From positions 1 to 54,661 of IMG/VR virus record IMGVR_UViG_3300021962_000133: 54,661 nucleotides of DNA; one strand, 5' to 3'. The translations under genes were made by a program, and so were the position numbers. Below the pieces are notes generated by a model that was given only the letters and a program-made list of their open reading frames with translations, ran no database searches and was not told the origin of the DNA. Source of the stretch: a virus. Shown here one piece after another: positions 1-54,661 of the stretch. Position 1 is the first letter of the stretch. Every line of letters starts with the position of its first letter.

Positions 1-18
1 AATTCAAAAATGATTCTG

Positions 19-42
19 GACCGTCATGTGACGGTCTTTTTT
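19..42 (+). terminator. Rho-independent terminator
   Basis: A 7-8 bp perfect stem (GACCGTCA paired with TGACGGTC) is followed at once by six T. It would end a + strand transcript entering from the left of the window. Confidence 0.8.
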
Positions 43-227
43 GTTGGAAAGGATTCTGTGTTACTTGGGTGTGGACTACCCAGTATACGGAAAATGATTC
101 TGGGGGAGCCTACCCCTGATCTCTTCACACCTTGCAACCGGTGCGCCCTTCGTACTTTTTCTTTCCGACATGTATAATATAACAAGCCCTGTGTGTAAAA
201 ACAAGCTTTGGTTTACATGAGAATTTC
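43..227. other. Non-coding leader region with short repeats
   Basis: I see no convincing gene here. The element AAAATGATTCTGG occurs at about 7-19 and again at about 92-104, with a weaker copy (AAAGGATTCTGTG) at 47-59. Small GC-containing hairpins are possible (GGGT...ACCC around 67-82 and GGGG...CCCC around 103-117). The stretch is richer in GC than the flanking early genes. It could be a structured leader or the end of an RNA, but no tRNA cloverleaf fits. Confidence 0.4.
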
Positions 228-254
228 ATTATATTATAGTATAAGAAAGAAAAT
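228..254 (+). promoter_or_regulatory. Early-type promoter/leader repeat, copy 1
   Basis: TTATATTATAGTATAAGAAAGAAAAT runs directly into the ATG at 255. The same block recurs before at least five further genes up to 1662. I read TATATTATA as the promoter core and AAGAAAGA as the purine-rich leader. The promoter role is inferred from repetition and position. Confidence 0.7.
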
Positions 255-494
255 ATGAAAGATATGAAAAAAGAAAATGAAGTAAAATTTAATGATGAAA
301 TAAAAGAATTTATTGATAGTAAAGTAATTGAAGCGTGTAATGATAATTCTTTTAATGGTTTAGTTGAATGTGGATGGTTTGATAATGAATTAGTTATTGA
401 AATTATTGAATTGTTTGGTGATGGAGATTATGATGATGTTTGTGATGAAATAAAAGAATATATTGTTAAAGTAGTAAAAAGACATGAGGTATAA
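255..494 (+). CDS. Small acidic early protein (79 aa), unknown
   Basis: No family recognised. The protein is rich in Asp/Glu and Lys, with a charged N-terminus (MKDMKKENEVKFNDEIKEF) and an acidic patch around residues 55-65 (FGDGDYDDVCDEIKEY). No membrane segment or cysteine motif is visible beyond three isolated Cys. The start is fixed by the promoter/leader repeat ending on its ATG. Small acidic proteins made early by T4-type phages often bind host proteins or mimic DNA, but nothing here shows that directly. Confidence 0.75.
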   Translation: MKDMKKENEVKFNDEIKEFIDSKVIEACNDNSFNGLVECGWFDNELVIEIIELFGDGDYDDVCDEIKEYIVKVVKRHEV

Positions 495-518
495 AGTGAG
501 TTTGTTATTGTGAAATAA

Positions 519-549
519 ATTTATTATATTATAGTATAAGAAAGAAAAT
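519..549 (+). promoter_or_regulatory. Early-type promoter/leader repeat, copy 2
   Basis: TTATTATATTATAGTATAAG followed by AAAGAAAAT leads straight into the ATG at 550. It is almost base-for-base identical to copy 1, so the duplication covers both promoter core and leader. Confidence 0.7.
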
Positions 550-795
550 ATGAAAGAGTTAAAATTAAAATTTAAAGATGGTGTGTATGGGTTTGTGTAT
601 GATGCAATGTATGGTGATATATCAGAGGTTGTTAAAAAACCTTTATCTAAAGAAACTATAGAGTTTTTTAATAACAATACAGAAGATGATTATGTTTTAT
701 TTACAACAACAGATGAGTTAGCAGAGTTGTTTGGTATTGAGTGTGAGGCACATGTAACAGAGTATTGGGGTGATATATTGGAGATCGCAAAATAA
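550..795 (+). CDS. Small acidic early protein (81 aa), unknown
   Basis: No family recognised. It begins MKELKLKFKDGVYGFVYDA and is acidic in the C-terminal half (NNTEDDYVLFTTTDELAELF). It looks like a compact alpha/beta protein with no signal peptide or membrane helix. The start is set by the upstream promoter repeat. It belongs to the string of individually promoted early genes and shares no obvious sequence with its neighbours. Confidence 0.72.
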   Translation: MKELKLKFKDGVYGFVYDAMYGDISEVVKKPLSKETIEFFNNNTEDDYVLFTTTDELAELFGIECEAHVTEYWGDILEIAK

Positions 796-798
796 TTT

Positions 799-828
799 GT
801 TATATTATAGTATAAGAAAGATAAAAAT
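799..828 (+). promoter_or_regulatory. Early-type promoter/leader repeat, copy 3
   Basis: TGTTATATTATAGTATAAG followed by AAAGATAAAAAT lies directly before the ATG at 829. It has the same core as copies 1 and 2 with a leader 3 nt longer than copy 1. Confidence 0.7.
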
Positions 829-1080
829 ATGAGAGCAAGTATTAAAGAAGTAATGTGCGAGTTAAAAAAGGTTCAAGGTTTGGGTTTGTTAATCTCAGAC
901 GCAGACGCAAACAGAGTGATCAACAGAAAAACTCGTACAAAGAGAGGCAAAACAATGTCTAAAGAAAAGTTAGTAGATTTAGAAAAGCCATTCAAACTAA
1001 ATAACACTCTTTACTACCCACTAATTGTAAAATTAGATGATTGTCACTTTAATAATAATATGAGAGGAGTTATCGCATAA
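829..1080 (+). CDS. Small early protein (83 aa), unknown
   Basis: No family recognised. The N-terminal half is basic (INRKTRTKRGKTMSKEK, about residues 31-47) and the C-terminal half is neutral, with the stretch KPFKLNNTLYYPLIVKLDD. The start follows promoter repeat copy 3. The final A of its TAA stop is the first base of the next ATG (1-nt overlap), so the next gene is probably translated by coupling. Confidence 0.68.
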   Translation: MRASIKEVMCELKKVQGLGLLISDADANRVINRKTRTKRGKTMSKEKLVDLEKPFKLNNTLYYPLIVKLDDCHFNNNMRGVIA

Positions 1081-1184
1081 TGGTAACTCTATTCATGATT
1101 GTATTTTACGCGTTTATTATTCTGGTATGTGCGGCACTAGAGAAATTGACTAGGCCAAACGGTAAAAAGGGATTGTGGGGATAA
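1080..1184 (+). CDS. 34-aa membrane peptide
   Basis: A short reading frame, MVTLFMIVFYAFIILVCAAL then EKLTRPNGKKGLWG, starts on the last base of the preceding stop codon (TAATG). Residues 2-20 form one hydrophobic helix followed by a positively charged tail, so the likely topology is N-out/C-in. No family recognised. It is one of three micro-membrane proteins in this early block, which argues that it is real. Confidence 0.55.
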   Translation: MVTLFMIVFYAFIILVCAALEKLTRPNGKKGLWG

Positions 1185-1209
1185 CATGCTTGGCATGCTC
1201 CACACCCTA

Positions 1210-1237
1210 TGCTATATTACAGTATAAGAAAGATAAT
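1210..1237 (+). promoter_or_regulatory. Early-type promoter/leader repeat, copy 4
   Basis: GCTATATTACAGTATAAG followed by AAAGATAAT leads into the ATG at 1238. One core base differs from copies 1-3 (TTACAG instead of TTATAG), a change shared only with copy 5. Confidence 0.68.
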
Positions 1238-1456
1238 ATGAAAAAGATAATCGCAACATTTAAAGTAACTGACGACGCTGGAAATTTGATCAAAATGTAT
1301 ACCATGACAGCTATGGACCATACAGATTTGTATGTTATGACCTCAGTGGCTAGAGAGGTATGGGATGAGTATCATGTGGAGGTAGAAACAGATTTGTTCA
1401 CACAGTCATTTTCACACACATACAAAGAGGAAGTGATGCTTGGGCTCGCTAAATAA
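1238..1456 (+). CDS. Small early protein (72 aa), unknown
   Basis: I chose the ATG at 1238 rather than a GTG 63 nt upstream, because the promoter/leader repeat ends exactly there. The protein (MKKIIATFKVTDDAGNLIK...) looks like a small beta-rich fold with alternating hydrophobic residues, and it is acidic in the middle (VWDEYHVEVETDLF). No family recognised and no signal peptide. Confidence 0.7.
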   Translation: MKKIIATFKVTDDAGNLIKMYTMTAMDHTDLYVMTSVAREVWDEYHVEVETDLFTQSFSHTYKEEVMLGLAK

Positions 1457-1460
1457 TTTC

Positions 1461-1487
1461 ACTATATTACAGTATAAGAAAGATAAT
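1461..1487 (+). promoter_or_regulatory. Early-type promoter/leader repeat, copy 5
   Basis: ACTATATTACAGTATAAG followed by AAAGATAAT ends on the ATG at 1488. From the TATATTACAG core to the ATG it matches copy 4, indicating a recent duplication. Confidence 0.68.
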
Positions 1488-1595
1488 ATGAAAGAGATAA
1501 TTAAAGACACAGTAATTGCAGTTATGTATTTGTTTGGCGCTTCAATGTTGGGAGCAGCTTTTGTAATTGGGCTTTACACAATGTGTGGTTATTAA
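1488..1595 (+). CDS. 35-aa membrane peptide
   Basis: The short frame MKEIIKDTVIAVMYLFGASM then LGAAFVIGLYTMCGY follows directly on promoter repeat copy 5. Residues 8-31 are a single small-residue-rich hydrophobic helix (G-A-S-x-x-G-A-A), a pattern common in helix packing. No known family. The dedicated promoter supports expression. Confidence 0.6.
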   Translation: MKEIIKDTVIAVMYLFGASMLGAAFVIGLYTMCGY

Positions 1596-1621
1596 GATAA
1601 TTTGGCCGCACACGGAAATTT

Positions 1622-1659
1622 AGTTATATTATAGTATAAGAAAGATAAAATAAGAAGAT
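1622..1659 (+). promoter_or_regulatory. Early-type promoter/leader repeat, copy 6
   Basis: TAGTTATATTATAGTATAAG followed by AAAGATAAAATAAGAAGAT precedes the ATG at 1660. The sequence upstream (CGCACACGGAAATTTAGTTATATTA, from about 1606) recurs with a few changes at about 1778-1801, so this cassette and the next are duplicates. Confidence 0.65.
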
Positions 1660-1764
1660 ATGAAAAAGTCAAATGGAGTATTTAGCAATGACATTAGCAA
1701 CATTTTGTTGGTTGCAGGATGGTTTTTATTGGTTACAGCGGTTGCATTAATTGTTACACAATAA
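1660..1764 (+). CDS. 34-aa membrane peptide
   Basis: The short frame MKKSNGVFSNDISNILLVAG then WFLLVTAVALIVTQ has a polar N-terminus of about 13 residues and one hydrophobic helix (about residues 14-33) running to the C-terminus. It is preceded by promoter repeat copy 6. No family recognised. Its build resembles a tail-anchored micro-protein. Confidence 0.55.
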   Translation: MKKSNGVFSNDISNILLVAGWFLLVTAVALIVTQ

Positions 1765-1789
1765 GGTAAGTTTGGCACCGCACGAAGAT

Positions 1790-1841
1790 TTAGTTATATT
1801 AATAAGGTAAAAGAAAGTAAAATAAAAAGAAATAAAAAGTT
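1790..1841 (+). promoter_or_regulatory. Degenerate early promoter/leader repeat, copy 7
   Basis: TTTAGTTATATTAATAAGGT followed by AAAAGAAAG retains the left flank and the AAGAAAG leader but has lost the exact TATAGTATAAG core. A long A-rich leader (AAAATAAAAAGAAATAAAAA) leads to the ATG at 1842. Confidence 0.5.
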
Positions 1842-2132
1842 ATGAGCAAAAAAGTAAACAACACAAACACAATCGAAGTTATTCAAGTTAACACTATCAG
1901 CAAAAATGGTAAGCGTTTAGGCCGCCCAGCAAATGCAAGCAGTCGCCGCCAACAGACATTGGCTTTAAAAGCTGAGTTGCGTGAGCAAGGTTTGCTTAAA
2001 AAAGGTCGTCCAGTTGATCCAACTAGTAAAAAACAACAACGTGAACAAGCACGTTTGGAATTTCTAGCTAATGGAGGTGTTATTAAGCGTGGCCGTCCAA
2101 AGATGGTTAAAGCTGAAACAACTGAAGCATAA
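1842..2132 (+). CDS. Triple AT-hook DNA-binding protein (96 aa)
   Basis: Three G-R-P cores flanked by basic residues are evenly spaced: KRLGRPAN at about 24-31, KKGRPVDP at about 53-60 and KRGRPKMV at about 82-89. The intervening segments are Lys/Arg/Gln-rich and predicted helical (RRQQTLALKAELREQG and SKKQQREQARLEF). AT-hooks insert Arg-Gly-Arg into the minor groove of AT-rich DNA, so this protein could coat or regulate this AT-rich genome or the host chromosome. Its codons contain more G/C (cgc, cgt, ggc) than its neighbours. The DNA-binding role is an inference from the motifs. Confidence 0.72.
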   Translation: MSKKVNNTNTIEVIQVNTISKNGKRLGRPANASSRRQQTLALKAELREQGLLKKGRPVDPTSKKQQREQARLEFLANGGVIKRGRPKMVKAETTEA

Positions 2133-2153
2133 GTTAATTAGTTTAAAAACACT

Positions 2154-2175
2154 AGCCCGCCAAAGTGCGGGCTTA
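2154..2175 (+). terminator. Stem-loop, probable terminator
   Basis: AGCCCGC and GCGGGCT form a perfect 7-bp GC-rich stem with a 6-nt loop 21 nt after the AT-hook gene. The following T-tract is weak (TTACAG), so it may attenuate rather than fully terminate. Confidence 0.55.
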
Positions 2176-2198
2176 CAGTGTTGATAATAGTTATATAC

Positions 2199-2459
2199 AT
2201 GAACGAAAATAAAGAATTAATGGAATTTCTTAAGAATCTACGTGACACATTGACTGAATTGACTGATGACGTAGATACTGAATTGCGTGATGTTGAAAAC
2301 ATTGAATTGTCAGATGAGATCTATAAGTCAGTAGTCTCTAAACTTGATGCTGCATTGAGCGGATGTGATGACCTTATCGATGAATTAGAAGCCGGATCGT
2401 TCAATCGTGATGATATATACGATGACGATGATGGACTTTTTGATGATGTAGATTTCTAA
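2199..2459 (+). CDS. Highly acidic small protein (86 aa), unknown
   Basis: The start is placed at the ATG (MNENKELMEFLKNLRDTL) rather than an in-frame TTG 21 nt earlier that abuts the stem-loop. The protein is helical and very acidic, ending in an Asp run (about residues 70-86, DDIYDDDDGLFDDVDF). Such an acidic tail could mimic nucleic acid or contact a basic partner such as the neighbouring AT-hook protein, but this is conjecture. No family recognised. Confidence 0.68.
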   Translation: MNENKELMEFLKNLRDTLTELTDDVDTELRDVENIELSDEIYKSVVSKLDAALSGCDDLIDELEAGSFNRDDIYDDDDGLFDDVDF

Positions 2460-2703
2460 AATCTGTCTCTAGAGACCCCCGGTAATTGCTTTCCCGTAAA
2501 GACGGTCTTGGTGGACCGGGATATGTTTGCGTAACTTTTAACTCGTAAACGATTTTTCACATCGATGCGTATATACATATATACCCACAATTAACTTACA
2601 ATTCCGTTTTAACCCATTTGACATAAAATCCACGGGATGTAAAATCTCTTTTTTATAAAATTTTTTGTATTGACTAAAGTATATACTTATATACAATAGG
2701 TGA
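2460..2703. other. Convergent intergenic region with inverted repeats
   Basis: This 244-nt gap separates + strand genes from convergent - strand genes. It holds a 12-bp perfect palindrome GTCTCTAGAGAC at 2465-2476, an inverted repeat CCCGGT (2478-2483)/ACCGGG (2515-2520) enclosing a smaller hairpin CGGTC/GACCG (2503-2507/2514-2518), and two related near-palindromes, GTATATACATATATAC at 2569-2584 and GTATATACTTATATAC at 2679-2694. No gene is visible. Two-way termination or a small structured RNA are the simplest readings. Confidence 0.5.
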
Positions 2704-2883
2704 TTATAGGAATTTTTTCCTACGTTCCTCTAAATCCTCAATTTTATCCCAGCCTTTTATAGCCCTGTTTTTATTGAATGTTTGTAATACTTCCCATGTT
2801 ACAAAATGAGTATCACCGTTTGATGTTTGTACTAAGCAACCTTCTTTTTCCTCTTTCAATATCTCAATACTCCAGACTTTCAT
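2704..2883 (-). CDS. Small hypothetical protein (59 aa)
   Basis: The reading frame starts MKVWSIEILKEEKEGCLVQT and ends with a charged helix (WDKIEDLEERRKKFL). It begins 3 nt beyond the stop of the gene upstream on the same strand, consistent with one polycistronic message. No family recognised. The N-terminal half alternates like a small beta sheet (VQTSNGDTHFVTWEVLQTF). Confidence 0.6.
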   Translation of the reverse strand: MKVWSIEILKEEKEGCLVQTSNGDTHFVTWEVLQTFNKNRAIKGWDKIEDLEERRKKFL

Positions 2884-2886
2884 GTA

Positions 2887-3183
2887 TTATCTATCCGATT
2901 TATGTACTTCAACTCCTTCTTCAATATAAGTAACCGTGTGTTTAATTTCAGCATCACTCATTAGTTTAGAAAATAATTCAGCCATTTTAATCCAATCATC
3001 AGGGTTGTTTAAAGTTAATTTGATTTTGAATTTAGAATCACCAAATTCCATTGATTGATATGGATGGTAATTTGATGATATGCTTATATTTGAATTAGGT
3101 GAAGAAGTTGGATTATATACTATAGAATGACTCACATTACTACCAACACCAACATTTAATAAATTTGTACTTTTATTTTTCAT
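2887..3183 (-). CDS. Hypothetical protein (98 aa)
   Basis: The N-terminal half is Ser/Asn-rich and probably unstructured (residues 4-45, with SSPNSNISISSNYHPYQS). It is followed by a compact domain with FKIKLTLNNPDDWIKMAELF and a C-terminal beta hairpin (HTVTYIEEGVEVHKSD). No family recognised. It lies 3 nt after the stop codon of the upstream small gene. Confidence 0.65.
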   Translation of the reverse strand: MKNKSTNLLNVGVGSNVSHSIVYNPTSSPNSNISISSNYHPYQSMEFGDSKFKIKLTLNNPDDWIKMAELFSKLMSDAEIKHTVTYIEEGVEVHKSDR

Positions 3184-3186
3184 AAC

Positions 3187-3348
3187 TTACTTTTGTTTTT
3201 GTTTAGCATAATATAATGAGTCATGTTTTCCTTTCCAAGCTACCCATTGTACTTCTCCTTTTCTAATTTGTTTACGGGTTTTTACAGCGCCACCAACACT
3301 TAATCCTAATATCAGAGCAATTCCTGCTTTCATCCATAATTCAAACAT
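3187..3348 (-). CDS. Small membrane-anchored basic protein (53 aa)
   Basis: The short frame MFELWMKAGIALILGLSVGG has a hydrophobic glycine-rich N-terminal helix (about residues 7-21), followed by a basic soluble tail (KTRKQIRKGEVQWVAWKGK...KQKQK). Topology is probably N-out/C-in by the positive-inside rule. No family recognised. It fits between its neighbours on the same strand with 3-9 nt gaps, supporting it as a real gene. Confidence 0.6.
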   Translation of the reverse strand: MFELWMKAGIALILGLSVGGAVKTRKQIRKGEVQWVAWKGKHDSLYYAKQKQK

Positions 3349-3357
3349 ACAATTTAT

Positions 3358-3684
3358 TTAATCTAATCCAAAAGGTTCTCCAAGTATTTTATGTATTACT
3401 CTTCTAAAAGTTTTTTGGAATTCTTCTTGTAATACACTCATAACTTCTTCTTGTAATTTAGGATCATCTTTTAATTTTTCCATTTTTCCATTACTACCGT
3501 CATGATACATAGCACTCATTTTAAAAAATACAGATGGTGAGTTTTTTTCACCATCATCTATAATCTGCATTTTAATAGAAGGAACATCATCAAATTCATT
3601 GTCATCTTCAATTTTATTAAATTCAACAGATTCTTTATTTATTCTATTTTCAGTTAAAAATTTCTTTAAGTCAAAGTTATCCAT
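3358..3684 (-). CDS. Hypothetical protein with capsid-tag-like N-terminus (108 aa)
   Basis: The N-terminus MDNFDLKKFLTENRINKES resembles residues 11-25 of the protein at 38189-39154 (HKAFAKYLAENKLTSSS), and both contain L-x-E-N. This matches the L-x-E cut site expected for the gp21-like protease encoded here, so I suspect a head-targeting tag. The rest is acidic in the middle and ends in a helical segment (EVMSVLQEEFQKTFRRVIHK). A TATTTATC element ends 3 nt before the ATG on this strand, marking probable late expression. Function unknown. Confidence 0.65.
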   Translation of the reverse strand: MDNFDLKKFLTENRINKESVEFNKIEDDNEFDDVPSIKMQIIDDGEKNSPSVFFKMSAMYHDGSNGKMEKLKDDPKLQEEVMSVLQEEFQKTFRRVIHKILGEPFGLD

Positions 3685-3687
3685 AAT

Positions 3688-3695
3688 GATAAATA
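3688..3695 (-). promoter_or_regulatory. Late-promoter-like octamer (TATTTATC)
   Basis: On the - strand TATTTATC ends 3 nt before the ATG at 3684. It is one mismatch from the TATTTATA element found before many + strand structural genes. Confidence 0.5.
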
Positions 3696-4370
3696 TTACT
3701 TAACTTTCTTTAATTTCAAATCCTTAATTACCTTACTAGCTATTTTTTTATGTCCAGATGGGGCCATATGACATAAATTGTCCCAACAGTCTCTTCTATC
3801 AACTACCCTAGTATCTATTACAATTGCTCCCTCCATATCACTGGTTAAAAGTAATTGTTGAAACTTCGCATACCTTGTTGCATAATTTGGGTTTTGCGTT
3901 TTAGTACATTTTAAAGCGTCAAATCCCGTTAATACTACACATGTTATACCTCTTTTAACAGCCATCCTAACAATACCTTTGATATTTTCAACAGCATGTT
4001 CTGGCTTAATGTGACTTGAATACATGTCATTAGCTCCTCCATAAACAAATACATAATCAACTTTATCATTGATTTTATATAACGCTTGATCTAACATCCA
4101 ATAAGTTGTTTTACCTCCAACAGAAGCATTAATCATTTTAAAACCAACTGAATCACTTAATTGTTTTTGCCAACCTTGAGTGTGATTGGATGTATGTGAA
4201 TCACCTATATACAATGCTGTTTTATTTTTAACACTTACTAATGTGTCTTTAATGACTACTGTGTCATTATATATTTTGGGTGTTATAACTGGTTGATTTG
4301 TTTTGTAAACTGCTGCACTTAAAAATCCCATTATTAAAGCAGCGAATAAAACTGATTGTTTAATATTCAT
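3696..4370 (-). CDS. Exported SGNH/GDSL-family hydrolase (224 aa)
   Basis: An N-terminal hydrophobic segment (residues 6-20) suggests a signal peptide or anchor. The SGNH blocks follow in order: ALYIGDSHTSN with nucleophile Ser58, the block II glycine in NASVGGKT (about 81-88), GGAND (111-115) with oxyanion Asn114, and CHMAPSGH (200-207) with catalytic His201. This family contains esterases and deacetylases acting on lipids and polysaccharides, so trimming host surface or extracellular polysaccharide is plausible. The gene overlaps the upstream small gene by 11 nt, suggesting coupled translation. The acid usually three residues before the His is displaced (Asp197). Substrate unknown. Confidence 0.72.
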   Translation of the reverse strand: MNIKQSVLFAALIMGFLSAAVYKTNQPVITPKIYNDTVVIKDTLVSVKNKTALYIGDSHTSNHTQGWQKQLSDSVGFKMINASVGGKTTYWMLDQALYKINDKVDYVFVYGGANDMYSSHIKPEHAVENIKGIVRMAVKRGITCVVLTGFDALKCTKTQNPNYATRYAKFQQLLLTSDMEGAIVIDTRVVDRRDCWDNLCHMAPSGHKKIASKVIKDLKLKKVK

Positions 4371-4539
4371 ATTTGTTTTTTATTTTTTTTAATTCATTAT
4401 AAGCTTCTCTAACTATTAAGTGATTACATTTAATTTTAGTTGTTTTTTTTAATTCACTTACTTTATCATGTAATTCATGAAAAAAACCTTTTACATGGGC
4501 TTTATGATACAATTCTTCAACAAGTTCTTCATTAGTCAT
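4360..4539 (-). CDS. Small basic helical protein (59 aa), unknown
   Basis: I prefer the start MTNEELVEELYHKAHVKGFF over a Met two codons earlier, because the late-type octamer TATTTATG then ends 3 nt before the ATG, the same spacing as the gene starting at 3684. The protein is helical and Lys-rich (KVSELKKTTKIKCNHL). No family recognised. Its 3' end overlaps the SGNH hydrolase start by 11 nt. Confidence 0.6.
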   Translation of the reverse strand: MTNEELVEELYHKAHVKGFFHELHDKVSELKKTTKIKCNHLIVREAYNELKKIKNKYEY

Positions 4540-4542
4540 AAA

Positions 4543-4550
4543 CATAAATA
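4543..4550 (-). promoter_or_regulatory. Late-promoter-like octamer (TATTTATG)
   Basis: On the - strand TATTTATG ends 3 nt before the ATG at 4539. Its last three bases form an alternative in-frame ATG, so it also bears on the choice of start. Confidence 0.5.
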
Positions 4551-4551
4551 T

Positions 4552-4785
4552 TTATTTTCTTCTTTTTGTTTTTCTTGTTTTCTTTGTACTATCAATTTTT
4601 TTCATTTGTCTAGCTACTCTTTTTTGAATCTTAGTTTCCCTAAGTTCCATATTCATTTCTTTTATTGTTTTAGCATATGTAATATCTACTCTGATTGGAT
4701 TTTTTGATACTTCTGTATCATAATGCCAAACTGTTTTCTTAATATCACTACCTTTTTCACTTTCAAACACCCTAGTATATTTCAT
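4552..4785 (-). CDS. Basic hypothetical protein (77 aa)
   Basis: The N-terminal part is a small mixed fold (MKYTRVFESEKGSDIKKTVW). The C-terminal 20 residues are almost entirely basic (VARQMKKIDSTKKTRKTKRR), which would suit nucleic-acid contact. No family recognised. A TTATATTATACTAAG element like the early repeats lies immediately upstream on this strand. Confidence 0.62.
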   Translation of the reverse strand: MKYTRVFESEKGSDIKKTVWHYDTEVSKNPIRVDITYAKTIKEMNMELRETKIQKRVARQMKKIDSTKKTRKTKRRK

Positions 4786-4787
4786 AT

Positions 4788-4802
4788 CTTAGTATAATAT
4801 AA
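4788..4802 (-). promoter_or_regulatory. Early-type promoter core on the - strand
   Basis: Read on the - strand this is TTATATTATACTAAG, matching the TTATATTATAGTATAAG core of the + strand early cassettes at most positions. It ends 2 nt before the ATG of the gene at 4552-4785. Confidence 0.55.
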
Positions 4803-4884
4803 TAAAATTTGCCCGTAAAGCCAAACTTACTTTAATATTTTTTAGTATATATGTATATAGGGATTAAGAATGTGCGCACGAAAA

Positions 4885-5085
4885 CTAGGGTTTTTTTCTT
4901 TTTCTTAAAAGCTTTTTACTTTTTTCCACAAAAGGCTTGGCTTCCCAAGGAAGATTCATTATCTTCTCCCTTGTTAAAGAAGGTATGAATGAATGAGAAT
5001 GAGAGAATGAGGAAGGAAGGATAAGGAAAGAATGAGAAATGAAGGAATAAAGTAACAAAAATAAGATTAGCAATAGACCTTGCAT
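4885..5085 (-). CDS. Possible small membrane protein (66 aa)
   Basis: The frame starts with an ATG and a strongly hydrophobic segment (MQGLLLILFLLLYSFISHSF). A Ser/His/Phe-rich stretch from a purine-biased DNA repeat (GAATGAG/GGAAGG units on the + strand) follows, then a basic tail (MNLPWEAKPFVEKSKKLLRK). The tail alone, starting at 4959, would make a 24-aa basic peptide. Either version could be real, or the frame may be an accident of the repeat. No homologue recognised. Confidence 0.35.
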   Translation of the reverse strand: MQGLLLILFLLLYSFISHSFLILPSSFSHSHSFIPSLTREKIMNLPWEAKPFVEKSKKLLRKRKKP

Positions 5086-5107
5086 ATATAAAAATTATAT
5101 CTGCATA

Positions 5108-5115
5108 TATTTATA
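5108..5115 (+). promoter_or_regulatory. Late-promoter-like octamer TATTTATA
   Basis: TATTTATA ends 5 nt before the ATG of the glutaredoxin-like gene. It is the first + strand copy of the element that recurs through the structural region. Confidence 0.6.
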
Positions 5116-5120
5116 TACGA

Positions 5121-5414
5121 ATGAATAAACAAAAGTTATTACTTGAAGCTATTAAAAGTAGCAGGTTATTTAATGTTACTAGTGAAGTACCTAAAACATA
5201 TGTCTTAGGATTAACATATTGTGAACACTGTACTCAACTGGAAGAAGAATTAAAATCTAGAAATATAAACTATACTTTTATTGATGCTGGAGATAATGAT
5301 GATTTTTCTGATAAGATAGAAAAAATAACTAAAAATGAATATTATCCAATGATTATAATCTATAATGGTTTAATGGTTGAGATATATGACATAGATTTTA
5401 AATCCCTAATATAA
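5121..5414 (+). CDS. Glutaredoxin-like protein (97 aa) with tag-like N-terminus
   Basis: The thioredoxin fold is indicated by beta-strand residues YVLGLTY, the redox pair C34-E-H-C37 at a helix start, and the cis-proline region YYPM (Pro76). Length fits glutaredoxins with an N-terminal extension. T4-type phages use such proteins to reduce ribonucleotide reductase. The first residues, MNKQKLLLEAIKSSRLF, contain L-L-E-A and resemble the head-targeting tags seen later in the window, so packaging is possible. A late-type octamer ends 5 nt before the ATG. Confidence 0.72.
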   Translation: MNKQKLLLEAIKSSRLFNVTSEVPKTYVLGLTYCEHCTQLEEELKSRNINYTFIDAGDNDDFSDKIEKITKNEYYPMIIIYNGLMVEIYDIDFKSLI

Positions 5415-5415
5415 T

Positions 5416-5610
5416 ATGAGACAAAAACAATTAGTATCTAAAAAACTAGATCAACTTGAAAACATGCTTAATAAGCTTAATTTCAAATTCCGCGAACTCC
5501 CACTTGAACAAAATCAATCCCAGCAATTAAGGGTATTTGTTGAAGAAATTAAAGAACATGTTTCTGATATTCAGACATTAATAAACAACGAAGGTAACGA
5601 GTGGATCTAA
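5416..5610 (+). CDS. Small coiled-coil protein (64 aa), unknown
   Basis: The protein is almost wholly alpha-helical with heptad spacing of Leu/Ile/Phe (KKLDQLENMLNKLNFKF and VEEIKEHVSDIQTLI). The ATG lies 1 nt after the stop of the glutaredoxin gene. No family recognised. A small hairpin follows its stop codon. Confidence 0.65.
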   Translation: MRQKQLVSKKLDQLENMLNKLNFKFRELPLEQNQSQQLRVFVEEIKEHVSDIQTLINNEGNEWI

Positions 5611-5630
5611 AGCTTGGCTTTTTAAGATCC
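5603..5630 (+). terminator. Hairpin, possible weak terminator
   Basis: GGATCT + AAAGC pairs with GCTTT + AGATCC around a TTG loop with a 3-nt bulge, giving about 11 bp. Its GCTTGG core also occurs in the terminators at 24046 and 27302. Confidence 0.4.
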
Positions 5631-5650
5631 TTTCATTATATTCAATCCAT

Positions 5651-6424
5651 ATGTTAACACCAGAAAAAATTCAATCTAATTGGCAGCAGTTTTTAGAGTT
5701 AATTGAGACTCACATTTCCTCTCCTCGTAAGGAAAAATTATTAGACTTTTATAATAAGTATGAGGAACGTTTTTGTTTGATGCCTGCTAGTCACAAAAAA
5801 GAATACCATAACTGCTTCCCAGGTGGTTATGTTGATCATGTATTGCGTGTTGTTGAAGCTGCCTTAGATATGGATCAAGTATGGAAAAAATTTGGTGTTA
5901 AAGAAACATACACTACTGAAGAGTTAGTATTTTCAGCTTTAAATCATGACTTAGGAAAATTTGGTGACTTTGATCATGAAGCTGTTATACCTAACCCTTC
6001 AGAGTGGCATGTTCAAAATCGTGGTGAAATTTACGCTTTTAATCCAGCACTTGCTTATATGACTGTTCCAGATAGAGGTTTATGGTTATTAACTCAATAT
6101 GGAATTAATTTCACCCAAAATGAAATGTTAGCTATTAAATTACATGATGGATTATATGATGATTCAAATAAACCTTATTTGATGACTTGGATGCCTGAGA
6201 CAAAACCTAGAACATCTTTAATTTATATTGTTCATCAGGCTGATTTAATGGCAGCACGTATTGAATTTGAACATGCTTATCTTGATAAGTTTGTTGATCC
6301 TAGAACTATTTCAAAACCTAAAAAAGAATATACAAAACCTACAGCAGCTATTAATAAGGATAAAGCTTTTAAATCATTAAGCAAAAATAATCCTGGATTT
6401 GCAGATATGCTTAAAAATTTATAA
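5651..6424 (+). CDS. HD-domain phosphohydrolase-like protein (257 aa)
   Basis: A metal-binding HD pattern is visible: His53 and His63 in HNCFPGGYVDHVLRVVE, the HD doublet in ALNHDLGKFGD (99-100), a later LHDGLYDD and an Asp in VHQADLMAARIE (about 200). HD enzymes remove phosphate or pyrophosphate from nucleotides and signalling nucleotides, so a role in nucleotide pools or host alarm signals is reasonable. The basic Lys-rich C-terminus looks flexible. The substrate cannot be deduced. Confidence 0.7.
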   Translation: MLTPEKIQSNWQQFLELIETHISSPRKEKLLDFYNKYEERFCLMPASHKKEYHNCFPGGYVDHVLRVVEAALDMDQVWKKFGVKETYTTEELVFSALNHDLGKFGDFDHEAVIPNPSEWHVQNRGEIYAFNPALAYMTVPDRGLWLLTQYGINFTQNEMLAIKLHDGLYDDSNKPYLMTWMPETKPRTSLIYIVHQADLMAARIEFEHAYLDKFVDPRTISKPKKEYTKPTAAINKDKAFKSLSKNNPGFADMLKNL

Positions 6425-6427
6425 TAT

Positions 6428-6700
6428 ATGGTAACAACTATTTTAAATATTGCTCTTTGGATTTTCACATTAGCAGGATATGCTATTTGGAATCTTATGA
6501 AAAAAACAGAGCGTTTAGAAACAATTATTGAAGAACAACAGATTTTAATTAATCAAATATCTACTGTTATTGACGAATCTGATCGTGTTTTAACAGAAAT
6601 TGATCAAAGAGGTTCATTTTCATCAGATGATGAAATAGGATGGTTTTTTAAAGCAGTTAAAGAAATTCAATCTGCTTTAAATCAATTTATTAAAAAATAA
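6428..6700 (+). CDS. Membrane-anchored coiled-coil protein (90 aa)
   Basis: One N-terminal membrane helix (about residues 4-23, TILNIALWIFTLAGYAIW) is followed by a long polar coiled coil (KTERLETIIEEQQILINQIS) and an amphipathic C-terminal helix. The ATG lies 3 nt after the previous stop, and its own stop overlaps the ATG of the sigma factor by one base (TAATG). No family recognised. Confidence 0.65.
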   Translation: MVTTILNIALWIFTLAGYAIWNLMKKTERLETIIEEQQILINQISTVIDESDRVLTEIDQRGSFSSDDEIGWFFKAVKEIQSALNQFIKK

Positions 6701-7464
6701 TGAGTGCTGAATTAATAGTTGAGGTGGAAGTCCCTTCAGTAGAACTCACTAAAAAAGGCACTATACGTAAACGTAAACCTAAAAAGTCAAATACTTACTT
6801 TACTCAAGAAACTGAAGATGCTATTGTAGCCTGGAAAAATGCTACTACATTTGAAGAAAAAGATAGAATTTTTTCAACTAAAATTTATCAACCTTTTTTT
6901 AAATTAACAGAAAATATTATTCATACTTTTAAATATTATTATACTGAAGTTGATACTATTAAAGAATTACAACATGAAGTTATTATTTTTTTATTAGAGA
7001 AAATGCACATGTATAATCAAGCTAAAGGTAAAGCTTATTCTTATTTTGGTACTATAGCTAAACGTTATTTAATCTTATCCAACCAAGCTATTTATAAAAA
7101 AATTAAAAATAAAGCTGAAGTTGAAGAAGTAGATGAAGATGATACTATATATAATGATTTAGTAGCTCAAACTGACACAACAGGTCCTACAGAATTTATG
7201 GGTATGTTTATTATTTATATGGATCATAATTTAAAAAAGATATTTAATAAACCTAAAGATATAATTGTAGCTGATGCTATTATACAATTATTTAGAAATA
7301 GAGAAAATATTGATATTTTTAATAAAAAAGCTCTTTATATCTACATCAGAGAAATGACAGATTCATCTACTCCACAAATTACTAGAACTATTAAAAAGTT
7401 AAAAAAGATATATAAAGAACAATATAATCATTATTACACACATGGTTATATAAAAACTAATTAA
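6700..7464 (+). CDS. 55: T4 gp55-type RNA polymerase sigma factor for late genes (254 aa)
   Basis: After a basic N-terminal extension (about residues 17-30), the protein carries the conserved pattern of T4-type late sigma factors: YFTQETEDAIVAW, PFFKLTENIIHTF, ELQHEVIIFLLEKM and AYSYFGTIAKRYL (about 33-125). These correspond to sigma region 2, which contacts core polymerase and the -10 element. An acidic linker (VEEVDEDDTIYND) and a helical C-terminal part follow; no full region 4 is evident. T4 gp55 reads TATAAATA late promoters, and the recurrent TATTTATA octamer in this window is the obvious candidate site for this version. Family assignment is from recall of conserved motifs, not alignment. 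Confidence 0.75.
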   Translation: MSAELIVEVEVPSVELTKKGTIRKRKPKKSNTYFTQETEDAIVAWKNATTFEEKDRIFSTKIYQPFFKLTENIIHTFKYYYTEVDTIKELQHEVIIFLLEKMHMYNQAKGKAYSYFGTIAKRYLILSNQAIYKKIKNKAEVEEVDEDDTIYNDLVAQTDTTGPTEFMGMFIIYMDHNLKKIFNKPKDIIVADAIIQLFRNRENIDIFNKKALYIYIREMTDSSTPQITRTIKKLKKIYKEQYNHYYTHGYIKTN

Positions 7465-7481
7465 ATTTTTTCTTTAACTTG

Positions 7482-7489
7482 TATTTATA
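7482..7489 (+). promoter_or_regulatory. Late-promoter-like octamer TATTTATA
   Basis: TATTTATA ends 13 nt before the ATG at 7503, at the head of the tail/baseplate operon and directly downstream of the sigma factor gene. Confidence 0.62.
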
Positions 7490-7502
7490 TTATATACAAG
7501 CT

Positions 7503-7835
7503 ATGAATTTTGATACAATTATATTTAAAGACAAAACATTTGGTTCATTATTAGAGGACATTTATAAAAATTCTAAAGAGAAAGAAAAACAACTAAAAGC
7601 TTTAATTTCTCAATTAAAAGAATTTATTCATGAACCAGGTGATGCTGTTATGATGGTACCTTTATTAAAAGAATATCTTGAAATAAGTGTTAAAAATGAT
7701 GATGCTTTAATTAAGATGGCAGGTATAGTTCAAAGAGCTATGAATGCTTCTTCTAATGAAGGAGGTGATTTATTAACAGAAAAAGAAAAAGAAATGTTAT
7801 TTCAATCATTACAAGATTTAAACACTAACGACTAA
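7503..7835 (+). CDS. Hypothetical helical protein at head of tail module (110 aa)
   Basis: I start at MNFDTIIFKDKTFGSLLEDI, downstream of the late octamer, rather than at an upstream in-frame ATG that overlaps the octamer. The protein is alpha-helical and charged, with segments KNSKEKEKQLKALISQLKEF and LLTEKEKEMLFQSLQ. No family recognised. Its stop overlaps the next ATG by 1 nt, so it belongs to the baseplate operon and may be an assembly factor or virion protein. Confidence 0.65.
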   Translation: MNFDTIIFKDKTFGSLLEDIYKNSKEKEKQLKALISQLKEFIHEPGDAVMMVPLLKEYLEISVKNDDALIKMAGIVQRAMNASSNEGGDLLTEKEKEMLFQSLQDLNTND

Positions 7836-8320
7836 TGCCTACATCTAGTACCTCTATTATAACTGGTGATCCTACAGGTAATATTAATTCCATATTAGCT
7901 TCTAATGGTTATGATAAAACTGGAGATAATAGAAATAATTCAGTATATGCTAGAGTATTAAATGTTTTTGAAGATAAATCTATAACATATGAGTTATTAA
8001 TTGATAATTTAGGAGAATCTAAAGCAGAAACTGACTATACAGGATCTGCTATTGCTTATCCTTATTCTAAAACTATTGGTGTTACACCTTTACAATATGA
8101 ATTAGTAAGATTAATTAATGGTCCTGAACCATATTCTACATCTAATCTACCAGCTCAACCTAGACCAAGAGTTTATTATGAACCTACACCTTTATCACTC
8201 TGGCAAGATGTTAATAATAATATTATATTAAATAATAAAACAGTCTCTTCTAACCCAGATAACGGATTAACAAAACCTATTAATATAAAATCATATGTTA
8301 ATAATTCAAACGGATTTTAA
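7835..8320 (+). CDS. Probable baseplate-associated protein (161 aa)
   Basis: It is low in helix and rich in Ser/Thr/Asn/Pro. The central part (NNSVYARVLNVFEDKSITYE) has the alternating pattern of an OB-like or beta-barrel domain, and the tail after about residue 105 is Pro/Asn-rich. Single-base overlaps with both neighbours tie it to the peptidase/lysozyme gene downstream. A hub or spike accessory role is inferred from context; no family recognised. Confidence 0.55.
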   Translation: MPTSSTSIITGDPTGNINSILASNGYDKTGDNRNNSVYARVLNVFEDKSITYELLIDNLGESKAETDYTGSAIAYPYSKTIGVTPLQYELVRLINGPEPYSTSNLPAQPRPRVYYEPTPLSLWQDVNNNIILNNKTVSSNPDNGLTKPINIKSYVNNSNGF

Positions 8321-9948
8321 TGGGAGGTAATTGGAAAAATACAAAATATTATCCTAGGAAAAATAAACCTGGAGATATTTTTATAGAAGGTAGAGCTTCT
8401 AATGGTATTACTTTAGATAATACAGGTAATATTTTTCTATATTCATCACATAATGAAAATATTACTAACCAATTAACATCTAGTAATTATACAGGTTCTA
8501 TTGAAATATCACCTAATAATGATAAATCTTTTATAGGAATTATAGCTACTTCAACAGATTCATTAATATCACAGTCTCCTATTAATGTTCAAATGGGAGC
8601 TACAAATTATACAACATTAAATTTAAATCCAAGTAAACCAAATATAGTACAAGCAGCTCCAATTCCTCCTCCAACAGATGAAAAATTTACTCATAATCCT
8701 GTAGATAATATTTCTGATATAAGAAGATCAATCATTCCAGGAAAACATAAAGGAACTGATTTCGCTATACCTGTTGGTAGTAACATATATGCTGTTTGGG
8801 ATGGTAAAGTTATAGTTTCTCAATTTAATTATAACCCTAATGGATTTGGAACTACAATAATAATAGAACATGAAGATAAAGGATACTTAACTTTATATGC
8901 TCATTTATCTAAACTTCTTATAGATGTTAATAAAGATGTTAAAGGTGGTCAACTTATAGCTTTAAGTGGAGGTGAAAAAGGAGTAGAAGGTGCGGGTAGC
9001 TCAACAGGTCCTCATTTACATTTTGAATTAAGAAAAGGTACTACAAAAACAACAGATGGTTCTTACAACCCAGCGGCTTATTATAACGCAGCTGTATTAG
9101 AACCTTTAAATTTTTTAACAGGAAGTACAGCTGGAATTATTCTTCCTAATACAGAATTGCCTGAGCCTATGGAGGCAGAAACTAGAGAACTTACTAAAGA
9201 AGAAAAAATTAGTCTTATTAAATCTCAAGAAATAGATTTAGATGGGATTGAAGCAACTTTACCTGAAAATGAAGATGAAGGTGTTGTAACTACAGATATT
9301 GGTGAATACTCAAGAATTCCAACTCCTGAAGAACAAGGAGGCACAGTTAATAAAGTAAATACACCAACCCCAGGTTCACCTCCATCTTCAGGTAAAGGAT
9401 GTACAAAAAATGATTGTAAAACTAGTTATCCTAATCTAAATTTTAATGAAGATGATGTTTCAACAACAATATCATTAGCTGAATTAAAAAAACAAATACT
9501 ATCTAAAACAAATAATAATGTTTCTTTAGCTAAAAGTGTTTGGGCTATATATTGGACAGAATCTTTTAGAATTAATTATGGAGTTTTACCTAATTCTTTA
9601 TTTTCAACTCCTAATTCTCATAACTATACAGGAATCCAAACTGATTCAGGAAACTGGGGAAATAATTTAAGTAAATATTTTATTGGACAAAAATGTTTTA
9701 ATGATCGTGTAAGTTGTAGAGCATTTGCTTTATTTTCAACTCAAGATGATGCTATTAATTTTATGGTTGATAGAGTTAAAGCTAAAGGTTTTGATAAAAC
9801 AGATAATGCTGATAAATGGGCTGATCTTTATTTAAATACTTGGTTTGCTTATAATTTAAAAACAAATAATCCTAATTTATATAATCAAAAATATTCTGGT
9901 ACAAAAGATTTATATAATACAGCTATTAAATATTATAACCAAGTTTAA
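8320..9948 (+). CDS. Tail peptidoglycan hydrolase: M23 peptidase plus lysozyme-like domain (542 aa)
   Basis: The N-terminal ~105 residues are beta-rich, probably a baseplate-binding domain. An M23 (LytM) endopeptidase follows, with zinc ligands in H143-KGTD147 and the H232-L-H234 motif of GPHLHFEL, plus the typical YLTLYAHLSKL strand. An acidic linker with two close Cys (GCTKNDCK, about 360-370) leads to a C-terminal lysozyme/glucosaminidase-like domain (about 390-542) with a candidate Glu in WTESFRINYG and the GIQ...RAFALFST pattern. It would cut peptide and probably sugar bonds during tail penetration, the role of gp5 in T4. The fusion of two wall-cutting domains is notable. Confidence 0.75.
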   Translation: MGGNWKNTKYYPRKNKPGDIFIEGRASNGITLDNTGNIFLYSSHNENITNQLTSSNYTGSIEISPNNDKSFIGIIATSTDSLISQSPINVQMGATNYTTLNLNPSKPNIVQAAPIPPPTDEKFTHNPVDNISDIRRSIIPGKHKGTDFAIPVGSNIYAVWDGKVIVSQFNYNPNGFGTTIIIEHEDKGYLTLYAHLSKLLIDVNKDVKGGQLIALSGGEKGVEGAGSSTGPHLHFELRKGTTKTTDGSYNPAAYYNAAVLEPLNFLTGSTAGIILPNTELPEPMEAETRELTKEEKISLIKSQEIDLDGIEATLPENEDEGVVTTDIGEYSRIPTPEEQGGTVNKVNTPTPGSPPSSGKGCTKNDCKTSYPNLNFNEDDVSTTISLAELKKQILSKTNNNVSLAKSVWAIYWTESFRINYGVLPNSLFSTPNSHNYTGIQTDSGNWGNNLSKYFIGQKCFNDRVSCRAFALFSTQDDAINFMVDRVKAKGFDKTDNADKWADLYLNTWFAYNLKTNNPNLYNQKYSGTKDLYNTAIKYYNQV

Positions 9949-9951
9949 AAC

Positions 9952-10401
9952 ATGAGTACACCATCATTACCTAGTCAATACGAAGGAGAACAAATAATAC
10001 TATCATCTGGTAGACTTATCTTAAATGGTAGATCTGACAGTATATTTTTAAGTGCTAATCAATATATTCATATAAATGCTAATGAAGGTATTTATATAGA
10101 TATAGGACCTAAAGATACAGATAATGAAGCTAATAAATTATATGTAAATGCTCCATTAATTCAATTAGGTGATGAAAAAAATGGAAATTTACAAGCTGTT
10201 GTTAAAGCAGATGATTTAAAACAAGTTTTTGAAAAATTATTTAATGTTATTAATGAATCTAATAGTATTATAGCTACTAGCGCTAAATTACCACCTGTAT
10301 ACACAACAGGTGCTAATTATTTAAAAGCTCAATTAACTGTTATTCTTCAATCATTAGATAACCCAAATTATTTCAAATCAAATATAACTAAAACTATATA
10401 A
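9952..10401 (+). CDS. Baseplate spike/beta-helix-like protein (149 aa)
   Basis: Residues 10-60 show short repeating beta strands (EGEQIILSSGRLILNG, SIFLSANQYIHINANEGIYI), as in the triple-stranded beta-helix of phage tail spikes and the C-terminal needle of T4 gp5. The C-terminal third is helical (VFEKLFNVINESNS). It directly follows the wall hydrolase, so it likely forms the puncturing tip or anchors the enzyme. Function is inferred from fold pattern and position. Confidence 0.58.
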   Translation: MSTPSLPSQYEGEQIILSSGRLILNGRSDSIFLSANQYIHINANEGIYIDIGPKDTDNEANKLYVNAPLIQLGDEKNGNLQAVVKADDLKQVFEKLFNVINESNSIIATSAKLPPVYTTGANYLKAQLTVILQSLDNPNYFKSNITKTI

Positions 10402-11363
10402 TGGCTATTACTGATGCTATAAACAAACTAAAACCTAATATTAACACCCCAGGAGTTGATAGTATCACTAATCCTACTAATAATATTTCATCAGCATTAG
10501 ATAATTTTAGTACAGATGGTATATCATCTGATAGTATTTTAAAAACATTAGCACCTTTAGTTGAAACTACTTTAATAGGTATAGCTACTTCTGATCAAAC
10601 TATTAATACTATTGTTAAAGAAGCTACATCTTTATTAAATAGAAAAGGAAGAATTGAGATTAATAATGATATTGAAATTCTTTTTTACCCTAATCAAGAA
10701 GGTGATTGGTTTTTTGTTGAAGATCAATTTAATAAAAAAATAGATTTATTAAGAACTAGTATAAATAAAATAAAAGAATTAGTAAATACATTAACTAAAA
10801 TTGTTAATGTAACTAATAAAATATTAATAGCTCTTAATATATTTCTTGAATTTAGGCAAAAATTACTTAGTGCTCAATTAATATCATCAGCAGCTGATTT
10901 ATCCAGTCCTGCTCCTTCAAAACCTATAACAGCTCAAACTATAATTGACTTAAGTAGTAAAATTAATAAAAATATAGAAATACAAAATAAAATTAAAGAT
11001 ATTAATGATGTTTTAACTACTATTTCAAATATTTTGTTAATCATTAATACTTTATTAGCTACTTTAAAAATTAAATTAAGTAAAGCTAAATTCACTGTTG
11101 TTGTTAGTGATAATAATTTTAATGAAACTAAAAAAGTATTAACTGATAGATTTGATGAAGTTGATACTGCTTTTACTTTAGAAGAAACTATAAATTCAAC
11201 TAATAATATTAAATATGTTATAAAAGTAATACCATTAAAAGATGGATTTAATAAAGCAGCTGCTTATGATTCATTATCTGGTTTATTAATTACTGAAACA
11301 GCTCCTAGTATATCTAAAACTCCATTAGAATTAATTGATGAACTAAAACAAATACTTAGTTAA
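10401..11363 (+). CDS. Large helical tail protein (320 aa), unknown
   Basis: After a polar Asn/Ser/Thr-rich start, the protein is mostly long amphipathic helices with Ile/Leu heptads (KIKELVNTLTKIVNVTNKI and IQNKIKDINDVLTTI, about residues 130-240). The C-terminal part resembles a small beta domain (KFTVVVSDNNF...IKYVIKVIPLKDGF). No family recognised. A baseplate hub or tail-tip scaffold is likely from its position between spike and wedge genes. Confidence 0.6.
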   Translation: MAITDAINKLKPNINTPGVDSITNPTNNISSALDNFSTDGISSDSILKTLAPLVETTLIGIATSDQTINTIVKEATSLLNRKGRIEINNDIEILFYPNQEGDWFFVEDQFNKKIDLLRTSINKIKELVNTLTKIVNVTNKILIALNIFLEFRQKLLSAQLISSAADLSSPAPSKPITAQTIIDLSSKINKNIEIQNKIKDINDVLTTISNILLIINTLLATLKIKLSKAKFTVVVSDNNFNETKKVLTDRFDEVDTAFTLEETINSTNNIKYVIKVIPLKDGFNKAAAYDSLSGLLITETAPSISKTPLELIDELKQILS

Positions 11364-11369
11364 TATAAA

Positions 11370-11377
11370 TATTTATA
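11370..11377 (+). promoter_or_regulatory. Late-promoter-like octamer TATTTATA inside a palindrome
   Basis: The octamer ends 3 nt before the ATG at 11381. It forms half of the 14-bp perfect palindrome TATAAATATTTATA (11364-11377), so both the T4-like TATAAATA and its reverse complement are present on the + strand. Confidence 0.62.
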
Positions 11378-11380
11378 ACC

Positions 11381-11806
11381 ATGAAAACAAATGAATTTCT
11401 TAATTTAATTAGAAAAGTTGTACGAGATGAAGTTAGGACAGTTCTTAGAGAAGAACTAGCTGACATTAATAAAACTCAAATTATTGAAAATAAATCTATT
11501 AAAAATTTAGTTAAAGACATTCCTGTTAAAAAAGAATTTAAACCTACAGGTAATCCAATAACTGATATTTTACAAGAAACAGCTGCTGAAGGGAGTTGGA
11601 GAACTTTACTTAATGCTACTTCTCCAATGGCTCCTAATTTTTCTAGTATGATGCCTAATATTAATGGTCATCAAACCCAAGCTACTACAGTTGAAGGTTT
11701 TTTAAAATCTGCTAAACCATCAAATGATGTAAGTCAAGTACAATTAGGTGATGTACCTGATTATAGAGCTATGATGGGTAAACTAAAAGAAAAAGGTAAA
11801 ATTTAA
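11381..11806 (+). CDS. Virion-associated hypothetical protein (141 aa)
   Basis: The N-terminal 30 residues are a charged amphipathic helix (FLNLIRKVVRDEVRTVLREE), probably oligomerising. The remainder is loop-rich with Met/Pro/Asn (SPMAPNFSSMMPNINGHQ). Its stop overlaps the gp25-like start by 1 nt. No family recognised. Proteins of this layout in phage tail operons are often minor structural proteins. Confidence 0.6.
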   Translation: MKTNEFLNLIRKVVRDEVRTVLREELADINKTQIIENKSIKNLVKDIPVKKEFKPTGNPITDILQETAAEGSWRTLLNATSPMAPNFSSMMPNINGHQTQATTVEGFLKSAKPSNDVSQVQLGDVPDYRAMMGKLKEKGKI

Positions 11807-12210
11807 TGGCTATTAATAGACCAATATATAAAATAAATACAACATCTTTAGTTCCTCAAAGAACTTTAGGTATTAGTATTATTTTTGGTGGAAATAATGT
11901 TTTTGTACCAACAATAACTACTAAAGAACAAGTTAAATCAAATTTAATTAATTTTGTTTTAACAAATAATGAAGAACGTTTATTTGATCCTACATTTGGT
12001 GGAAATATAAGATCTTCAATTTTTGAACAAGATACTACATTAGACAGTATTTTAGAATCTTTAAAAGATAGAATATTAGCTTATGTACCTGGTATAACAA
12101 TTAATGATATAACTGTTACTAGAAATTCTGATCAAAACCAAGCTAATTTAATAATTGATTACAGTATATATAATCAATCTGATGTATTAAATATTAACAT
12201 AACACAATGA
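11806..12210 (+). CDS. 25: Baseplate wedge protein, T4 gp25 family (134 aa)
   Basis: Length and pattern match the gp25/W family: an N-terminal arm, then TKEQVKSNLINFVLTNNEER followed by LFDPTFGGNIRS, where the Asn-Glu-Glu/Pro-x-Phe-Gly core is the family signature, and a C-terminal VTRNSDQNQANLIIDYSI strand pair. gp25 joins sheath to wedge and starts sheath assembly. Its stop overlaps the gp6-like start by 4 nt, the same gene order (25 then 6/J) seen in many contractile systems. Confidence 0.82.
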   Translation: MAINRPIYKINTTSLVPQRTLGISIIFGGNNVFVPTITTKEQVKSNLINFVLTNNEERLFDPTFGGNIRSSIFEQDTTLDSILESLKDRILAYVPGITINDITVTRNSDQNQANLIIDYSIYNQSDVLNINITQ

Positions 12211-14078
12211 GTCAAGACATTCAATATATAAATCGAGATTTTACTCAACTTAAACAAAGTTTAGTTGATTATATTAAAAACTATTATCAAAATAGTTACA
12301 TAGATTTTGGACCATCAGCTCCAGGAAATATGTTTATTGACTTAGCTGCTTATGTAGGAGATGTTTTATCATTTTATACTGATAATCAACTTCAAGAAAC
12401 TTTATTAGCTTATGCTAAAGAAGAAAAAAATATTTTAGCTTTAGCTTATTCTTTAGGATATAAACCTAAAGTAATATCAACTGCTCAAGTTGTTTTAGAT
12501 ATATACCAATTATTACCATCAGATGCTGCTAATAGTTATAACCCAGATTATAGATATGCTCTTCAAGTATTAGAAGGTTCTGTTGTTAATTCTAATTCAA
12601 ATTCTAGTGTTAATTTTATAACAGAAAATTTAGTTGATTTTAAATTTTCATCATCTTTTGATCCAACTGATGTATCAGTATATAGCTATTATGCAAGTAC
12701 AAACAACCCAGAATTTTACTTATTAAAAAAACAAGTAAATGCTTATTCTGGTATTAAAAAATCAACAACATTTAGTTTTGGTAGCCCTGAACAATTTTCA
12801 ACAGTTGAGTTAGTTGATGATAATATAATTAAAATAGAAAATATAATTGACAGTGATGGAAATATATATTATGAAGTACCTTATTTAGCCCAAGATACAA
12901 TAATTGATAAATCTTATAATATTCCTGTTAATGAACCTAACTACGCTCAATATAGAGACTCAGCTCCTTATATGTTAAGGTTAAAAAAAGTAAATAGAAG
13001 ATTTACAACTAGATTTACAAATAATACAACTTTAGAAATAGGATTTGGATCTGGAGTTTCATCGGTTCAAGATGAATTAATAATCCCAAACCCAGATAAT
13101 GTTGGTTTAGGTTTAGTAGATGGTATTTCTAAATTTAATACTGCTTTTGACCCATCAAACTTTTTATATACTAAAGAATATGGTTTAGCTCCTTCAAATA
13201 CAACATTAACTGTAAATTATGTAGTTGGTGGAGGTCCAGAATCAAATGTACCACCAGATGATTTAATAAATGCTATTAATTTAAATACATATGTTGATTC
13301 ATATGGTTTAAATGGAGGTATATTAAATATTGTAAATGAATCTATAAGATTTAACAACTCTATAGGTGCTACAGGAGGAGGTCCTGGTGATTCAGTTGAA
13401 GAAATAAGGTTAAATGCTTTAGCTAACTTTCCTACTCAATTAAGAGGTGTAACTAAAGAAGATTATTTAATTAGAACTTTATCAATGCCATCAGAATTTG
13501 GTTATATATCTAAAGCATATGTTACTCAAGATTATAGAGTAGGTGTTGATATTGATAGACCATCTGAATTATTAAATAGTAATCCATTAGCTTTATCTAT
13601 TTATATTTTATCAAATGATATTAATAATAAATTAACACAAGCTTCCCAAGCTGTTAAAGTTAATTTAAAAAATTATTTAGAACAATTTAAAATGGTTACA
13701 GATGCTATTTCTATTAAAGATGCTTTTTATATAAATGTAGGTGTTAACTTTGATATATCTGTTTTAACTGGTTATAATGCTCAAACAGTTTTATTAGATT
13801 GTATTACTAGATTACAAAACTTTTTTGATACTAATAAATGGCAAATTAATCAACCTATTATAAAATCAGCTGTTGAAAGTACAATATTATCTGCTCCAGG
13901 TGTTCAAACTGTAAGAAAATTAGAATTTATAAATAAAGCTGGAGGTAATTATTCTCCTTATACTTATGATTTAAATGCTGCTACATTAAATGGAGTTATT
14001 TATCCTTCAATAGATCCTTCTATATTTGAAATTAGATTTCCTGAATCAGATATATATGGACGCGTAATAGTTTATTAA
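12207..14078 (+). CDS. 6: Baseplate wedge protein, T4 gp6/J family (623 aa)
   Basis: The N-terminus contains the conserved wedge pattern YINRDFTQLKQSLVDYI, then SAPGNMFIDLAAYVGDVLSF and LAYSLGYKP. The second half holds the recurrent GVTKEDYLIRTLSMP and SIKDAFYINVGVNFDISVL motifs of J-like proteins. gp6 forms the ring that ties the wedges together. It overlaps the gp25 gene and ends 17 nt before the next gene, with a late octamer in that gap. Confidence 0.82.
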   Translation: MSQDIQYINRDFTQLKQSLVDYIKNYYQNSYIDFGPSAPGNMFIDLAAYVGDVLSFYTDNQLQETLLAYAKEEKNILALAYSLGYKPKVISTAQVVLDIYQLLPSDAANSYNPDYRYALQVLEGSVVNSNSNSSVNFITENLVDFKFSSSFDPTDVSVYSYYASTNNPEFYLLKKQVNAYSGIKKSTTFSFGSPEQFSTVELVDDNIIKIENIIDSDGNIYYEVPYLAQDTIIDKSYNIPVNEPNYAQYRDSAPYMLRLKKVNRRFTTRFTNNTTLEIGFGSGVSSVQDELIIPNPDNVGLGLVDGISKFNTAFDPSNFLYTKEYGLAPSNTTLTVNYVVGGGPESNVPPDDLINAINLNTYVDSYGLNGGILNIVNESIRFNNSIGATGGGPGDSVEEIRLNALANFPTQLRGVTKEDYLIRTLSMPSEFGYISKAYVTQDYRVGVDIDRPSELLNSNPLALSIYILSNDINNKLTQASQAVKVNLKNYLEQFKMVTDAISIKDAFYINVGVNFDISVLTGYNAQTVLLDCITRLQNFFDTNKWQINQPIIKSAVESTILSAPGVQTVRKLEFINKAGGNYSPYTYDLNAATLNGVIYPSIDPSIFEIRFPESDIYGRVIVY

Positions 14079-14083
14079 AAATA

Positions 14084-14091
14084 TATTTATA
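14084..14091 (+). promoter_or_regulatory. Late-promoter-like octamer TATTTATA
   Basis: It ends 4 nt before the ATG at 14096 in a 17-nt gap between two baseplate genes. Confidence 0.62.
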
Positions 14092-14095
14092 TTAA

Positions 14096-15268
14096 ATGGC
14101 TGTATATAAAATATTCCCTATAAAAGATGCTACAATCTATTCAGATTATCCACACCTTAACTCAGGTATTGATGAAATCTTAGATATTTCTAAACAATTA
14201 TCTAGAGTATATGATAATCAATCAGCGGCTAGAAGAATTTTAATCAAATTTGATCAAGAACCAATTACAACAATAATTAATAATGCTTCTTCTTCAGCTG
14301 TAACATCTAGTTTAAAATTATTTGCAGCTAATGTTAGTGGATTACCTTCAGATATTACTTTAATAATTAATCCTATTTCTCAATCTTGGGATATGGGAAC
14401 TGGAAGATATTCTGATATTCCTATTGTTGAAGATGGAGTTAGTTGGAGATATAGAAAATCTAATAGGTCAGATGCTTGGCCTACAACTTTTATAAATGGA
14501 ACCACAGGTTCTTATACAGGATCAAATTATGGTGGTGGAGCATGGTTTACAGCTTCAGTAACTCAATCTTTTAGTTATTATACTACAAAAGATATTAATG
14601 TTAATGTTTCATCTTTAGTTAATATGTGGTATAATGGTACTATTCAAAATGAAGGATTTGTAATAAGATTAAGTGGTTCTGCTTATAATGAGTTTAGTAC
14701 TTCATCTTTATATAATTTTGATTTCTTTTCAAGAGATACTAATACAATATATCCTCCTTGTTTAGAAATGAAATGGGACGATTCTGTTTGGAACACAGGA
14801 TCATTAGTAACTATAACAGATGATAATGTAATAGTTAATTTAGGTAATAATAAATCTACTTATCGTGACTCAGAATATACTAAAATAAGAGTTTATGTAA
14901 GAGAAAAATATCCTGCTAGGATATTCACTACCTCTTCATTATATATATTTAATAATTCATTACCTCAAACATCTTATTATTCAATTGTAGATGTTGATAC
15001 TAATGAAACAATAATAGATTTTGATGATGTATCCACTAAATTAAGTTCAGACTCAACAAGTAATTATTTTAATTTATATATGAACGGATTAGAACCAGAT
15101 AGATATTATAGAGTATTAGTTAAATCTATTATAGGAGCTAATGTTTATATATTTGATCAACCTGACTTTTATTTTAAAGTTATACAAAATGTAAATGCAA
15201 CTGTTGATAACATTTTCACAAATGGTTCTTCATTTACTACAGCTTTTGATTTATCTTTCTCAAGTTAA
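14096..15268 (+). CDS. Structural protein with DNRLRE-like beta domain (390 aa)
   Basis: The N-terminus MAVYKIFPIKDATIYSDYPH, then AARRILIKFDQEPITTI and later SSLVNMWYNGTIQNEGFVIR, match the pattern of DNRLRE-type beta-sandwich domains used in surface and fibre proteins. The second half contains Ig-like strands (KIRVYVREKYPARIFTTSSL). It is probably a baseplate or short-fibre component. The stop lies 1 nt before the next ATG. Confidence 0.6.
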   Translation: MAVYKIFPIKDATIYSDYPHLNSGIDEILDISKQLSRVYDNQSAARRILIKFDQEPITTIINNASSSAVTSSLKLFAANVSGLPSDITLIINPISQSWDMGTGRYSDIPIVEDGVSWRYRKSNRSDAWPTTFINGTTGSYTGSNYGGGAWFTASVTQSFSYYTTKDINVNVSSLVNMWYNGTIQNEGFVIRLSGSAYNEFSTSSLYNFDFFSRDTNTIYPPCLEMKWDDSVWNTGSLVTITDDNVIVNLGNNKSTYRDSEYTKIRVYVREKYPARIFTTSSLYIFNNSLPQTSYYSIVDVDTNETIIDFDDVSTKLSSDSTSNYFNLYMNGLEPDRYYRVLVKSIIGANVYIFDQPDFYFKVIQNVNATVDNIFTNGSSFTTAFDLSFSS

Positions 15269-15269
15269 T

Positions 15270-15617
15270 ATGGCAGAAACAGTAAATATTAAAAAAACTA
15301 TATATGATGCTAACAGCTTTAAGGAAGTTGTAAATACTAGTTTTACTCAATTAATTCCACAAGATCCTCCAACAACATTAGACACAGGAAGTATAGTACT
15401 ATCAGTTCAAGATTTTTTTAGACTATATAATACTTTATTTTATACAATCCCTACAACAGGTTCTTTAAATTCTCATGAATATATAGTTGAAACAAGTTTA
15501 AAATACCTTGGTGTGTCTTTAGATAGTATTTATAATGAATTAGAACTTTTAAGACAAGAAAATGTTCGATTAAAAAATCAAATAGTTTCATCAACTTTTA
15601 CTAATTTAACACCATAA
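15270..15617 (+). CDS. Hypothetical tail protein (115 aa)
   Basis: I start at MAETVNIKKTIYDANSFKEV (15270), just after the preceding stop, rather than at an in-frame ATG 75 nt earlier inside that gene. The protein has a central helix-rich part (LSVQDFFRLYNTLFYTI) and a C-terminal coiled coil (DSIYNELELLRQENVRLKNQ). It ends 1 nt before the giant structural gene. No family recognised. Confidence 0.65.
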   Translation: MAETVNIKKTIYDANSFKEVVNTSFTQLIPQDPPTTLDTGSIVLSVQDFFRLYNTLFYTIPTTGSLNSHEYIVETSLKYLGVSLDSIYNELELLRQENVRLKNQIVSSTFTNLTP

Positions 15618-15618
15618 T

Positions 15619-18600
15619 ATGGGAATAATAGTTACTAAGTTACCATCAAATGATAGAATATTAACTCCACAAGAGCAATCTTTAGTAGTTAATAAAGAAA
15701 TGACCAGAAAATTTGGTCAACCTGAAGATTTTATTGAATTACATGTTTATGATAATACTGATAAATTAATAAGATCTATTATTCCTTATAAAAATTATAG
15801 TGTACCTAATAATGGTGTTACAGGTGATGTTGATGCAACAACAGAATTATCATTTGACCCAGCTTTTGATATACAACAATTAGGTTTTAGTAGAGGTTCA
15901 TTTATAACAGATTATAATGTTTTAAGACCTAAAATTTATTTAGGTGTTGAAAGAGTATTTTTTATAAAAGAAATATCAAGTGATAGACTTGAATTAAGAT
16001 TAAATTCAACAGAATTACCTAATAACTTAATATTAAGTGGAGGTTCATCTTTTATAAATGAATTTTATGGTACTCCATATTTTAAAGAATTTTATTTAAA
16101 TTTTGGTCAAAACAGATTTATTCCTGCTGTTAATATAGCTTTAGATTTAAGTGATGACAAATATTCTGTTTTAATTAAATTAATTAATCCATTACCTGTT
16201 GAATTTACTCAAAATGATAGAATAGGTATAGTTGATAAATTATCAATTGATGATAGATTTTCTGTTTCTATTACAATTGATATAACACCCCCAGCTTTAC
16301 CAACATTAAGACCAGCTAATTTTAATTTAGATACTGACTATTTAGTTGCTGGTTCTACTCCATATTACAATTATAATCAAATAACAAATGTAACAAGTTC
16401 TCAAAATCCTTTATTTCAAAGACTTTTAACTTATATGTCTTCATCAACATTCCAAATTAATGTTGATTATACAGATTATAATAATTTTATTCATTTTTCC
16501 TCAGCTACTGAAAGATTAAATGCTTTTCAATATAAAATTAATCAAATAGAATTATATAATAAGACAATAACTTCAGCTAGTTTAAGTTCAGCACCTGCTT
16601 CAGCTTTAACAGTTACTTCTTCTTTAAATTCTATTAATAAAATAATTAAAAGTTTTGATGGATATGAAAATTATTTATATTTTGAGTCAAGTTCATATGC
16701 TTGGCCTAAAATAAATAATACTAAACCATATCAATTATATTCTGTGTCAAGTTCACAAGTTATAACATGGTATAGTGGATCATATAATAGTGGATCAATA
16801 TATGATGATAATAACCAAAATTATTTATTAAACGCGTTACCTACTTATATTACTGATAATAGTAGTAATGAACAATTATTTACTTACATATCAGCTTTAG
16901 GTCAAATGTTTGATGAAATTTGGCTTTATATTAAAGCTATAGTTGATTTACATCAAGCAAAAAATAAATTATCTGAAGGTATATCTAAAGATTTAGTTTA
17001 TTATGCTTTACAATCTGTAGGTATTAAAGTATATACAGATGAAGATGGAACTGAAACATTTGATTATTTATATGGTGTTAACCAAAATGGAACATATCTC
17101 CCAGTTACATCATCATATCAAACATTAATATCATCTTCACAATATCAAACATCTGGTCAAGATCAAATTAAATCTTTTTATAAAAGATTATATAACAATC
17201 TACCAGCTTTATTAAAATCAAAAGGAACAAATAAATTCGCTGATTATTTATCTACAGTTTATGGTATTCCTGATACTATTTTAAGACCTTTAGAATTTGG
17301 TGGTACTGATAAAAATGAAAGTACTGTTGAATATAGTTTTGATAGATTTACATATACACTTCAAGTAAGTGGTTCTCAATACATTTATACTCCATGGACA
17401 ACTTTATCTTCATCATATGTTGATTCTGTTTATTCTGATAAATCTATAAATGCGTTTGAGTTTAGATTTAAACCTTTTGAAAATTCTTATATTCCTCCTA
17501 CTCAATCTTTAGCAGTTATTAGAAATTTTAATACTAATAATGATCCTGTTGTTGGTGTTACTTTAACTAAATATATTACTGGAAGTTATAATTATGGTGT
17601 AGTTAAACTTTATATGGATAATAATGGAGGTGGTTCTACAACTACTTATGCCACATTATCTTTAGATCCTTTACCAATATTTGTAACTAATTCTTTAGGT
17701 GAGTATAATTGGTATAATATATTAGTTCAAAGAGTTTTAGGATCTGATACATCTTATGTTGACTCCGGATATGTTAATTCAGGATATGTACTTGATGATA
17801 GTGATTACCTATATAACATATATGTTAAAAATGAAGTTGGAGGAGAAATAGGACATCAAGCCAGTGGTTCTTTAACAGGTTCAGTAGAAATTACAGATAT
17901 AGCTTGGAGTGGTAGTACTACCAAACAGTTAGTTATTGGAGGATATGATATTACACCTAATAATTCTATTTTTGGAAATAGATTTAGTGGTTCTTTACAA
18001 GAATTAAGATTGTGGGGAGTTCCATTATCTCAATCAAAATTTAATCATCATGTATTAAACCCAGAATCATTTGAAGGTAATGATACAACTTCTCCTTATG
18101 ATAAATTAGTAGGTAGATTTCCTTTAGGTAATGATTTATATACTTACAATCATTCTTTAACAACAAAAGTATATGGTGTTCAACCAAATATAAGTATGGC
18201 TTATAGCTCATCCGCTTATACTACATCATCATATATTTCAGCTAGTGGATTTTTGAACCAAAATAACTATGCTTCTTTTAAAGAAACATATTATACAAAT
18301 CCAGCTATTTCAACTTATACTAGTCCAGTAACTAGTAAAATTGATATTGTTAGTAGTAGTGTTTATGGTGATATTTTAACATTAAATCATTCTATTGTTC
18401 AATCTCCTATATTAACAAATACTACTGATATTCATTTATATCAATTTGGTTTCTCACCACAAGATGAAATAAATGAAGATATTATAGCTCATTTAGGAAC
18501 AACATATAATATAGATGATATAATAGGAAATCCTGAAGAAGCTAGTTCAACATCTTATGAAGATTTAACTTTATTACAAAATAAATACTTTAAAAAATAT

Positions 18601-20895
18601 CAAAAGAATTTTAATTATAAAGATTTTGAAACTTTAATAGATTATTTCCATAACTCTGTATTTAGGTTTATTAAAGATTTTACTCCTGGAAGAAGTAATA
18701 CAGCTACTGGTTTAATTTATAAACCACATATATTAGAAAGAAGTAAACAGGCTAGATATGAACCTTCTTATGAAACTATATTTTATACTGGTTCTATAGA
18801 AACAGAAACAATAAAAGGTGGATATGGAGGAGCATTGCCTGAAATTACTATATCATCAAGTTTGTATAATTTATACACACAAACAGGTTCAGTTCCTGTA
18901 GTTGGAAGTAATGAATATGCTTATAATGGAGAGTTAAGTGGTTCATTAATTGATGTTAATGATTATTATTTGTTTAAAAATCCATTCGCTATTCAAGGTT
19001 CTAATTTAAGTAATGTATATTACACATTCCCAGATTATGATCTATATCCACCACCATCAGGTCCTTCTATATATGATATAAATGTAAATGCTATTGGTGT
19101 TTATGTTTTAAATTTTCATTTAAATGCTTGTAATGCTGATTTAGAAGTAGAAGATGGTTTAGGAAACATAATATATAGTGTATCAGCTGGAACAGTAGGT
19201 CAATTTAATCTTACAGTTAATAATCCTGGATATTATGTTAGATTTATTAATACTGGTTTAAATGTTATTGGTGGTGGAAGAATAGGTTTAGATGTTATAG
19301 AATATTATCAACCATCTTTACTTCCTATTTTTAACCAACAGTATGAAGGATTTAACGCTGTTCAAAATAATGCTGAAGAAAATAGACTTTCTGAAAAAGC
19401 TAGATTAGTATCTTATAATGAAAATGGAACTGAAGTAACAAGTTTTGTTGAATTACAAGATGCTTTATATAATAGTTCTTTAGCTATACCTAGAATAGAT
19501 GGTACTAAAACAACTAGTGCTACTTATAATGAGTATTCTGATGGAGATACAACTTATGGTAAAACAGCTACTGTTGATAAAAGACAATCTTATTTTGCTT
19601 ATTGTGATTGGAATGGTGGATCTTTAGCTGAAAAACAAGGATCTTGGAATTACCATGTTAAATTTTTAGTTAATGAGGATGGTGTCACTTTAAATCCTAC
19701 AAATTTACTTTCGTATAATGGTGAATATAAACTAGGTTTATTTTCAAGCTTTGAATCAGGTGATGAAGTAAACGTCAGTTCAAATCCAGGATTTTCAACA
19801 GGATCAGATGCATCTACATATACTATTTTTAGACCAGGACAATTAGCTCAAACTATTATATACACAGATACAGGATCTCGTATTGGAGAAAATTATTTAA
19901 GATCTGGTTCTTTTAGTAGTATTAATTTTTATATTCCTTCTTCTTCTGTAGATGAACAAAAATTTGCTCTTACTGTTACTAGATCAGCAGACCAAAGTAT
20001 AAATTTGTCATCATGGAATGGAGAATATATACCTATCGAATTTGATGCTGTTACATTAGATGAAAAAAATGATTGGAATTTAACTAATTATCAATATACA
20101 TCTTCTTTTACTTCTGGTATTAATGCTAGAATCGCTCTACAATCAGTTATAACTAACCCAAATGCTTTACCTCTTAGTTGTTCAGCAATAATACTTAAAA
20201 ATAATAAAATTTTTGATTCAAGTTCATTTAATATACCTGCTGGAGGTACAGTTGCTCCTATATTAGCAGCTGTAAATAACAGTTGGAATATTAATGATAT
20301 TTATCAACCCGTATTACTACCTCTTACAACAACCCCAGGTTTTTATCCAACACCCTTATTATTAAAAAAATTAGCTGGTGCAGCTATATCTCAATTTAGA
20401 TTTTTTCCTTACACTGGTTCTATTACAATACAAAAAGGAGATTGTTGGTCAGTTGGAAATTCTACAAATGATACTGTGTTAACAGCTTCTGTAACTCTTG
20501 TAACTAGCCCTGGGTTAGCTAGAGTTTATGGTGGATCATATTATCAAGTTCCTTTTTCTGAATCTGGTTTTGACACTCCTCAAAAATTTACTTTACAATA
20601 TGGTGATGAAATTAGATTTATGGGTAATGAAGGTTTAGTAAGAACAATAATAAAAGTAGATTTTGATTCTAATGATGAAAAATTATTTGTTACTTTATCA
20701 GAACCTGTTAATAGTACTAAAATTGATATAGATTATTTTTCTATTAGAAGATATGTTGAAGATATTGGATTTATTATGATTAATGGAGCTGGTGGAACTA
20801 ATCCTACTTATGTATTTCCAAAATATCCAACTGAAAAATTAAAAAATAATTTATCAAAAATAATAGATGATCTTACACAGAAAGGACTACTTTAA
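15619..20895 (+). CDS. Giant baseplate/tail-fibre structural protein (1758 aa)
   Basis: This is the largest gene of the window. The N-terminal ~200 residues (MGIIVTKLPSNDRILTPQEQ...) look like a virion-attachment domain. About residues 610-800 resemble a laminin-G/concanavalin-like sandwich (NAFEFRFKPFENSYI ... SGSLQELRLWGVPLSQSKF). The C-terminal third is a series of beta domains rich in Ser, Tyr and Thr. Such LamG modules usually bind carbohydrate, so receptor contact or a gp7/gp10-like wedge-fibre role is plausible. Ser/Thr/Gly/Tyr-rich stretches (SGSYNSGS, SSSAYTTSSYISAS) recur throughout. Exact role uncertain. Confidence 0.65.
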   Translation: MGIIVTKLPSNDRILTPQEQSLVVNKEMTRKFGQPEDFIELHVYDNTDKLIRSIIPYKNYSVPNNGVTGDVDATTELSFDPAFDIQQLGFSRGSFITDYNVLRPKIYLGVERVFFIKEISSDRLELRLNSTELPNNLILSGGSSFINEFYGTPYFKEFYLNFGQNRFIPAVNIALDLSDDKYSVLIKLINPLPVEFTQNDRIGIVDKLSIDDRFSVSITIDITPPALPTLRPANFNLDTDYLVAGSTPYYNYNQITNVTSSQNPLFQRLLTYMSSSTFQINVDYTDYNNFIHFSSATERLNAFQYKINQIELYNKTITSASLSSAPASALTVTSSLNSINKIIKSFDGYENYLYFESSSYAWPKINNTKPYQLYSVSSSQVITWYSGSYNSGSIYDDNNQNYLLNALPTYITDNSSNEQLFTYISALGQMFDEIWLYIKAIVDLHQAKNKLSEGISKDLVYYALQSVGIKVYTDEDGTETFDYLYGVNQNGTYLPVTSSYQTLISSSQYQTSGQDQIKSFYKRLYNNLPALLKSKGTNKFADYLSTVYGIPDTILRPLEFGGTDKNESTVEYSFDRFTYTLQVSGSQYIYTPWTTLSSSYVDSVYSDKSINAFEFRFKPFENSYIPPTQSLAVIRNFNTNNDPVVGVTLTKYITGSYNYGVVKLYMDNNGGGSTTTYATLSLDPLPIFVTNSLGEYNWYNILVQRVLGSDTSYVDSGYVNSGYVLDDSDYLYNIYVKNEVGGEIGHQASGSLTGSVEITDIAWSGSTTKQLVIGGYDITPNNSIFGNRFSGSLQELRLWGVPLSQSKFNHHVLNPESFEGNDTTSPYDKLVGRFPLGNDLYTYNHSLTTKVYGVQPNISMAYSSSAYTTSSYISASGFLNQNNYASFKETYYTNPAISTYTSPVTSKIDIVSSSVYGDILTLNHSIVQSPILTNTTDIHLYQFGFSPQDEINEDIIAHLGTTYNIDDIIGNPEEASSTSYEDLTLLQNKYFKKYQKNFNYKDFETLIDYFHNSVFRFIKDFTPGRSNTATGLIYKPHILERSKQARYEPSYETIFYTGSIETETIKGGYGGALPEITISSSLYNLYTQTGSVPVVGSNEYAYNGELSGSLIDVNDYYLFKNPFAIQGSNLSNVYYTFPDYDLYPPPSGPSIYDINVNAIGVYVLNFHLNACNADLEVEDGLGNIIYSVSAGTVGQFNLTVNNPGYYVRFINTGLNVIGGGRIGLDVIEYYQPSLLPIFNQQYEGFNAVQNNAEENRLSEKARLVSYNENGTEVTSFVELQDALYNSSLAIPRIDGTKTTSATYNEYSDGDTTYGKTATVDKRQSYFAYCDWNGGSLAEKQGSWNYHVKFLVNEDGVTLNPTNLLSYNGEYKLGLFSSFESGDEVNVSSNPGFSTGSDASTYTIFRPGQLAQTIIYTDTGSRIGENYLRSGSFSSINFYIPSSSVDEQKFALTVTRSADQSINLSSWNGEYIPIEFDAVTLDEKNDWNLTNYQYTSSFTSGINARIALQSVITNPNALPLSCSAIILKNNKIFDSSSFNIPAGGTVAPILAAVNNSWNINDIYQPVLLPLTTTPGFYPTPLLLKKLAGAAISQFRFFPYTGSITIQKGDCWSVGNSTNDTVLTASVTLVTSPGLARVYGGSYYQVPFSESGFDTPQKFTLQYGDEIRFMGNEGLVRTIIKVDFDSNDEKLFVTLSEPVNSTKIDIDYFSIRRYVEDIGFIMINGAGGTNPTYVFPKYPTEKLKNNLSKIIDDLTQKGLL

Positions 20896-20897
20896 TA

Positions 20898-20905
20898 TAT
20901 TTATA
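20898..20905 (+). promoter_or_regulatory. Late-promoter-like octamer TATTTATA
   Basis: It ends 13 nt before the ATG at 20919, directly after the giant structural gene. Confidence 0.62.
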
Positions 20906-20918
20906 ATAAAAATACAAA

Positions 20919-21599
20919 ATGGCTTTTTTAAATAACCAATACATTACTATTGATGCTGTATTAACAAAGAAAGGTCGTGAGTTATTAGCTCGCAACGATG
21001 GTTCTTTTAGAATAACACAATTTTCATTAGCAGATGATGAAATTGATTATACTTTGTATAATCCAAATCATCCTTCCGGATCAGCTTTTTATGGAGAAGC
21101 TATTGAAGCGATGCCTTTATTAGAAGCATTTATAGATAATACTCAAGATATGAAATACCAACTTGTTACTCTTCCTAGAGGTACAAGCAAACTACCAGTT
21201 CTTAGTATTTCTCAAGGTTCTATATCCTTAACTCAAGGAGCTCAAACAACAATTTCACCACAAACTTTAAATTATTTAGGTGCTGCTGGTGCAACTGTTG
21301 AAACATCTGGTTATACAGCCATTTTAGGTGATAGTAGAGTATGTTCATCATTTGTTGGTGTTGGTATAGATACAACAAATATTAATTTAAGTTCTTTAGT
21401 ACCTGTTACAAGTGGTGTAGCTATTTCATCAGCTCAAGTAGGTACTTCATTTACATTTGTAGCTGGAACAGCTAATGACTCATTATTCCCAGGAGGTTCA
21501 AGTGCTGTTACAGGAACTCAATACACTACTACAGTAACATTTATTGGTAGAGACTCAGGAGCTAGAATAACTATTCCATTTATATTAAAGAAAAAATAA
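20919..21599 (+). CDS. Conserved-looking tail structural protein (226 aa)
   Basis: The N-terminal ~90 residues (MAFLNNQYITIDAVLTKKGR, then FRITQFSLADDEIDYTLY and EAMPLLEAFIDN) form a compact domain that I recall as common in T4-type phages of this kind. The C-terminal part is an Ig-like beta domain (VTFIGRDSGARITIPFILKKK). Its first codons are more G/C-rich than the surrounding genes. A late octamer sits upstream. Function is inferred only as virion structural. Confidence 0.62.
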   Translation: MAFLNNQYITIDAVLTKKGRELLARNDGSFRITQFSLADDEIDYTLYNPNHPSGSAFYGEAIEAMPLLEAFIDNTQDMKYQLVTLPRGTSKLPVLSISQGSISLTQGAQTTISPQTLNYLGAAGATVETSGYTAILGDSRVCSSFVGVGIDTTNINLSSLVPVTSGVAISSAQVGTSFTFVAGTANDSLFPGGSSAVTGTQYTTTVTFIGRDSGARITIPFILKKK

Positions 21600-21606
21600 T
21601 TAAATA

Positions 21607-22644
21607 ATGTCATTTACACAATTTGCCCCAGATGATTCAGTTACAAGTAACCAGGAAGTAGTTACTCCATTATGGAGTAGTGGTAATGTTACGGCTTCTG
21701 CTTTTTTCACATCTTCAACTCAAGAAGCTACAACTCAAGGAGATTTTTATTTAAATGTATATTTAGAAAATCCAACTGTAAATCCAAGTGCTAGTGTACA
21801 AATGGCTTTAACCTTTGGAGATAGTAGAGGTTCAGGATCAGCTTATTTTAACCCTGCTGTTAATGGTTATTCTCCTACTCGTGATGTTTATGGTCAATTT
21901 AGAACTTTAATTTTAGGAGATGAAAATTCTAAATTTACTTTTGATACATTAACATCAGGATCTGATCAAATAGCTGTTATATCATTTGCTAGAAGTCAAT
22001 ATAAACAATCTTTATATGGTGGTAGTTTAACTTTAGTATTAAGTGGAAGTGGAAATAATAAATTAACATTAACTGATAATTCTCAAACTCAAACCACAGC
22101 TGAATTTATCCAAACTAGTCAATATTACACATTAATTTCAGGTTCTCAAGGTACAGCAGCTAACCAAATATCTTTACCTAGTGGTTCTTATGGGTATGTT
22201 TTTCCAAGTGAAGGTTTAATTATATTAAATGCTTTAGCTTTACAACAACCAACAGCTAGTGGTGGTTTAGCAGTAACTTGGAACTCTCAGTCAAATGCTA
22301 CAGTTTATTCAGCAAACCCAGATTATAATTATAATAATAGAATTTTATTTGATTTAATTAAAAAAGGAGAAAATTTTAGAATTCAAGCTAGTGAAACAAT
22401 ATCATCTAGATATTTTTTCTGTAGAGTTAAAAATGCTGAGTATAATTTCACAAGTAACCCAACTATTATAGATTCAAATGGTAATTTACTATATGCTACA
22501 TTAATTAATAGTCCTGTAACATATCCAACAACAGTTGGTTTATATAATAACACTGGTGATTTATTAGCTGTGGCTAAAATGAGTAAACCATTACAAAAAG
22601 ATTTTACTAAAGAAGCTCTTATTAGAGTTAAGTTAGATTATTAA
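21607..22644 (+). CDS. Tail/fibre structural protein, paralogue A (345 aa)
   Basis: A beta-rich protein whose C-terminal ~90 residues contain FFCRVKNAEYNFTSNPTIID, VGLYNNTGDLLAVAKMSKPL and a final basic strand. The same C-terminal domain ends the next protein (VGLYNDTQDLLAIAKLTNPI), so the two genes are paralogues by domain. The N-terminal part (TPLWSSGNVTASAFFTSSTQ) has no recognised family. Likely an attachment domain shared by two accessory tail proteins. Confidence 0.62.
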   Translation: MSFTQFAPDDSVTSNQEVVTPLWSSGNVTASAFFTSSTQEATTQGDFYLNVYLENPTVNPSASVQMALTFGDSRGSGSAYFNPAVNGYSPTRDVYGQFRTLILGDENSKFTFDTLTSGSDQIAVISFARSQYKQSLYGGSLTLVLSGSGNNKLTLTDNSQTQTTAEFIQTSQYYTLISGSQGTAANQISLPSGSYGYVFPSEGLIILNALALQQPTASGGLAVTWNSQSNATVYSANPDYNYNNRILFDLIKKGENFRIQASETISSRYFFCRVKNAEYNFTSNPTIIDSNGNLLYATLINSPVTYPTTVGLYNNTGDLLAVAKMSKPLQKDFTKEALIRVKLDY

Positions 22645-22650
22645 TATGAT

Positions 22651-23604
22651 ATGGCTTATACATCATGGAAAAGACTAAATACAGGAGATGTATTCACAGT
22701 TCCTTATACAGCTAATAAGTATTATTATATACCATCATCAAATTTTTCATCTAGTCAAGTAATAATAAATGTAGGTATTAATACTACAAATTCATTTGAC
22801 ATTTCTACAAGTTATAAAACAAATAATGAATATGATTTTCTAGTTTATAGAAGCATACTAGTAAATTACTACCCAGAATTTTATAACCAATTTCACTCTA
22901 CAGGTTCTATTAAACAAACAACTTATTTAGATGGAACTCAAACTACAACTCCTCCAACAGGTGCTTTTGTAATAGAAGGAAATGTAATAACAACAGAAAA
23001 GTATTATCCAACATCATCAAATAGTGGTAGTATTTTAGTTATTAATACTCCTAAAAATTTAATAGGAAATAAAATTACTCCTGGTACTTTTATAATTACT
23101 ATAGATAGTGGTTCAATTTATGATGATGGTCAATATAATTTATTATGGAGTGGTTCTAATGTTAGTTCATCCATAGGTACAGTATTATCACAATCATCAT
23201 ATGTTGGAAATGTATTTTATGAACAGGGTATATCTATTCTAACAGTAATACCAAATGCTATATCTCAAACTTATACTGTTGGAACTCTTCCAACTAGAAG
23301 TTTAGTTACTAATATAGATTCTATAGAATTTAAAAATAATTATACAATTTATGAAAACTTTGTAAAATGTACAATTAAAGATTATGAATTTAATGCTAGT
23401 TATAATCCAACATTATTAACTAGTAGCACAAATAATAATGATACTTTATTAAATTTTGCTACCTCTTCAGAATTTGCCCCATATGCTGGAGCTGTAGGTT
23501 TATATAATGACACTCAAGATTTATTAGCTATAGCCAAACTTACAAATCCAATTCCAATTTCATCTAATACAGATACAACATTTTTAATAACATACGATAC
23601 TTAA
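22651..23604 (+). CDS. Tail/fibre structural protein, paralogue B (317 aa)
   Basis: It starts 6 nt after paralogue A. The N-terminal domain (MAYTSWKRLNTGDVFTVPYT) is Tyr/Ser-rich beta structure and differs from paralogue A. The C-terminal domain (FVKCTIKDYEFNASYNPTLL ... VGLYNDTQDLLAIAKLTNPI) matches paralogue A closely in order and spacing. A shared docking domain with divergent outer domains is the simplest interpretation. Confidence 0.62.
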   Translation: MAYTSWKRLNTGDVFTVPYTANKYYYIPSSNFSSSQVIINVGINTTNSFDISTSYKTNNEYDFLVYRSILVNYYPEFYNQFHSTGSIKQTTYLDGTQTTTPPTGAFVIEGNVITTEKYYPTSSNSGSILVINTPKNLIGNKITPGTFIITIDSGSIYDDGQYNLLWSGSNVSSSIGTVLSQSSYVGNVFYEQGISILTVIPNAISQTYTVGTLPTRSLVTNIDSIEFKNNYTIYENFVKCTIKDYEFNASYNPTLLTSSTNNNDTLLNFATSSEFAPYAGAVGLYNDTQDLLAIAKLTNPIPISSNTDTTFLITYDT

Positions 23605-23605
23605 C

Positions 23606-24034
23606 ATGATAACAGAATTTTGGGTCCATACAGACAACTTTAACCCAGCTGATTATTTTGGATTTGTTTACATTATCAAAAACAAAAATAACAACAAAAT
23701 ATATGTAGGTAAAAAGGTTTTTTGGAATAATGTCAAAACAAAACTAACTAAAAAAGAATTAGCAGAACAAATAGGACCTGGTCGAAAACCAACTACTAAA
23801 ATAACTCAAAAAGAATCTAATTGGAAACTTTATTGGGGTAGTTCAAAAGATCTTACAGAAGACTTAAAAACACAAGGAACAAGTAATTTTGAAAAAAAGA
23901 TATTAAAATTATGTAAAACTAAAAAAGAAATGACTTTTTTTGAAATGTATTATCAATGTAAATATGATGTTTTAACTACTAGCAGTTACAATGATAACAT
24001 TTTAGGAAAGTTCTATAGAAAAGACTTTTTATAA
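23606..24034 (+). CDS. GIY-YIG-like endonuclease family protein (142 aa)
   Basis: The first strands read FGFVYIIKNKNNNKIYVGKK, with the GIY equivalent V-Y-I (21-23) and YIG equivalent Y-V-G (33-35). A downstream SNWKLYWGSSKDL and SNFEKKIL follow, a pattern I recall from small GIY-YIG proteins of T4-type phages. GIY-YIG enzymes cut DNA using Arg and Glu; candidate Arg60 and Glu96 are present but not verified. A strong terminator follows, closing the tail operon. It could be a homing-type enzyme or a resident nuclease. Confidence 0.6.
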   Translation: MITEFWVHTDNFNPADYFGFVYIIKNKNNNKIYVGKKVFWNNVKTKLTKKELAEQIGPGRKPTTKITQKESNWKLYWGSSKDLTEDLKTQGTSNFEKKILKLCKTKKEMTFFEMYYQCKYDVLTTSSYNDNILGKFYRKDFL

Positions 24035-24045
24035 TATTTAAAGTT

Positions 24046-24070
24046 AAGCTTGGAAAACCAAGCTTTTTTT
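24046..24070 (+). terminator. Rho-independent terminator
   Basis: AAGCTTGG and CCAAGCTT form a perfect 8-bp stem with an AAAA loop, running into seven T. It lies 12 nt after the GIY-YIG gene and separates the tail operon from the primase. Confidence 0.85.
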
Positions 24071-24085
24071 ATTATGTTATGACTA

Positions 24086-25009
24086 ATGGAGAATATACTT
24101 TTATTAAATACACTTGAATCTGTTTTAGGTAAAGGACTTAGAACATCAAAAGGTAATTATTCTTTCCATTGTCCTTTTTGTAATCATAGAAAACCTAAAT
24201 TAGAAGTAAATATTGTCACAACATTAAAAGGTGAAAATCCTTATAATTGTTGGGTTTGTCATACAAAAGGTAGATCTGTTTTAACCTTATTTAAAAAAAT
24301 AAATGTACCTAAAGATAAAATTATTGAGTTATCTTCTATAGTTAAAACATCTCCAAAACAAGAAATTATTGAAGATATTAATATAGTTAAATTACCCAAA
24401 GAATTTAAATCATTAATTGGTGATAAAACATTTGAAGGAAGACATGCTAAAGCATATCTTAAAAAAAGAGGTATAATAGATGAAGATATTATAAAATATA
24501 ATATAGGATATAGTACAAATGGAAGATACAATGACAGTGTTATAATACCTAGTTACAACTCAGAGTATAAATTAAACTATTTTATCTCCAGAAAAATAAT
24601 AGATAGTAATAGAAAATATGATTCTCCTAAATGTGATAAAAATGCTATTATAGGTTTAGAATCAAATGTAAATTGGAAAACACCAATTATATTATGTGAA
24701 GGTATATTTGATGCTATAGCTATTAAACGTAATGCTATACCATTATTTGGTAAAACAATATCTAATGCTCTAATGAAAAAACTTGTTGAAAGTGAAACAA
24801 AAACAGTTTATTTAGCATTGGATCAAGATGCAATTAAAGATTCTTTAGACCATGCTATGACATTATTAAATTATGGTAAAAGTGTTTATTTAGTTGAAAT
24901 GGAAGGTAAAGATCCATCTGAATTAGGTTTTGAAAAGTTTACAAAATTGTTACATAATGCTCATGAATTAACTTTAGTTGATCTCATGATTCAAAAAATT
25001 AACTTATGA
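24086..25009 (+). CDS. 61: DNA primase, T4 gp61 / DnaG type (307 aa)
   Basis: An N-terminal zinc finger has Cys29-x2-Cys32 (FHCPFCNHRK) and Cys55-x2-Cys58 (YNCWVCHTKG). A Toprim catalytic domain follows, with Glu205 in LCEGIFDAIA and the DQD acidic pair at 246-248 in LALDQDAIKD. It makes RNA primers for lagging-strand synthesis. Its length is close to T4 gp61 (about 340 aa). The ATG is the first in-frame start after a strong terminator; its stop overlaps the next start by 4 nt. Confidence 0.85.
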   Translation: MENILLLNTLESVLGKGLRTSKGNYSFHCPFCNHRKPKLEVNIVTTLKGENPYNCWVCHTKGRSVLTLFKKINVPKDKIIELSSIVKTSPKQEIIEDINIVKLPKEFKSLIGDKTFEGRHAKAYLKKRGIIDEDIIKYNIGYSTNGRYNDSVIIPSYNSEYKLNYFISRKIIDSNRKYDSPKCDKNAIIGLESNVNWKTPIILCEGIFDAIAIKRNAIPLFGKTISNALMKKLVESETKTVYLALDQDAIKDSLDHAMTLLNYGKSVYLVEMEGKDPSELGFEKFTKLLHNAHELTLVDLMIQKINL

Positions 25010-25785
25010 TAGAAAAAGGAAACAACATCCACAAACACCCCCAATTAAAACGTATTGTGGAACACAATGGTGAACAAATTAATTTTTTAGACCAAAGATT
25101 TTACAAAACAGAAACAGGTGAATATTATCCATCAGTAACTTCTATTTTAAATTTTTATCCAAAAAATGGATTTTTCCATGCTTGGTTAAAAGATGTAGGA
25201 CATAATTCAGATATTATAGCTAGAAAAGCAGCTGATGAAGGTACACAAGTACATAATGCTATTGAATCTTTTTTAGAAGGTAAAGAAATTAAATGGATGG
25301 ATGATAAAGGACATGCTATATATAATTTAGATGTTTGGAGAATGATTTTAAGATTTTCAGACTTTTGGAAAACATACACTCCAGAATTAATAGCCTCAGA
25401 AATTCATTTATTATCTCATGAGCATAAGTACGCTGGTACTTGTGATTTAGTAGTCAAATTAAATGATAAAGTTTGGTTATTAGATATAAAAACATCAAAC
25501 TCATTACATACTAGTTATAATCTACAATTATCAGCTTATGCTAAAGCATGGAATGAAAAATATGATGACAAAATTGAAGAAACAGGAATCATATGGCTTA
25601 AATCAAGTAAACGTGGTTCAAAAGAAGGAAAATTACAAGGTAATGGATGGGAAATTATTCAAGGTGATAAAACTGTTGATGAATATTTTACAATGTTTAA
25701 AAACATTTACGAAATTTACTTACTTGAAAATCCTAATCAAAAACCAATATTTGAATCATATCCTACAAGTATTAAATTAGGTTAA
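25006..25785 (+). CDS. PD-(D/E)XK nuclease, Cas4/RecB-like (259 aa)
   Basis: Motifs in order are His83 (GTQVHNAIE), Glu132 (ASEIHLL), Asp147 (AGTCDLVV), the catalytic D160-I-K162 in LLDIKTSN, and the Q174-x3-Tyr178 helix (LQLSAYAK). This is the standard RecB-nuclease arrangement. No Cys cluster for a Cas4 iron-sulphur centre is visible. It overlaps the primase by 4 nt, so a role in replication, recombination or DNA end processing fits. Confidence 0.78.
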   Translation: MIEKGNNIHKHPQLKRIVEHNGEQINFLDQRFYKTETGEYYPSVTSILNFYPKNGFFHAWLKDVGHNSDIIARKAADEGTQVHNAIESFLEGKEIKWMDDKGHAIYNLDVWRMILRFSDFWKTYTPELIASEIHLLSHEHKYAGTCDLVVKLNDKVWLLDIKTSNSLHTSYNLQLSAYAKAWNEKYDDKIEETGIIWLKSSKRGSKEGKLQGNGWEIIQGDKTVDEYFTMFKNIYEIYLLENPNQKPIFESYPTSIKLG

Positions 25786-25793
25786 TATTTATA
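25786..25793 (+). promoter_or_regulatory. Late-promoter-like octamer TATTTATA
   Basis: It ends 4 nt before the ATG at 25798. It sits in the 12-nt gap between the replication genes and the tagged cargo cluster, so it probably starts the cargo operon. Confidence 0.65.
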
Positions 25794-25797
25794 GTTA

Positions 25798-26556
25798 ATG
25801 ATACGTCTAATTAACTTACTATTAGAAATAAACAATCAACCTAAAGCTATATTTCTAGCAGGTCCAGCTGGATCTGGTAAGTCTTATATATCAAAACAAT
25901 TAATACCTTCAACTATGCAAGTTATTAATGTTGATAATACTTATGAAGAACTACTTAAAAAAAGTGGTTTAGGCATGAAACAAAAAGATTTCACACCAGA
26001 TGAATTGTCTCAAGCAGCTAAATTAATGGGACAAGCTCAATCAGTGACTAGAGAAAAATATGCTAAAGCTTTAGAATCACTTCAAAATGTTGTTATTGAT
26101 GGTACTGGTGCTGCTTCTAAACCATTAATAAAAAAGAAAGTTGAATTAGAAAATCTTGGATACAAAACTATGATGATTATGATTTATGTTTCTCCATTAA
26201 CTTCATTACAAAGAAATTCTGAAAGAGATAGATCATTAATGCCATCTATTGTTTTAAGAACTTGGAGAGATGTTAATAAAAATATTGAATTATATAAAAA
26301 AGAATTTGGAAATAATTTTACATTAATTAATAATAACCCAGAAGAAACTAATTTAGGATTTTCAAAAGAATTAGTATCTCCTTATTTCCAAGATTCTAAA
26401 GCTAAATCTGGTAAAGAAAAATCACCAGAAGAAATTGAAAAAAAGAAAAAAGAAATTGAACAAATGAATCAAGATATTGAACAATTAGTAAAAAATCTCC
26501 CTAAATTTGATTCAATTGAAACAGCTAAATCTAAAATACAATCATTTCTGCAATAA
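25798..26556 (+). CDS. Tagged P-loop kinase (zeta-toxin/polynucleotide-kinase type, 252 aa)
   Basis: The first residues, MIRLINLLLEINNQ, form the head-targeting-like tag with cut site L-L-E. A P-loop follows (FLAGPAGSGKSY, GPAGSGKS at 22-29), then a switch/lid region (LQRNSERDRSLMPSIVLRTW, about 139-158) as in zeta-toxin and small-molecule kinases. The C-terminal ~50 residues are a charged coiled coil. It probably phosphorylates a nucleotide, sugar or RNA end, delivered in the virion if the tag works. A second copy of its last 28 codons lies at 27347-27433. Confidence 0.72.
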   Translation: MIRLINLLLEINNQPKAIFLAGPAGSGKSYISKQLIPSTMQVINVDNTYEELLKKSGLGMKQKDFTPDELSQAAKLMGQAQSVTREKYAKALESLQNVVIDGTGAASKPLIKKKVELENLGYKTMMIMIYVSPLTSLQRNSERDRSLMPSIVLRTWRDVNKNIELYKKEFGNNFTLINNNPEETNLGFSKELVSPYFQDSKAKSGKEKSPEEIEKKKKEIEQMNQDIEQLVKNLPKFDSIETAKSKIQSFLQ

Positions 26557-26560
26557 ACAA

Positions 26561-26568
26561 TATTTATG
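26561..26568 (+). promoter_or_regulatory. Late-promoter-like octamer (TATTTATG)
   Basis: One mismatch from TATTTATA, ending 14 nt before the ATG at 26583. It would give the inserted gene its own late promoter. Confidence 0.5.
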
Positions 26569-26582
26569 ACATATTAATAATC

Positions 26583-27260
26583 ATGGAAAAACAAATTTTA
26601 TCTAAAGAATTTTTAAAAATGCAAAAATTGGCTGGTTTAATTACTGAAAGTCAATTTAAACAATTAACTGAGCTTAAACAAGGGGATAAATTTAAAGGAG
26701 GTTTTGTATTGGCTTCAAATGATGATAATGATATTCCAGATACTGAATTTCAAGAATTATTAAAACTATCTAAGGATAAGGGTGTTACTAAAGATAATTT
26801 TGTAGTTATTTCTACAATAAATGATGAAAGGGTAAGGATTGATGGAGATTATAGTGGTAAACAGTTGGTATACTTAATAAAAAACAAACCTGAAATCTAT
26901 CAAATTAAAAATCCATCTTTAGTTAATGAAGTACGTACATCTTATCGAAAAGGTGATGATATATTTGATATTATAGATGCTGATGTTCTCCAACCAGACA
27001 TAGAGAAATATAGTTCGAAAAGTAGTGAATTGTTTGATGAACCTGGAATAGATAGATATAAAGGAGGTGTTGGATTTAAAACAGGCCGTCAAAAGGATAG
27101 AAATGGAAATTTTACATATACAGAAGAACAAAAAGAAAATTATTTGAAATATTTAAAGAAAAAAGTAGATGAAGGAAATGAAGTAGCTCAAGAGTTATTT
27201 AAAATAGCTAAAAAACTTCCTGAAGTACAATATCTTGTTAAACGATTAAACCTTAATTAA
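26583..27260 (+). CDS. Tagged protein of unknown function in a moron-like cassette (225 aa)
   Basis: The N-terminus MEKQILSKEFLKMQKLAGLI then TESQF contains K-L-A-G-L-I-T-E, a tag variant that also resembles the scaffold protein's last residues (MKKLAGIIK). The body is mixed alpha/beta, with KFKGGFVLASNDDNDIPDTE and a basic C-terminal helix (QKENYLKYLKKKVDEGNE). No family recognised. It is bracketed by its own late-type octamer and terminator and by two copies of the kinase 3' end. This is the signature of an inserted cassette. Confidence 0.68.
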   Translation: MEKQILSKEFLKMQKLAGLITESQFKQLTELKQGDKFKGGFVLASNDDNDIPDTEFQELLKLSKDKGVTKDNFVVISTINDERVRIDGDYSGKQLVYLIKNKPEIYQIKNPSLVNEVRTSYRKGDDIFDIIDADVLQPDIEKYSSKSSELFDEPGIDRYKGGVGFKTGRQKDRNGNFTYTEEQKENYLKYLKKKVDEGNEVAQELFKIAKKLPEVQYLVKRLNLN

Positions 27261-27300
27261 TTTTTTATACAACATATAATAAAAAATCTTTAAAAGAAAG

Positions 27301-27324
27301 AGCTTGGTTATCCAAGCCTTTTTT
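27301..27324 (+). terminator. Rho-independent terminator
   Basis: GCTTGG and CCAAGC form a 6-bp stem with a TTAT loop, followed by C and six T, 40 nt after the inserted gene. A late octamer follows 5 nt later. Confidence 0.8.
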
Positions 27325-27328
27325 GTTA

Positions 27329-27336
27329 TATTTATA
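27329..27336 (+). promoter_or_regulatory. Late-promoter-like octamer TATTTATA
   Basis: It lies just after a terminator and 93 nt before the ATG at 27430. The leader it would produce contains the remnant kinase end. Confidence 0.55.
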
Positions 27337-27346
27337 ATAAATTATA

Positions 27347-27433
27347 CAAGATATTGAACAATTAGTAAAAAATCTTCCTAAATTTGATTCAATCAGTACA
27401 GCTAAATCTAAAATACAAACATTTTTAAAATGA
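27347..27433 (+). pseudogene. Duplicated 3' end of the P-loop kinase gene (remnant)
   Basis: Twenty-eight codons and a stop (QDIEQLVKNLPKFDSISTAK...) repeat the last 28 codons of the kinase at 26470-26556. By my count 25 of 28 residues and about 77 of 87 bases are identical. The copy has no start of its own and its TGA overlaps the ATG of the next gene (ATGA). This is how an intact kinase gene would once have joined that gene before something was inserted. Confidence 0.8.
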
Positions 27434-29178
27434 AAATAAACGCTGCTGAATTAGGAAAAAATATTATAGCTGAAGTATTAAATGAACCTGCTCCTGGTTT
27501 TTATCCTGGTGGATTTAAACCACCTCATAAAGGTCATTTAGAAGTGGCATTAGATGCTGCTTCAAGAAATTATATCACTAATTTAACTATTATTATAGGT
27601 AAAGGTGTTAGAGATGGTATTAATGCTGAACAATCAAAAGCTATTTGGGATATATATTTAAAAGCTTATCCTAATCAAAAAATTGATGTCATTATAACTA
27701 ATTCACCAAAAAACTCCCCAATAGATGATATTTTTAGTTATTTAGGAAAAGATGTTGATAATAAAGCTTATGTTATAGGAGGTAAAGCTGAAACTATAGA
27801 TCAAAATTATTTTGCTTCTTTAGAAGATAAATTTGGAGATAGAGTTAGAGCTGTAGCTATTGATGAAAAATTTGTTGATGAAAAAGGAAAAAGAATTTCT
27901 GCTTCTGCTTTTAGAACAACTATAGCTACTTTAAAAACTCAAATTTTTACAATTGAAAATACACAAAAAGGAACACCTGAATATAATAAAGCTGTAAGTG
28001 ACTATAATAACACTTATGATTATTTTAAAAGTTTATTCCCTGAAGCTGTTATTCAAAAAGGATATTTTAATGATATTTTAGAAGTATTAAATTTAAATCT
28101 TCCAAAACCAGAATCATTAAATGAGTCAATAGAAGAATATAAAAATAAATCAAAATTAAATCCTAATATTTTTGGAGAAAATGACAGATTAAGACCAAAT
28201 ATTAGACAAGCTTTACTTAAAATAGCTGATACATTTTGGAATAAACTTGATTTAGGGCAAGAATATGATGATGTTACTTTAACAGGTTCATCAGCTAATT
28301 ATAATTGGGGTACTAATTCTGATATTGATTTACATATAATTGTTGATTTTTCAAAATTTGGAGATCCTAAATTAGTTAAAAAATTATTTGATCAAGCTGA
28401 AGCTAATTGGAATAGTGCTTATAATCTTAAAATTAAAAACAATCCAATATCTCCATATGTCCAAGACTCAGAAGGACCTCATAGAAGTACAGGAGTATAT
28501 TCTGTTTTAGATAATGACTGGGTTAAAAAACCTGTTTATCAAAAAATAGAAATTTCTGATTCTGATATTGATAAAAAATCAAATCCATTTAAAAAACAAA
28601 TTGATCAATTAGAAAAAATAAAAGATCCTAATGTTGCTCTTAAAAAAATTGAAGTATTAAAACAAAAACTTAAAAATTTTAGAGAAACTGGTTTAGATAG
28701 AGAAGGTGAATATGCTGTTGAAAACTTAGCTTTTAAAGAATTAAGAAATTCAGGATATTTAGAAAAATTAACTAATATTAAAAGAGATTTAACAACTAAA
28801 GACTTATCTAAAGATTTAAATGAAAATATTGATAAAAATATAGTTGAAAAATTTATTCAATTTGCTTCTAATTTTTTAGATTTAGAAAATATTCCTGAAA
28901 TAAAATTTAAAGAAAAAGTATTAGCCAATGGTATTCAACCAAGTTTTGGAGGTTATATACCTGATTCAAATAGTATAGTTACTGATCCTTCTGGTAGACA
29001 TATTATTGATATATTAAGAACATTAGGACATGAATTAGTTCATGCTAAACAAAATGAATTTAAACCTTTAAACCCAAAAGATGGAGCAACAGGATCACCA
29101 TATGAAAATGAAGCTAACGCTGTAGCTGGCATAATGATGAGAATGTTTGCTAAACAAAACCCCAATATATTTCAATAA
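27430..29178 (+). CDS. Three-domain fusion: cytidylyltransferase-like + Pol-beta-type nucleotidyltransferase + zinc metallopeptidase (582 aa)
   Basis: A tag-like start (MKINAAELGKNIIAEVLNEP) precedes domain 1 (about 22-170). This has the HxGH signature GGFKPPHKGH (27-36) and ISASAFR (156-162) of the nucleotidylyltransferase fold that makes NAD or CDP/ADP-linked products. Domain 2 (about 250-370) has the Pol-beta pattern LTGSSANYNWGTNSDIDLHI, with metal ligands Asp298 and Asp300. Domain 3 (about 480-582) has HELVH (534-538) and a downstream Glu in ENEANAV (Glu561), a zincin active site. I know no standard protein with this order. If packaged, it would be a multi-enzyme injected effector. Confidence 0.75.
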   Translation: MKINAAELGKNIIAEVLNEPAPGFYPGGFKPPHKGHLEVALDAASRNYITNLTIIIGKGVRDGINAEQSKAIWDIYLKAYPNQKIDVIITNSPKNSPIDDIFSYLGKDVDNKAYVIGGKAETIDQNYFASLEDKFGDRVRAVAIDEKFVDEKGKRISASAFRTTIATLKTQIFTIENTQKGTPEYNKAVSDYNNTYDYFKSLFPEAVIQKGYFNDILEVLNLNLPKPESLNESIEEYKNKSKLNPNIFGENDRLRPNIRQALLKIADTFWNKLDLGQEYDDVTLTGSSANYNWGTNSDIDLHIIVDFSKFGDPKLVKKLFDQAEANWNSAYNLKIKNNPISPYVQDSEGPHRSTGVYSVLDNDWVKKPVYQKIEISDSDIDKKSNPFKKQIDQLEKIKDPNVALKKIEVLKQKLKNFRETGLDREGEYAVENLAFKELRNSGYLEKLTNIKRDLTTKDLSKDLNENIDKNIVEKFIQFASNFLDLENIPEIKFKEKVLANGIQPSFGGYIPDSNSIVTDPSGRHIIDILRTLGHELVHAKQNEFKPLNPKDGATGSPYENEANAVAGIMMRMFAKQNPNIFQ

Positions 29179-29729
29179 TGATAGCATTAAAAGATTTGTT
29201 TTTAGAAGTAAATAAAACGCAGTATACCATATACTGTGATATGGATGGTGTATTATGTGACTTTGATGGTCGCTTTGAATTTTACACTGGTATGTCGTTT
29301 GATGATTATAAAATTAAATACGGTGACAAAAAAGCTTATGATAAAATAAGCGAAATAGGAGAAAATTATTGGTCCAATATGAAATGGGAGAAGAATGGAA
29401 AAGAATTATGGAATATAATTAAAATCCATAACCCATATATTCTTTCATCACCAGGCTATTTTACAGGTGCTAAAGAAGGAAAATTAAAATGGATTAAAAA
29501 GAATTTGGGTATTCCTGAAAGTAGAGTTATATTCAAACAATCTAAAGATAAAAAAGATGCTTCTGGAAAAAATCAAGTATTAATTGATGATCTCCCATCA
29601 AACATCTCAGATTGGAAAAGTGCAGGTGGTATAGGAGTTAAATACAATTCATCCAGTCCAGAATCTGCTTACAAAAAATTAGAAGAATTAGGTTTATATG
29701 AAAGAGACATTACTAAAAAAGGAGTTTAA
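29178..29729 (+). CDS. Tagged 5'-nucleotidase-like HAD phosphatase (183 aa)
   Basis: The tag MIALKDLFLEVNK is followed by HAD motif I, YCDMDGVLCDFD (nucleophile Asp21, acid/base Asp23), motif II ILSSP (about 88-92) and motif IV LIDDLPSN (136-142). The layout matches 5'(3')-deoxyribonucleotidases, which remove phosphate from dNMPs. Early delivery could alter nucleotide pools. The ATG overlaps the preceding stop by 1 nt, and the next gene starts 32 nt inside this one. Confidence 0.75.
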   Translation: MIALKDLFLEVNKTQYTIYCDMDGVLCDFDGRFEFYTGMSFDDYKIKYGDKKAYDKISEIGENYWSNMKWEKNGKELWNIIKIHNPYILSSPGYFTGAKEGKLKWIKKNLGIPESRVIFKQSKDKKDASGKNQVLIDDLPSNISDWKSAGGIGVKYNSSSPESAYKKLEELGLYERDITKKGV

Positions 29730-30276
29730 TCCAGCTGATGTTCAGCGTTTAAGAAATTTAGTTACTAGAAAATATAATGACGCTACTAAAATACAAGTAG
29801 GTTATGATAAAAATCAAACAGATTATAAAGAAGGTGATATCTGGGAAGAAAATAGTAAAACATGGACTATTAAAAATGGTATAAAACAAACTGTTACTAA
29901 GTTAGATAAATTTAAATCTTATTATACAATACCTTTAGTATGTCCTTCATGTAGTGGACCTCTACATAGTGATAGTCCTGCTGTTAAAAAATTATTTAGT
30001 ATCCATAATATGTGTCCAAAATGTGTTGCTACAATGGAAACTAGATTAAAAGCAGAAGGTAAATATGATGAGTATGAAAAAAATCTAATGGTTAAAAATA
30101 AAGAATCAATGGTTGATGATTTTGAATTAGCTATTGGAGAATGGTTATCTTCTAAAAATGATACTTTTATAACTGAACAGGGTGATGTTGAAAATTGGTC
30201 TGGTGGTAAAATTAGTGAAGAAGAAATTAAACAAATAAAAGAATATATTCAAAAATTACGTGAATTAGAGTTATAA
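29698..30276 (+). CDS. Zinc-ribbon protein (192 aa), unknown
   Basis: Two Cys pairs, VCPSCSGPL and MCPKCVATM (about residues 81-110), form a zinc ribbon. The N-terminus MKETLLKKEFNPADVQRLRN is basic and helical, and the C-terminus is an acidic helix (SEEEIKQIKEYIQKLREL). It lacks the L-x-E tag of its neighbours. The 32-nt overlap with the nucleotidase gene suggests coupled translation. A nucleic-acid-binding role is plausible but unproven. Confidence 0.68.
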   Translation: MKETLLKKEFNPADVQRLRNLVTRKYNDATKIQVGYDKNQTDYKEGDIWEENSKTWTIKNGIKQTVTKLDKFKSYYTIPLVCPSCSGPLHSDSPAVKKLFSIHNMCPKCVATMETRLKAEGKYDEYEKNLMVKNKESMVDDFELAIGEWLSSKNDTFITEQGDVENWSGGKISEEEIKQIKEYIQKLRELEL

Positions 30277-30292
30277 TTACTTATTTTATTCA

Positions 30293-30300
30293 TATTTATA
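30293..30300 (+). promoter_or_regulatory. Late-promoter-like octamer TATTTATA
   Basis: It ends 16 nt before the ATG at 30317, in a 40-nt gap. Confidence 0.6.
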
Positions 30301-30316
30301 AGTAAACTATAATAAT

Positions 30317-30670
30317 ATGCCATACACATCAGTTGGAAAATGCGTCTATAAAAAGAATAAATCTGGAGAAAGAGGCGCTAAAGTTGGATGTACTAGAGGT
30401 GACGTACATCAGTATTTAAGAGCTTTATATGCTAGTGATCCTAAAGCTGCTAAAAATGAAATAGCTGAAATTAGAGGTTCATTAATTGAGGCAACTAAAT
30501 ATGCTGAATTAGAAGAAAATTATATGGGTGTTATTGAAAACATCAAATCTAGCTATGAAAAAATGGCTGAGATGAAACATAAAGATTTTCTTAAACAACT
30601 TAAAGAAGTAATGAAGATGAATAAAAATCTTCAAAAACTTCATAAAGAATATACTAAAGATTTAAAATGA
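30317..30670 (+). CDS. Small basic protein with Cys-containing head and helical tail (117 aa)
   Basis: The start MPYTSVGKCVYKKNKSGERG and the following AKVGCTRGDVHQYLRALYAS form a compact basic module with two Cys. I recall similar short modules in other T4-type phages but cannot name a family. The C-terminal 60 residues are a coiled coil (YEKMAEMKHKDFLKQLKE, MNKNLQKLHKEY). It has its own late octamer and no L-x-E tag at the N-terminus. Confidence 0.65.
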   Translation: MPYTSVGKCVYKKNKSGERGAKVGCTRGDVHQYLRALYASDPKAAKNEIAEIRGSLIEATKYAELEENYMGVIENIKSSYEKMAEMKHKDFLKQLKEVMKMNKNLQKLHKEYTKDLK

Positions 30671-31335
30671 GATTAATTTCATTATTAGAAGAAATCCTTT
30701 TAGAGGCTAAATTTAAAAACCTAAAAGAGGTTGATGATGAAGAATCAAACAATCCTGATCTTAAATCAACCATCAACCCTGGTTTAATATTTGATGATGA
30801 GTCAGATAGAAATAAAGCTTTTGAATGGTTACAGGATATATCAAATTACCCATCAGATGTTGTAACTCAAACAACTAGAGGTGGAGGTGGTAAAGGTACT
30901 GTGACTAAAATATATAAAGGTACTGAATTTGATAGTCCTGAAAATTATATTAAATTTACTAAAGGAGAAATGGATGGTATTCAAAATAGAAATGATTGGG
31001 ATGCCTTTAAATTTGGTCCATCTAATGCTAAAAAAAGAAGTAATTTAGAAAAACAAATTCAAACTATTGATTCATCATTTAAATTCCCATTAAAAATGGG
31101 ACCTGCTTCTCCACAAGGTAAAGAGTATGATAAAGAATTTTTAGCCCAAAAAACAGGTGGAAAAACAAGAGTACCTATTAAATTTACTAAAAAAGATAAT
31201 CTAGGTATAGAATTTCCAGCTGAAGAAAATGCTGGTTTAGGTTTTAATAAAAACAGATTAACTAAAATAATTAAGTTCTTATCAGATAAAATGATAGATA
31301 CTTATTATCATGAAATAACCTCATTCAAATACTAA
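30667..31335 (+). CDS. Tagged protein of unknown function (222 aa)
   Basis: The tag MRLISLLEEILLEAKFKN has two possible L-x-E sites (L-E-E and L-L-E). The body contains FDDESDRNKAFEWLQDI, GGGGKGTVTKIYKGTEF and a basic KFGPSNAKKRSNLEKQI, then a C-terminal FNKNRLTKIIKFLSDKM. No family recognised. The ATG overlaps the preceding stop (ATGA), as expected for one operon. Confidence 0.65.
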   Translation: MRLISLLEEILLEAKFKNLKEVDDEESNNPDLKSTINPGLIFDDESDRNKAFEWLQDISNYPSDVVTQTTRGGGGKGTVTKIYKGTEFDSPENYIKFTKGEMDGIQNRNDWDAFKFGPSNAKKRSNLEKQIQTIDSSFKFPLKMGPASPQGKEYDKEFLAQKTGGKTRVPIKFTKKDNLGIEFPAEENAGLGFNKNRLTKIIKFLSDKMIDTYYHEITSFKY

Positions 31336-31890
31336 ATGGCTTTAAAAGAACTTTTAGATAAATTAATTGAAGAAGAATTAGCTAAATTAAAAGAAGCTGA
31401 TGAAGAAGTTGTCTCTGATGAAGAAGAAATTGACATGGAACCTACAACTCCTGTTGAAGATCCTAAATCACCCACTTTTGAAGAAGATCCATTAGGATTT
31501 ATTTTATTCAAATATCCAACTTTAACTAAAACTTTAATTGATTTACTAACAAAAGATTTTAAAGATTATATTATTGGTGTATATGTTATAGCTCCTATAC
31601 CTACTACATTTAAAGTAGTATTACATAATAATCATTTTTTCTACTTAATTTATATGGGTAGATCTTGGGTAGCTAAAGTATCTGGTAAAAAATATTATCT
31701 ATTAAATTTAGGTGAAGAAGAAAGAGCTAGAGTAGCTATAGCTAATTTATTAATGTTAGGTAAAGCTAAAGAAGACATCCAAGGTCCAGACCAAACTCAA
31801 TCTGGAACTGATAAAACTGAACCTACTCCACCTGAAGCTACAACATCCCCAGAAGAAGAAACAACTTCAACAGAAACTGAACCAGCATAA
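31336..31890 (+). CDS. Tagged acidic protein of unknown function (184 aa)
   Basis: The N-terminus MALKELLDKLIEEELAKLKE is a helical tag variant with repeated L-x-E-like sites, followed by a strongly acidic stretch. A central compact domain (about 55-145) has FKDYIIGVYVIAPIPTTFKV and FFYLIYMGRSWVAKVSGKKY. The tail is Pro/Glu/Thr-rich and disordered (about 148-184). No family recognised. Confidence 0.63.
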   Translation: MALKELLDKLIEEELAKLKEADEEVVSDEEEIDMEPTTPVEDPKSPTFEEDPLGFILFKYPTLTKTLIDLLTKDFKDYIIGVYVIAPIPTTFKVVLHNNHFFYLIYMGRSWVAKVSGKKYYLLNLGEEERARVAIANLLMLGKAKEDIQGPDQTQSGTDKTEPTPPEATTSPEEETTSTETEPA

Positions 31891-31892
31891 TT

Positions 31893-32555
31893 ATGATTAA
31901 ATTACTTAAATTATTATCAGAATGTAATGATTGTGTTAGAAATAGTGTTAAATCACCATTATTATTAGAATCAAAACAACCTTTATCAGAGGGATTACAA
32001 TATCATTTAGATAATAAATTACCTATTTCTCAACCAATCTATAGATATGGTTCTGAATCTTATTTTGAATTGTTTAAAGAAGTTAGACAATTGTTTAATG
32101 AAGATAAAATAGAACTTTTTGGTGTTGATAAAGAAATTATAACTGAAACTGATTTAGGTGAATCATTTATATATAATAATGAAATATTATATTTAGATCA
32201 CATTTATGAGTCTGAAGATGCTGAAGCTGAAGGTATTAAAATGATAGCAGATGAACCATTTTCAGAATCAAAAACTAAAAAGAAAAATCCTCCACTTGGT
32301 AAACCAAAACGTGGTGGTTCTAAAAAGTTTTATGTTTATGTAAGAGATCCTAAGACTAAAAAAATTAAAAAAATATCATTTGGTGCTCAAGGTATGTCTG
32401 CTAAAATTAATAATTCTAAAAGAAGAGCAGCATTTTCTAAACGCCATAATTGTCCACAAAAAACAGACAAAACAAAAGCTTCATATTGGTCTTGTCGTTT
32501 ACCAAGATATGCTAAATTATTAGGTTTAAAATCAAACTATTCAGGATTTTGGTAA
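31893..32555 (+). CDS. Tagged protein with Lys/Arg-rich C-terminal module (220 aa)
   Basis: The tag MIKLLKLLSECND has L-S-E as candidate cut site. Residues about 130-220 form a basic module, KNPPLGKPKRGGSKKFYVYV, then ISFGAQGMSAKINNSKRRAA and SYWSCRLPRYAKLLGL, ending GFW. I recall similar modules as widespread in large phages and giant viruses, without known function. Its charge suits DNA or RNA binding inside the head. Two Cys flank the final segment. Confidence 0.68.
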   Translation: MIKLLKLLSECNDCVRNSVKSPLLLESKQPLSEGLQYHLDNKLPISQPIYRYGSESYFELFKEVRQLFNEDKIELFGVDKEIITETDLGESFIYNNEILYLDHIYESEDAEAEGIKMIADEPFSESKTKKKNPPLGKPKRGGSKKFYVYVRDPKTKKIKKISFGAQGMSAKINNSKRRAAFSKRHNCPQKTDKTKASYWSCRLPRYAKLLGLKSNYSGFW

Positions 32556-32556
32556 G

Positions 32557-33075
32557 ATGACTAAATTAATTGATATATTAGGTGAAATTCTTTTAGAAAA
32601 AAGAAAAAGTAAAAAACGAGACAGATGTCTTCGTATTGCTGACCGTAAATTTGATAAACCATCAGCTTATAAATCAGGTGCTGTTGTTAGATGTCGTCGA
32701 GGTAAAATTTGGAAAGACTTAAAAGAATATGAGGATTTAACTACTAAAAATAGTTATATAGATATAGATGGTAATTTAGATCCTGATCATATTAAAAAGG
32801 ATTTAATTAAAACAAAACCATATTATAAATCATCACTACCTAATTATTTAAATGATGAACCATTAACTGATAATCAAATAGATCAATTAATAGAATTGTT
32901 TACTGATAATGAGGCTGATATATTTGATGCTGGTTATATGACGGACACTGATAAAATTAAGCTTAACCAGCGTTGGAGAAAAGCAGACATAGATGATTTA
33001 AGTGATTGGTTTGTAAGTTTTGTAGAAGGATTAGCTAATAATTGGGAAGAATATCCATTAGATGAAATTAGTTAG
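32557..33075 (+). CDS. Tagged protein with basic Cys/Arg module (172 aa)
   Basis: The tag MTKLIDILGEILLEKRK has L-G-E and L-L-E sites. It is followed immediately by a basic module (RDRCLRIADRKFDKPSAYKS, then GAVVRCRRGKIWKDL). The rest is acidic and helical (LTDNQIDQLIELFTDNEADI, ADIDDLSDWFVSFVEGL). The gene starts 1 nt after the previous stop and overlaps the next by 14 nt. Function unknown. Confidence 0.65.
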   Translation: MTKLIDILGEILLEKRKSKKRDRCLRIADRKFDKPSAYKSGAVVRCRRGKIWKDLKEYEDLTTKNSYIDIDGNLDPDHIKKDLIKTKPYYKSSLPNYLNDEPLTDNQIDQLIELFTDNEADIFDAGYMTDTDKIKLNQRWRKADIDDLSDWFVSFVEGLANNWEEYPLDEIS

Positions 33076-33325
33076 TTTATTAGTTGAAATTTTAAATGAA
33101 GATGAATCATTATACAAATGGTTCAAACGCCAAGGTACATCAGGTAAAGAAGGTGGATGGGTTGATTGTAATACTTGTAGAAAAGATAAAAAAACAGGTA
33201 GATTAAAATGTAAAGCTTGTGGTAGAAAAAAAGGTGAAACTCGAGCTAAATATCCTTCTTGTAGACCTACACCCGCTGGATGTAAGAAAAAAGGTAAAGG
33301 TAAAACATGGGGTAAAACTAAATGA
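33062..33325 (+). CDS. Tagged small Lys/Cys-rich protein (87 aa)
   Basis: The tag MKLVSLLVEILNEDES offers L-V-E and L-N-E sites. The mature part is a Lys/Cys-rich knuckle: Trp-Phe-Lys-Arg, then WVDCNTCRKDKKTGRLKCKA, CGRKKGETRAKYPSCRPTPA and a Gly/Lys tail. Six Cys in pairs suggest zinc binding. After tag removal it would be a tiny very basic protein, like T4 internal proteins in size and charge. It overlaps both neighbours. Confidence 0.68.
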   Translation: MKLVSLLVEILNEDESLYKWFKRQGTSGKEGGWVDCNTCRKDKKTGRLKCKACGRKKGETRAKYPSCRPTPAGCKKKGKGKTWGKTK

Positions 33326-34068
33326 TTAAACTTGTAGACATATTATTTGAAATGTATCCACCATATAAAGCAAATATGGTGAAAAAAACAAGATATAAAG
33401 CATCTGATGTTTGGACTAATGATCCTGAAACTATTGAAGAATTAATTACAAATACAAAAATTATTTGTGATAATTGTGGTTGGAGTTGGAAAAAAGAAGA
33501 TGGTGGTAAAGATTTATACATTTGTCATAAATGTGGACATAATAATAACCCTAATTTAAAAGAAGCAGATCCTAAAGTAGGTACAGGTAAAAAACCTAAA
33601 GGATCAGGTCGTCGTCTATACACAGATGAAGATCCAACAGATACAGTTAGTATAAGATTTAAAACAGTTCAAGATATTAAAAATACATTATCAAAATCAT
33701 CTTTTAAATCCAAATCTCATGCTCGTCAATCTCAAATTATTAATTTAATTCATCAACGAGTAAGAGCCGCTTATAATAAGGCTAAAGATCCTGAAGTTAA
33801 AGCACGTTTAAAACGAGGATTAATATATATTACAGCTAAAAAAGAAGCATCTAAAGAAAAAACAGAACGTTTACGTAATCAGAAAGAAAATTTAGATCCT
33901 AAAACATTTAAAGATAAAAAAACAGCTATTCCTTATGGATCAGGATATAGTCGTGTACAACAAAATGAAGACTTATTAACTGAAAAATGTTGGAAAGGTT
34001 ATACTCAAAAAGGTTTTAAAACAATGTTTGGTAAAAGATATCCTAACTGTATAAAAAATAAAAAATGA
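33322..34068 (+). CDS. Tagged zinc-ribbon protein with basic helical module (248 aa)
   Basis: The tag MIKLVDILFEMYPP has L-F-E. A zinc ribbon follows (CDNCGWSWKKEDGGKDLYIC ... CGH, about 50-72), then a conserved-looking basic module, PKGSGRRLYTDEDPTDTVSI, and SFKSKSHARQSQIINLIHQR (about 90-160). A short Cys-containing C-terminal segment (CWKGYTQKGFKTMFGKRYPN) closes it. I recall the middle module from large phages and giant viruses as a domain of unknown function. Likely a nucleic-acid-binding cargo protein. Confidence 0.68.
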   Translation: MIKLVDILFEMYPPYKANMVKKTRYKASDVWTNDPETIEELITNTKIICDNCGWSWKKEDGGKDLYICHKCGHNNNPNLKEADPKVGTGKKPKGSGRRLYTDEDPTDTVSIRFKTVQDIKNTLSKSSFKSKSHARQSQIINLIHQRVRAAYNKAKDPEVKARLKRGLIYITAKKEASKEKTERLRNQKENLDPKTFKDKKTAIPYGSGYSRVQQNEDLLTEKCWKGYTQKGFKTMFGKRYPNCIKNKK

Positions 34069-34490
34069 TAAATTTATTAGATATATTAAATGAAGCAGAA
34101 TTAGGAAAATGTCCACCTGCTACTCAAGATATAGATTTAAATCTTGAAAATAGACAAAAAGCTATTGACAAATATGGTTATGGCCCATTAAATCCTAATG
34201 AACCTAATGAAAAATTTTGGGAAAAGAAAGTTGAAATGTGGCAATTAGATTCAATAGATGAAGCTAAAAAATCTTTATGTGGAAACTGTGCTGCTTTTGA
34301 TGTGACTAAAAAAACATTAGATTGTATAGCTAAAGGTATAGGAAATGATGAAGGTTCTGAAGATCCTTTTGATGTTATTGAAGCCGGCCAGTTAGGTTAT
34401 TGTAGATTCTTAAAGTTCAAATGTGCAGCTGCTAGAACCTGTGATGCTTGGGTTGTTGGTGGACCAATAATAGACAAAAAAGAAGATTAA
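34065..34490 (+). CDS. Tagged Cys-rich, iron-sulphur-like protein (141 aa)
   Basis: The tag MINLLDILNEAELGK has the site L-N-E|A, close to the T4 preference. The body starts CPPATQDIDLNLENRQKAID and holds a Cys cluster LCGNCAAFD, later C, then YCRFLKFKCAAARTCDAW. The spacing resembles small high-potential iron-sulphur-like proteins that I recall from T4-type cyanophages; metal content cannot be shown here. Overlaps the previous gene by 4 nt. Confidence 0.66.
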   Translation: MINLLDILNEAELGKCPPATQDIDLNLENRQKAIDKYGYGPLNPNEPNEKFWEKKVEMWQLDSIDEAKKSLCGNCAAFDVTKKTLDCIAKGIGNDEGSEDPFDVIEAGQLGYCRFLKFKCAAARTCDAWVVGGPIIDKKED

Positions 34491-34491
34491 T

Positions 34492-34767
34492 ATGGATAAA
34501 CCATATGTAGATATAGAAACTACAGACAAATATATCATTAGAGAATTTGATGATAATATTGATCCAATAGAATTAATGTGGCATCGTGATGATGAAGATC
34601 GTATGGTTGAAATATTAGAACCTGGATTTAATTGGGGTTTTCAATTTGAAAATGAATTACCTTGGGAATTAGAAGAAAATTTAACTATATTTATCATGAG
34701 ACATGAGTGGCACCGTGTTATTAAAGGAACAGGTACACTCAAATTAAAAATACATAAGTGTGATTAA
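34492..34767 (+). CDS. Hypothetical beta-rich protein (91 aa)
   Basis: It starts MDKPYVDIETTDKYIIREFD and contains LMWHRDDEDRMVEILEPGFN and a final MRHEWHRVIKGTGTLKLKIH. The two His clusters and G-x-G-T turn resemble small cupin-like proteins, but the fold is not certain. It has no tag, unlike its neighbours, and sits 1 nt after the previous stop. Confidence 0.6.
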   Translation: MDKPYVDIETTDKYIIREFDDNIDPIELMWHRDDEDRMVEILEPGFNWGFQFENELPWELEENLTIFIMRHEWHRVIKGTGTLKLKIHKCD

Positions 34768-35899
34768 ATTAGCATCTTTACTTTTAGAAATGATTATGGA
34801 AGGTTCGTTAACAGCGAATTCTGAAAAAGCTATTAATAAAATAGTAAATTCCCCAGAAGGTAAAGCTGCCGGTTTAGAAAACATGAAAGGTAAGGGTCGT
34901 ATAGCTAATAAAGGAAAAATAGATCCATCTCAATTTTTAAACATAATAAAAAAAGTATATCCTGATACAGAAGTATCGTCTTTTGGTCCTAAACAAGGTC
35001 CTAACCAATCTGATGCTAAACCTATAAAAGGTAGTTCTAAATATCATATGTTTCAATTTGACACAGAAGATGGTGAAGTTAAAATAGTATTAGCAGGTGG
35101 TAAAAATGCTGGTGAGCAATATGAAGAAGATTTATACAATGCTGTGAAATCAGTAGCTGGAAATAATATTGAGGATATTGATAATAAAACAGTTGTTCAA
35201 TTATTCAAATTCTTAAAAATCAACCCAGAAAATTTAAAACCAGAAGATGTAGTTTCAACAGGTAAACAAGATACAAAACGACCATTATCTTTAGATAAAG
35301 TTGAGAATATAGGATCTAAAATATCTGATATTACTATAAAATATGATGGTAATATTTATTATATATCTTTAAAAAATGTATCTGGGGCTGGTTTTTATAA
35401 TGGTGGTACTGTACCTTTTATAGTTTATGACAAAGATAAAAAAGTTATTTTTGATAAAAGTAAATATAATGATAAACCTATAATTAAAGATATATTTGAA
35501 TTATTTAAAGTTAATTCAGATAGAGTAGCTCAAGGTTTAAATGAATATGTAGATAAAGAAGGAGATATACCTAATACTTTTGAAACAGTATCTGGAGTAG
35601 ATATTAAAAAATTATCTAACTTAATAGGTTCTGGTTATGGATATGGTTATTATTATGCTAGAGAAAAAGCAAATGGTGATTTATTTATGACATCAATAAT
35701 GACTGAAAAAGACTTAGAAAAATTTGTTGGTGTTTTAAATAATGTTCAAATTAAATATCCTAATAAAGGAGCTAAAGCTTTATATATAAAAGTAGATACA
35801 AAGAGTGAAATATTAGGAGATATAAATTATATTATAGAAGTAAGAAATACATCAGGATTAGTATTGCCTTTATCTTTAAAGATGAAGTCAAGCAAATAA
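34760..35899 (+). CDS. Tagged protein of unknown function, GTG start (379 aa)
   Basis: The GTG at 34760 is chosen as start because translation from it gives MIKLASLLLEMIMEGS, the same tag as other cluster members (L-L-E). A later ATG would cut the tag in half. The body has MKGKGRIANKGKIDPSQFLN, a KAIN-type helical start, and repeated beta segments (SDITIKYDGNIYYISLKNVS). No family recognised. It overlaps the previous gene by 8 nt and ends the cargo cluster before a strong terminator. Confidence 0.66.
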   Translation: MIKLASLLLEMIMEGSLTANSEKAINKIVNSPEGKAAGLENMKGKGRIANKGKIDPSQFLNIIKKVYPDTEVSSFGPKQGPNQSDAKPIKGSSKYHMFQFDTEDGEVKIVLAGGKNAGEQYEEDLYNAVKSVAGNNIEDIDNKTVVQLFKFLKINPENLKPEDVVSTGKQDTKRPLSLDKVENIGSKISDITIKYDGNIYYISLKNVSGAGFYNGGTVPFIVYDKDKKVIFDKSKYNDKPIIKDIFELFKVNSDRVAQGLNEYVDKEGDIPNTFETVSGVDIKKLSNLIGSGYGYGYYYAREKANGDLFMTSIMTEKDLEKFVGVLNNVQIKYPNKGAKALYIKVDTKSEILGDINYIIEVRNTSGLVLPLSLKMKSSK

Positions 35900-35905
35900 A
35901 TTATA

Positions 35906-35924
35906 GACTGATTCATAGCCAGTC
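35906..35924 (+). other. Small hairpin in the 3' untranslated region
   Basis: GACTG and CAGTC can pair around a 9-nt loop shortly after the cargo cluster and before the terminator. A second small CTC-GTAA-GAG hairpin is possible just after it. It may protect the message end or be chance. Confidence 0.35.
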
Positions 35925-35952
35925 GCTCGTAAGAGATTAACATATGGTAGCT

Positions 35953-35983
35953 GTGGCACCTTAAAAAGGTGCCACCTTTGTTT
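35953..35983 (+). terminator. Strong Rho-independent terminator
   Basis: GTGGCACCTT and AAGGTGCCAC form a perfect 10-bp stem with an AAA loop, followed by CTTTGTTT. It closes the cargo cluster and isolates the FAD-oxidoreductase unit. Confidence 0.85.
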
Positions 35984-36003
35984 GGCAAATTAAATAAAAA
36001 TTA

Positions 36004-36010
36004 TTATATT
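36004..36010 (+). promoter_or_regulatory. Early-type promoter core (TTATATT)
   Basis: TTATTATATTTAAATAAAGT leads to the ATG at 36021. It shares the TTATATT core with the early cassettes rather than the TATTTATA late octamer, so this gene may be transcribed earlier than its neighbours. Confidence 0.4.
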
Positions 36011-36020
36011 TAAATAAAGT

Positions 36021-37373
36021 ATGAAGAAAAAAATTGTAATTGTAGGCGCTGGTGTAGCAGGAGTAAATGCAGCTACTAAATTAGTTGACAATGGTTTTCC
36101 AGGTAAAAACATTACTATTATTGATATGGGTAATGATCCATACAATAGAAAACCAGAAGAAGTAATGACTGGATTTCTAGGAGCTGGAGGTTGGTCTGAT
36201 GGTAAATTAACTTATCATACAGCAATTGGAGGTCAATTATCTAAGTATGTTGGTGAAGAAAAAGCTATGAAATTAATGGATGAAGTTATTAATAACTTTA
36301 AACGTTTTCATCCTAAACCTGAAGAAGTACAATGTTCTAATCCAATAGAAGAACCTGAATTTATTAAACCATATTTTGGTTTAAGATTATTCCCAGTATG
36401 GCATGTTGGTACAGATTATCTTCATGAAATTGGTAAAAATTGGTATGATTATTTAGTATCTAAAGGTGTACAATTTATTTGGAATGAACGAGTATTTAAA
36501 GTTGATTTTGAATCTAATTTAGTATACTTAACTACTAAAGGTAAAGAAGGTCAATATGCTGTTGAATATAATGAATTAATTTTTGGTGTAGGTAAATCAG
36601 GTATTGATTTTGCTCAAAGTATTCAAGATGAATATCAATTAGAAACAGAACCTAAATCAGTACAAATTGGTGTTAGATTTGAAGCACCACAGAAACATTT
36701 TCAGGATTTAATTGATATTAGTTATGATTTCAAATTATATCGTAAGTTTGAAGATAAAGGTGTTTCATTACGTTCATTCTGTACAAATAATAATGCTGCT
36801 TATGTTGCTGTAGAAGATACTTATGGTAATCATTCATATAATGGTCATGCTAAAAAAGATCCTAAATATAGAAATGACATGACTAACTTTGGTATTATTA
36901 TGGAAATTAATAACATTGAAGATCCATTTGCTTGGTCACGTAAAGTAGTAAATAAATTACAATATGCTGGTACTGGTTTATACTATAGCCCATCTCGTAA
37001 ACCATCAACTACATCAGAAGGTGAAAGAGTTAGCTCTATTCAAATTGATAATTTAGATATTGTAAGACATGGAATGGGTGAATATTGGAATTATATTGAG
37101 GATTTTATTGAGGATATGAAAAAAGTATTTCCAACATTAGGTGATGATTGGGGTGTTTATGTTCCTGAAGTAAAATATCTTTCACCTGAACCTCTTGTGT
37201 ATCATAGTGATTTAGCTTTAGTTGAATATCCAAATGTTCATTTTGTAGGAGATGCTTTATCAGCTAGAGGTATTACTGTTTCAGGAGCACAAGGTATACT
37301 AGCAATATCAAAACTAATATCATCATCAGATGCTTGGGATAATCACATTGGAGACATAATTAATTGGAAATAA
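36021..37373 (+). CDS. FAD-dependent oxidoreductase/dehydrogenase (450 aa)
   Basis: A Rossmann FAD-binding start is clear: KKIVIVGAGVAGVNAATKL (GxGxxG at 9-14). Later signatures are GTDYLHEIGKNWYDYL, the ELIFGVGKSGIDFAQ segment and a C-terminal FAD-contact motif, VHFVGDALSARGITVSGAQG. The overall plan resembles uncharacterised cellular FAD-dependent dehydrogenases of about 450 aa. The electron acceptor and substrate are unknown. It is unusual among T4-type genes and looks like an auxiliary metabolic gene. It is isolated by a terminator upstream and has an early-type promoter core. Confidence 0.75.
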   Translation: MKKKIVIVGAGVAGVNAATKLVDNGFPGKNITIIDMGNDPYNRKPEEVMTGFLGAGGWSDGKLTYHTAIGGQLSKYVGEEKAMKLMDEVINNFKRFHPKPEEVQCSNPIEEPEFIKPYFGLRLFPVWHVGTDYLHEIGKNWYDYLVSKGVQFIWNERVFKVDFESNLVYLTTKGKEGQYAVEYNELIFGVGKSGIDFAQSIQDEYQLETEPKSVQIGVRFEAPQKHFQDLIDISYDFKLYRKFEDKGVSLRSFCTNNNAAYVAVEDTYGNHSYNGHAKKDPKYRNDMTNFGIIMEINNIEDPFAWSRKVVNKLQYAGTGLYYSPSRKPSTTSEGERVSSIQIDNLDIVRHGMGEYWNYIEDFIEDMKKVFPTLGDDWGVYVPEVKYLSPEPLVYHSDLALVEYPNVHFVGDALSARGITVSGAQGILAISKLISSSDAWDNHIGDIINWK

Positions 37374-37377
37374 ACAT

Positions 37378-37614
37378 ATGACAAATTTAATGACAAAAAG
37401 GCTTAAAACACCAGACGGAAAAGTAGTATATTACTGTAATGGAAAATTACATAATTGGGATGGACCTGCTATTAAACATCCAAAAAGTTCTGGTCAAAAA
37501 GATGAATATTATATTCATGGTATACAATATACTAAAGATCAATGGTCTGAAGTAAAACGTGACTTTAATGGTGTACCTCCAGCTAAAGATCCTAAATATC
37601 AGACTAGAATGTAA
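37378..37614 (+). CDS. Small protein with MORN-like NGKLHNWDGPA motif (78 aa)
   Basis: The segment KTPDGKVVYYCNGKLHNWDG then PAIKHPKS matches the short beta-hairpin repeat (N-G-x-x-H-x-x-D-G-P-A) found in many phage proteins, followed by EYYIHGIQYTKDQW. The role of the motif is unknown. It starts 4 nt after the oxidoreductase gene and is probably co-transcribed. Confidence 0.65.
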   Translation: MTNLMTKRLKTPDGKVVYYCNGKLHNWDGPAIKHPKSSGQKDEYYIHGIQYTKDQWSEVKRDFNGVPPAKDPKYQTRM

Positions 37615-37638
37615 GTTTGGCTTTAGTAATTTTTTTAA

Positions 37639-37648
37639 TTATATTATA
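37639..37648 (+). promoter_or_regulatory. Early-type promoter core (TTATATTATA)
   Basis: TTATATTATA, identical to the core of the early cassettes, ends 5 nt before the ATG at 37654. Confidence 0.5.
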
Positions 37649-37653
37649 ATATT

Positions 37654-38178
37654 ATGAAAATAGGTTTATGTGGAACAATGTCAGTTGGTAAAACTACATT
37701 GATTAATAATTTAATTCAAATTTCTCATTTTTCTGATTATAATAAAGCTACTGAAAGATCTAAATATCTAAGTAGTTTAGGTATTCCATTAAATACTGAT
37801 TCTACATTAGAAGGTCAATTTATATTTTTAGCTGAAAGAGCTACTGAATTATTACAAACTAATATTTTAACTGATAGAACAATTTGGGATGTATGTGCTT
37901 TTACAGCTTTAGCTAAATCTATTGATAATGGAGATAAATTCTATTTTGAAAAAGCAGCTATGACATTAAAAAATAAATATGATTTAGTAGTTTATGTTAA
38001 ACCTGATGGAGTAGCTATTGAAGATAATGGTATTAGAGAAACAGATTCTACTTATAGAGATGAAATTGATTACCAAATTCGTAACTTATTAGAATTATAC
38101 CCACCTAAAAATTTACTAACTATATCAGGATCAGTAGAAGATCGCATTAAGGCTATTATTAACCATATTTATAAATAA
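37654..38178 (+). CDS. P-loop nucleotide/nucleoside kinase (174 aa)
   Basis: The Walker A motif is GTMSVGKTT (7-15). Later FIFLAERATELLQ and TDRTIWDVCAF (with an Asp-Arg pair) and the lid-like segment YKDE/YRDEIDYQIRNLLELY fit a deoxynucleoside-monophosphate or NadR-type kinase. It would phosphorylate a nucleoside or nucleotide to feed phage replication. It lacks the cargo tag and has an early-type promoter core, consistent with a role in the infected cell. The late octamer of the next gene lies inside its 3' end. Confidence 0.7.
   Translation: MKIGLCGTMSVGKTTLINNLIQISHFSDYNKATERSKYLSSLGIPLNTDSTLEGQFIFLAERATELLQTNILTDRTIWDVCAFTALAKSIDNGDKFYFEKAAMTLKNKYDLVVYVKPDGVAIEDNGIRETDSTYRDEIDYQIRNLLELYPPKNLLTISGSVEDRIKAIINHIYK
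38166..38173 (+). promoter_or_regulatory. Late-promoter-like octamer TATTTATA
   Basis: It ends 15 nt before the ATG at 38189 and overlaps the last codons of the kinase gene. Confidence 0.6.
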
Positions 38179-38188
38179 ACTTACAACA

Positions 38189-39154
38189 ATGAGCTCACAT
38201 TTTAATACGCCTGAATTTGACCATAAGGCTTTCGCTAAGTATTTAGCTGAAAACAAATTAACATCTTCTAGTAGACTTCATTCATTAAATGAAGGTATTG
38301 AAGAAGCAGTACCATTTGAAAAAGATGCTTTAGATGAAGAATTAACAGTAGCAGATATTAATAAAAAATATACTGAAATGCTTAATAAAAACAAAGCCAC
38401 AACTTTATCAGATGTAGCTAAAGCTTTAGGTGTAACAGAAAAAGAAATGGCTAAAGCTTTCTTTAAATCTTCTTTAAAATTAAAAGAAAATGAAGAATTA
38501 GAAGAAATGGCTAATTTCTTTAAAATCACTAAAGACCAAAAAGATAAACTTAATCCAGACAAATATGTAGGTACTAAAAAATTAGTAGCTCAAGCATTAA
38601 AAGGAGATGAAGTTGAAGCTGATCAACCATTCACTAAAGCAACTATTAAAGCTATTATAGGTAAAGATCCATTAAAAGATTTTAATTCTGTATTAGACGC
38701 TGAAGAAATTGGTGCTTTAGGAAAAACATCAGATGTTAATCCACAAGAACCAAAAACACCAGGTGTTAGAGGTCGCAAACCAGGAACTTCTACCCCAACT
38801 AAAAAAGAACCATCTATGTCAATGGCTAAAGATAAAGTTGTTGGTGTTAGAGATATTGATGGACCAAGATCAGCTGATGTAACTGCCGCTGAAAAAGAAT
38901 TAGGTGGAGCTAAAGGTATTGAAAGAACAATTGCTATTGATAAAGCAGGCAAAGCTATTATTGCTAAATTAAAAGATAGTAAAGATAAACTTATTGATCC
39001 TAAATTTAAAGAAGCTAAACGTTTAGCATTTATATCTTATTTAACTCGTTCAAAAGCTGAAGGTGGTAAAATTGGTTTAAGAAAAGGTGGTGAAACTTAT
39101 ACTAACTTGTTACAAGTTTGGGACAATACAGTTGAAGATTTAATTTCTAAATGA
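38189..39154 (+). CDS. Tag-bearing, probably virion protein (321 aa)
   Basis: The N-terminal part FDHKAFAKYLAENKLTSSSR resembles the start of the protein at 3358-3684 and contains an L-A-E site. The body is Lys/Glu-rich and helical, with a segment TPGVRGRKPGTSTP (about 190-205) that includes an AT-hook-like R-G-R-K-P, and a basic C-terminal domain (FKEAKRLAFISYLTRSKAEG). It is preceded by a late octamer and overlaps the spanin-like gene by 4 nt. Probably packaged or part of the prohead core. Confidence 0.63.
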   Translation: MSSHFNTPEFDHKAFAKYLAENKLTSSSRLHSLNEGIEEAVPFEKDALDEELTVADINKKYTEMLNKNKATTLSDVAKALGVTEKEMAKAFFKSSLKLKENEELEEMANFFKITKDQKDKLNPDKYVGTKKLVAQALKGDEVEADQPFTKATIKAIIGKDPLKDFNSVLDAEEIGALGKTSDVNPQEPKTPGVRGRKPGTSTPTKKEPSMSMAKDKVVGVRDIDGPRSADVTAAEKELGGAKGIERTIAIDKAGKAIIAKLKDSKDKLIDPKFKEAKRLAFISYLTRSKAEGGKIGLRKGGETYTNLLQVWDNTVEDLISK

Positions 39155-39486
39155 AAAAATATATAACTCAAATTGTTATACTCTTAGGAACTATAGGATT
39201 ACTATGGTTCCTTTTAGTTCGTAATGATATTTCTTCATCAGAAGCTAAATATCAAAAAACTATTGATTCATTAAATATTGAAATAGGAAAAAAAGATATT
39301 AAAATAGCATCTTTAGATTCTACTAGACATATTTTAGATTCTTTAGTAATTTTAGATAAAGCTAAATTAGCTAATATAGCTAAAAAAGCTCAACAATATA
39401 AAGAACAATATGAAAAAGAACATAATCGCATCAATAATATGTCTGATGATGATATCATCAGCGAGTTCACAACAGCGTTTAACTGA
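39151..39486 (+). CDS. Inner-membrane spanin-like protein (111 aa)
   Basis: One N-terminal membrane helix (YITQIVILLGTIGLLWFLLV, 4-23) is followed by a periplasmic coiled coil (about 35-95, including EKEHNRINN). This is the layout of an i-spanin. A second gene starts inside its 3' end in another frame and encodes an exported coiled-coil protein, the classic nested spanin arrangement. Spanins fuse inner and outer membranes at lysis of Gram-negative hosts. Assignment is by topology only. Confidence 0.58.
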   Translation: MKKYITQIVILLGTIGLLWFLLVRNDISSSEAKYQKTIDSLNIEIGKKDIKIASLDSTRHILDSLVILDKAKLANIAKKAQQYKEQYEKEHNRINNMSDDDIISEFTTAFN

Positions 39487-39817
39487 TTCAACGGTAATAG
39501 TTCCTATTAAATCATTAAAAAACGCTCTTTTAGTTAAAGTTGAAAGAGATAATCTTAAAAAAGAATTAGTTATTGCTCGTGATTCAATAAAAGCTATGGA
39601 CACTATTATTTTTAGAAAAGATATTATAATTAGTGTTTTAGACTCTACTCGTGTTGTTTTAGATAGTAAAGTTAAAGATTTGAATGGAGTAATTATAGCT
39701 AAAGATGGTATTATAAATGAAAAAAGTAAAAAAATTACAAAATTAAATAATACAATTAAAAAATTAACTGGAGCATTTATGATTTCAGTTGTAGGTTTTA
39801 TTATAGCACTTTTATGA
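39410..39817 (+). CDS. Exported coiled-coil protein, spanin partner candidate (135 aa)
   Basis: It begins with a signal peptide (MKKNIIASIICLMMISSASS; cleavage plausible after A-S-S), continues as a coiled coil with a repeated D-S-T/D-S-K rhythm (RDSIKAMDTIIFRKD, LDSTRVVLDSKV) and ends in a hydrophobic helix (AFMISVVGFIIALL). A Cys in the signal (S-I-I-C) is not a standard lipobox. The first 77 nt overlap the preceding gene out of frame. It could be an outer-membrane partner or a one-component spanin. Confidence 0.55.
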   Translation: MKKNIIASIICLMMISSASSQQRLTDSTVIVPIKSLKNALLVKVERDNLKKELVIARDSIKAMDTIIFRKDIIISVLDSTRVVLDSKVKDLNGVIIAKDGIINEKSKKITKLNNTIKKLTGAFMISVVGFIIALL

Positions 39818-41412
39818 GTGAACAACAACCCCAAGATATAAAAACTTTAATTAGACAGGAGTACATTAAATGTGCTAGTGATCCTGTTTATTTTATGAAA
39901 AAATATTATTGGATTCAACACCCAACAAGAGGTAGAACCCAATTTAATCTATACCCATTCCAGGAAAAAGTATTAAATTTATTTCAAGATAATAGTTACA
40001 ATATAGTAAATAAATCTAGACAGTTAGGTATATCAACATTAGTTGGTGCTTATACTTTATGGATGATGTTGTTTCAAAAAGATAAAAATATACTTTGTAT
40101 AGCTACAAAACAAGAAACAGCAAAAAACTTAGTAACTAAAGTTAAATTTGGTTATGAAAATTTACCAAGTTGGCTTAAATTAAAAGCAATAGAAAACAAT
40201 AAATTATCACTTAAACTAGCTAATGGTTCTCAAATTAAAGCAGTATCAGCGGCTAGTGATTCAGGTCGAAGTGAAGCAGTTTCATTATTAATCATTGATG
40301 AAGCAGCATTTATTGACAATATTGAAGAAATATTTGCTAGTGCTCAACAAACCTTAGCTACTGGTGGTGGTTGTATAGCTATATCTACACCTTATGGTAC
40401 AGGTAACTGGTTTCATAAAACATGGATTAAAGCTGAAGCTAAAGATAATAGCTTTTTACCAATTAGATTACCATGGACTGTACACCCAGAACGAGATCAA
40501 AAATGGAGAGATACACAAACTTCTGACTTAGGACCTAGATTAGCTGCCCAAGAGTGTGATTGTGATTTTAGTACATCTGGTGATACAGCTATTGAACCAG
40601 AAATATTAAATTGGTATATAGAAACATATCAAAAAGATCCAATTGAAAGAAGAGGCATTGATGGAAATTATTGGATTTGGGAACATCCAGATTTTTCAAG
40701 AACATATGTAGTTACAGCTGATGTAGCTAGAGGTGATGGTAAAGATTTTTCAGCATTTCATGTTATTGATGTAGACTCAAATACTCAAGTAGCAGAATAT
40801 AAAGGACAATTAGGTACTAGAGATTATGGTAATTTTTTAGTAGGTGTAGCAGTTGAATATAATGATGCTTTATTAGTTATAGAAAACGCTACTTATGGTT
40901 GGGATGTAATTCAAACAGCTATTGATAGAGGTTATAGGAATCTTTATTATTCTCCTAAATCAGATACAGCTTTAACTAATGTTGAAATGTATCTTGATAG
41001 ATATGAAAATGGAAATGGTATGGTTCCTGGATTTACTAATTCTCTTCGTACAAGACCGCTTGTTATCTCAAAACTTATTAGTTATATTCATGAACGTTCA
41101 GTTACTATACAATCAAAAAGATTGTTAGAGGAATTTAGAACATTTATTTGGAAAAATGGAAAAGCACAGTCTATGGATGGTTATAATGATGATTTGGTTT
41201 TAAGTTTTGGATTTGCTATGTTTTTAAGAGATACTAGCTTACGTTTTAAACAAACAGGAATTGATTTAGCTAGAGCTAGTTTAAATAGTATATCTAGTGG
41301 TTATATGCCTGTTATGTCAAATAATCATACTCCACATAATGTACATAATGATCCATGGACAATGGATGATGGTATGGGAGGAAAAGAAAATTTAAACTGG
41401 CTTATAGGATAA
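39814..41412 (+). CDS. terL: Large terminase subunit, T4 gp17 family (532 aa)
   Basis: The ATPase domain has the Walker A variant KSRQLGISTL (67-76), Walker B LLIIDEAAF (158-166) with catalytic Glu163, and coupling motif AISTPYGTG (189-197). The RNase-H-like nuclease has Asp303 (TADVARGDG), Glu357 (VIENATYGWD) and Asp459/460 (GYNDDLVLSF). It drives DNA into the prohead and cuts the concatemer. The start overlaps the spanin-like stop (ATGA). No separate small terminase is recognised in the window. Confidence 0.9.
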   Translation: MSEQQPQDIKTLIRQEYIKCASDPVYFMKKYYWIQHPTRGRTQFNLYPFQEKVLNLFQDNSYNIVNKSRQLGISTLVGAYTLWMMLFQKDKNILCIATKQETAKNLVTKVKFGYENLPSWLKLKAIENNKLSLKLANGSQIKAVSAASDSGRSEAVSLLIIDEAAFIDNIEEIFASAQQTLATGGGCIAISTPYGTGNWFHKTWIKAEAKDNSFLPIRLPWTVHPERDQKWRDTQTSDLGPRLAAQECDCDFSTSGDTAIEPEILNWYIETYQKDPIERRGIDGNYWIWEHPDFSRTYVVTADVARGDGKDFSAFHVIDVDSNTQVAEYKGQLGTRDYGNFLVGVAVEYNDALLVIENATYGWDVIQTAIDRGYRNLYYSPKSDTALTNVEMYLDRYENGNGMVPGFTNSLRTRPLVISKLISYIHERSVTIQSKRLLEEFRTFIWKNGKAQSMDGYNDDLVLSFGFAMFLRDTSLRFKQTGIDLARASLNSISSGYMPVMSNNHTPHNVHNDPWTMDDGMGGKENLNWLIG

Positions 41413-41416
41413 TAAA

Positions 41417-41424
41417 TATTTATA
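41417..41424 (+). promoter_or_regulatory. Late-promoter-like octamer TATTTATA
   Basis: It ends 5 nt before the portal ATG at 41430. Confidence 0.65.
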
Positions 41425-41429
41425 TATAA

Positions 41430-43313
41430 ATGGCAAATACTTCTTTATTTGGAAGACTACAAAGATTATTCTCATCTGATGTTGTTATTAGAAACACAGG
41501 TGGAAATCAGTTATCCGTTATGGATACTGATAGAATTCAATCTTTAGGTGTTCTACAAACAAACTCACTGGTTGATAGATTTCAAAAAATCTATACAACT
41601 TCAGGTCCTGGAATTTATAATTTAAATTCTGCTCAAAACTATCAAAACATTCGTGTTCAGTTATATGCTGATTATGAATCAATGGACACAGATGCTATTG
41701 TTTCTTCTGTATTAGATATTGTTTCAGATGAATGTACTTTAAAAAATGAACAAGGTGAAGTTTTACAAATTAGATCAAGTGATGAAAATATTCAAAAGAT
41801 TCTTTATAATTTATTTTATGATGTATTGAATGTTGAATTTAATCTTTGGTCTTGGACTCGCAATATGTGTAAATATGGTGACTTCTATTTAAAATTAGAA
41901 ATTGCTGAAAAATATGGGATATATAATGTTATTCCATTCTCAGCATACACAATGATTAGAGAAGAAGGAACAGATCAACAAAATCCAGCTTATGTTAGAT
42001 TTAGATATGATCCAACAGCAGCTACAGGTGTAACAGCTAATTATGCTTCATATGCTGGCCAAGATACAGGTATTTTATTCCAAAATTATGAAATAGCTCA
42101 CTTCCGTTTAATTAATGATGTTAATTATTTACCTTATGGTAGATCATATCTTGAACCAGGAAGAAAATTATTTAAACAGTATGTATTAATGGAAGATGCT
42201 ATGTTAATCCATAGAATTGTACGTGCCCCTGAAAAACGTGTTTTCTATGTTAATGTAGGTAATATTCCACCAAATGAAGTTGAAAACTATATGCAACGTA
42301 TGATGCAAAAAGTTAAGAAAACTCCATTTATTGATCCTAATACTGGTAATTATAATTTGAAATTTAACATGCAAAACATGTTAGAAGATATTTATATTCC
42401 TGTTAGAGGTGGTGACTCAACAACAAAAATTGACACAGCTAAAGGATTAGAATATAACGGTATTGAAGATGTAGCTTATTTAAGAGAAAAATTATTCGCC
42501 GCTCTAAAAGTACCTAAAGCTTATTTAGGATATGAAAAAGATTTAAGTGGTAAAGCTACATTAGCAGCTGAAGATATTAGATTTGCACGTACTGTTGAAC
42601 GTATCCAGCGTATATTATTAAGTGAATTAACTAAAATTGCTTTAGTGCATTTATATACTCAAGGTTATGATAATGAAACTTTAACTAACTTTGAATTAGG
42701 ATTAACAACTCCATCTATCATTTATGATCAAGAAAGAGTAGCATTAATGAAAGAAAAAGTTGATTTAGCTTCATCTATTTTAGAAACTAATCTATTACCT
42801 TCAAATTGGATTTATGATAATGTATTCCATTTTAGTGAAGATCAATTTGATGAATATAGAGACTTAGTAGCTGAAGATAAAAAACGTACCTTTAGACTTA
42901 AACAAATAGAAGAAGAAGGTAATGATCCAGCTGAAACAGGTCAAGTATATGGTACACCTCACCAATTAGCTAATGCTTATGGTAAAGGAAGATATACAAC
43001 TAGTAGAGATGTACCTGCTGGATTTGATGAAAATGATCCTAATATTGTAAATATGCCTGGTAGACCTCAAGAAAAACCATCATTTATTAATACTCAAAAT
43101 GATCCCTTTGGTAGAGATCGATTAGGAGTTGATTCTATGAAAGGTAAATATAAAGATGATGAAGAAATTAGAGAAACTATAAAAAAATCTGTACCTGCTA
43201 CAGCTATATATTTACAAAATAAAAATATGTTTGATGGATTACCTCGACAAACTAATATGTTTAAAGGAAGTAGTTTATTAAATGAAGAAAATATCCGTGA
43301 GGAACTGAAATAA
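41430..43313 (+). CDS. 20: Portal protein, T4 gp20 family (627 aa)
   Basis: Conserved gp20-like segments include IVSSVLDIVSDECTLKNEQG, FNLWSWTRNMCKYGDFYLKL, YLPYGRSYLEPGRKLFKQ, MLIHRIVRAPEKRVFYVNVG and LKVPKAYLGYEKDLSGKATL (clip and stem/crown regions). It forms the dodecameric ring through which DNA passes and nucleates prohead assembly. The C-terminal ~130 residues are polar and probably partly disordered. Gene order terminase-portal-core-protease-scaffold-capsid matches T4. Confidence 0.88.
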   Translation: MANTSLFGRLQRLFSSDVVIRNTGGNQLSVMDTDRIQSLGVLQTNSLVDRFQKIYTTSGPGIYNLNSAQNYQNIRVQLYADYESMDTDAIVSSVLDIVSDECTLKNEQGEVLQIRSSDENIQKILYNLFYDVLNVEFNLWSWTRNMCKYGDFYLKLEIAEKYGIYNVIPFSAYTMIREEGTDQQNPAYVRFRYDPTAATGVTANYASYAGQDTGILFQNYEIAHFRLINDVNYLPYGRSYLEPGRKLFKQYVLMEDAMLIHRIVRAPEKRVFYVNVGNIPPNEVENYMQRMMQKVKKTPFIDPNTGNYNLKFNMQNMLEDIYIPVRGGDSTTKIDTAKGLEYNGIEDVAYLREKLFAALKVPKAYLGYEKDLSGKATLAAEDIRFARTVERIQRILLSELTKIALVHLYTQGYDNETLTNFELGLTTPSIIYDQERVALMKEKVDLASSILETNLLPSNWIYDNVFHFSEDQFDEYRDLVAEDKKRTFRLKQIEEEGNDPAETGQVYGTPHQLANAYGKGRYTTSRDVPAGFDENDPNIVNMPGRPQEKPSFINTQNDPFGRDRLGVDSMKGKYKDDEEIRETIKKSVPATAIYLQNKNMFDGLPRQTNMFKGSSLLNEENIREELK

Positions 43314-43345
43314 GTATATATTATAAGTAGTATAATTATACCTTC

Positions 43346-44194
43346 ATGACAATCAAACATTCGAAGTATAAAAACACAGGTGTCCTTTTTGAGCTTTTAG
43401 TCAGACAAATAGCTTCTGATGTAATGGCTGGAAAAGAATCATCTTCTGTTAAGATAGTTAAAAAATACTTTACTAACACTGAGTTAGCTAAAGAACAAAA
43501 ATTATATTATTCAATATTAAACAGTGACAAATTAGAAGAAACTAAAGCTGATTTGTTAATTAATACTGTTTTAGATTTATCTATTAAATTAGATGAAGAA
43601 AAAATTAATAAAGAAAAATATGCTTTAATCAGAGAAATTAAAAAACATTATGATTTAGACAATTTTTTTAAAAACAAAATAAATAACTATAAAACATCAG
43701 CTGCTATTTATACATTGTTTGAAATTAAAAAATCAAAAAATTTTATTACTCCTGACCAAATATTAACTAATAAAATAACATTATTAGAGCATATAACTAG
43801 AAGTAGTATAAATTCTGAAAATGTTGAAAACAGAATAATTCAAGAATTTAAAACTCAAGATAAAGATATTCGTATTTTAACATATAGGATATTAATTGAA
43901 AAATTTAATGATAAGTATTCTAATTTATCTGATAAACAAAAATTAGTTTTAAAAGAATACATAAATAATATTTCTAATGTTGATTATTTAAGAAGATTTG
44001 TTAATAAAAATTTAACTGAAGTTAGAGAAAACTTAGTTAAACTAAAAAGTAAAGTAGATAATAAAACAACAGAAATTAAACTACAGGAAGCTATAAATTT
44101 AATTAAACCTTTATCTAAAAAGCAAGTAGTAAAAGATGAACATCTTATTACTTTACTTCAGTATCATGAGTTAGTAAGTGAATTATCTAAATAA
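43346..44194 (+). CDS. Conserved head-module protein (282 aa), unknown
   Basis: It begins MTIKHSKYKNTGVLFELLVR and is entirely helical and charged, with repeated Lys/Glu/Asn-rich helices and a C-terminal HLITLLQYHELVSELSK. It lies between portal and core genes, a position where T4-type phages of this group carry a similar-looking protein. No enzymatic motif is visible. It is likely an assembly or core protein. The 32-nt leader lacks a consensus late octamer (TATATTATAAGTAG instead). Confidence 0.65.
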   Translation: MTIKHSKYKNTGVLFELLVRQIASDVMAGKESSSVKIVKKYFTNTELAKEQKLYYSILNSDKLEETKADLLINTVLDLSIKLDEEKINKEKYALIREIKKHYDLDNFFKNKINNYKTSAAIYTLFEIKKSKNFITPDQILTNKITLLEHITRSSINSENVENRIIQEFKTQDKDIRILTYRILIEKFNDKYSNLSDKQKLVLKEYINNISNVDYLRRFVNKNLTEVRENLVKLKSKVDNKTTEIKLQEAINLIKPLSKKQVVKDEHLITLLQYHELVSELSK

Positions 44195-44196
44195 TC

Positions 44197-44766
44197 ATGA
44201 GAAGCAAAGAAGATATTAAAAAAATTATTGAGGCTTATATTAAACAAAAATTAGCCCAAGAAATTTCTACAACAGGAGCAGTTCCTGGATTCGCTCCAAA
44301 ATATGCTTTTAAAAAGAAAGAAGCTAAAAATGAAGCTGTTTTAAATCCAAGAAAAAATCCAAAACCAACAAAATCAGGTTTACCTTCTACTTTTGTTAAA
44401 GGTACTAAAAATAATGTTTATACTAAGTCTTATGGTTATAAAGAAATACAACCAAAAGATATGTTAGATGCTAGTTTTTTATGGAATGAAAATCAAATAA
44501 ATGAAGTAAAATATTCACAATTTAAAAAAACAGCTGAAATGCGTAGACCAGCTGATCAGTTACATACAGCTATTAGAGAAGTTCGTAAACGTGTTTTAGA
44601 AATAAATAAAATATTAGAATATACAAATAGATTAAAGACTGAATTAAAACAGTCTAATGAAAATTTAACATATTTAAAAAGAACTAATGAGGTTTTAGAA
44701 AAAATGGTTAATGAAATTAAAGAATTACAAACCAAAATTAAAATCTTAACAAATGGCAAAAGCTAA
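44197..44766 (+). CDS. Prohead core/coiled-coil protein (189 aa)
   Basis: The N-terminal amphipathic helix IKKIIEAYIKQKLAQEI is followed by a basic loop region (FAPKYAFKKKEAKNEAVLNP) and a long C-terminal coiled coil (about 115-187: IREVRKRVLEINKILEYTNR, ENLTYLKRTNEVLEKMV). It starts 2 nt after the previous stop, and its end overlaps a tiny basic gene by 14 nt. A minor head-core protein is the likely role. Confidence 0.62.
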   Translation: MRSKEDIKKIIEAYIKQKLAQEISTTGAVPGFAPKYAFKKKEAKNEAVLNPRKNPKPTKSGLPSTFVKGTKNNVYTKSYGYKEIQPKDMLDASFLWNENQINEVKYSQFKKTAEMRRPADQLHTAIREVRKRVLEINKILEYTNRLKTELKQSNENLTYLKRTNEVLEKMVNEIKELQTKIKILTNGKS

Positions 44767-44902
44767 AAAAACTACACTCTCAGCTTCATCACTTTATAAA
44801 GTAAAACCAAAGAAGAGAAGACCAGGAATCCATGCAAAAACTAAATCAAGTAAATTAAAACAAAGTAAAAACTATAAAAAACTGTCAGTTGGGCAGGGAT
44901 AA
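44753..44902 (+). CDS. Tiny very basic head-module protein (49 aa)
   Basis: The short frame MAKAKKTTLSASSLYKVKPK is followed by KRRPGIHAKTKSSKLKQSKN and YKKLSVGQG. The core R-R-P-G-I-H-A-K-T-K-x-S-K and the end (Y-K-K-x-x-x-G-Q-G) match a short protein that I recall between portal and protease genes of many T4-type phages. It would bind DNA or the acidic core. The start overlaps the previous gene by 14 nt. Confidence 0.75.
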   Translation: MAKAKKTTLSASSLYKVKPKKRRPGIHAKTKSSKLKQSKNYKKLSVGQG

Positions 44903-44906
44903 TTAA

Positions 44907-44914
44907 TATTTATA
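44907..44914 (+). promoter_or_regulatory. Late-promoter-like octamer TATTTATA
   Basis: It ends 5 nt before the ATG at 44920. The context (AATATTTATAcATAAATGGC) is nearly identical to that before the portal gene. Confidence 0.65.
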
Positions 44915-44919
44915 CATAA

Positions 44920-46446
44920 ATGGCTACTACAAACGAATATCTTAAATCACTTATGTCAGTAATTCCTGACATTGATAAAGCTAACCCATTTGAAGTTCAA
45001 AGAGGTCTTGACTATGAATTAGTTAAGATGGGTGGAGAAGTAACTAATGAAACAGTTAAAAAAGCTTTAGTTAAAGCTGTTAAGAATGTACTTTCTGATG
45101 CTAATTACTATACTCATTTGTTAGAAGATGCCACTTATGAAATGTTAGGTGTTAAAAAACCTAATAGAAAAAAAGAAGTAGCTAGTACTGAAATGGAAGA
45201 AGTTAAAAAGAAAGATAACATGGCTCCAAATCAGATGACAAAAGCTAAAGTAGTTAAAGAATCTTTAGAAGAAAAAAGAAAAAATCCATCTGATTTTGTC
45301 ATTATGGATGTTCCTCTTTTTATTCGTATGCTTGAATATGCTCGTGAAGACGCTACTTCAGACATGGATCTTCATGATGTAGCTGAAAAATTAATTAAAT
45401 TAAGTGCTACAGGAAAACCTGTAACAATGAAATTTTATAATTCTATTGTATCTAAAAAAGAACCAGTTAAAGCTAAACCTGAACCTAAAAAGGTTGAGCC
45501 TAAAACAGATGAACCTAAAACAGGTGAAAAATTAAATGAAAAAAAGAAACTAAAAATGCCTGATTTTCCAGATGTTGATGGTGATGGTGATAGAGAAGAA
45601 CCAATAGTTAAAGCTACTAAAGATAAGAAAAAAGCTCTTAAAGAATCAATTAGAGAAGATATTGATTTAGGTCATGAAGATGACGAACCAGACATGTTAA
45701 AAGCTAGTGTTTATCGTATAGCTAAATATGCTGTTGAATTATATAAAATGCTTGACAAATATGATCAAATGGAAGATGAAGTTGATTTTCCTGATTGGTG
45801 GCAAGAAAAAATTCATTTAGCTAAAGATTATTTAGTTAAAGCTAAACATTATCTTGATTTTGAAGAAAAACAACCATCATTAGATGCTATGGTTTCAATG
45901 AATGAAGCTATAGACGGAACAAAAAAATATCAACAACCATCATCAGATATTAAAACTTTTGATACTGAAGAAGTTATCTTACAAAAAATATATGGTAATA
46001 ATTTAAAGAATTTAAAAAAATATTCTGTAGGATCTTATACTGGTGATTTAGGTGATATGAAAAGTGCATTTTTTATGTTTGCTCCATCAGGTAATAATTT
46101 TAAAGTATATAAATCTTCTATTGATTTTGAAGAATATATAGATAAAGCTAAAAATGTTCCTGCTAATGAATTATATCCAATTCAACAAGAATTTTTAAAG
46201 AAAGCTATTGACACTGTATTCTATAGAATGCCTAAAATGACTAAACAACCAACATCATTAAAAGAAATTGAATTAACTAAAGAAAATGTTGAGTTAATTA
46301 AAAAAACAATTAAAAAAATGATGGAAGGAGCTGTTGAATTTACAGTAGCTGGAAAACCTAGTTATGTTACTCCTCAAGAAGCTTCAGCTTATGAACAAGA
46401 CTTAAAGCGTAAAGGAGTTAAATACACAAAAAGAACTATTCAATAA
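44920..46446 (+). CDS. Large charged head-core protein (508 aa)
   Basis: The N-terminus (MATTNEYLKSLMSVIPDIDK) and helical domain (NPFEVQRGLDYELVKMGGEV, about 20-75) are followed by Lys/Glu/Pro-rich linkers and an acidic segment DFPDVDGDGDREEP that could bind calcium. The C-terminal region (about 350-508) is a separate alpha/beta domain. Many L-x-E sites could be cut by the protease encoded next. Likely a prohead core component; exact T4 counterpart unclear. Confidence 0.62.
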   Translation: MATTNEYLKSLMSVIPDIDKANPFEVQRGLDYELVKMGGEVTNETVKKALVKAVKNVLSDANYYTHLLEDATYEMLGVKKPNRKKEVASTEMEEVKKKDNMAPNQMTKAKVVKESLEEKRKNPSDFVIMDVPLFIRMLEYAREDATSDMDLHDVAEKLIKLSATGKPVTMKFYNSIVSKKEPVKAKPEPKKVEPKTDEPKTGEKLNEKKKLKMPDFPDVDGDGDREEPIVKATKDKKKALKESIREDIDLGHEDDEPDMLKASVYRIAKYAVELYKMLDKYDQMEDEVDFPDWWQEKIHLAKDYLVKAKHYLDFEEKQPSLDAMVSMNEAIDGTKKYQQPSSDIKTFDTEEVILQKIYGNNLKNLKKYSVGSYTGDLGDMKSAFFMFAPSGNNFKVYKSSIDFEEYIDKAKNVPANELYPIQQEFLKKAIDTVFYRMPKMTKQPTSLKEIELTKENVELIKKTIKKMMEGAVEFTVAGKPSYVTPQEASAYEQDLKRKGVKYTKRTIQ

Positions 46447-47078
46447 TGTCAAAACAAGTACTTATAGAATATTTACCCTTCAAGATTAGTCCTCAATCAT
46501 TGATGGAGGCTAAACTTGGCCCTACAAAAAACTTAGTTGTAGAAGGAGTTGTTCAACGTGCTAACTCTTTAAATGCTAATAAAAGAGTATATCCTGAACC
46601 AGTTTTAAAACGTGAAGTAGAAAAATATATTTCTGGTCCAATAGCTCAAAACAGAGCACTTGGTGAATTAGATCATCCAGATTCATCTATCATCAACTTA
46701 AGAAATGTTTGCCATAATATTAAAAAATTATGGTGGGAGGGTGATGATTTAATGGGTCGTATTGAAATTCTACCCACACCATCAGGTAATATTTTACGTG
46801 ATTTATTTTTAAATAATATTACTGTAGGTATTTCTTCTCGTGGTATGGGTTCAGTAAAATCATTAGGTGAAGGAACAGTAGAAGTACAAGATGATTTTGA
46901 GTTAGTATGTTGGGACTTTGTTAGTACACCATCAACTCAAGGTGCTTATATGGATGTTGTTGGATTAAGTGAATCATACAACCCAAACAATACAAACACT
47001 TACAACAAATATCAAAGAGTTAATCAAATAATTACAGATATTATTTGTTCTCAAACTGGTGTTTGTTGTATAAAATAA
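46446..47078 (+). CDS. 21: Prohead core protease, T4 gp21 family (210 aa)
   Basis: Family features are NLVVEGVVQRANSLNANKRV, the His in GELDHPDSS (His77), TVGISSRGMGSV with likely nucleophile Ser131 in G-I-S-S-R-G, and the following FELVCWDFVSTPST segment. gp21 proteases mature the prohead by cutting scaffold, capsid and internal proteins after L/I-x-E. This is the enzyme that would remove the tags of the cargo cluster. An L-M-E|A site near its own start (residues 19-22) suggests self-cleavage. Starts on the last base of the previous stop. Confidence 0.87.
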   Translation: MSKQVLIEYLPFKISPQSLMEAKLGPTKNLVVEGVVQRANSLNANKRVYPEPVLKREVEKYISGPIAQNRALGELDHPDSSIINLRNVCHNIKKLWWEGDDLMGRIEILPTPSGNILRDLFLNNITVGISSRGMGSVKSLGEGTVEVQDDFELVCWDFVSTPSTQGAYMDVVGLSESYNPNNTNTYNKYQRVNQIITDIICSQTGVCCIK

Positions 47079-47088
47079 AGTTTCTTTT

Positions 47089-47136
47089 TAAAGGACGCGT
47101 TTTTATATTTCCTTATATATTTATATCTGTCCTTTA
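47089..47136 (+). promoter_or_regulatory. Inverted repeat enclosing a late-promoter-like octamer
   Basis: TAAAGGAC (47089-47096) and GTCCTTTA (47129-47136) are perfect 8-bp arms. The loop contains TATTTATA at 47118-47125. This is the only late octamer in the window framed in this way. The arms could form an operator or a cruciform, or act as a hairpin terminator for read-through from the protease gene. Confidence 0.5.
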
Positions 47137-47137
47137 T

Positions 47138-47202
47138 ACGTGATCTCTAATATCACGTGACTGATTTGTAAAATCCGCTATATTACTTTTTTAATAAGTA
47201 AT
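47138..47202 (+). promoter_or_regulatory. Two hairpins in the scaffold-capsid leader
   Basis: ACGTGAT (47138-47144) pairs with ATCACGT (47152-47158), and ATTACTT (47182-47188) pairs with AAGTAAT (47196-47202). Both lie in the 104-nt leader between the late octamer and the scaffold ATG. They could stabilise the highly used capsid message. Confidence 0.5.
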
Positions 47203-47229
47203 TGAAAACCAAAAAATTTTAAAAATTAA

Positions 47230-48324
47230 ATGAAAAACAAAGAATTATTTGAACAGGCTATTGCCGATGCTAAAGCTGTACGTGATACTGCTGTAGCGAA
47301 CGCCAAACTTGCTCTTGAAGAAACTTTAGCCCCACGTATCATGTCTATGATTCAAACTAAACTTTCAGAAATGGAAGAAGAAGTTGAAGAATCAGAAGAA
47401 ATGATGAAAGATGAAGCTTACGAAAAAGAGGAAGAAGGTAAAATGATGAAAACTGATGAAGTTGAAGAAACTGATGAAGCTTATGAAGAATTTGCTGAAG
47501 CTGATGAAGATGATTACGGCCTTGACAACAACATGGAAGAAGGTGACATCACAGAAGCTGATTTAGAAGAAATCTTAGCTGAATTAGAAGCTGAAGCTTT
47601 AGAAGAAAAAAGAAAAGCCAAGAAACCATCTGAAGAAAAAGAAAAAGAAGAAGAAGATGAGATGAATGAAGGCATGGGAGCTTATGAGTATGAAGAAGGT
47701 AAAGAAGAAGGTGAAAAAGAAGCTGAAATGGAAGAAATGAAAAAATCTTCTGACAAAATTTCAGTTGATGAACTCCGTAATATTATCCGTGATGTATTCA
47801 TGAGTGAAATGGACAAAACTGATGAAGCTGAAGAAGAAAAAGGTGAAATGGAAGAAGATTTCAATCTTGAAGAAATTTTAGCTGAATTAGATGAAGCCGA
47901 AAAAGAAGAAGAAGGAAAAATGGAAGAAGCTAAAAAAGCTAAAAAAGATGATGAAGAAAAAGAAGAGATGAAAAAGGAATTAAAAGAAGCTATCAAAACT
48001 ATCAATATCCTTAAGTCTGAACTTAACGAAGTTAATCTTTTGAATGCTAAACTTCTTTACATGAACAAAATCTTTAAATCTAAGAACTTAAGCGAAGGTC
48101 AAAAGTTAAAAGTTATCAATGCCCTTGATAGAGCTGCTAACTTGAACGAAGCTAAGAATATTTATGAAACATTAAAAGATGCTTTAGTTGAAACTAAAAA
48201 ATCAACTATTAAAGAATCTGTAGGTTTTGCCTCAAAACCAATGGGTGTTGCTCCTGCCAAGACCATTGTTAATGAGGACGTGCAAGTGACACGTATGAAA
48301 AAATTAGCAGGTATTATTAAATAA
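47230..48324 (+). CDS. 22: Prohead core scaffold, T4 gp22-like (364 aa)
   Basis: It is extremely Glu/Lys-rich and helical. It starts MKNKELFEQAIADAKAVRDT, has very acidic central regions with repeated LEEILAEL(D/E)EAE segments (about 115-130 and 217-231), and ends NEDVQVTRMKKLAGIIK. Position between gp21 and gp23 homologues, acidity and numerous L-x-E sites match the T4 gp22 scaffold, which is digested during maturation. The C-terminal KKLAGIIK resembles the tag of the cargo protein at 26583. It has a long structured leader. Confidence 0.78.
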   Translation: MKNKELFEQAIADAKAVRDTAVANAKLALEETLAPRIMSMIQTKLSEMEEEVEESEEMMKDEAYEKEEEGKMMKTDEVEETDEAYEEFAEADEDDYGLDNNMEEGDITEADLEEILAELEAEALEEKRKAKKPSEEKEKEEEDEMNEGMGAYEYEEGKEEGEKEAEMEEMKKSSDKISVDELRNIIRDVFMSEMDKTDEAEEEKGEMEEDFNLEEILAELDEAEKEEEGKMEEAKKAKKDDEEKEEMKKELKEAIKTINILKSELNEVNLLNAKLLYMNKIFKSKNLSEGQKLKVINALDRAANLNEAKNIYETLKDALVETKKSTIKESVGFASKPMGVAPAKTIVNEDVQVTRMKKLAGIIK

Positions 48325-48348
48325 CATAAAAAACAAAATTAAATAAAA

Positions 48349-50028
48349 ATGAGCACAATTAACTCTCTTTTAGAATCCACTACTGGTTGGCAGTCAGCTC
48401 AAACTGATGCTGTCCGCTTAGCCTCTAGGTGGGAAAAATCAGGTCTTTTAGAAGGACTTGAAGACACAAACCGCAATACAATGGCGGTATTATTAGAAAA
48501 CCAAGCTAAGCAATTAGTAGTTGAAGCTAACACTACAGCTGGTACTTCTGACTTCACAAACGGTACTGGTGCCCAATGGGCTGGTATCGCCTTACCAATG
48601 GTTCGTAAGGTATTTGGTCAGATTGCTGCTAAAGAATTTGTTAGTGTTCAGCCAATGTCATTGCCAGCTGGTTTAGTATTCTTCTTAGATTACCAATATG
48701 GTACTAACAAAAAAGCTCCAGGAGCTGGTTTGTCAGACGGTGATAGCTTGTATGGTACTCCAACAGCTAACTTTGGTAACGCTGCTTCTGGTGGTTTGTA
48801 TGGTGCTGGCCGTTTTGGTTATTCTATTAACCAATTCAGTTCTTCATTAGTAGGAGCTACTATTACTTCAGCTTCTTATGCTGATGTTGATTTTGATACT
48901 AATTTTACAGCTTCTATTGTTGGTGGTGTTGATTCAGCTCTCTTAACTGTTAAGAAATTTACTTTTGCCACTTCATCATTAACTTTTGGTGGTGTTGTAA
49001 ACTTTGATGTTAATGGTATTTCGGCTTTCGCTATTGAATCTGGTTCAGGTGCTACTGTAACTCCAAGCCAAGTATTAGGTCAATTTACTAAAATTAACGG
49101 TGGTAATATTGAATTCTTTGTAACTGCTTCTAGCACAGGTATTGCTCCTAACGCTGATGGTACTTACAAAATTTACTACAATAGACAAGATACTATCCGT
49201 AACCGTGGTGATTTTGAAGATCAGAACCCATTTGCTTTACAAGCTAACGCTAATGATTCTGTAACAATTCCAATTCCACAAATTAACATCCAGTTAAGAA
49301 ATGAAACTATCTCAGCTAAGACTCGTAAGTTAAAAGCTCAGTGGACACCTGAATTCGCTCAAGATTTGAACGCTTATCAGAATGTTGACGCTGAAGCTGA
49401 ATTAACTTCTATTTTAAGCGAGTACATTTCTATGGAAATTGATCTTGAAATCTTAGGTATGTTGATTGAAAATGCCGCTACAACTGACTTCTGGTCAGCT
49501 AAAGTTGGTAACCAAATCAATGCTACTCAAACTGGATTCAATTCTAACACAGCTGGTGTTTATTACACTCAAATGTCTTGGTTCCAAACAATTGGTATTA
49601 AGTTGCAGAAACTTTCTAACATTATTCACCAGAGAACCTTACGTGGTGGTGCTAACTTCTTAGTATGTTCTCCAGCTGTAGGTACTGTATTAGAATCAAT
49701 CCCAGGATTTGCTGCTGATTCAGCTGCTGATGCTGATGCTATGAAGTATGCGTTTGGTGTTCAGAAAATTGGTTCATTGAACAGCCGCTATAAAGTTTAC
49801 AAAAACCCATACATGACACAAAACGTGATCTTGTTAGGTTTCCGTGGAACTCAGTTCTTGGAAGCTGGTGCTGTCTATGCTCCATACATTCCATTGATCA
49901 TGACTCCATTAGTGTACGATCCTGATACCTTCACTCCAAACAAAGGTATTATGACTCGTTATGCTAAGAAGATGATTCGTCCTGAATTCTATGCTAACTT
50001 GTTTGTTTCTGATTTAAACATTGTCTAA
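48349..50028 (+). CDS. 23: Major capsid protein, T4 gp23 family (559 aa)
   Basis: The N-terminus MSTINSLLESTTGWQSAQTD, then TRNTMAVLLENQAKQL-like residues (TNRNTMAVLLENQAKQLVVE), ALPMVRKVFGQIAAKEFVSV and the C-terminal KKMIRPEFYANLFVSD are characteristic of gp23. The expected protease cut that removes the delta peptide may lie after Glu59 (L-V-V-E|A), close to the T4 site after residue 65. The gene uses more C-ending codons than its neighbours, as in highly expressed genes. A strong terminator follows. Confidence 0.9.
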   Translation: MSTINSLLESTTGWQSAQTDAVRLASRWEKSGLLEGLEDTNRNTMAVLLENQAKQLVVEANTTAGTSDFTNGTGAQWAGIALPMVRKVFGQIAAKEFVSVQPMSLPAGLVFFLDYQYGTNKKAPGAGLSDGDSLYGTPTANFGNAASGGLYGAGRFGYSINQFSSSLVGATITSASYADVDFDTNFTASIVGGVDSALLTVKKFTFATSSLTFGGVVNFDVNGISAFAIESGSGATVTPSQVLGQFTKINGGNIEFFVTASSTGIAPNADGTYKIYYNRQDTIRNRGDFEDQNPFALQANANDSVTIPIPQINIQLRNETISAKTRKLKAQWTPEFAQDLNAYQNVDAEAELTSILSEYISMEIDLEILGMLIENAATTDFWSAKVGNQINATQTGFNSNTAGVYYTQMSWFQTIGIKLQKLSNIIHQRTLRGGANFLVCSPAVGTVLESIPGFAADSAADADAMKYAFGVQKIGSLNSRYKVYKNPYMTQNVILLGFRGTQFLEAGAVYAPYIPLIMTPLVYDPDTFTPNKGIMTRYAKKMIRPEFYANLFVSDLNIV

Positions 50029-50055
50029 TCAGAGACTAGCATAATTCCTTAAAAG

Positions 50056-50086
50056 AGCCCAAGCGCAAGCTTGGGCTTCTTTTTTT
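50056..50086 (+). terminator. Strong Rho-independent terminator after capsid gene
   Basis: AGCCCAAGC and GCTTGGGCT form a perfect 9-bp stem capped by a GCAA (GNRA-type) tetraloop, followed by TCTTTTTTT. It ends the capsid message; a late octamer follows within 2 nt. Confidence 0.9.
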
Positions 50087-50087
50087 A

Positions 50088-50095
50088 TATTTATA
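50088..50095 (+). promoter_or_regulatory. Late-promoter-like octamer TATTTATA
   Basis: It follows the capsid terminator immediately and ends 15 nt before the phoH ATG at 50111. Confidence 0.65.
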
Positions 50096-50110
50096 ATAGA
50101 ATATACCGTT

Positions 50111-50785
50111 ATGGAAGATGTTTTTAAAGAAAAGCGTAGGCCTAAAAATCCAATTCGCTTCCAAATTAGTTTAAATGAAGAACAAAAGACAGCAAAATCT
50201 TTAATTTTAAGTAATACTATTACTGTTATAACAGGACTAGCTGGTTCAGGTAAAACTTTAGCTGCTTGCCAAGCAGGTTTAGATTTATTATTTAACAGAG
50301 AAGTAGAAAAAATTATTGTGGCTAGACCTGTAGTAACAGCTAAAGAAGAAATAGGATTTCTTCCAGGTGGATTAAAAGACAAATTAGATCCTTTTATAGC
50401 TCCTATATATGATAATATGTATAGATTATATAATAAGGAAAAAATTGACAAAGAATTTGCTGACGGAAGAATTGAAATTATACCTTTTGCTTTTATGAGA
50501 GGTAGAAATTTCTCAAATTCATTTATTATTCTTGATGAAGCACAGAACATTACAGATACCCAAATGGAATTAGCAATAACACGTTTATGTGAGGGATCAA
50601 AAATGGCTATTGTTGGTGATACAGGTCAAATAGACTTAAGAGATAAAAAAGACAGTGGTTTATTTTTTTTAACAAAAGCTATAGCACATTCTATTAATGG
50701 TGTATCATATGTTCATTTAAAAACTAATCATAGACATCCAATTGTTGAACCAATATTAGAAATATATAAACAACTTAGAAACTAG
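50111..50785 (+). CDS. phoH: PhoH-like P-loop ATPase (224 aa)
   Basis: The PhoH signature is clear: TGLAGSGKTLAACQAGLDLL (Walker A, 41-49), ARPVVTAKEEIGFLPGGLKD (about 71-90), SFIILDEAQN (Walker B, 137-146) and the C-terminal LKTNHRHPIVEPIL. PhoH-type proteins are common in marine and freshwater phages; the role, perhaps RNA handling or phosphate stress, is unsettled. It lies between terminator and neck genes with its own late octamer. Confidence 0.87.
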   Translation: MEDVFKEKRRPKNPIRFQISLNEEQKTAKSLILSNTITVITGLAGSGKTLAACQAGLDLLFNREVEKIIVARPVVTAKEEIGFLPGGLKDKLDPFIAPIYDNMYRLYNKEKIDKEFADGRIEIIPFAFMRGRNFSNSFIILDEAQNITDTQMELAITRLCEGSKMAIVGDTGQIDLRDKKDSGLFFLTKAIAHSINGVSYVHLKTNHRHPIVEPILEIYKQLRN

Positions 50786-50788
50786 CCA

Positions 50789-50796
50789 TATTTATA
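50789..50796 (+). promoter_or_regulatory. Late-promoter-like octamer TATTTATA
   Basis: It ends 9 nt before the ATG at 50806, the only copy with this intermediate spacing. Confidence 0.6.
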
Positions 50797-50805
50797 CAAA
50801 ATAGT

Positions 50806-52332
50806 ATGGCTACTTCAGGAACTTATACATACGCAGTCTCAACAGCTGATTTATCCCCAGTACCAGGTAATACACCTTTTGGTTATTATGACCAAGATCC
50901 TTCATTTCAAAATGATGCTCAAAGAGCATGTTTTTTTGTAACTCGTCGTTTAGGATTTGGTACAGTTGATGTTGAATTATGCGATTTTCAAATATATGCT
51001 GCTTATGAAGAAGCAGTAACAACTTATGGTAATGAAGTTTACCAATATAAAATTCAATCAAATTATTTATCTTTAGAAGGATCTCCAACAGATACTTTTT
51101 TATGTGAATATAATATAACTTATTTTACAGCTTCTGTTAATTTCTCCTCAGCTTCTGTAGCTACTTGGTCAGAAGTTGACAGTGATGGTGCTTTATCTCA
51201 ATCTATAGCTGATGGACTAATATATAAAATATCAGGTAGTTATTTACCTTCAATGTCTATGGCTGATCCATTAATGGCTTATGCTTTTTCTATTCAAAAT
51301 TGTGGAAAAGTATTAAATCAATATACATATATTAGTGGATCTTTAATAAATTTCTTTATAACAGACACAACACTTGGTGGTAAAAATCAAACTGTAAATT
51401 ATATTAAGTTCAAATCGGCATATAATTTAACAAATAAACTAATTAAACCTGGTTTAGTTACAGGACTTATTAAAGTTGCCGACTCATATGGCCAACAAAG
51501 TAATATGGGCGCTATCCCGATTTATCGAGGAAAACTTGATTTAGAACATAATAAACAAGTATATGATATGAACGCTTGGGCTCAAGCTAGTGCTAGTATT
51601 AGTCCAAATGATGGTATTGAGATTACTCGTGTATTTTATGACGCTCCACCTCCAATTACACAATATTATGATCCTTATTTAGGATTAGGAGGTGTACCTG
51701 GTTACGCTGATAGTATTGGATTAAATGCTTCTTACCCAGGTTCTAACTTTATGATGTGGCCAATTTATTTTGATATTGAACGTATTCAACAAATTGAAAT
51801 GTCACGTGAAGTAAGAACTAATGGTTATTCTTTTAATATAGTTGATAATCAATTAACAATATTCCCAATTCCTTATGATGAAGGTAATGGTGGAGCTGGT
51901 ACATTAAGATTTGAGTATAGAAAACTTTCTGATGTATTTAGAGTTACTGCTGGAAAACCTTCAGGATCAATTACAGAACCACCAGTAGTTACAGACATGA
52001 TGAGAGTACCATATTCTAATCCTGTATATTCTAATATTAATTCTGTAGGTAGAAGTTGGGTTATGCGTTATACTTTAGCTTTATGTAAAGAAACATTAGG
52101 ATATATTAGAGGAAAATACCCATCTGCTACATTACCAGGTGTTGGAGCTATGTCTTCTGGTGACTTAATATCAGACGCAAAAACAGAAAAAACTGACTTA
52201 TTAACTCAACTAAGAGAAATACTAGATTCAGTATCTACTCAGAAACAACTTGAAAGAAAAGCATTAGAAGCTCAATCTGAACAAGATGCTTTAAATAAAA
52301 TTCCATTTATATCACCAATTTATATAATGTAA
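50806..52332 (+). CDS. Virion neck/structural protein, gp13-like position (508 aa)
   Basis: The N-terminus (MATSGTYTYAVSTADLSPVP) is followed by FQNDAQRACFFVTRRLGFGT and VELCDFQIYAAYEEAVTTYG (about 35-75), a pattern of head-tail connector proteins. The C-terminal half contains FMMWPIYFDIERIQQIEMSR and MRYTLALCKETLGYIRGKYP, then a helical tail. It is longer than T4 gp13 (309 aa). Its place directly before gp14- and gp15-like genes supports a neck role; the identity is moderate. Confidence 0.58.
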   Translation: MATSGTYTYAVSTADLSPVPGNTPFGYYDQDPSFQNDAQRACFFVTRRLGFGTVDVELCDFQIYAAYEEAVTTYGNEVYQYKIQSNYLSLEGSPTDTFLCEYNITYFTASVNFSSASVATWSEVDSDGALSQSIADGLIYKISGSYLPSMSMADPLMAYAFSIQNCGKVLNQYTYISGSLINFFITDTTLGGKNQTVNYIKFKSAYNLTNKLIKPGLVTGLIKVADSYGQQSNMGAIPIYRGKLDLEHNKQVYDMNAWAQASASISPNDGIEITRVFYDAPPPITQYYDPYLGLGGVPGYADSIGLNASYPGSNFMMWPIYFDIERIQQIEMSREVRTNGYSFNIVDNQLTIFPIPYDEGNGGAGTLRFEYRKLSDVFRVTAGKPSGSITEPPVVTDMMRVPYSNPVYSNINSVGRSWVMRYTLALCKETLGYIRGKYPSATLPGVGAMSSGDLISDAKTEKTDLLTQLREILDSVSTQKQLERKALEAQSEQDALNKIPFISPIYIM

Positions 52333-52335
52333 AAT

Positions 52336-52941
52336 ATGCCAGGTGTATTTTTTAGACCTCCAGGACAAGATGTAACAACTCCAGGTGATTATCAAGCGTC
52401 AGCTACTAATCCTGATGGTTTAGCTCGTCCTACTCCATTTGCACCTGGTGATGATGTTAATCTCCAAATATCTTCTATAACAGAAGGATATAAAAGATTA
52501 CAATCTATTCAGGTAGCTTATTATAAAATGATACCTGCTCAATCTAAAACAAACATATATGGTGAATCTTTAGTTAAATATTACTATGAACCAGTTATGG
52601 TTAAATGTTATCTTGAAAGAGGTGATGAAACTTATGTAATTGAAGAATATGGTCCTGATAATAGTCAACAAATTAAATTTTTCTTTGTTCATGTTATGTT
52701 AGAACAAATTGGTTTATTACCTCAAGTTGGAGATATAGTTTTAGATAGAGAAAGATATTATGAAATTCATAATGTTAATGAAAATTTAATTGATTTTGGA
52801 AATGATAATGATTATTTAATGAATGCTAATAATTTTGATGAAGCTCCTTTATTTAAACGTGGACAAAGTATAGTATTTGAATTAGATGGTCATATGAGTA
52901 GAGTTACAAAATTAAATTTATTACCATATAAATTACAATAA
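52336..52941 (+). CDS. Neck protein, T4 gp14-like (201 aa)
   Basis: It starts MPGVFFRPPGQDVTTPGDYQ, with conserved-looking IYGESLVKYYYEPVMVKCYL, MLEQIGLLPQVGDIVLDRER and YYEIHNVNENLIDFGN (about 72-155), typical of gp14-type neck proteins that close the filled head. It starts 3 nt after the previous stop, and its end overlaps the next start by 1 nt. Confidence 0.65.
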   Translation: MPGVFFRPPGQDVTTPGDYQASATNPDGLARPTPFAPGDDVNLQISSITEGYKRLQSIQVAYYKMIPAQSKTNIYGESLVKYYYEPVMVKCYLERGDETYVIEEYGPDNSQQIKFFFVHVMLEQIGLLPQVGDIVLDRERYYEIHNVNENLIDFGNDNDYLMNANNFDEAPLFKRGQSIVFELDGHMSRVTKLNLLPYKLQ

Positions 52942-54164
52942 TGGCTCAATATAGAAAACCCGTACCAAAAACACCCCAACAGGCATTACATGAGACAATA
53001 GTCTCATATGATCCTACTTATGGTAAACAGCCATTAGAAGTACCTAATAGAGGTTATAACACATCAACAAAAGGAGATTCAACTAAAGACTTTTCAGTTG
53101 GATTAATGGACATTGATTCAGCTGTTATAAATTATATTAATGATTATATTAGACCAACAGTTACTCAAGATGGTGAACAAGTAGCAGTACCAACAATATA
53201 TGCTTATCCAGAACGATGGGTAGCTATTCAAAAAGAAGGTTTTTTAAGAGATGCTAATAGCAGAATTTTAACACCATTAATTGTTTTAAAACGAGATAAT
53301 ATTGAAAGAAATAGAAGTTTAAGTTGGAAATTAGATGGTAATAAAGCTCAAAATGTACATATATTTGATGTTCCTTATACTAAAAAGAACTCATATGATA
53401 ATTTTGATATTTTAACTAATAGAATCCCTGTTAGAGAAAAAAGAGTAGTAGTTGTTCCTGATTATGTTACAATAACTTATTCTTGTATAATTTATACTAA
53501 CTATATTGAACAAATAAATAAAGTAATTGAAGCTATTCAATACGCTTCAAATGCTTATTGGGGAGATAAAAACAGATTTCAATTTAGAGCTATAGTTGAT
53601 TCATTTTCAACAGTAACTGAATATACAAGTGATAATGATAGAACTTCTAGTGCTAAATTTAATATTACTTTAAATGGATATATAATACCTGATAGTATAA
53701 ATAAAAATTTATCTACAGATCTTAAATATTTTACTAAAGCTCAAATAGTTATAGAGGACTATGTTGTTGATAATTTACTAGATGCTTCTACTCCTAATAG
53801 AAGACAAAGAGTAATCCAATCTCAACTAATACCAACCCCAGTTATAAGTGATCAAATTGACCCAGCCGTGTTAAACTATTTAAATACAAATAAAACAATA
53901 TTAGGTACAGTAACATCAGTTAATACCTTTTTTGTAGTAGGAGTTATATTAGCAGCTCCTTCTCCATTAGTAACCACATCACCAGATAATTTTTTGGTGA
54001 CTGTTAATTCAACAATTGTTCCTAGAACATCTGTAATTAGTATAACACAATCTGGTCCAACACAAGTAGATGTTGTTTTAAACATTAACCCAGCATCTCC
54101 ATATTATATAGGTTACGAATTACAATCTTCTGATATAGTAACAATAACAGGTAAATTTGAATAA
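52941..54164 (+). CDS. Tail-completion/sheath-stabiliser protein, gp15-like (407 aa)
   Basis: The central domain contains VPTIYAYPERWVAIQKEGFL, RVVVVPDYVTITYSCIIYTN and YIEQINKVIEAIQYASNAYW (about 85-210), the arrangement of T4 gp15-type proteins that cap the tail tube and join it to the neck. The C-terminal ~100 residues are an additional beta-rich domain (TVTSVNTFFVVGVILAAPSP). It directly follows the gp14-like gene, as in T4. Moderate confidence in the T4 counterpart. Confidence 0.6.
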   Translation: MAQYRKPVPKTPQQALHETIVSYDPTYGKQPLEVPNRGYNTSTKGDSTKDFSVGLMDIDSAVINYINDYIRPTVTQDGEQVAVPTIYAYPERWVAIQKEGFLRDANSRILTPLIVLKRDNIERNRSLSWKLDGNKAQNVHIFDVPYTKKNSYDNFDILTNRIPVREKRVVVVPDYVTITYSCIIYTNYIEQINKVIEAIQYASNAYWGDKNRFQFRAIVDSFSTVTEYTSDNDRTSSAKFNITLNGYIIPDSINKNLSTDLKYFTKAQIVIEDYVVDNLLDASTPNRRQRVIQSQLIPTPVISDQIDPAVLNYLNTNKTILGTVTSVNTFFVVGVILAAPSPLVTTSPDNFLVTVNSTIVPRTSVISITQSGPTQVDVVLNINPASPYYIGYELQSSDIVTITGKFE

Positions 54165-54166
54165 TA

Positions 54167-54661
54167 ATGGGTGGACAAATAAAAGGTAAACAGTTAGTAA
54201 CAGATTTACACTTATCTGGGTCATTAACAATGACTGGAAGTATAGTAATTTCAGGTTCAAATCCTTTAACTATAGTAGGTTTACAAAATAATCCAAGTCC
54301 TAATTATAATTTAACTTATAATAACGTAACAGGAATTGTTTCTTATGGAGTAGCTTCATCAGGAATATCAGGTTCAAGTGGTTCATCAGGATCATCAGGC
54401 AGCTCTGGATCTTCAGGTAGTTCAGGATCAAGTGGAAGTTCAGGGTCATCTGGCTCAAGTGGTTCTTCTGGTTCAAGCGGCTCAAGTGGTTCTTCTGGCT
54501 CAAGTGGTTCTTCTGGTTCTTCTGGATCAAGTGGTTCAAGCGGCTCAAGTGGTTCTTCTGGTTCTTCTGGATCAAGTGGTTCTTCTGGTTCTTCTGGTTC
54601 TTCTGGTTCTTCTGGTTCTTCTGGTTCTTCTGGTTCTTCTGGTTCTTCTGGTTCTTCTGGT
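54167..54661 (+). CDS. Collagen-like (Gly-Ser-Ser)n protein, truncated by window end
   Basis: The N-terminal ~62 residues (MGGQIKGKQLVTDLHLSGSL ... NLTYNNVTGIVSYGVAS) are a short beta-rich attachment domain. From about residue 65 the sequence is almost pure Gly-Ser-Ser triplets, at least 30 of them, to the last base of the window. Gly-X-Y triplets in phage proteins often form a trimeric collagen-like fibre shaft, here with Ser at both X and Y. The frame stays open (165 codons so far), so a C-terminal tip domain must lie outside. Probably a fibre or decoration protein. Confidence 0.7.
   Translation, partial: MGGQIKGKQLVTDLHLSGSLTMTGSIVISGSNPLTIVGLQNNPSPNYNLTYNNVTGIVSYGVASSGISGSSGSSGSSGSSGSSGSSGSSGSSGSSGSSGSSGSSGSSGSSGSSGSSGSSGSSGSSGSSGSSGSSGSSGSSGSSGSSGSSGSSGSSGSSGSSGSSG
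54364..54661 (+). repeat. 9-nt tandem repeat array encoding (GSS)n
   Basis: Units of GGTTCTTCT, GGATCAAGT, GGCTCAAGT and similar alternate from about 54364. From 54578 to the window end the array is a perfect run of GGTTCTTCT, just over nine copies. Such a run is prone to slippage and to assembly collapse. Confidence 0.85.

Follow-up and report, generated by a model that had tools for sequence, protein, structure and literature searches.

What does a series of short, nearly identical DNA blocks, each leading into a different small gene, do in the genome of a phage? This question was raised by IMGVR_UViG_3300021962_000133, a fragment of a T4-like phage that was analysed over its whole length of 54,661 nt (hereafter the window). 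Its PHROG matches are to a baseplate wedge, the terminase large subunit, the portal and the major head protein, and the head protein is 54% identical to its counterpart in Flavobacterium phage immuto (there annotated as Gp23), the closest named relative of the window. By these matches and this identity, the genome around the blocks is that of a T4-type phage. The host is presumably a member of Bacteroidota. This assignment follows from the kinship of the phage and not from promoter spacing, because the spacing of the sigma-70 promoter (TTGACA, 17, TATAAT) equals that of TTG-N20-TATATT and the host phylum is therefore not provable from spacing alone.

Positions 208-1842 contain six near-identical blocks and one divergent block, with an ATG at the end of each. 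The unit is a bipartite promoter, TTG-N19/20-TATATTA, followed by a short A-rich leader. The initial annotation had reported repeated blocks ending at ATG, and they are real, although its coordinates were off by 1-5 nt: TTATATTATAGTATAAG with no more than 3 mismatches has 13 matches against 3.2 expected, a number reached in none of 100 shuffles, and it is exact at 229, 524, 800 and 1624, with 2 mismatches at 1212 and 1462. The motif proposed there comprised the -7 box and leader but left out the TTG that lies 19-20 nt upstream in every copy (7 of 7; TTTG in 4 of 7). This fixed spacing supports the reading of the blocks as tandem promoters. The window holds 9 sites of TTG-N19/20-TATATTAYA versus 0.34 expected and a shuffle maximum of 3, and 22 of the 37 TATATTAYA sites in four sequences have a TTG at spacer 20 (19 sites) or 19 (3 sites), any other TTG spacing occurring at most twice. 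The seventh block, with more than 3 mismatches to TTATATTATAGTATAAG, had been regarded as a decayed copy; it is instead a distinct promoter in which TTG-N20-TATATTA is intact (TTG 1772, -7 box 1795) and whose leader, GTAAAAGAAAGTAAAATAAAAAGAAATAAAAAGTTATG, is by eye the same in L008, a syntenic relative whose DNA identity is about 73-77%. The distances from the -7 box to the ATG in copies 1-7 are 25, 25, 28, 25, 25, 35 and 47 nt.

All units of the array lie on the + strand. Promoter 1 (208-254) has its TTG at 208, a spacer of 19 and a -7 box, TATATTATA, from 230, and its leader runs to the ATG at 255 of an ORFan of 79 aa (255-494) without homolog in 148 loci. Promoter 2 (502-549, -7 box 525) precedes an ORF of 81 aa (550-795), whose L008 homolog has 37 identical residues and a different leader at its promoter, matching the leader block in only 14 of 22 positions. 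Promoter 3 (778-828, -7 box 801) has its TTG within the end of that ORF and precedes two ORFs, an ORFan of 83 aa (829-1080) and one of 34 aa with a hydrophobic stretch (1080-1184). There are thus seven promoters for eight ORFs, and the earlier notion of one micro-gene per promoter holds for most units but not for this one. Promoter 4 (1190-1237; -7 box 1213, C variant TTACAG), with a strong stem-loop over its TTG, precedes an ORF of 72 aa (1238-1456). Promoter 5 (1440-1487; -7 box 1463, also the C variant) is identical to the orthologous L008 promoter in 22 of 22 positions of the -7 box and leader and precedes a hydrophobic ORF of 35 aa (1488-1595), of which 18 residues are identical in its L008 homolog. 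Promoter 6 (1602-1659; -7 box 1625) has a stem-loop over its TTG and leads into a hydrophobic ORF of 34 aa (1660-1764); L008 has neither this gene nor a unit here. Promoter 7 (1772-1841; -7 box 1795, TATATTAATAAGG) has the -33 half of promoter 6 and a long leader of its own, kept in L008, and precedes the only widely conserved gene of the array, which encodes 96 aa with three GRP (AT-hook-like) repeats (1842-2132). Several of the array TTGs fall within the upstream ORF or at its end, without a strong stem-loop.

The same core, without the GTATAAGAAAGA leader, is found outside the array. The sites at 4802 (-) and 37639 (+) had been recognized earlier and stand, but one at 182 (-) had been missed. 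The last belongs to a divergent leftward promoter (173-204, - strand; TTG from 204, spacer 20, -7 box from 181). The others are core promoters of the array type, at 4793-4824 (- strand) upstream of a leftward group of small genes (2704-4785) and at 37617-37653 (+ strand) before a thymidylate-kinase-like gene (37654-38178).

The two halves of the unit differ in their uniformity. Among copies 1-6, the 22 nt of -7 box and leader are homogeneous (20.9/22 identical) and the -33/spacer half is heterogeneous (10.4/23), so that the conservation previously ascribed to promoter and leader together applies to the former half and not to the latter. In immuto, the copies of a different leader give 21.0/22 and 12.5/23, respectively, and the leaders of the window and immuto agree in 12.8/22. 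The upstream likeness of copies 6 and 7 was confirmed (18/23 in the -33/spacer block, against the mean of 10.4/23 for copies 1-6), as was the TTACAG common to copies 4 and 5. This C variant is present in the orthologous promoter of L008 too, and the gene of copy 4 is absent from L008. Stepwise duplication, as proposed from these likenesses, is plausible; they would be explained equally well by gene conversion or by selection acting on the leader.

The comparison of relatives, which the initial annotation had called for, revealed that gene content at this place is not fixed. L008 has homologs of 3 of the 8 array ORFs, lacks the other 5 and carries a 57-aa gene of its own; this gain/loss count is a single comparison, L008 being the only close relative found that covers the array. 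At the syntenic place in immuto, 16 copies of its leader each precede a single ORFan gene, all within 67,587-73,776 of 160,366 bases and upstream of a phosphohydrolase that is 44% identical to that at 5651-6424 of the window. Among seven loci of other relatives, genes of four unrelated protein families have one and the same -33/spacer half in front of them. L103 and L120 differ by a 219-bp indel of one gene unit with -7 boxes at its bounds, and a comparison of L102 with L103 shows a shared -33 half that leads into a different leader and gene, as well as a shared leader and gene that follow a different -33 half. The junctions of exchange thus lie at or near the -7 box. As a comparative pattern, the units mediate gene shuffling between relatives, and the idea of a swap-in platform is supported. 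Of the syntenic regions, 18 extend 3.5 kb or more upstream; at least 3 strict-pattern sites were present in 9 of these and zero or one in 4 (L101, L119, L126 and L137). A further relative, the contig G001, matches the promoter-plus-leader pattern (no more than 2 mismatches) at 10 sites, versus 0 in the control, and some of its copies of the array leader precede runs of several ORFs. When reversed, G001 has a gene with GRP repeats at its end, along with a terminator-like block which by eye resembles the first 60 bases of the window. The two contigs therefore hardly overlap, and their gene differences were dropped as evidence of gain or loss. L139, matched together with L008 by a scan with a conserved 19-mer, was taken as a chance match.

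The array proteins had no usable family match in Pfam or PHROGs (one PHROG, E 0.04, for the ORF at 1238-1456), nor had some of them in PADLOC. No match was obtained when five of the array proteins were compared by tblastn with 50,697 phage records, when positions 1-5200 of the window were scanned with Rfam, or when PDB sequences were searched with the GRP-repeat protein of 96 aa.

We consider an array of transcription-start cassettes with exchangeable genes to be the probable explanation of the block. The block would be the right-hand end of such an array, within a zone of the T4-like genome where genes turn over. Each cassette would consist of TTG-N19/20-TATATTA with the 22-nt -7/leader segment, a start codon in adenine-rich surroundings and, in most cases, a single small ORFan gene. 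As each gene comes with, or lands behind, a promoter and leader of its own, recombination at the repeated -7/leader segment could then lead to gain, loss or exchange of genes without disturbing the neighbours. Judged from the sequence, the promoters would be active, and the uniformity of the leader is presumably maintained by recombination rather than by selection alone. Points against this explanation are the syntenic regions with no more than one strict-pattern site, the runs of several ORFs behind the leader in G001, the departure of the -7 box from the host consensus and the five copies that have no strong stem-loop.

Selection acting separately on each copy, with gene turnover unrelated to the repeats, is a rather unlikely alternative. 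One shared regulator or start-site preference could produce uniformity within a phage, and 22 nt is short for homologous recombination, which favours such selection; however, the exchange junctions at or near the -7 box (L102 versus L103) and the divergent leader of the orthologous gene 550 in L008 speak against it. Even less likely are conserved 5' leaders, serving translation or mRNA stability in a long transcript in which TATATTATA is incidental. Both in the array and at isolated sites, the TTG keeps a constant distance of 19-20 nt from the box downstream of it, immuto combines this geometry with an unrelated leader, and some copies coincide with or directly follow stem-loops, which would interrupt an operon. 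Nevertheless, the greatest uniformity is in the -7/leader block and not in the -33 half, several TTGs in or at the end of a preceding ORF have no strong stem-loop, and, according to PMC6847099, translation in Flavobacterium johnsoniae is enhanced by adenines ahead of the start codon. Chance similarity or an assembly artefact might be suspected in an AT-rich window that is a metagenomic fragment starting in the array zone, but is practically negligible given the shuffle tests and the same motif and leader on independent contigs from other metagenomes.

The cassette promoters resemble Bacteroidota sigma-ABfr/sigma-A promoters (-33 TTTG, -7 TANNTTTG) in having a TA..TT box with a TTG (TTTG) 19-20 nt before it, and their box-to-ATG distances fit the leader lengths of Flavobacterium mRNAs. 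However, the array box, TATATTAT, TATATTAC or TATATTAA, mismatches the host consensus at 2 of 6 near-invariant positions. The near-invariant G at -5 is missing, and in the window an A is found at -6 as well. The canonical -7 form is no commoner in the window than expected (6 sites versus 7.8). The relatives also have A at -5 where the host has G, which was unexpected. The base after TTG-N20-TAHHTTT is A in 34 cases and G in none on the forward strand of immuto; the corresponding counts are 19 and 0 in L102, L103 and L120 combined, 9 and 0 in L091 and 4 and 0 in L127. Five Flavobacteriaceae genomes together gave an enrichment of the G form (572 versus 387 in the control) and none of the A form (734 versus 732), in a crude control where one genome (G005) also had an excess of the A form and another (G006) had no excess of the G form. 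The -5 position disfavours a simple assignment to plain host sigma-A promoters.

Perhaps, then, the array promoters are a phage-specific class (delayed-early or middle) that requires a phage factor or an alternative sigma; we hold this only tentatively, and it is compatible with the gene-exchange model. It is favoured by A instead of G at -5 throughout immuto and the relatives tallied, by the enrichment of host genomes for the G form and by the strong -33 TTG, a motif much less evident in F. johnsoniae according to PMC6847099. Against it, the ordinary polymerase of the host could make use of a weaker -7 box if the -33 contacts are strong, no phage factor came to light and the Flavobacteriaceae control is crude. 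Slightly more doubtful is that T4-like Bacteroidota phages have a promoter class of their own, with host geometry, a strong -33 TTG, A at -5 and a leader homogenised within a phage and differing between phage groups. If true, the A-5 box would let phage promoters stay active during shut-off of the G-5 promoters of the host, and the homogeneous -7/leader segment would be both a regulatory tag and a recombination handle for capturing new genes. The A/G difference makes the separation of phage and host transcription directly testable, and TTG-N20-TAHHTTTA suggests a simple search rule for the promoters and ORFan genes of these phages.

The timing of the array may be judged from the structural genes, which have a different box, ATTTATA (16 of 48 occurrences lie 5-45 nt before a start). 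The T4 late promoter is TATAAATA, and the ATATTTATA box of the structural genes, likewise a short AT box upstream of starts, looks like its late-type counterpart in these phages. In contrast, the array promoters have the -33 TTG, and the ATATTTATA-type box precedes 0 of 7 array starts. Because late genes carry this different box and the array does not, the array promoters would fire early. Their genes may act on the host, takeover included, although no array protein has a usable family match.

In titles and abstracts of the openly licensed literature, we recognised no description of such arrays in Bacteroidota phages. The closest known system is that of the PeSLs (promoter early stem-loops), mobile regulatory cassettes of T4-type phages reportedly described by Arbiol et al. 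in 2010 and Comeau et al. in 2014. Our array would extend this T4-type mechanism to Bacteroidota phages and offers a concrete anatomy for the uptake and expression of unknown small genes in their large representatives. As in PeSLs, short repeated promoter units of a T4-type phage stand between small ORFan genes, and the genes of relatives are shuffled at the units. Unlike in PeSLs, a strong stem-loop (terminator) does not accompany each promoter: it occurs in 2 of the 7 window copies (dG -18.6 and -12.3, z -2.8 and -2.9), in 5 of 16 in immuto, 3 of 10 in L006 and 0 of 5 in L008. Since 5 of the 7 window copies are without one, read-through between units is likely. The array differs further from PeSLs in that its promoter geometry is Bacteroidota-like and its near-invariant part is the -7 box together with the leader.

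The repeated block TTATATTATAGTATAAG, proposed in the initial annotation, is real: it is exact at 229, 524, 800 and 1624 and occurs with two changes at 1212 and 1462. A TTG lies 19 or 20 nt 5' of TATATTA in all six blocks and in a seventh near 1790; it starts at 208, 502, 778, 1190, 1440, 1602 and 1772 (+; copies 1-7), and 25-47 nt separate the -7 box from the ATG. Among 37 TATATTAYA sites pooled from the window and three other contigs (L005, L006 and L008), TTG lay at spacer 20 in 19 and at spacer 19 in 3, and at any other spacing in two at most. The window holds nine TTG-N19/20-TATATTAYA sites against 0.34 expected and a maximum of 3 in shuffles. The core had also been reported on the - strand and before 37654, and the same geometry was indeed found at 4824 (-) and 37617 (+), as well as at 204 (-), in each case without the array leader. 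Another contig, L007, has 26 forward TTG-N19/20-TATATTA sites in 14.7 kb (0.36 expected on both strands), many of which precede single small ORFs.

In copies 1-6, the 22-nt segment made up of the -7 box and the first part of the leader is shared at a mean of 20.9/22 positions, against only 10.4/23 for the 23 nt of -33 element and spacer; it is therefore the -7 box and leader together that form the uniform unit. Copy 7, previously regarded as decayed, matches the other copies at 11-12/22 but its counterpart in L008, a close relative, at 18/22, and the remainder of its leader is identical there. Copy 7 is thus a separate promoter of the 96-aa gene, retained by vertical descent, rather than a decayed array copy. 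The reported sharing of TTACAG by copies 4 and 5 holds, and L008's orthologous promoter has the same variant (22/22). Because the variant is common to copy 5 and L008 while the gene of copy 4 is missing in L008, copy 4 is probably a cassette added beside copy 5. The leader block of the orthologous gene at 550 matched L008 at only 14/22.

The main idea of the initial annotation, a swap-in platform, was supported by differences in gene content behind kept promoters among relatives. L008 runs collinear with the window, most matched stretches showing about 73-77% DNA identity, and the suggested comparison of gene gain and loss between repeats found there homologs of three of the eight array ORFs (550-795, 1488-1595 and 1842-2132). 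Tblastn over 148 loci (E up to 0.01) gave no L008 homolog for 255-494, 829-1080, 1080-1184, 1238-1456 or 1660-1764, and the first position in L008 is occupied by a 57-aa gene not found among the translated array ORFs of the window. With the phosphohydrolase as query, 43 loci were obtained; 18 regions, comprising 16 loci, the window and Flavobacterium phage immuto, had 3.5 kb or more upstream. The strict forward pattern TTG-N20-TA[CT][AC]TT[AT][AC], which catches only three of the seven window copies, occurred at least three times in 9 of the 18, as in none of 200 shuffles; L127, L128 and L135 had identical strict sites and were counted as one. Two strict sites each were present in L121, L134, L115, L130 and L098 and one in L137, and none was found in these regions of L101, L119 and L126. 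Among 116 promoter-ORF pairs, nine sets of near-identical -33/spacer halves, some of the sets lying within one genome, each precede more than one protein family. The clearest, ttgtcctccatctttgtcctta, stands before four families in seven loci; here L103 and L120 differ by a 219-bp stretch that holds a single gene together with its -7 box and leader and is bordered by flanks matched at 96.6% and 83.8%.

All 160,366 bases of immuto were scanned. TAT[AC]TTTAG[AGT]TATnAATAATTAAAA has 16 copies there, all within 67,587-73,776 and before small-gene starts, and TTG-N20-TAT[ACT]TTTAG has 27 sites, of which 19 are forward and lie within 66.9-76.2 kb. The immuto leaders agree at 21.0/22 among the 16 copies but at only 12.8/22 with the window. 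The same architecture at the syntenic place therefore comes with a leader that is uniform in each phage but differs from one phage to another. A further contig, G001, encodes a GRP-repeat protein 76% identical to that of the window, shares its leader (21.3/22) and has 10 matches to the promoter and leader pattern within its first 14 kb, some preceding runs of several ORFs.

The window is a virus record of 54,661 bases, with PHROG matches to baseplate wedge, terminase large subunit, portal and major head protein among others. The best named match of the head protein is immuto (54% identical), and gene order from 5651 onward is mostly that of immuto from the phosphohydrolase at about 77.1 kb; from this kinship we infer a host in the Bacteroidota. 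A GDSL-like lipase/acylhydrolase gene (3696-4370, -) and a glutaredoxin gene (5121-5414, +) adjoin the array. The last ORF (54352-54661) matches many places inside single relatives (e.g. L051, L023 and L019) and encodes a repeat-rich, perhaps fibre-like protein.

The array proteins appear unrelated, as had been stated: blastp among the eight ORFs gave no convincing similarity (best E 0.08), and family searches returned nothing usable. In shuffled DNA the frame after a random ATG remains open for at least 72 codons with a probability of 0.0012, which makes chance an unlikely origin of the long ORFs; for 34 codons it is 0.047, and the 34-35-aa ORFs therefore lean on position, plus the homolog of 1488. 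Those at 1080, 1488 and 1660 contain a hydrophobic stretch. The 96-aa protein (1842-2132) has three GRP repeats, which we take to be AT-hook-like, and shares 91% identity with its homolog in L008 across 85 residues; a PDB sequence search found no match. Its relatives occur in many examined phage loci, mostly those fetched around the syntenic phosphohydrolase. L090-L092 gave two matches each, which puts an additional copy nearby in L091/L092, and several stretches of L137 also matched.

Several other elements were noted. A second repeat, AAA(n)GATTCTGG, clusters close to the array in the window, L008 and G001, at 7-110 in the window (two forward copies), 517-830 in L008 (five) and 4970-1229 (-) in L006 (four), against about 0.1 or fewer expected; some copies precede a hairpin and T-run, and it was absent from the immuto tiles scanned. 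At 182-10 (-) in the window and 915-735 (-) in L008, a leftward promoter leads into conserved sequence (GGGCGCACCGGTTGCAAGGTGTG...) that has no convincing ORF and is a candidate small RNA; the window stretch had no Rfam match. The near-palindrome cttgtaTTTATATTATAtacaag, the same in the window (7475-7503) and L008 (6640-6675), precedes a conserved gene, has no TTG at spacer 20 and may be an operator or a promoter of some other type. By eye, L008 (about 300-500) and G001 (about 870-690, -) also have in common an AT-rich non-coding stretch in which TATATG/TGTATG words are numerous.

From 5651 on, the structural genes and others have a box of another kind: the 7-mer most strongly associated with starts is ATTTATA, which lies 5-45 nt ahead of one in 16 of its 48 occurrences (p ~1e-10, without correction for the 7-mers tried). 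None of the seven array starts has this box; immuto has 24 such sites, none inside its array. The array thus likely represents an early promoter class. The arrangement of its -33 and -7 elements is similar to that of the Bacteroidota primary-sigma promoter (TTTG and TANNTTTG; PMC6847099, PMC9723704), but it lacks the G at -5 that is near-invariant in F. johnsoniae. After TTG-N20-TAHHTTT, the immuto forward strand has A 34 times and G 0 (reverse: A 5, G 3, C 4, T 10), and the forward A:G counts were 19:0 for L102, L103 and L120 together, 9:0 for L091 and 4:0 for L127. In five Flavobacteriaceae genomes the G form numbered 572 against 387 in the control and the A form 734 against 732; both forms were in excess in G005, and G006 had no G-form excess. 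The array promoters are therefore not typical of the primary-sigma class.

The closest known kind is the PeSL (promoter early stem-loop) cassette of T4-type phages (described in PMC4503421 and PMC4177764), with which the array shares gene exchange at its units. PeSL cassettes carry a strong stem-loop, however, which is present in only two of the seven window copies (elsewhere in 5/16 immuto, 3/10 L006 and 0/5 L008 copies), and the array is therefore better termed PeSL-like than a PeSL array proper. Its mechanism is an extension of this known kind and is unusual in two respects, the homogenisation of the -7/leader block and the A that its promoter class has at -5.
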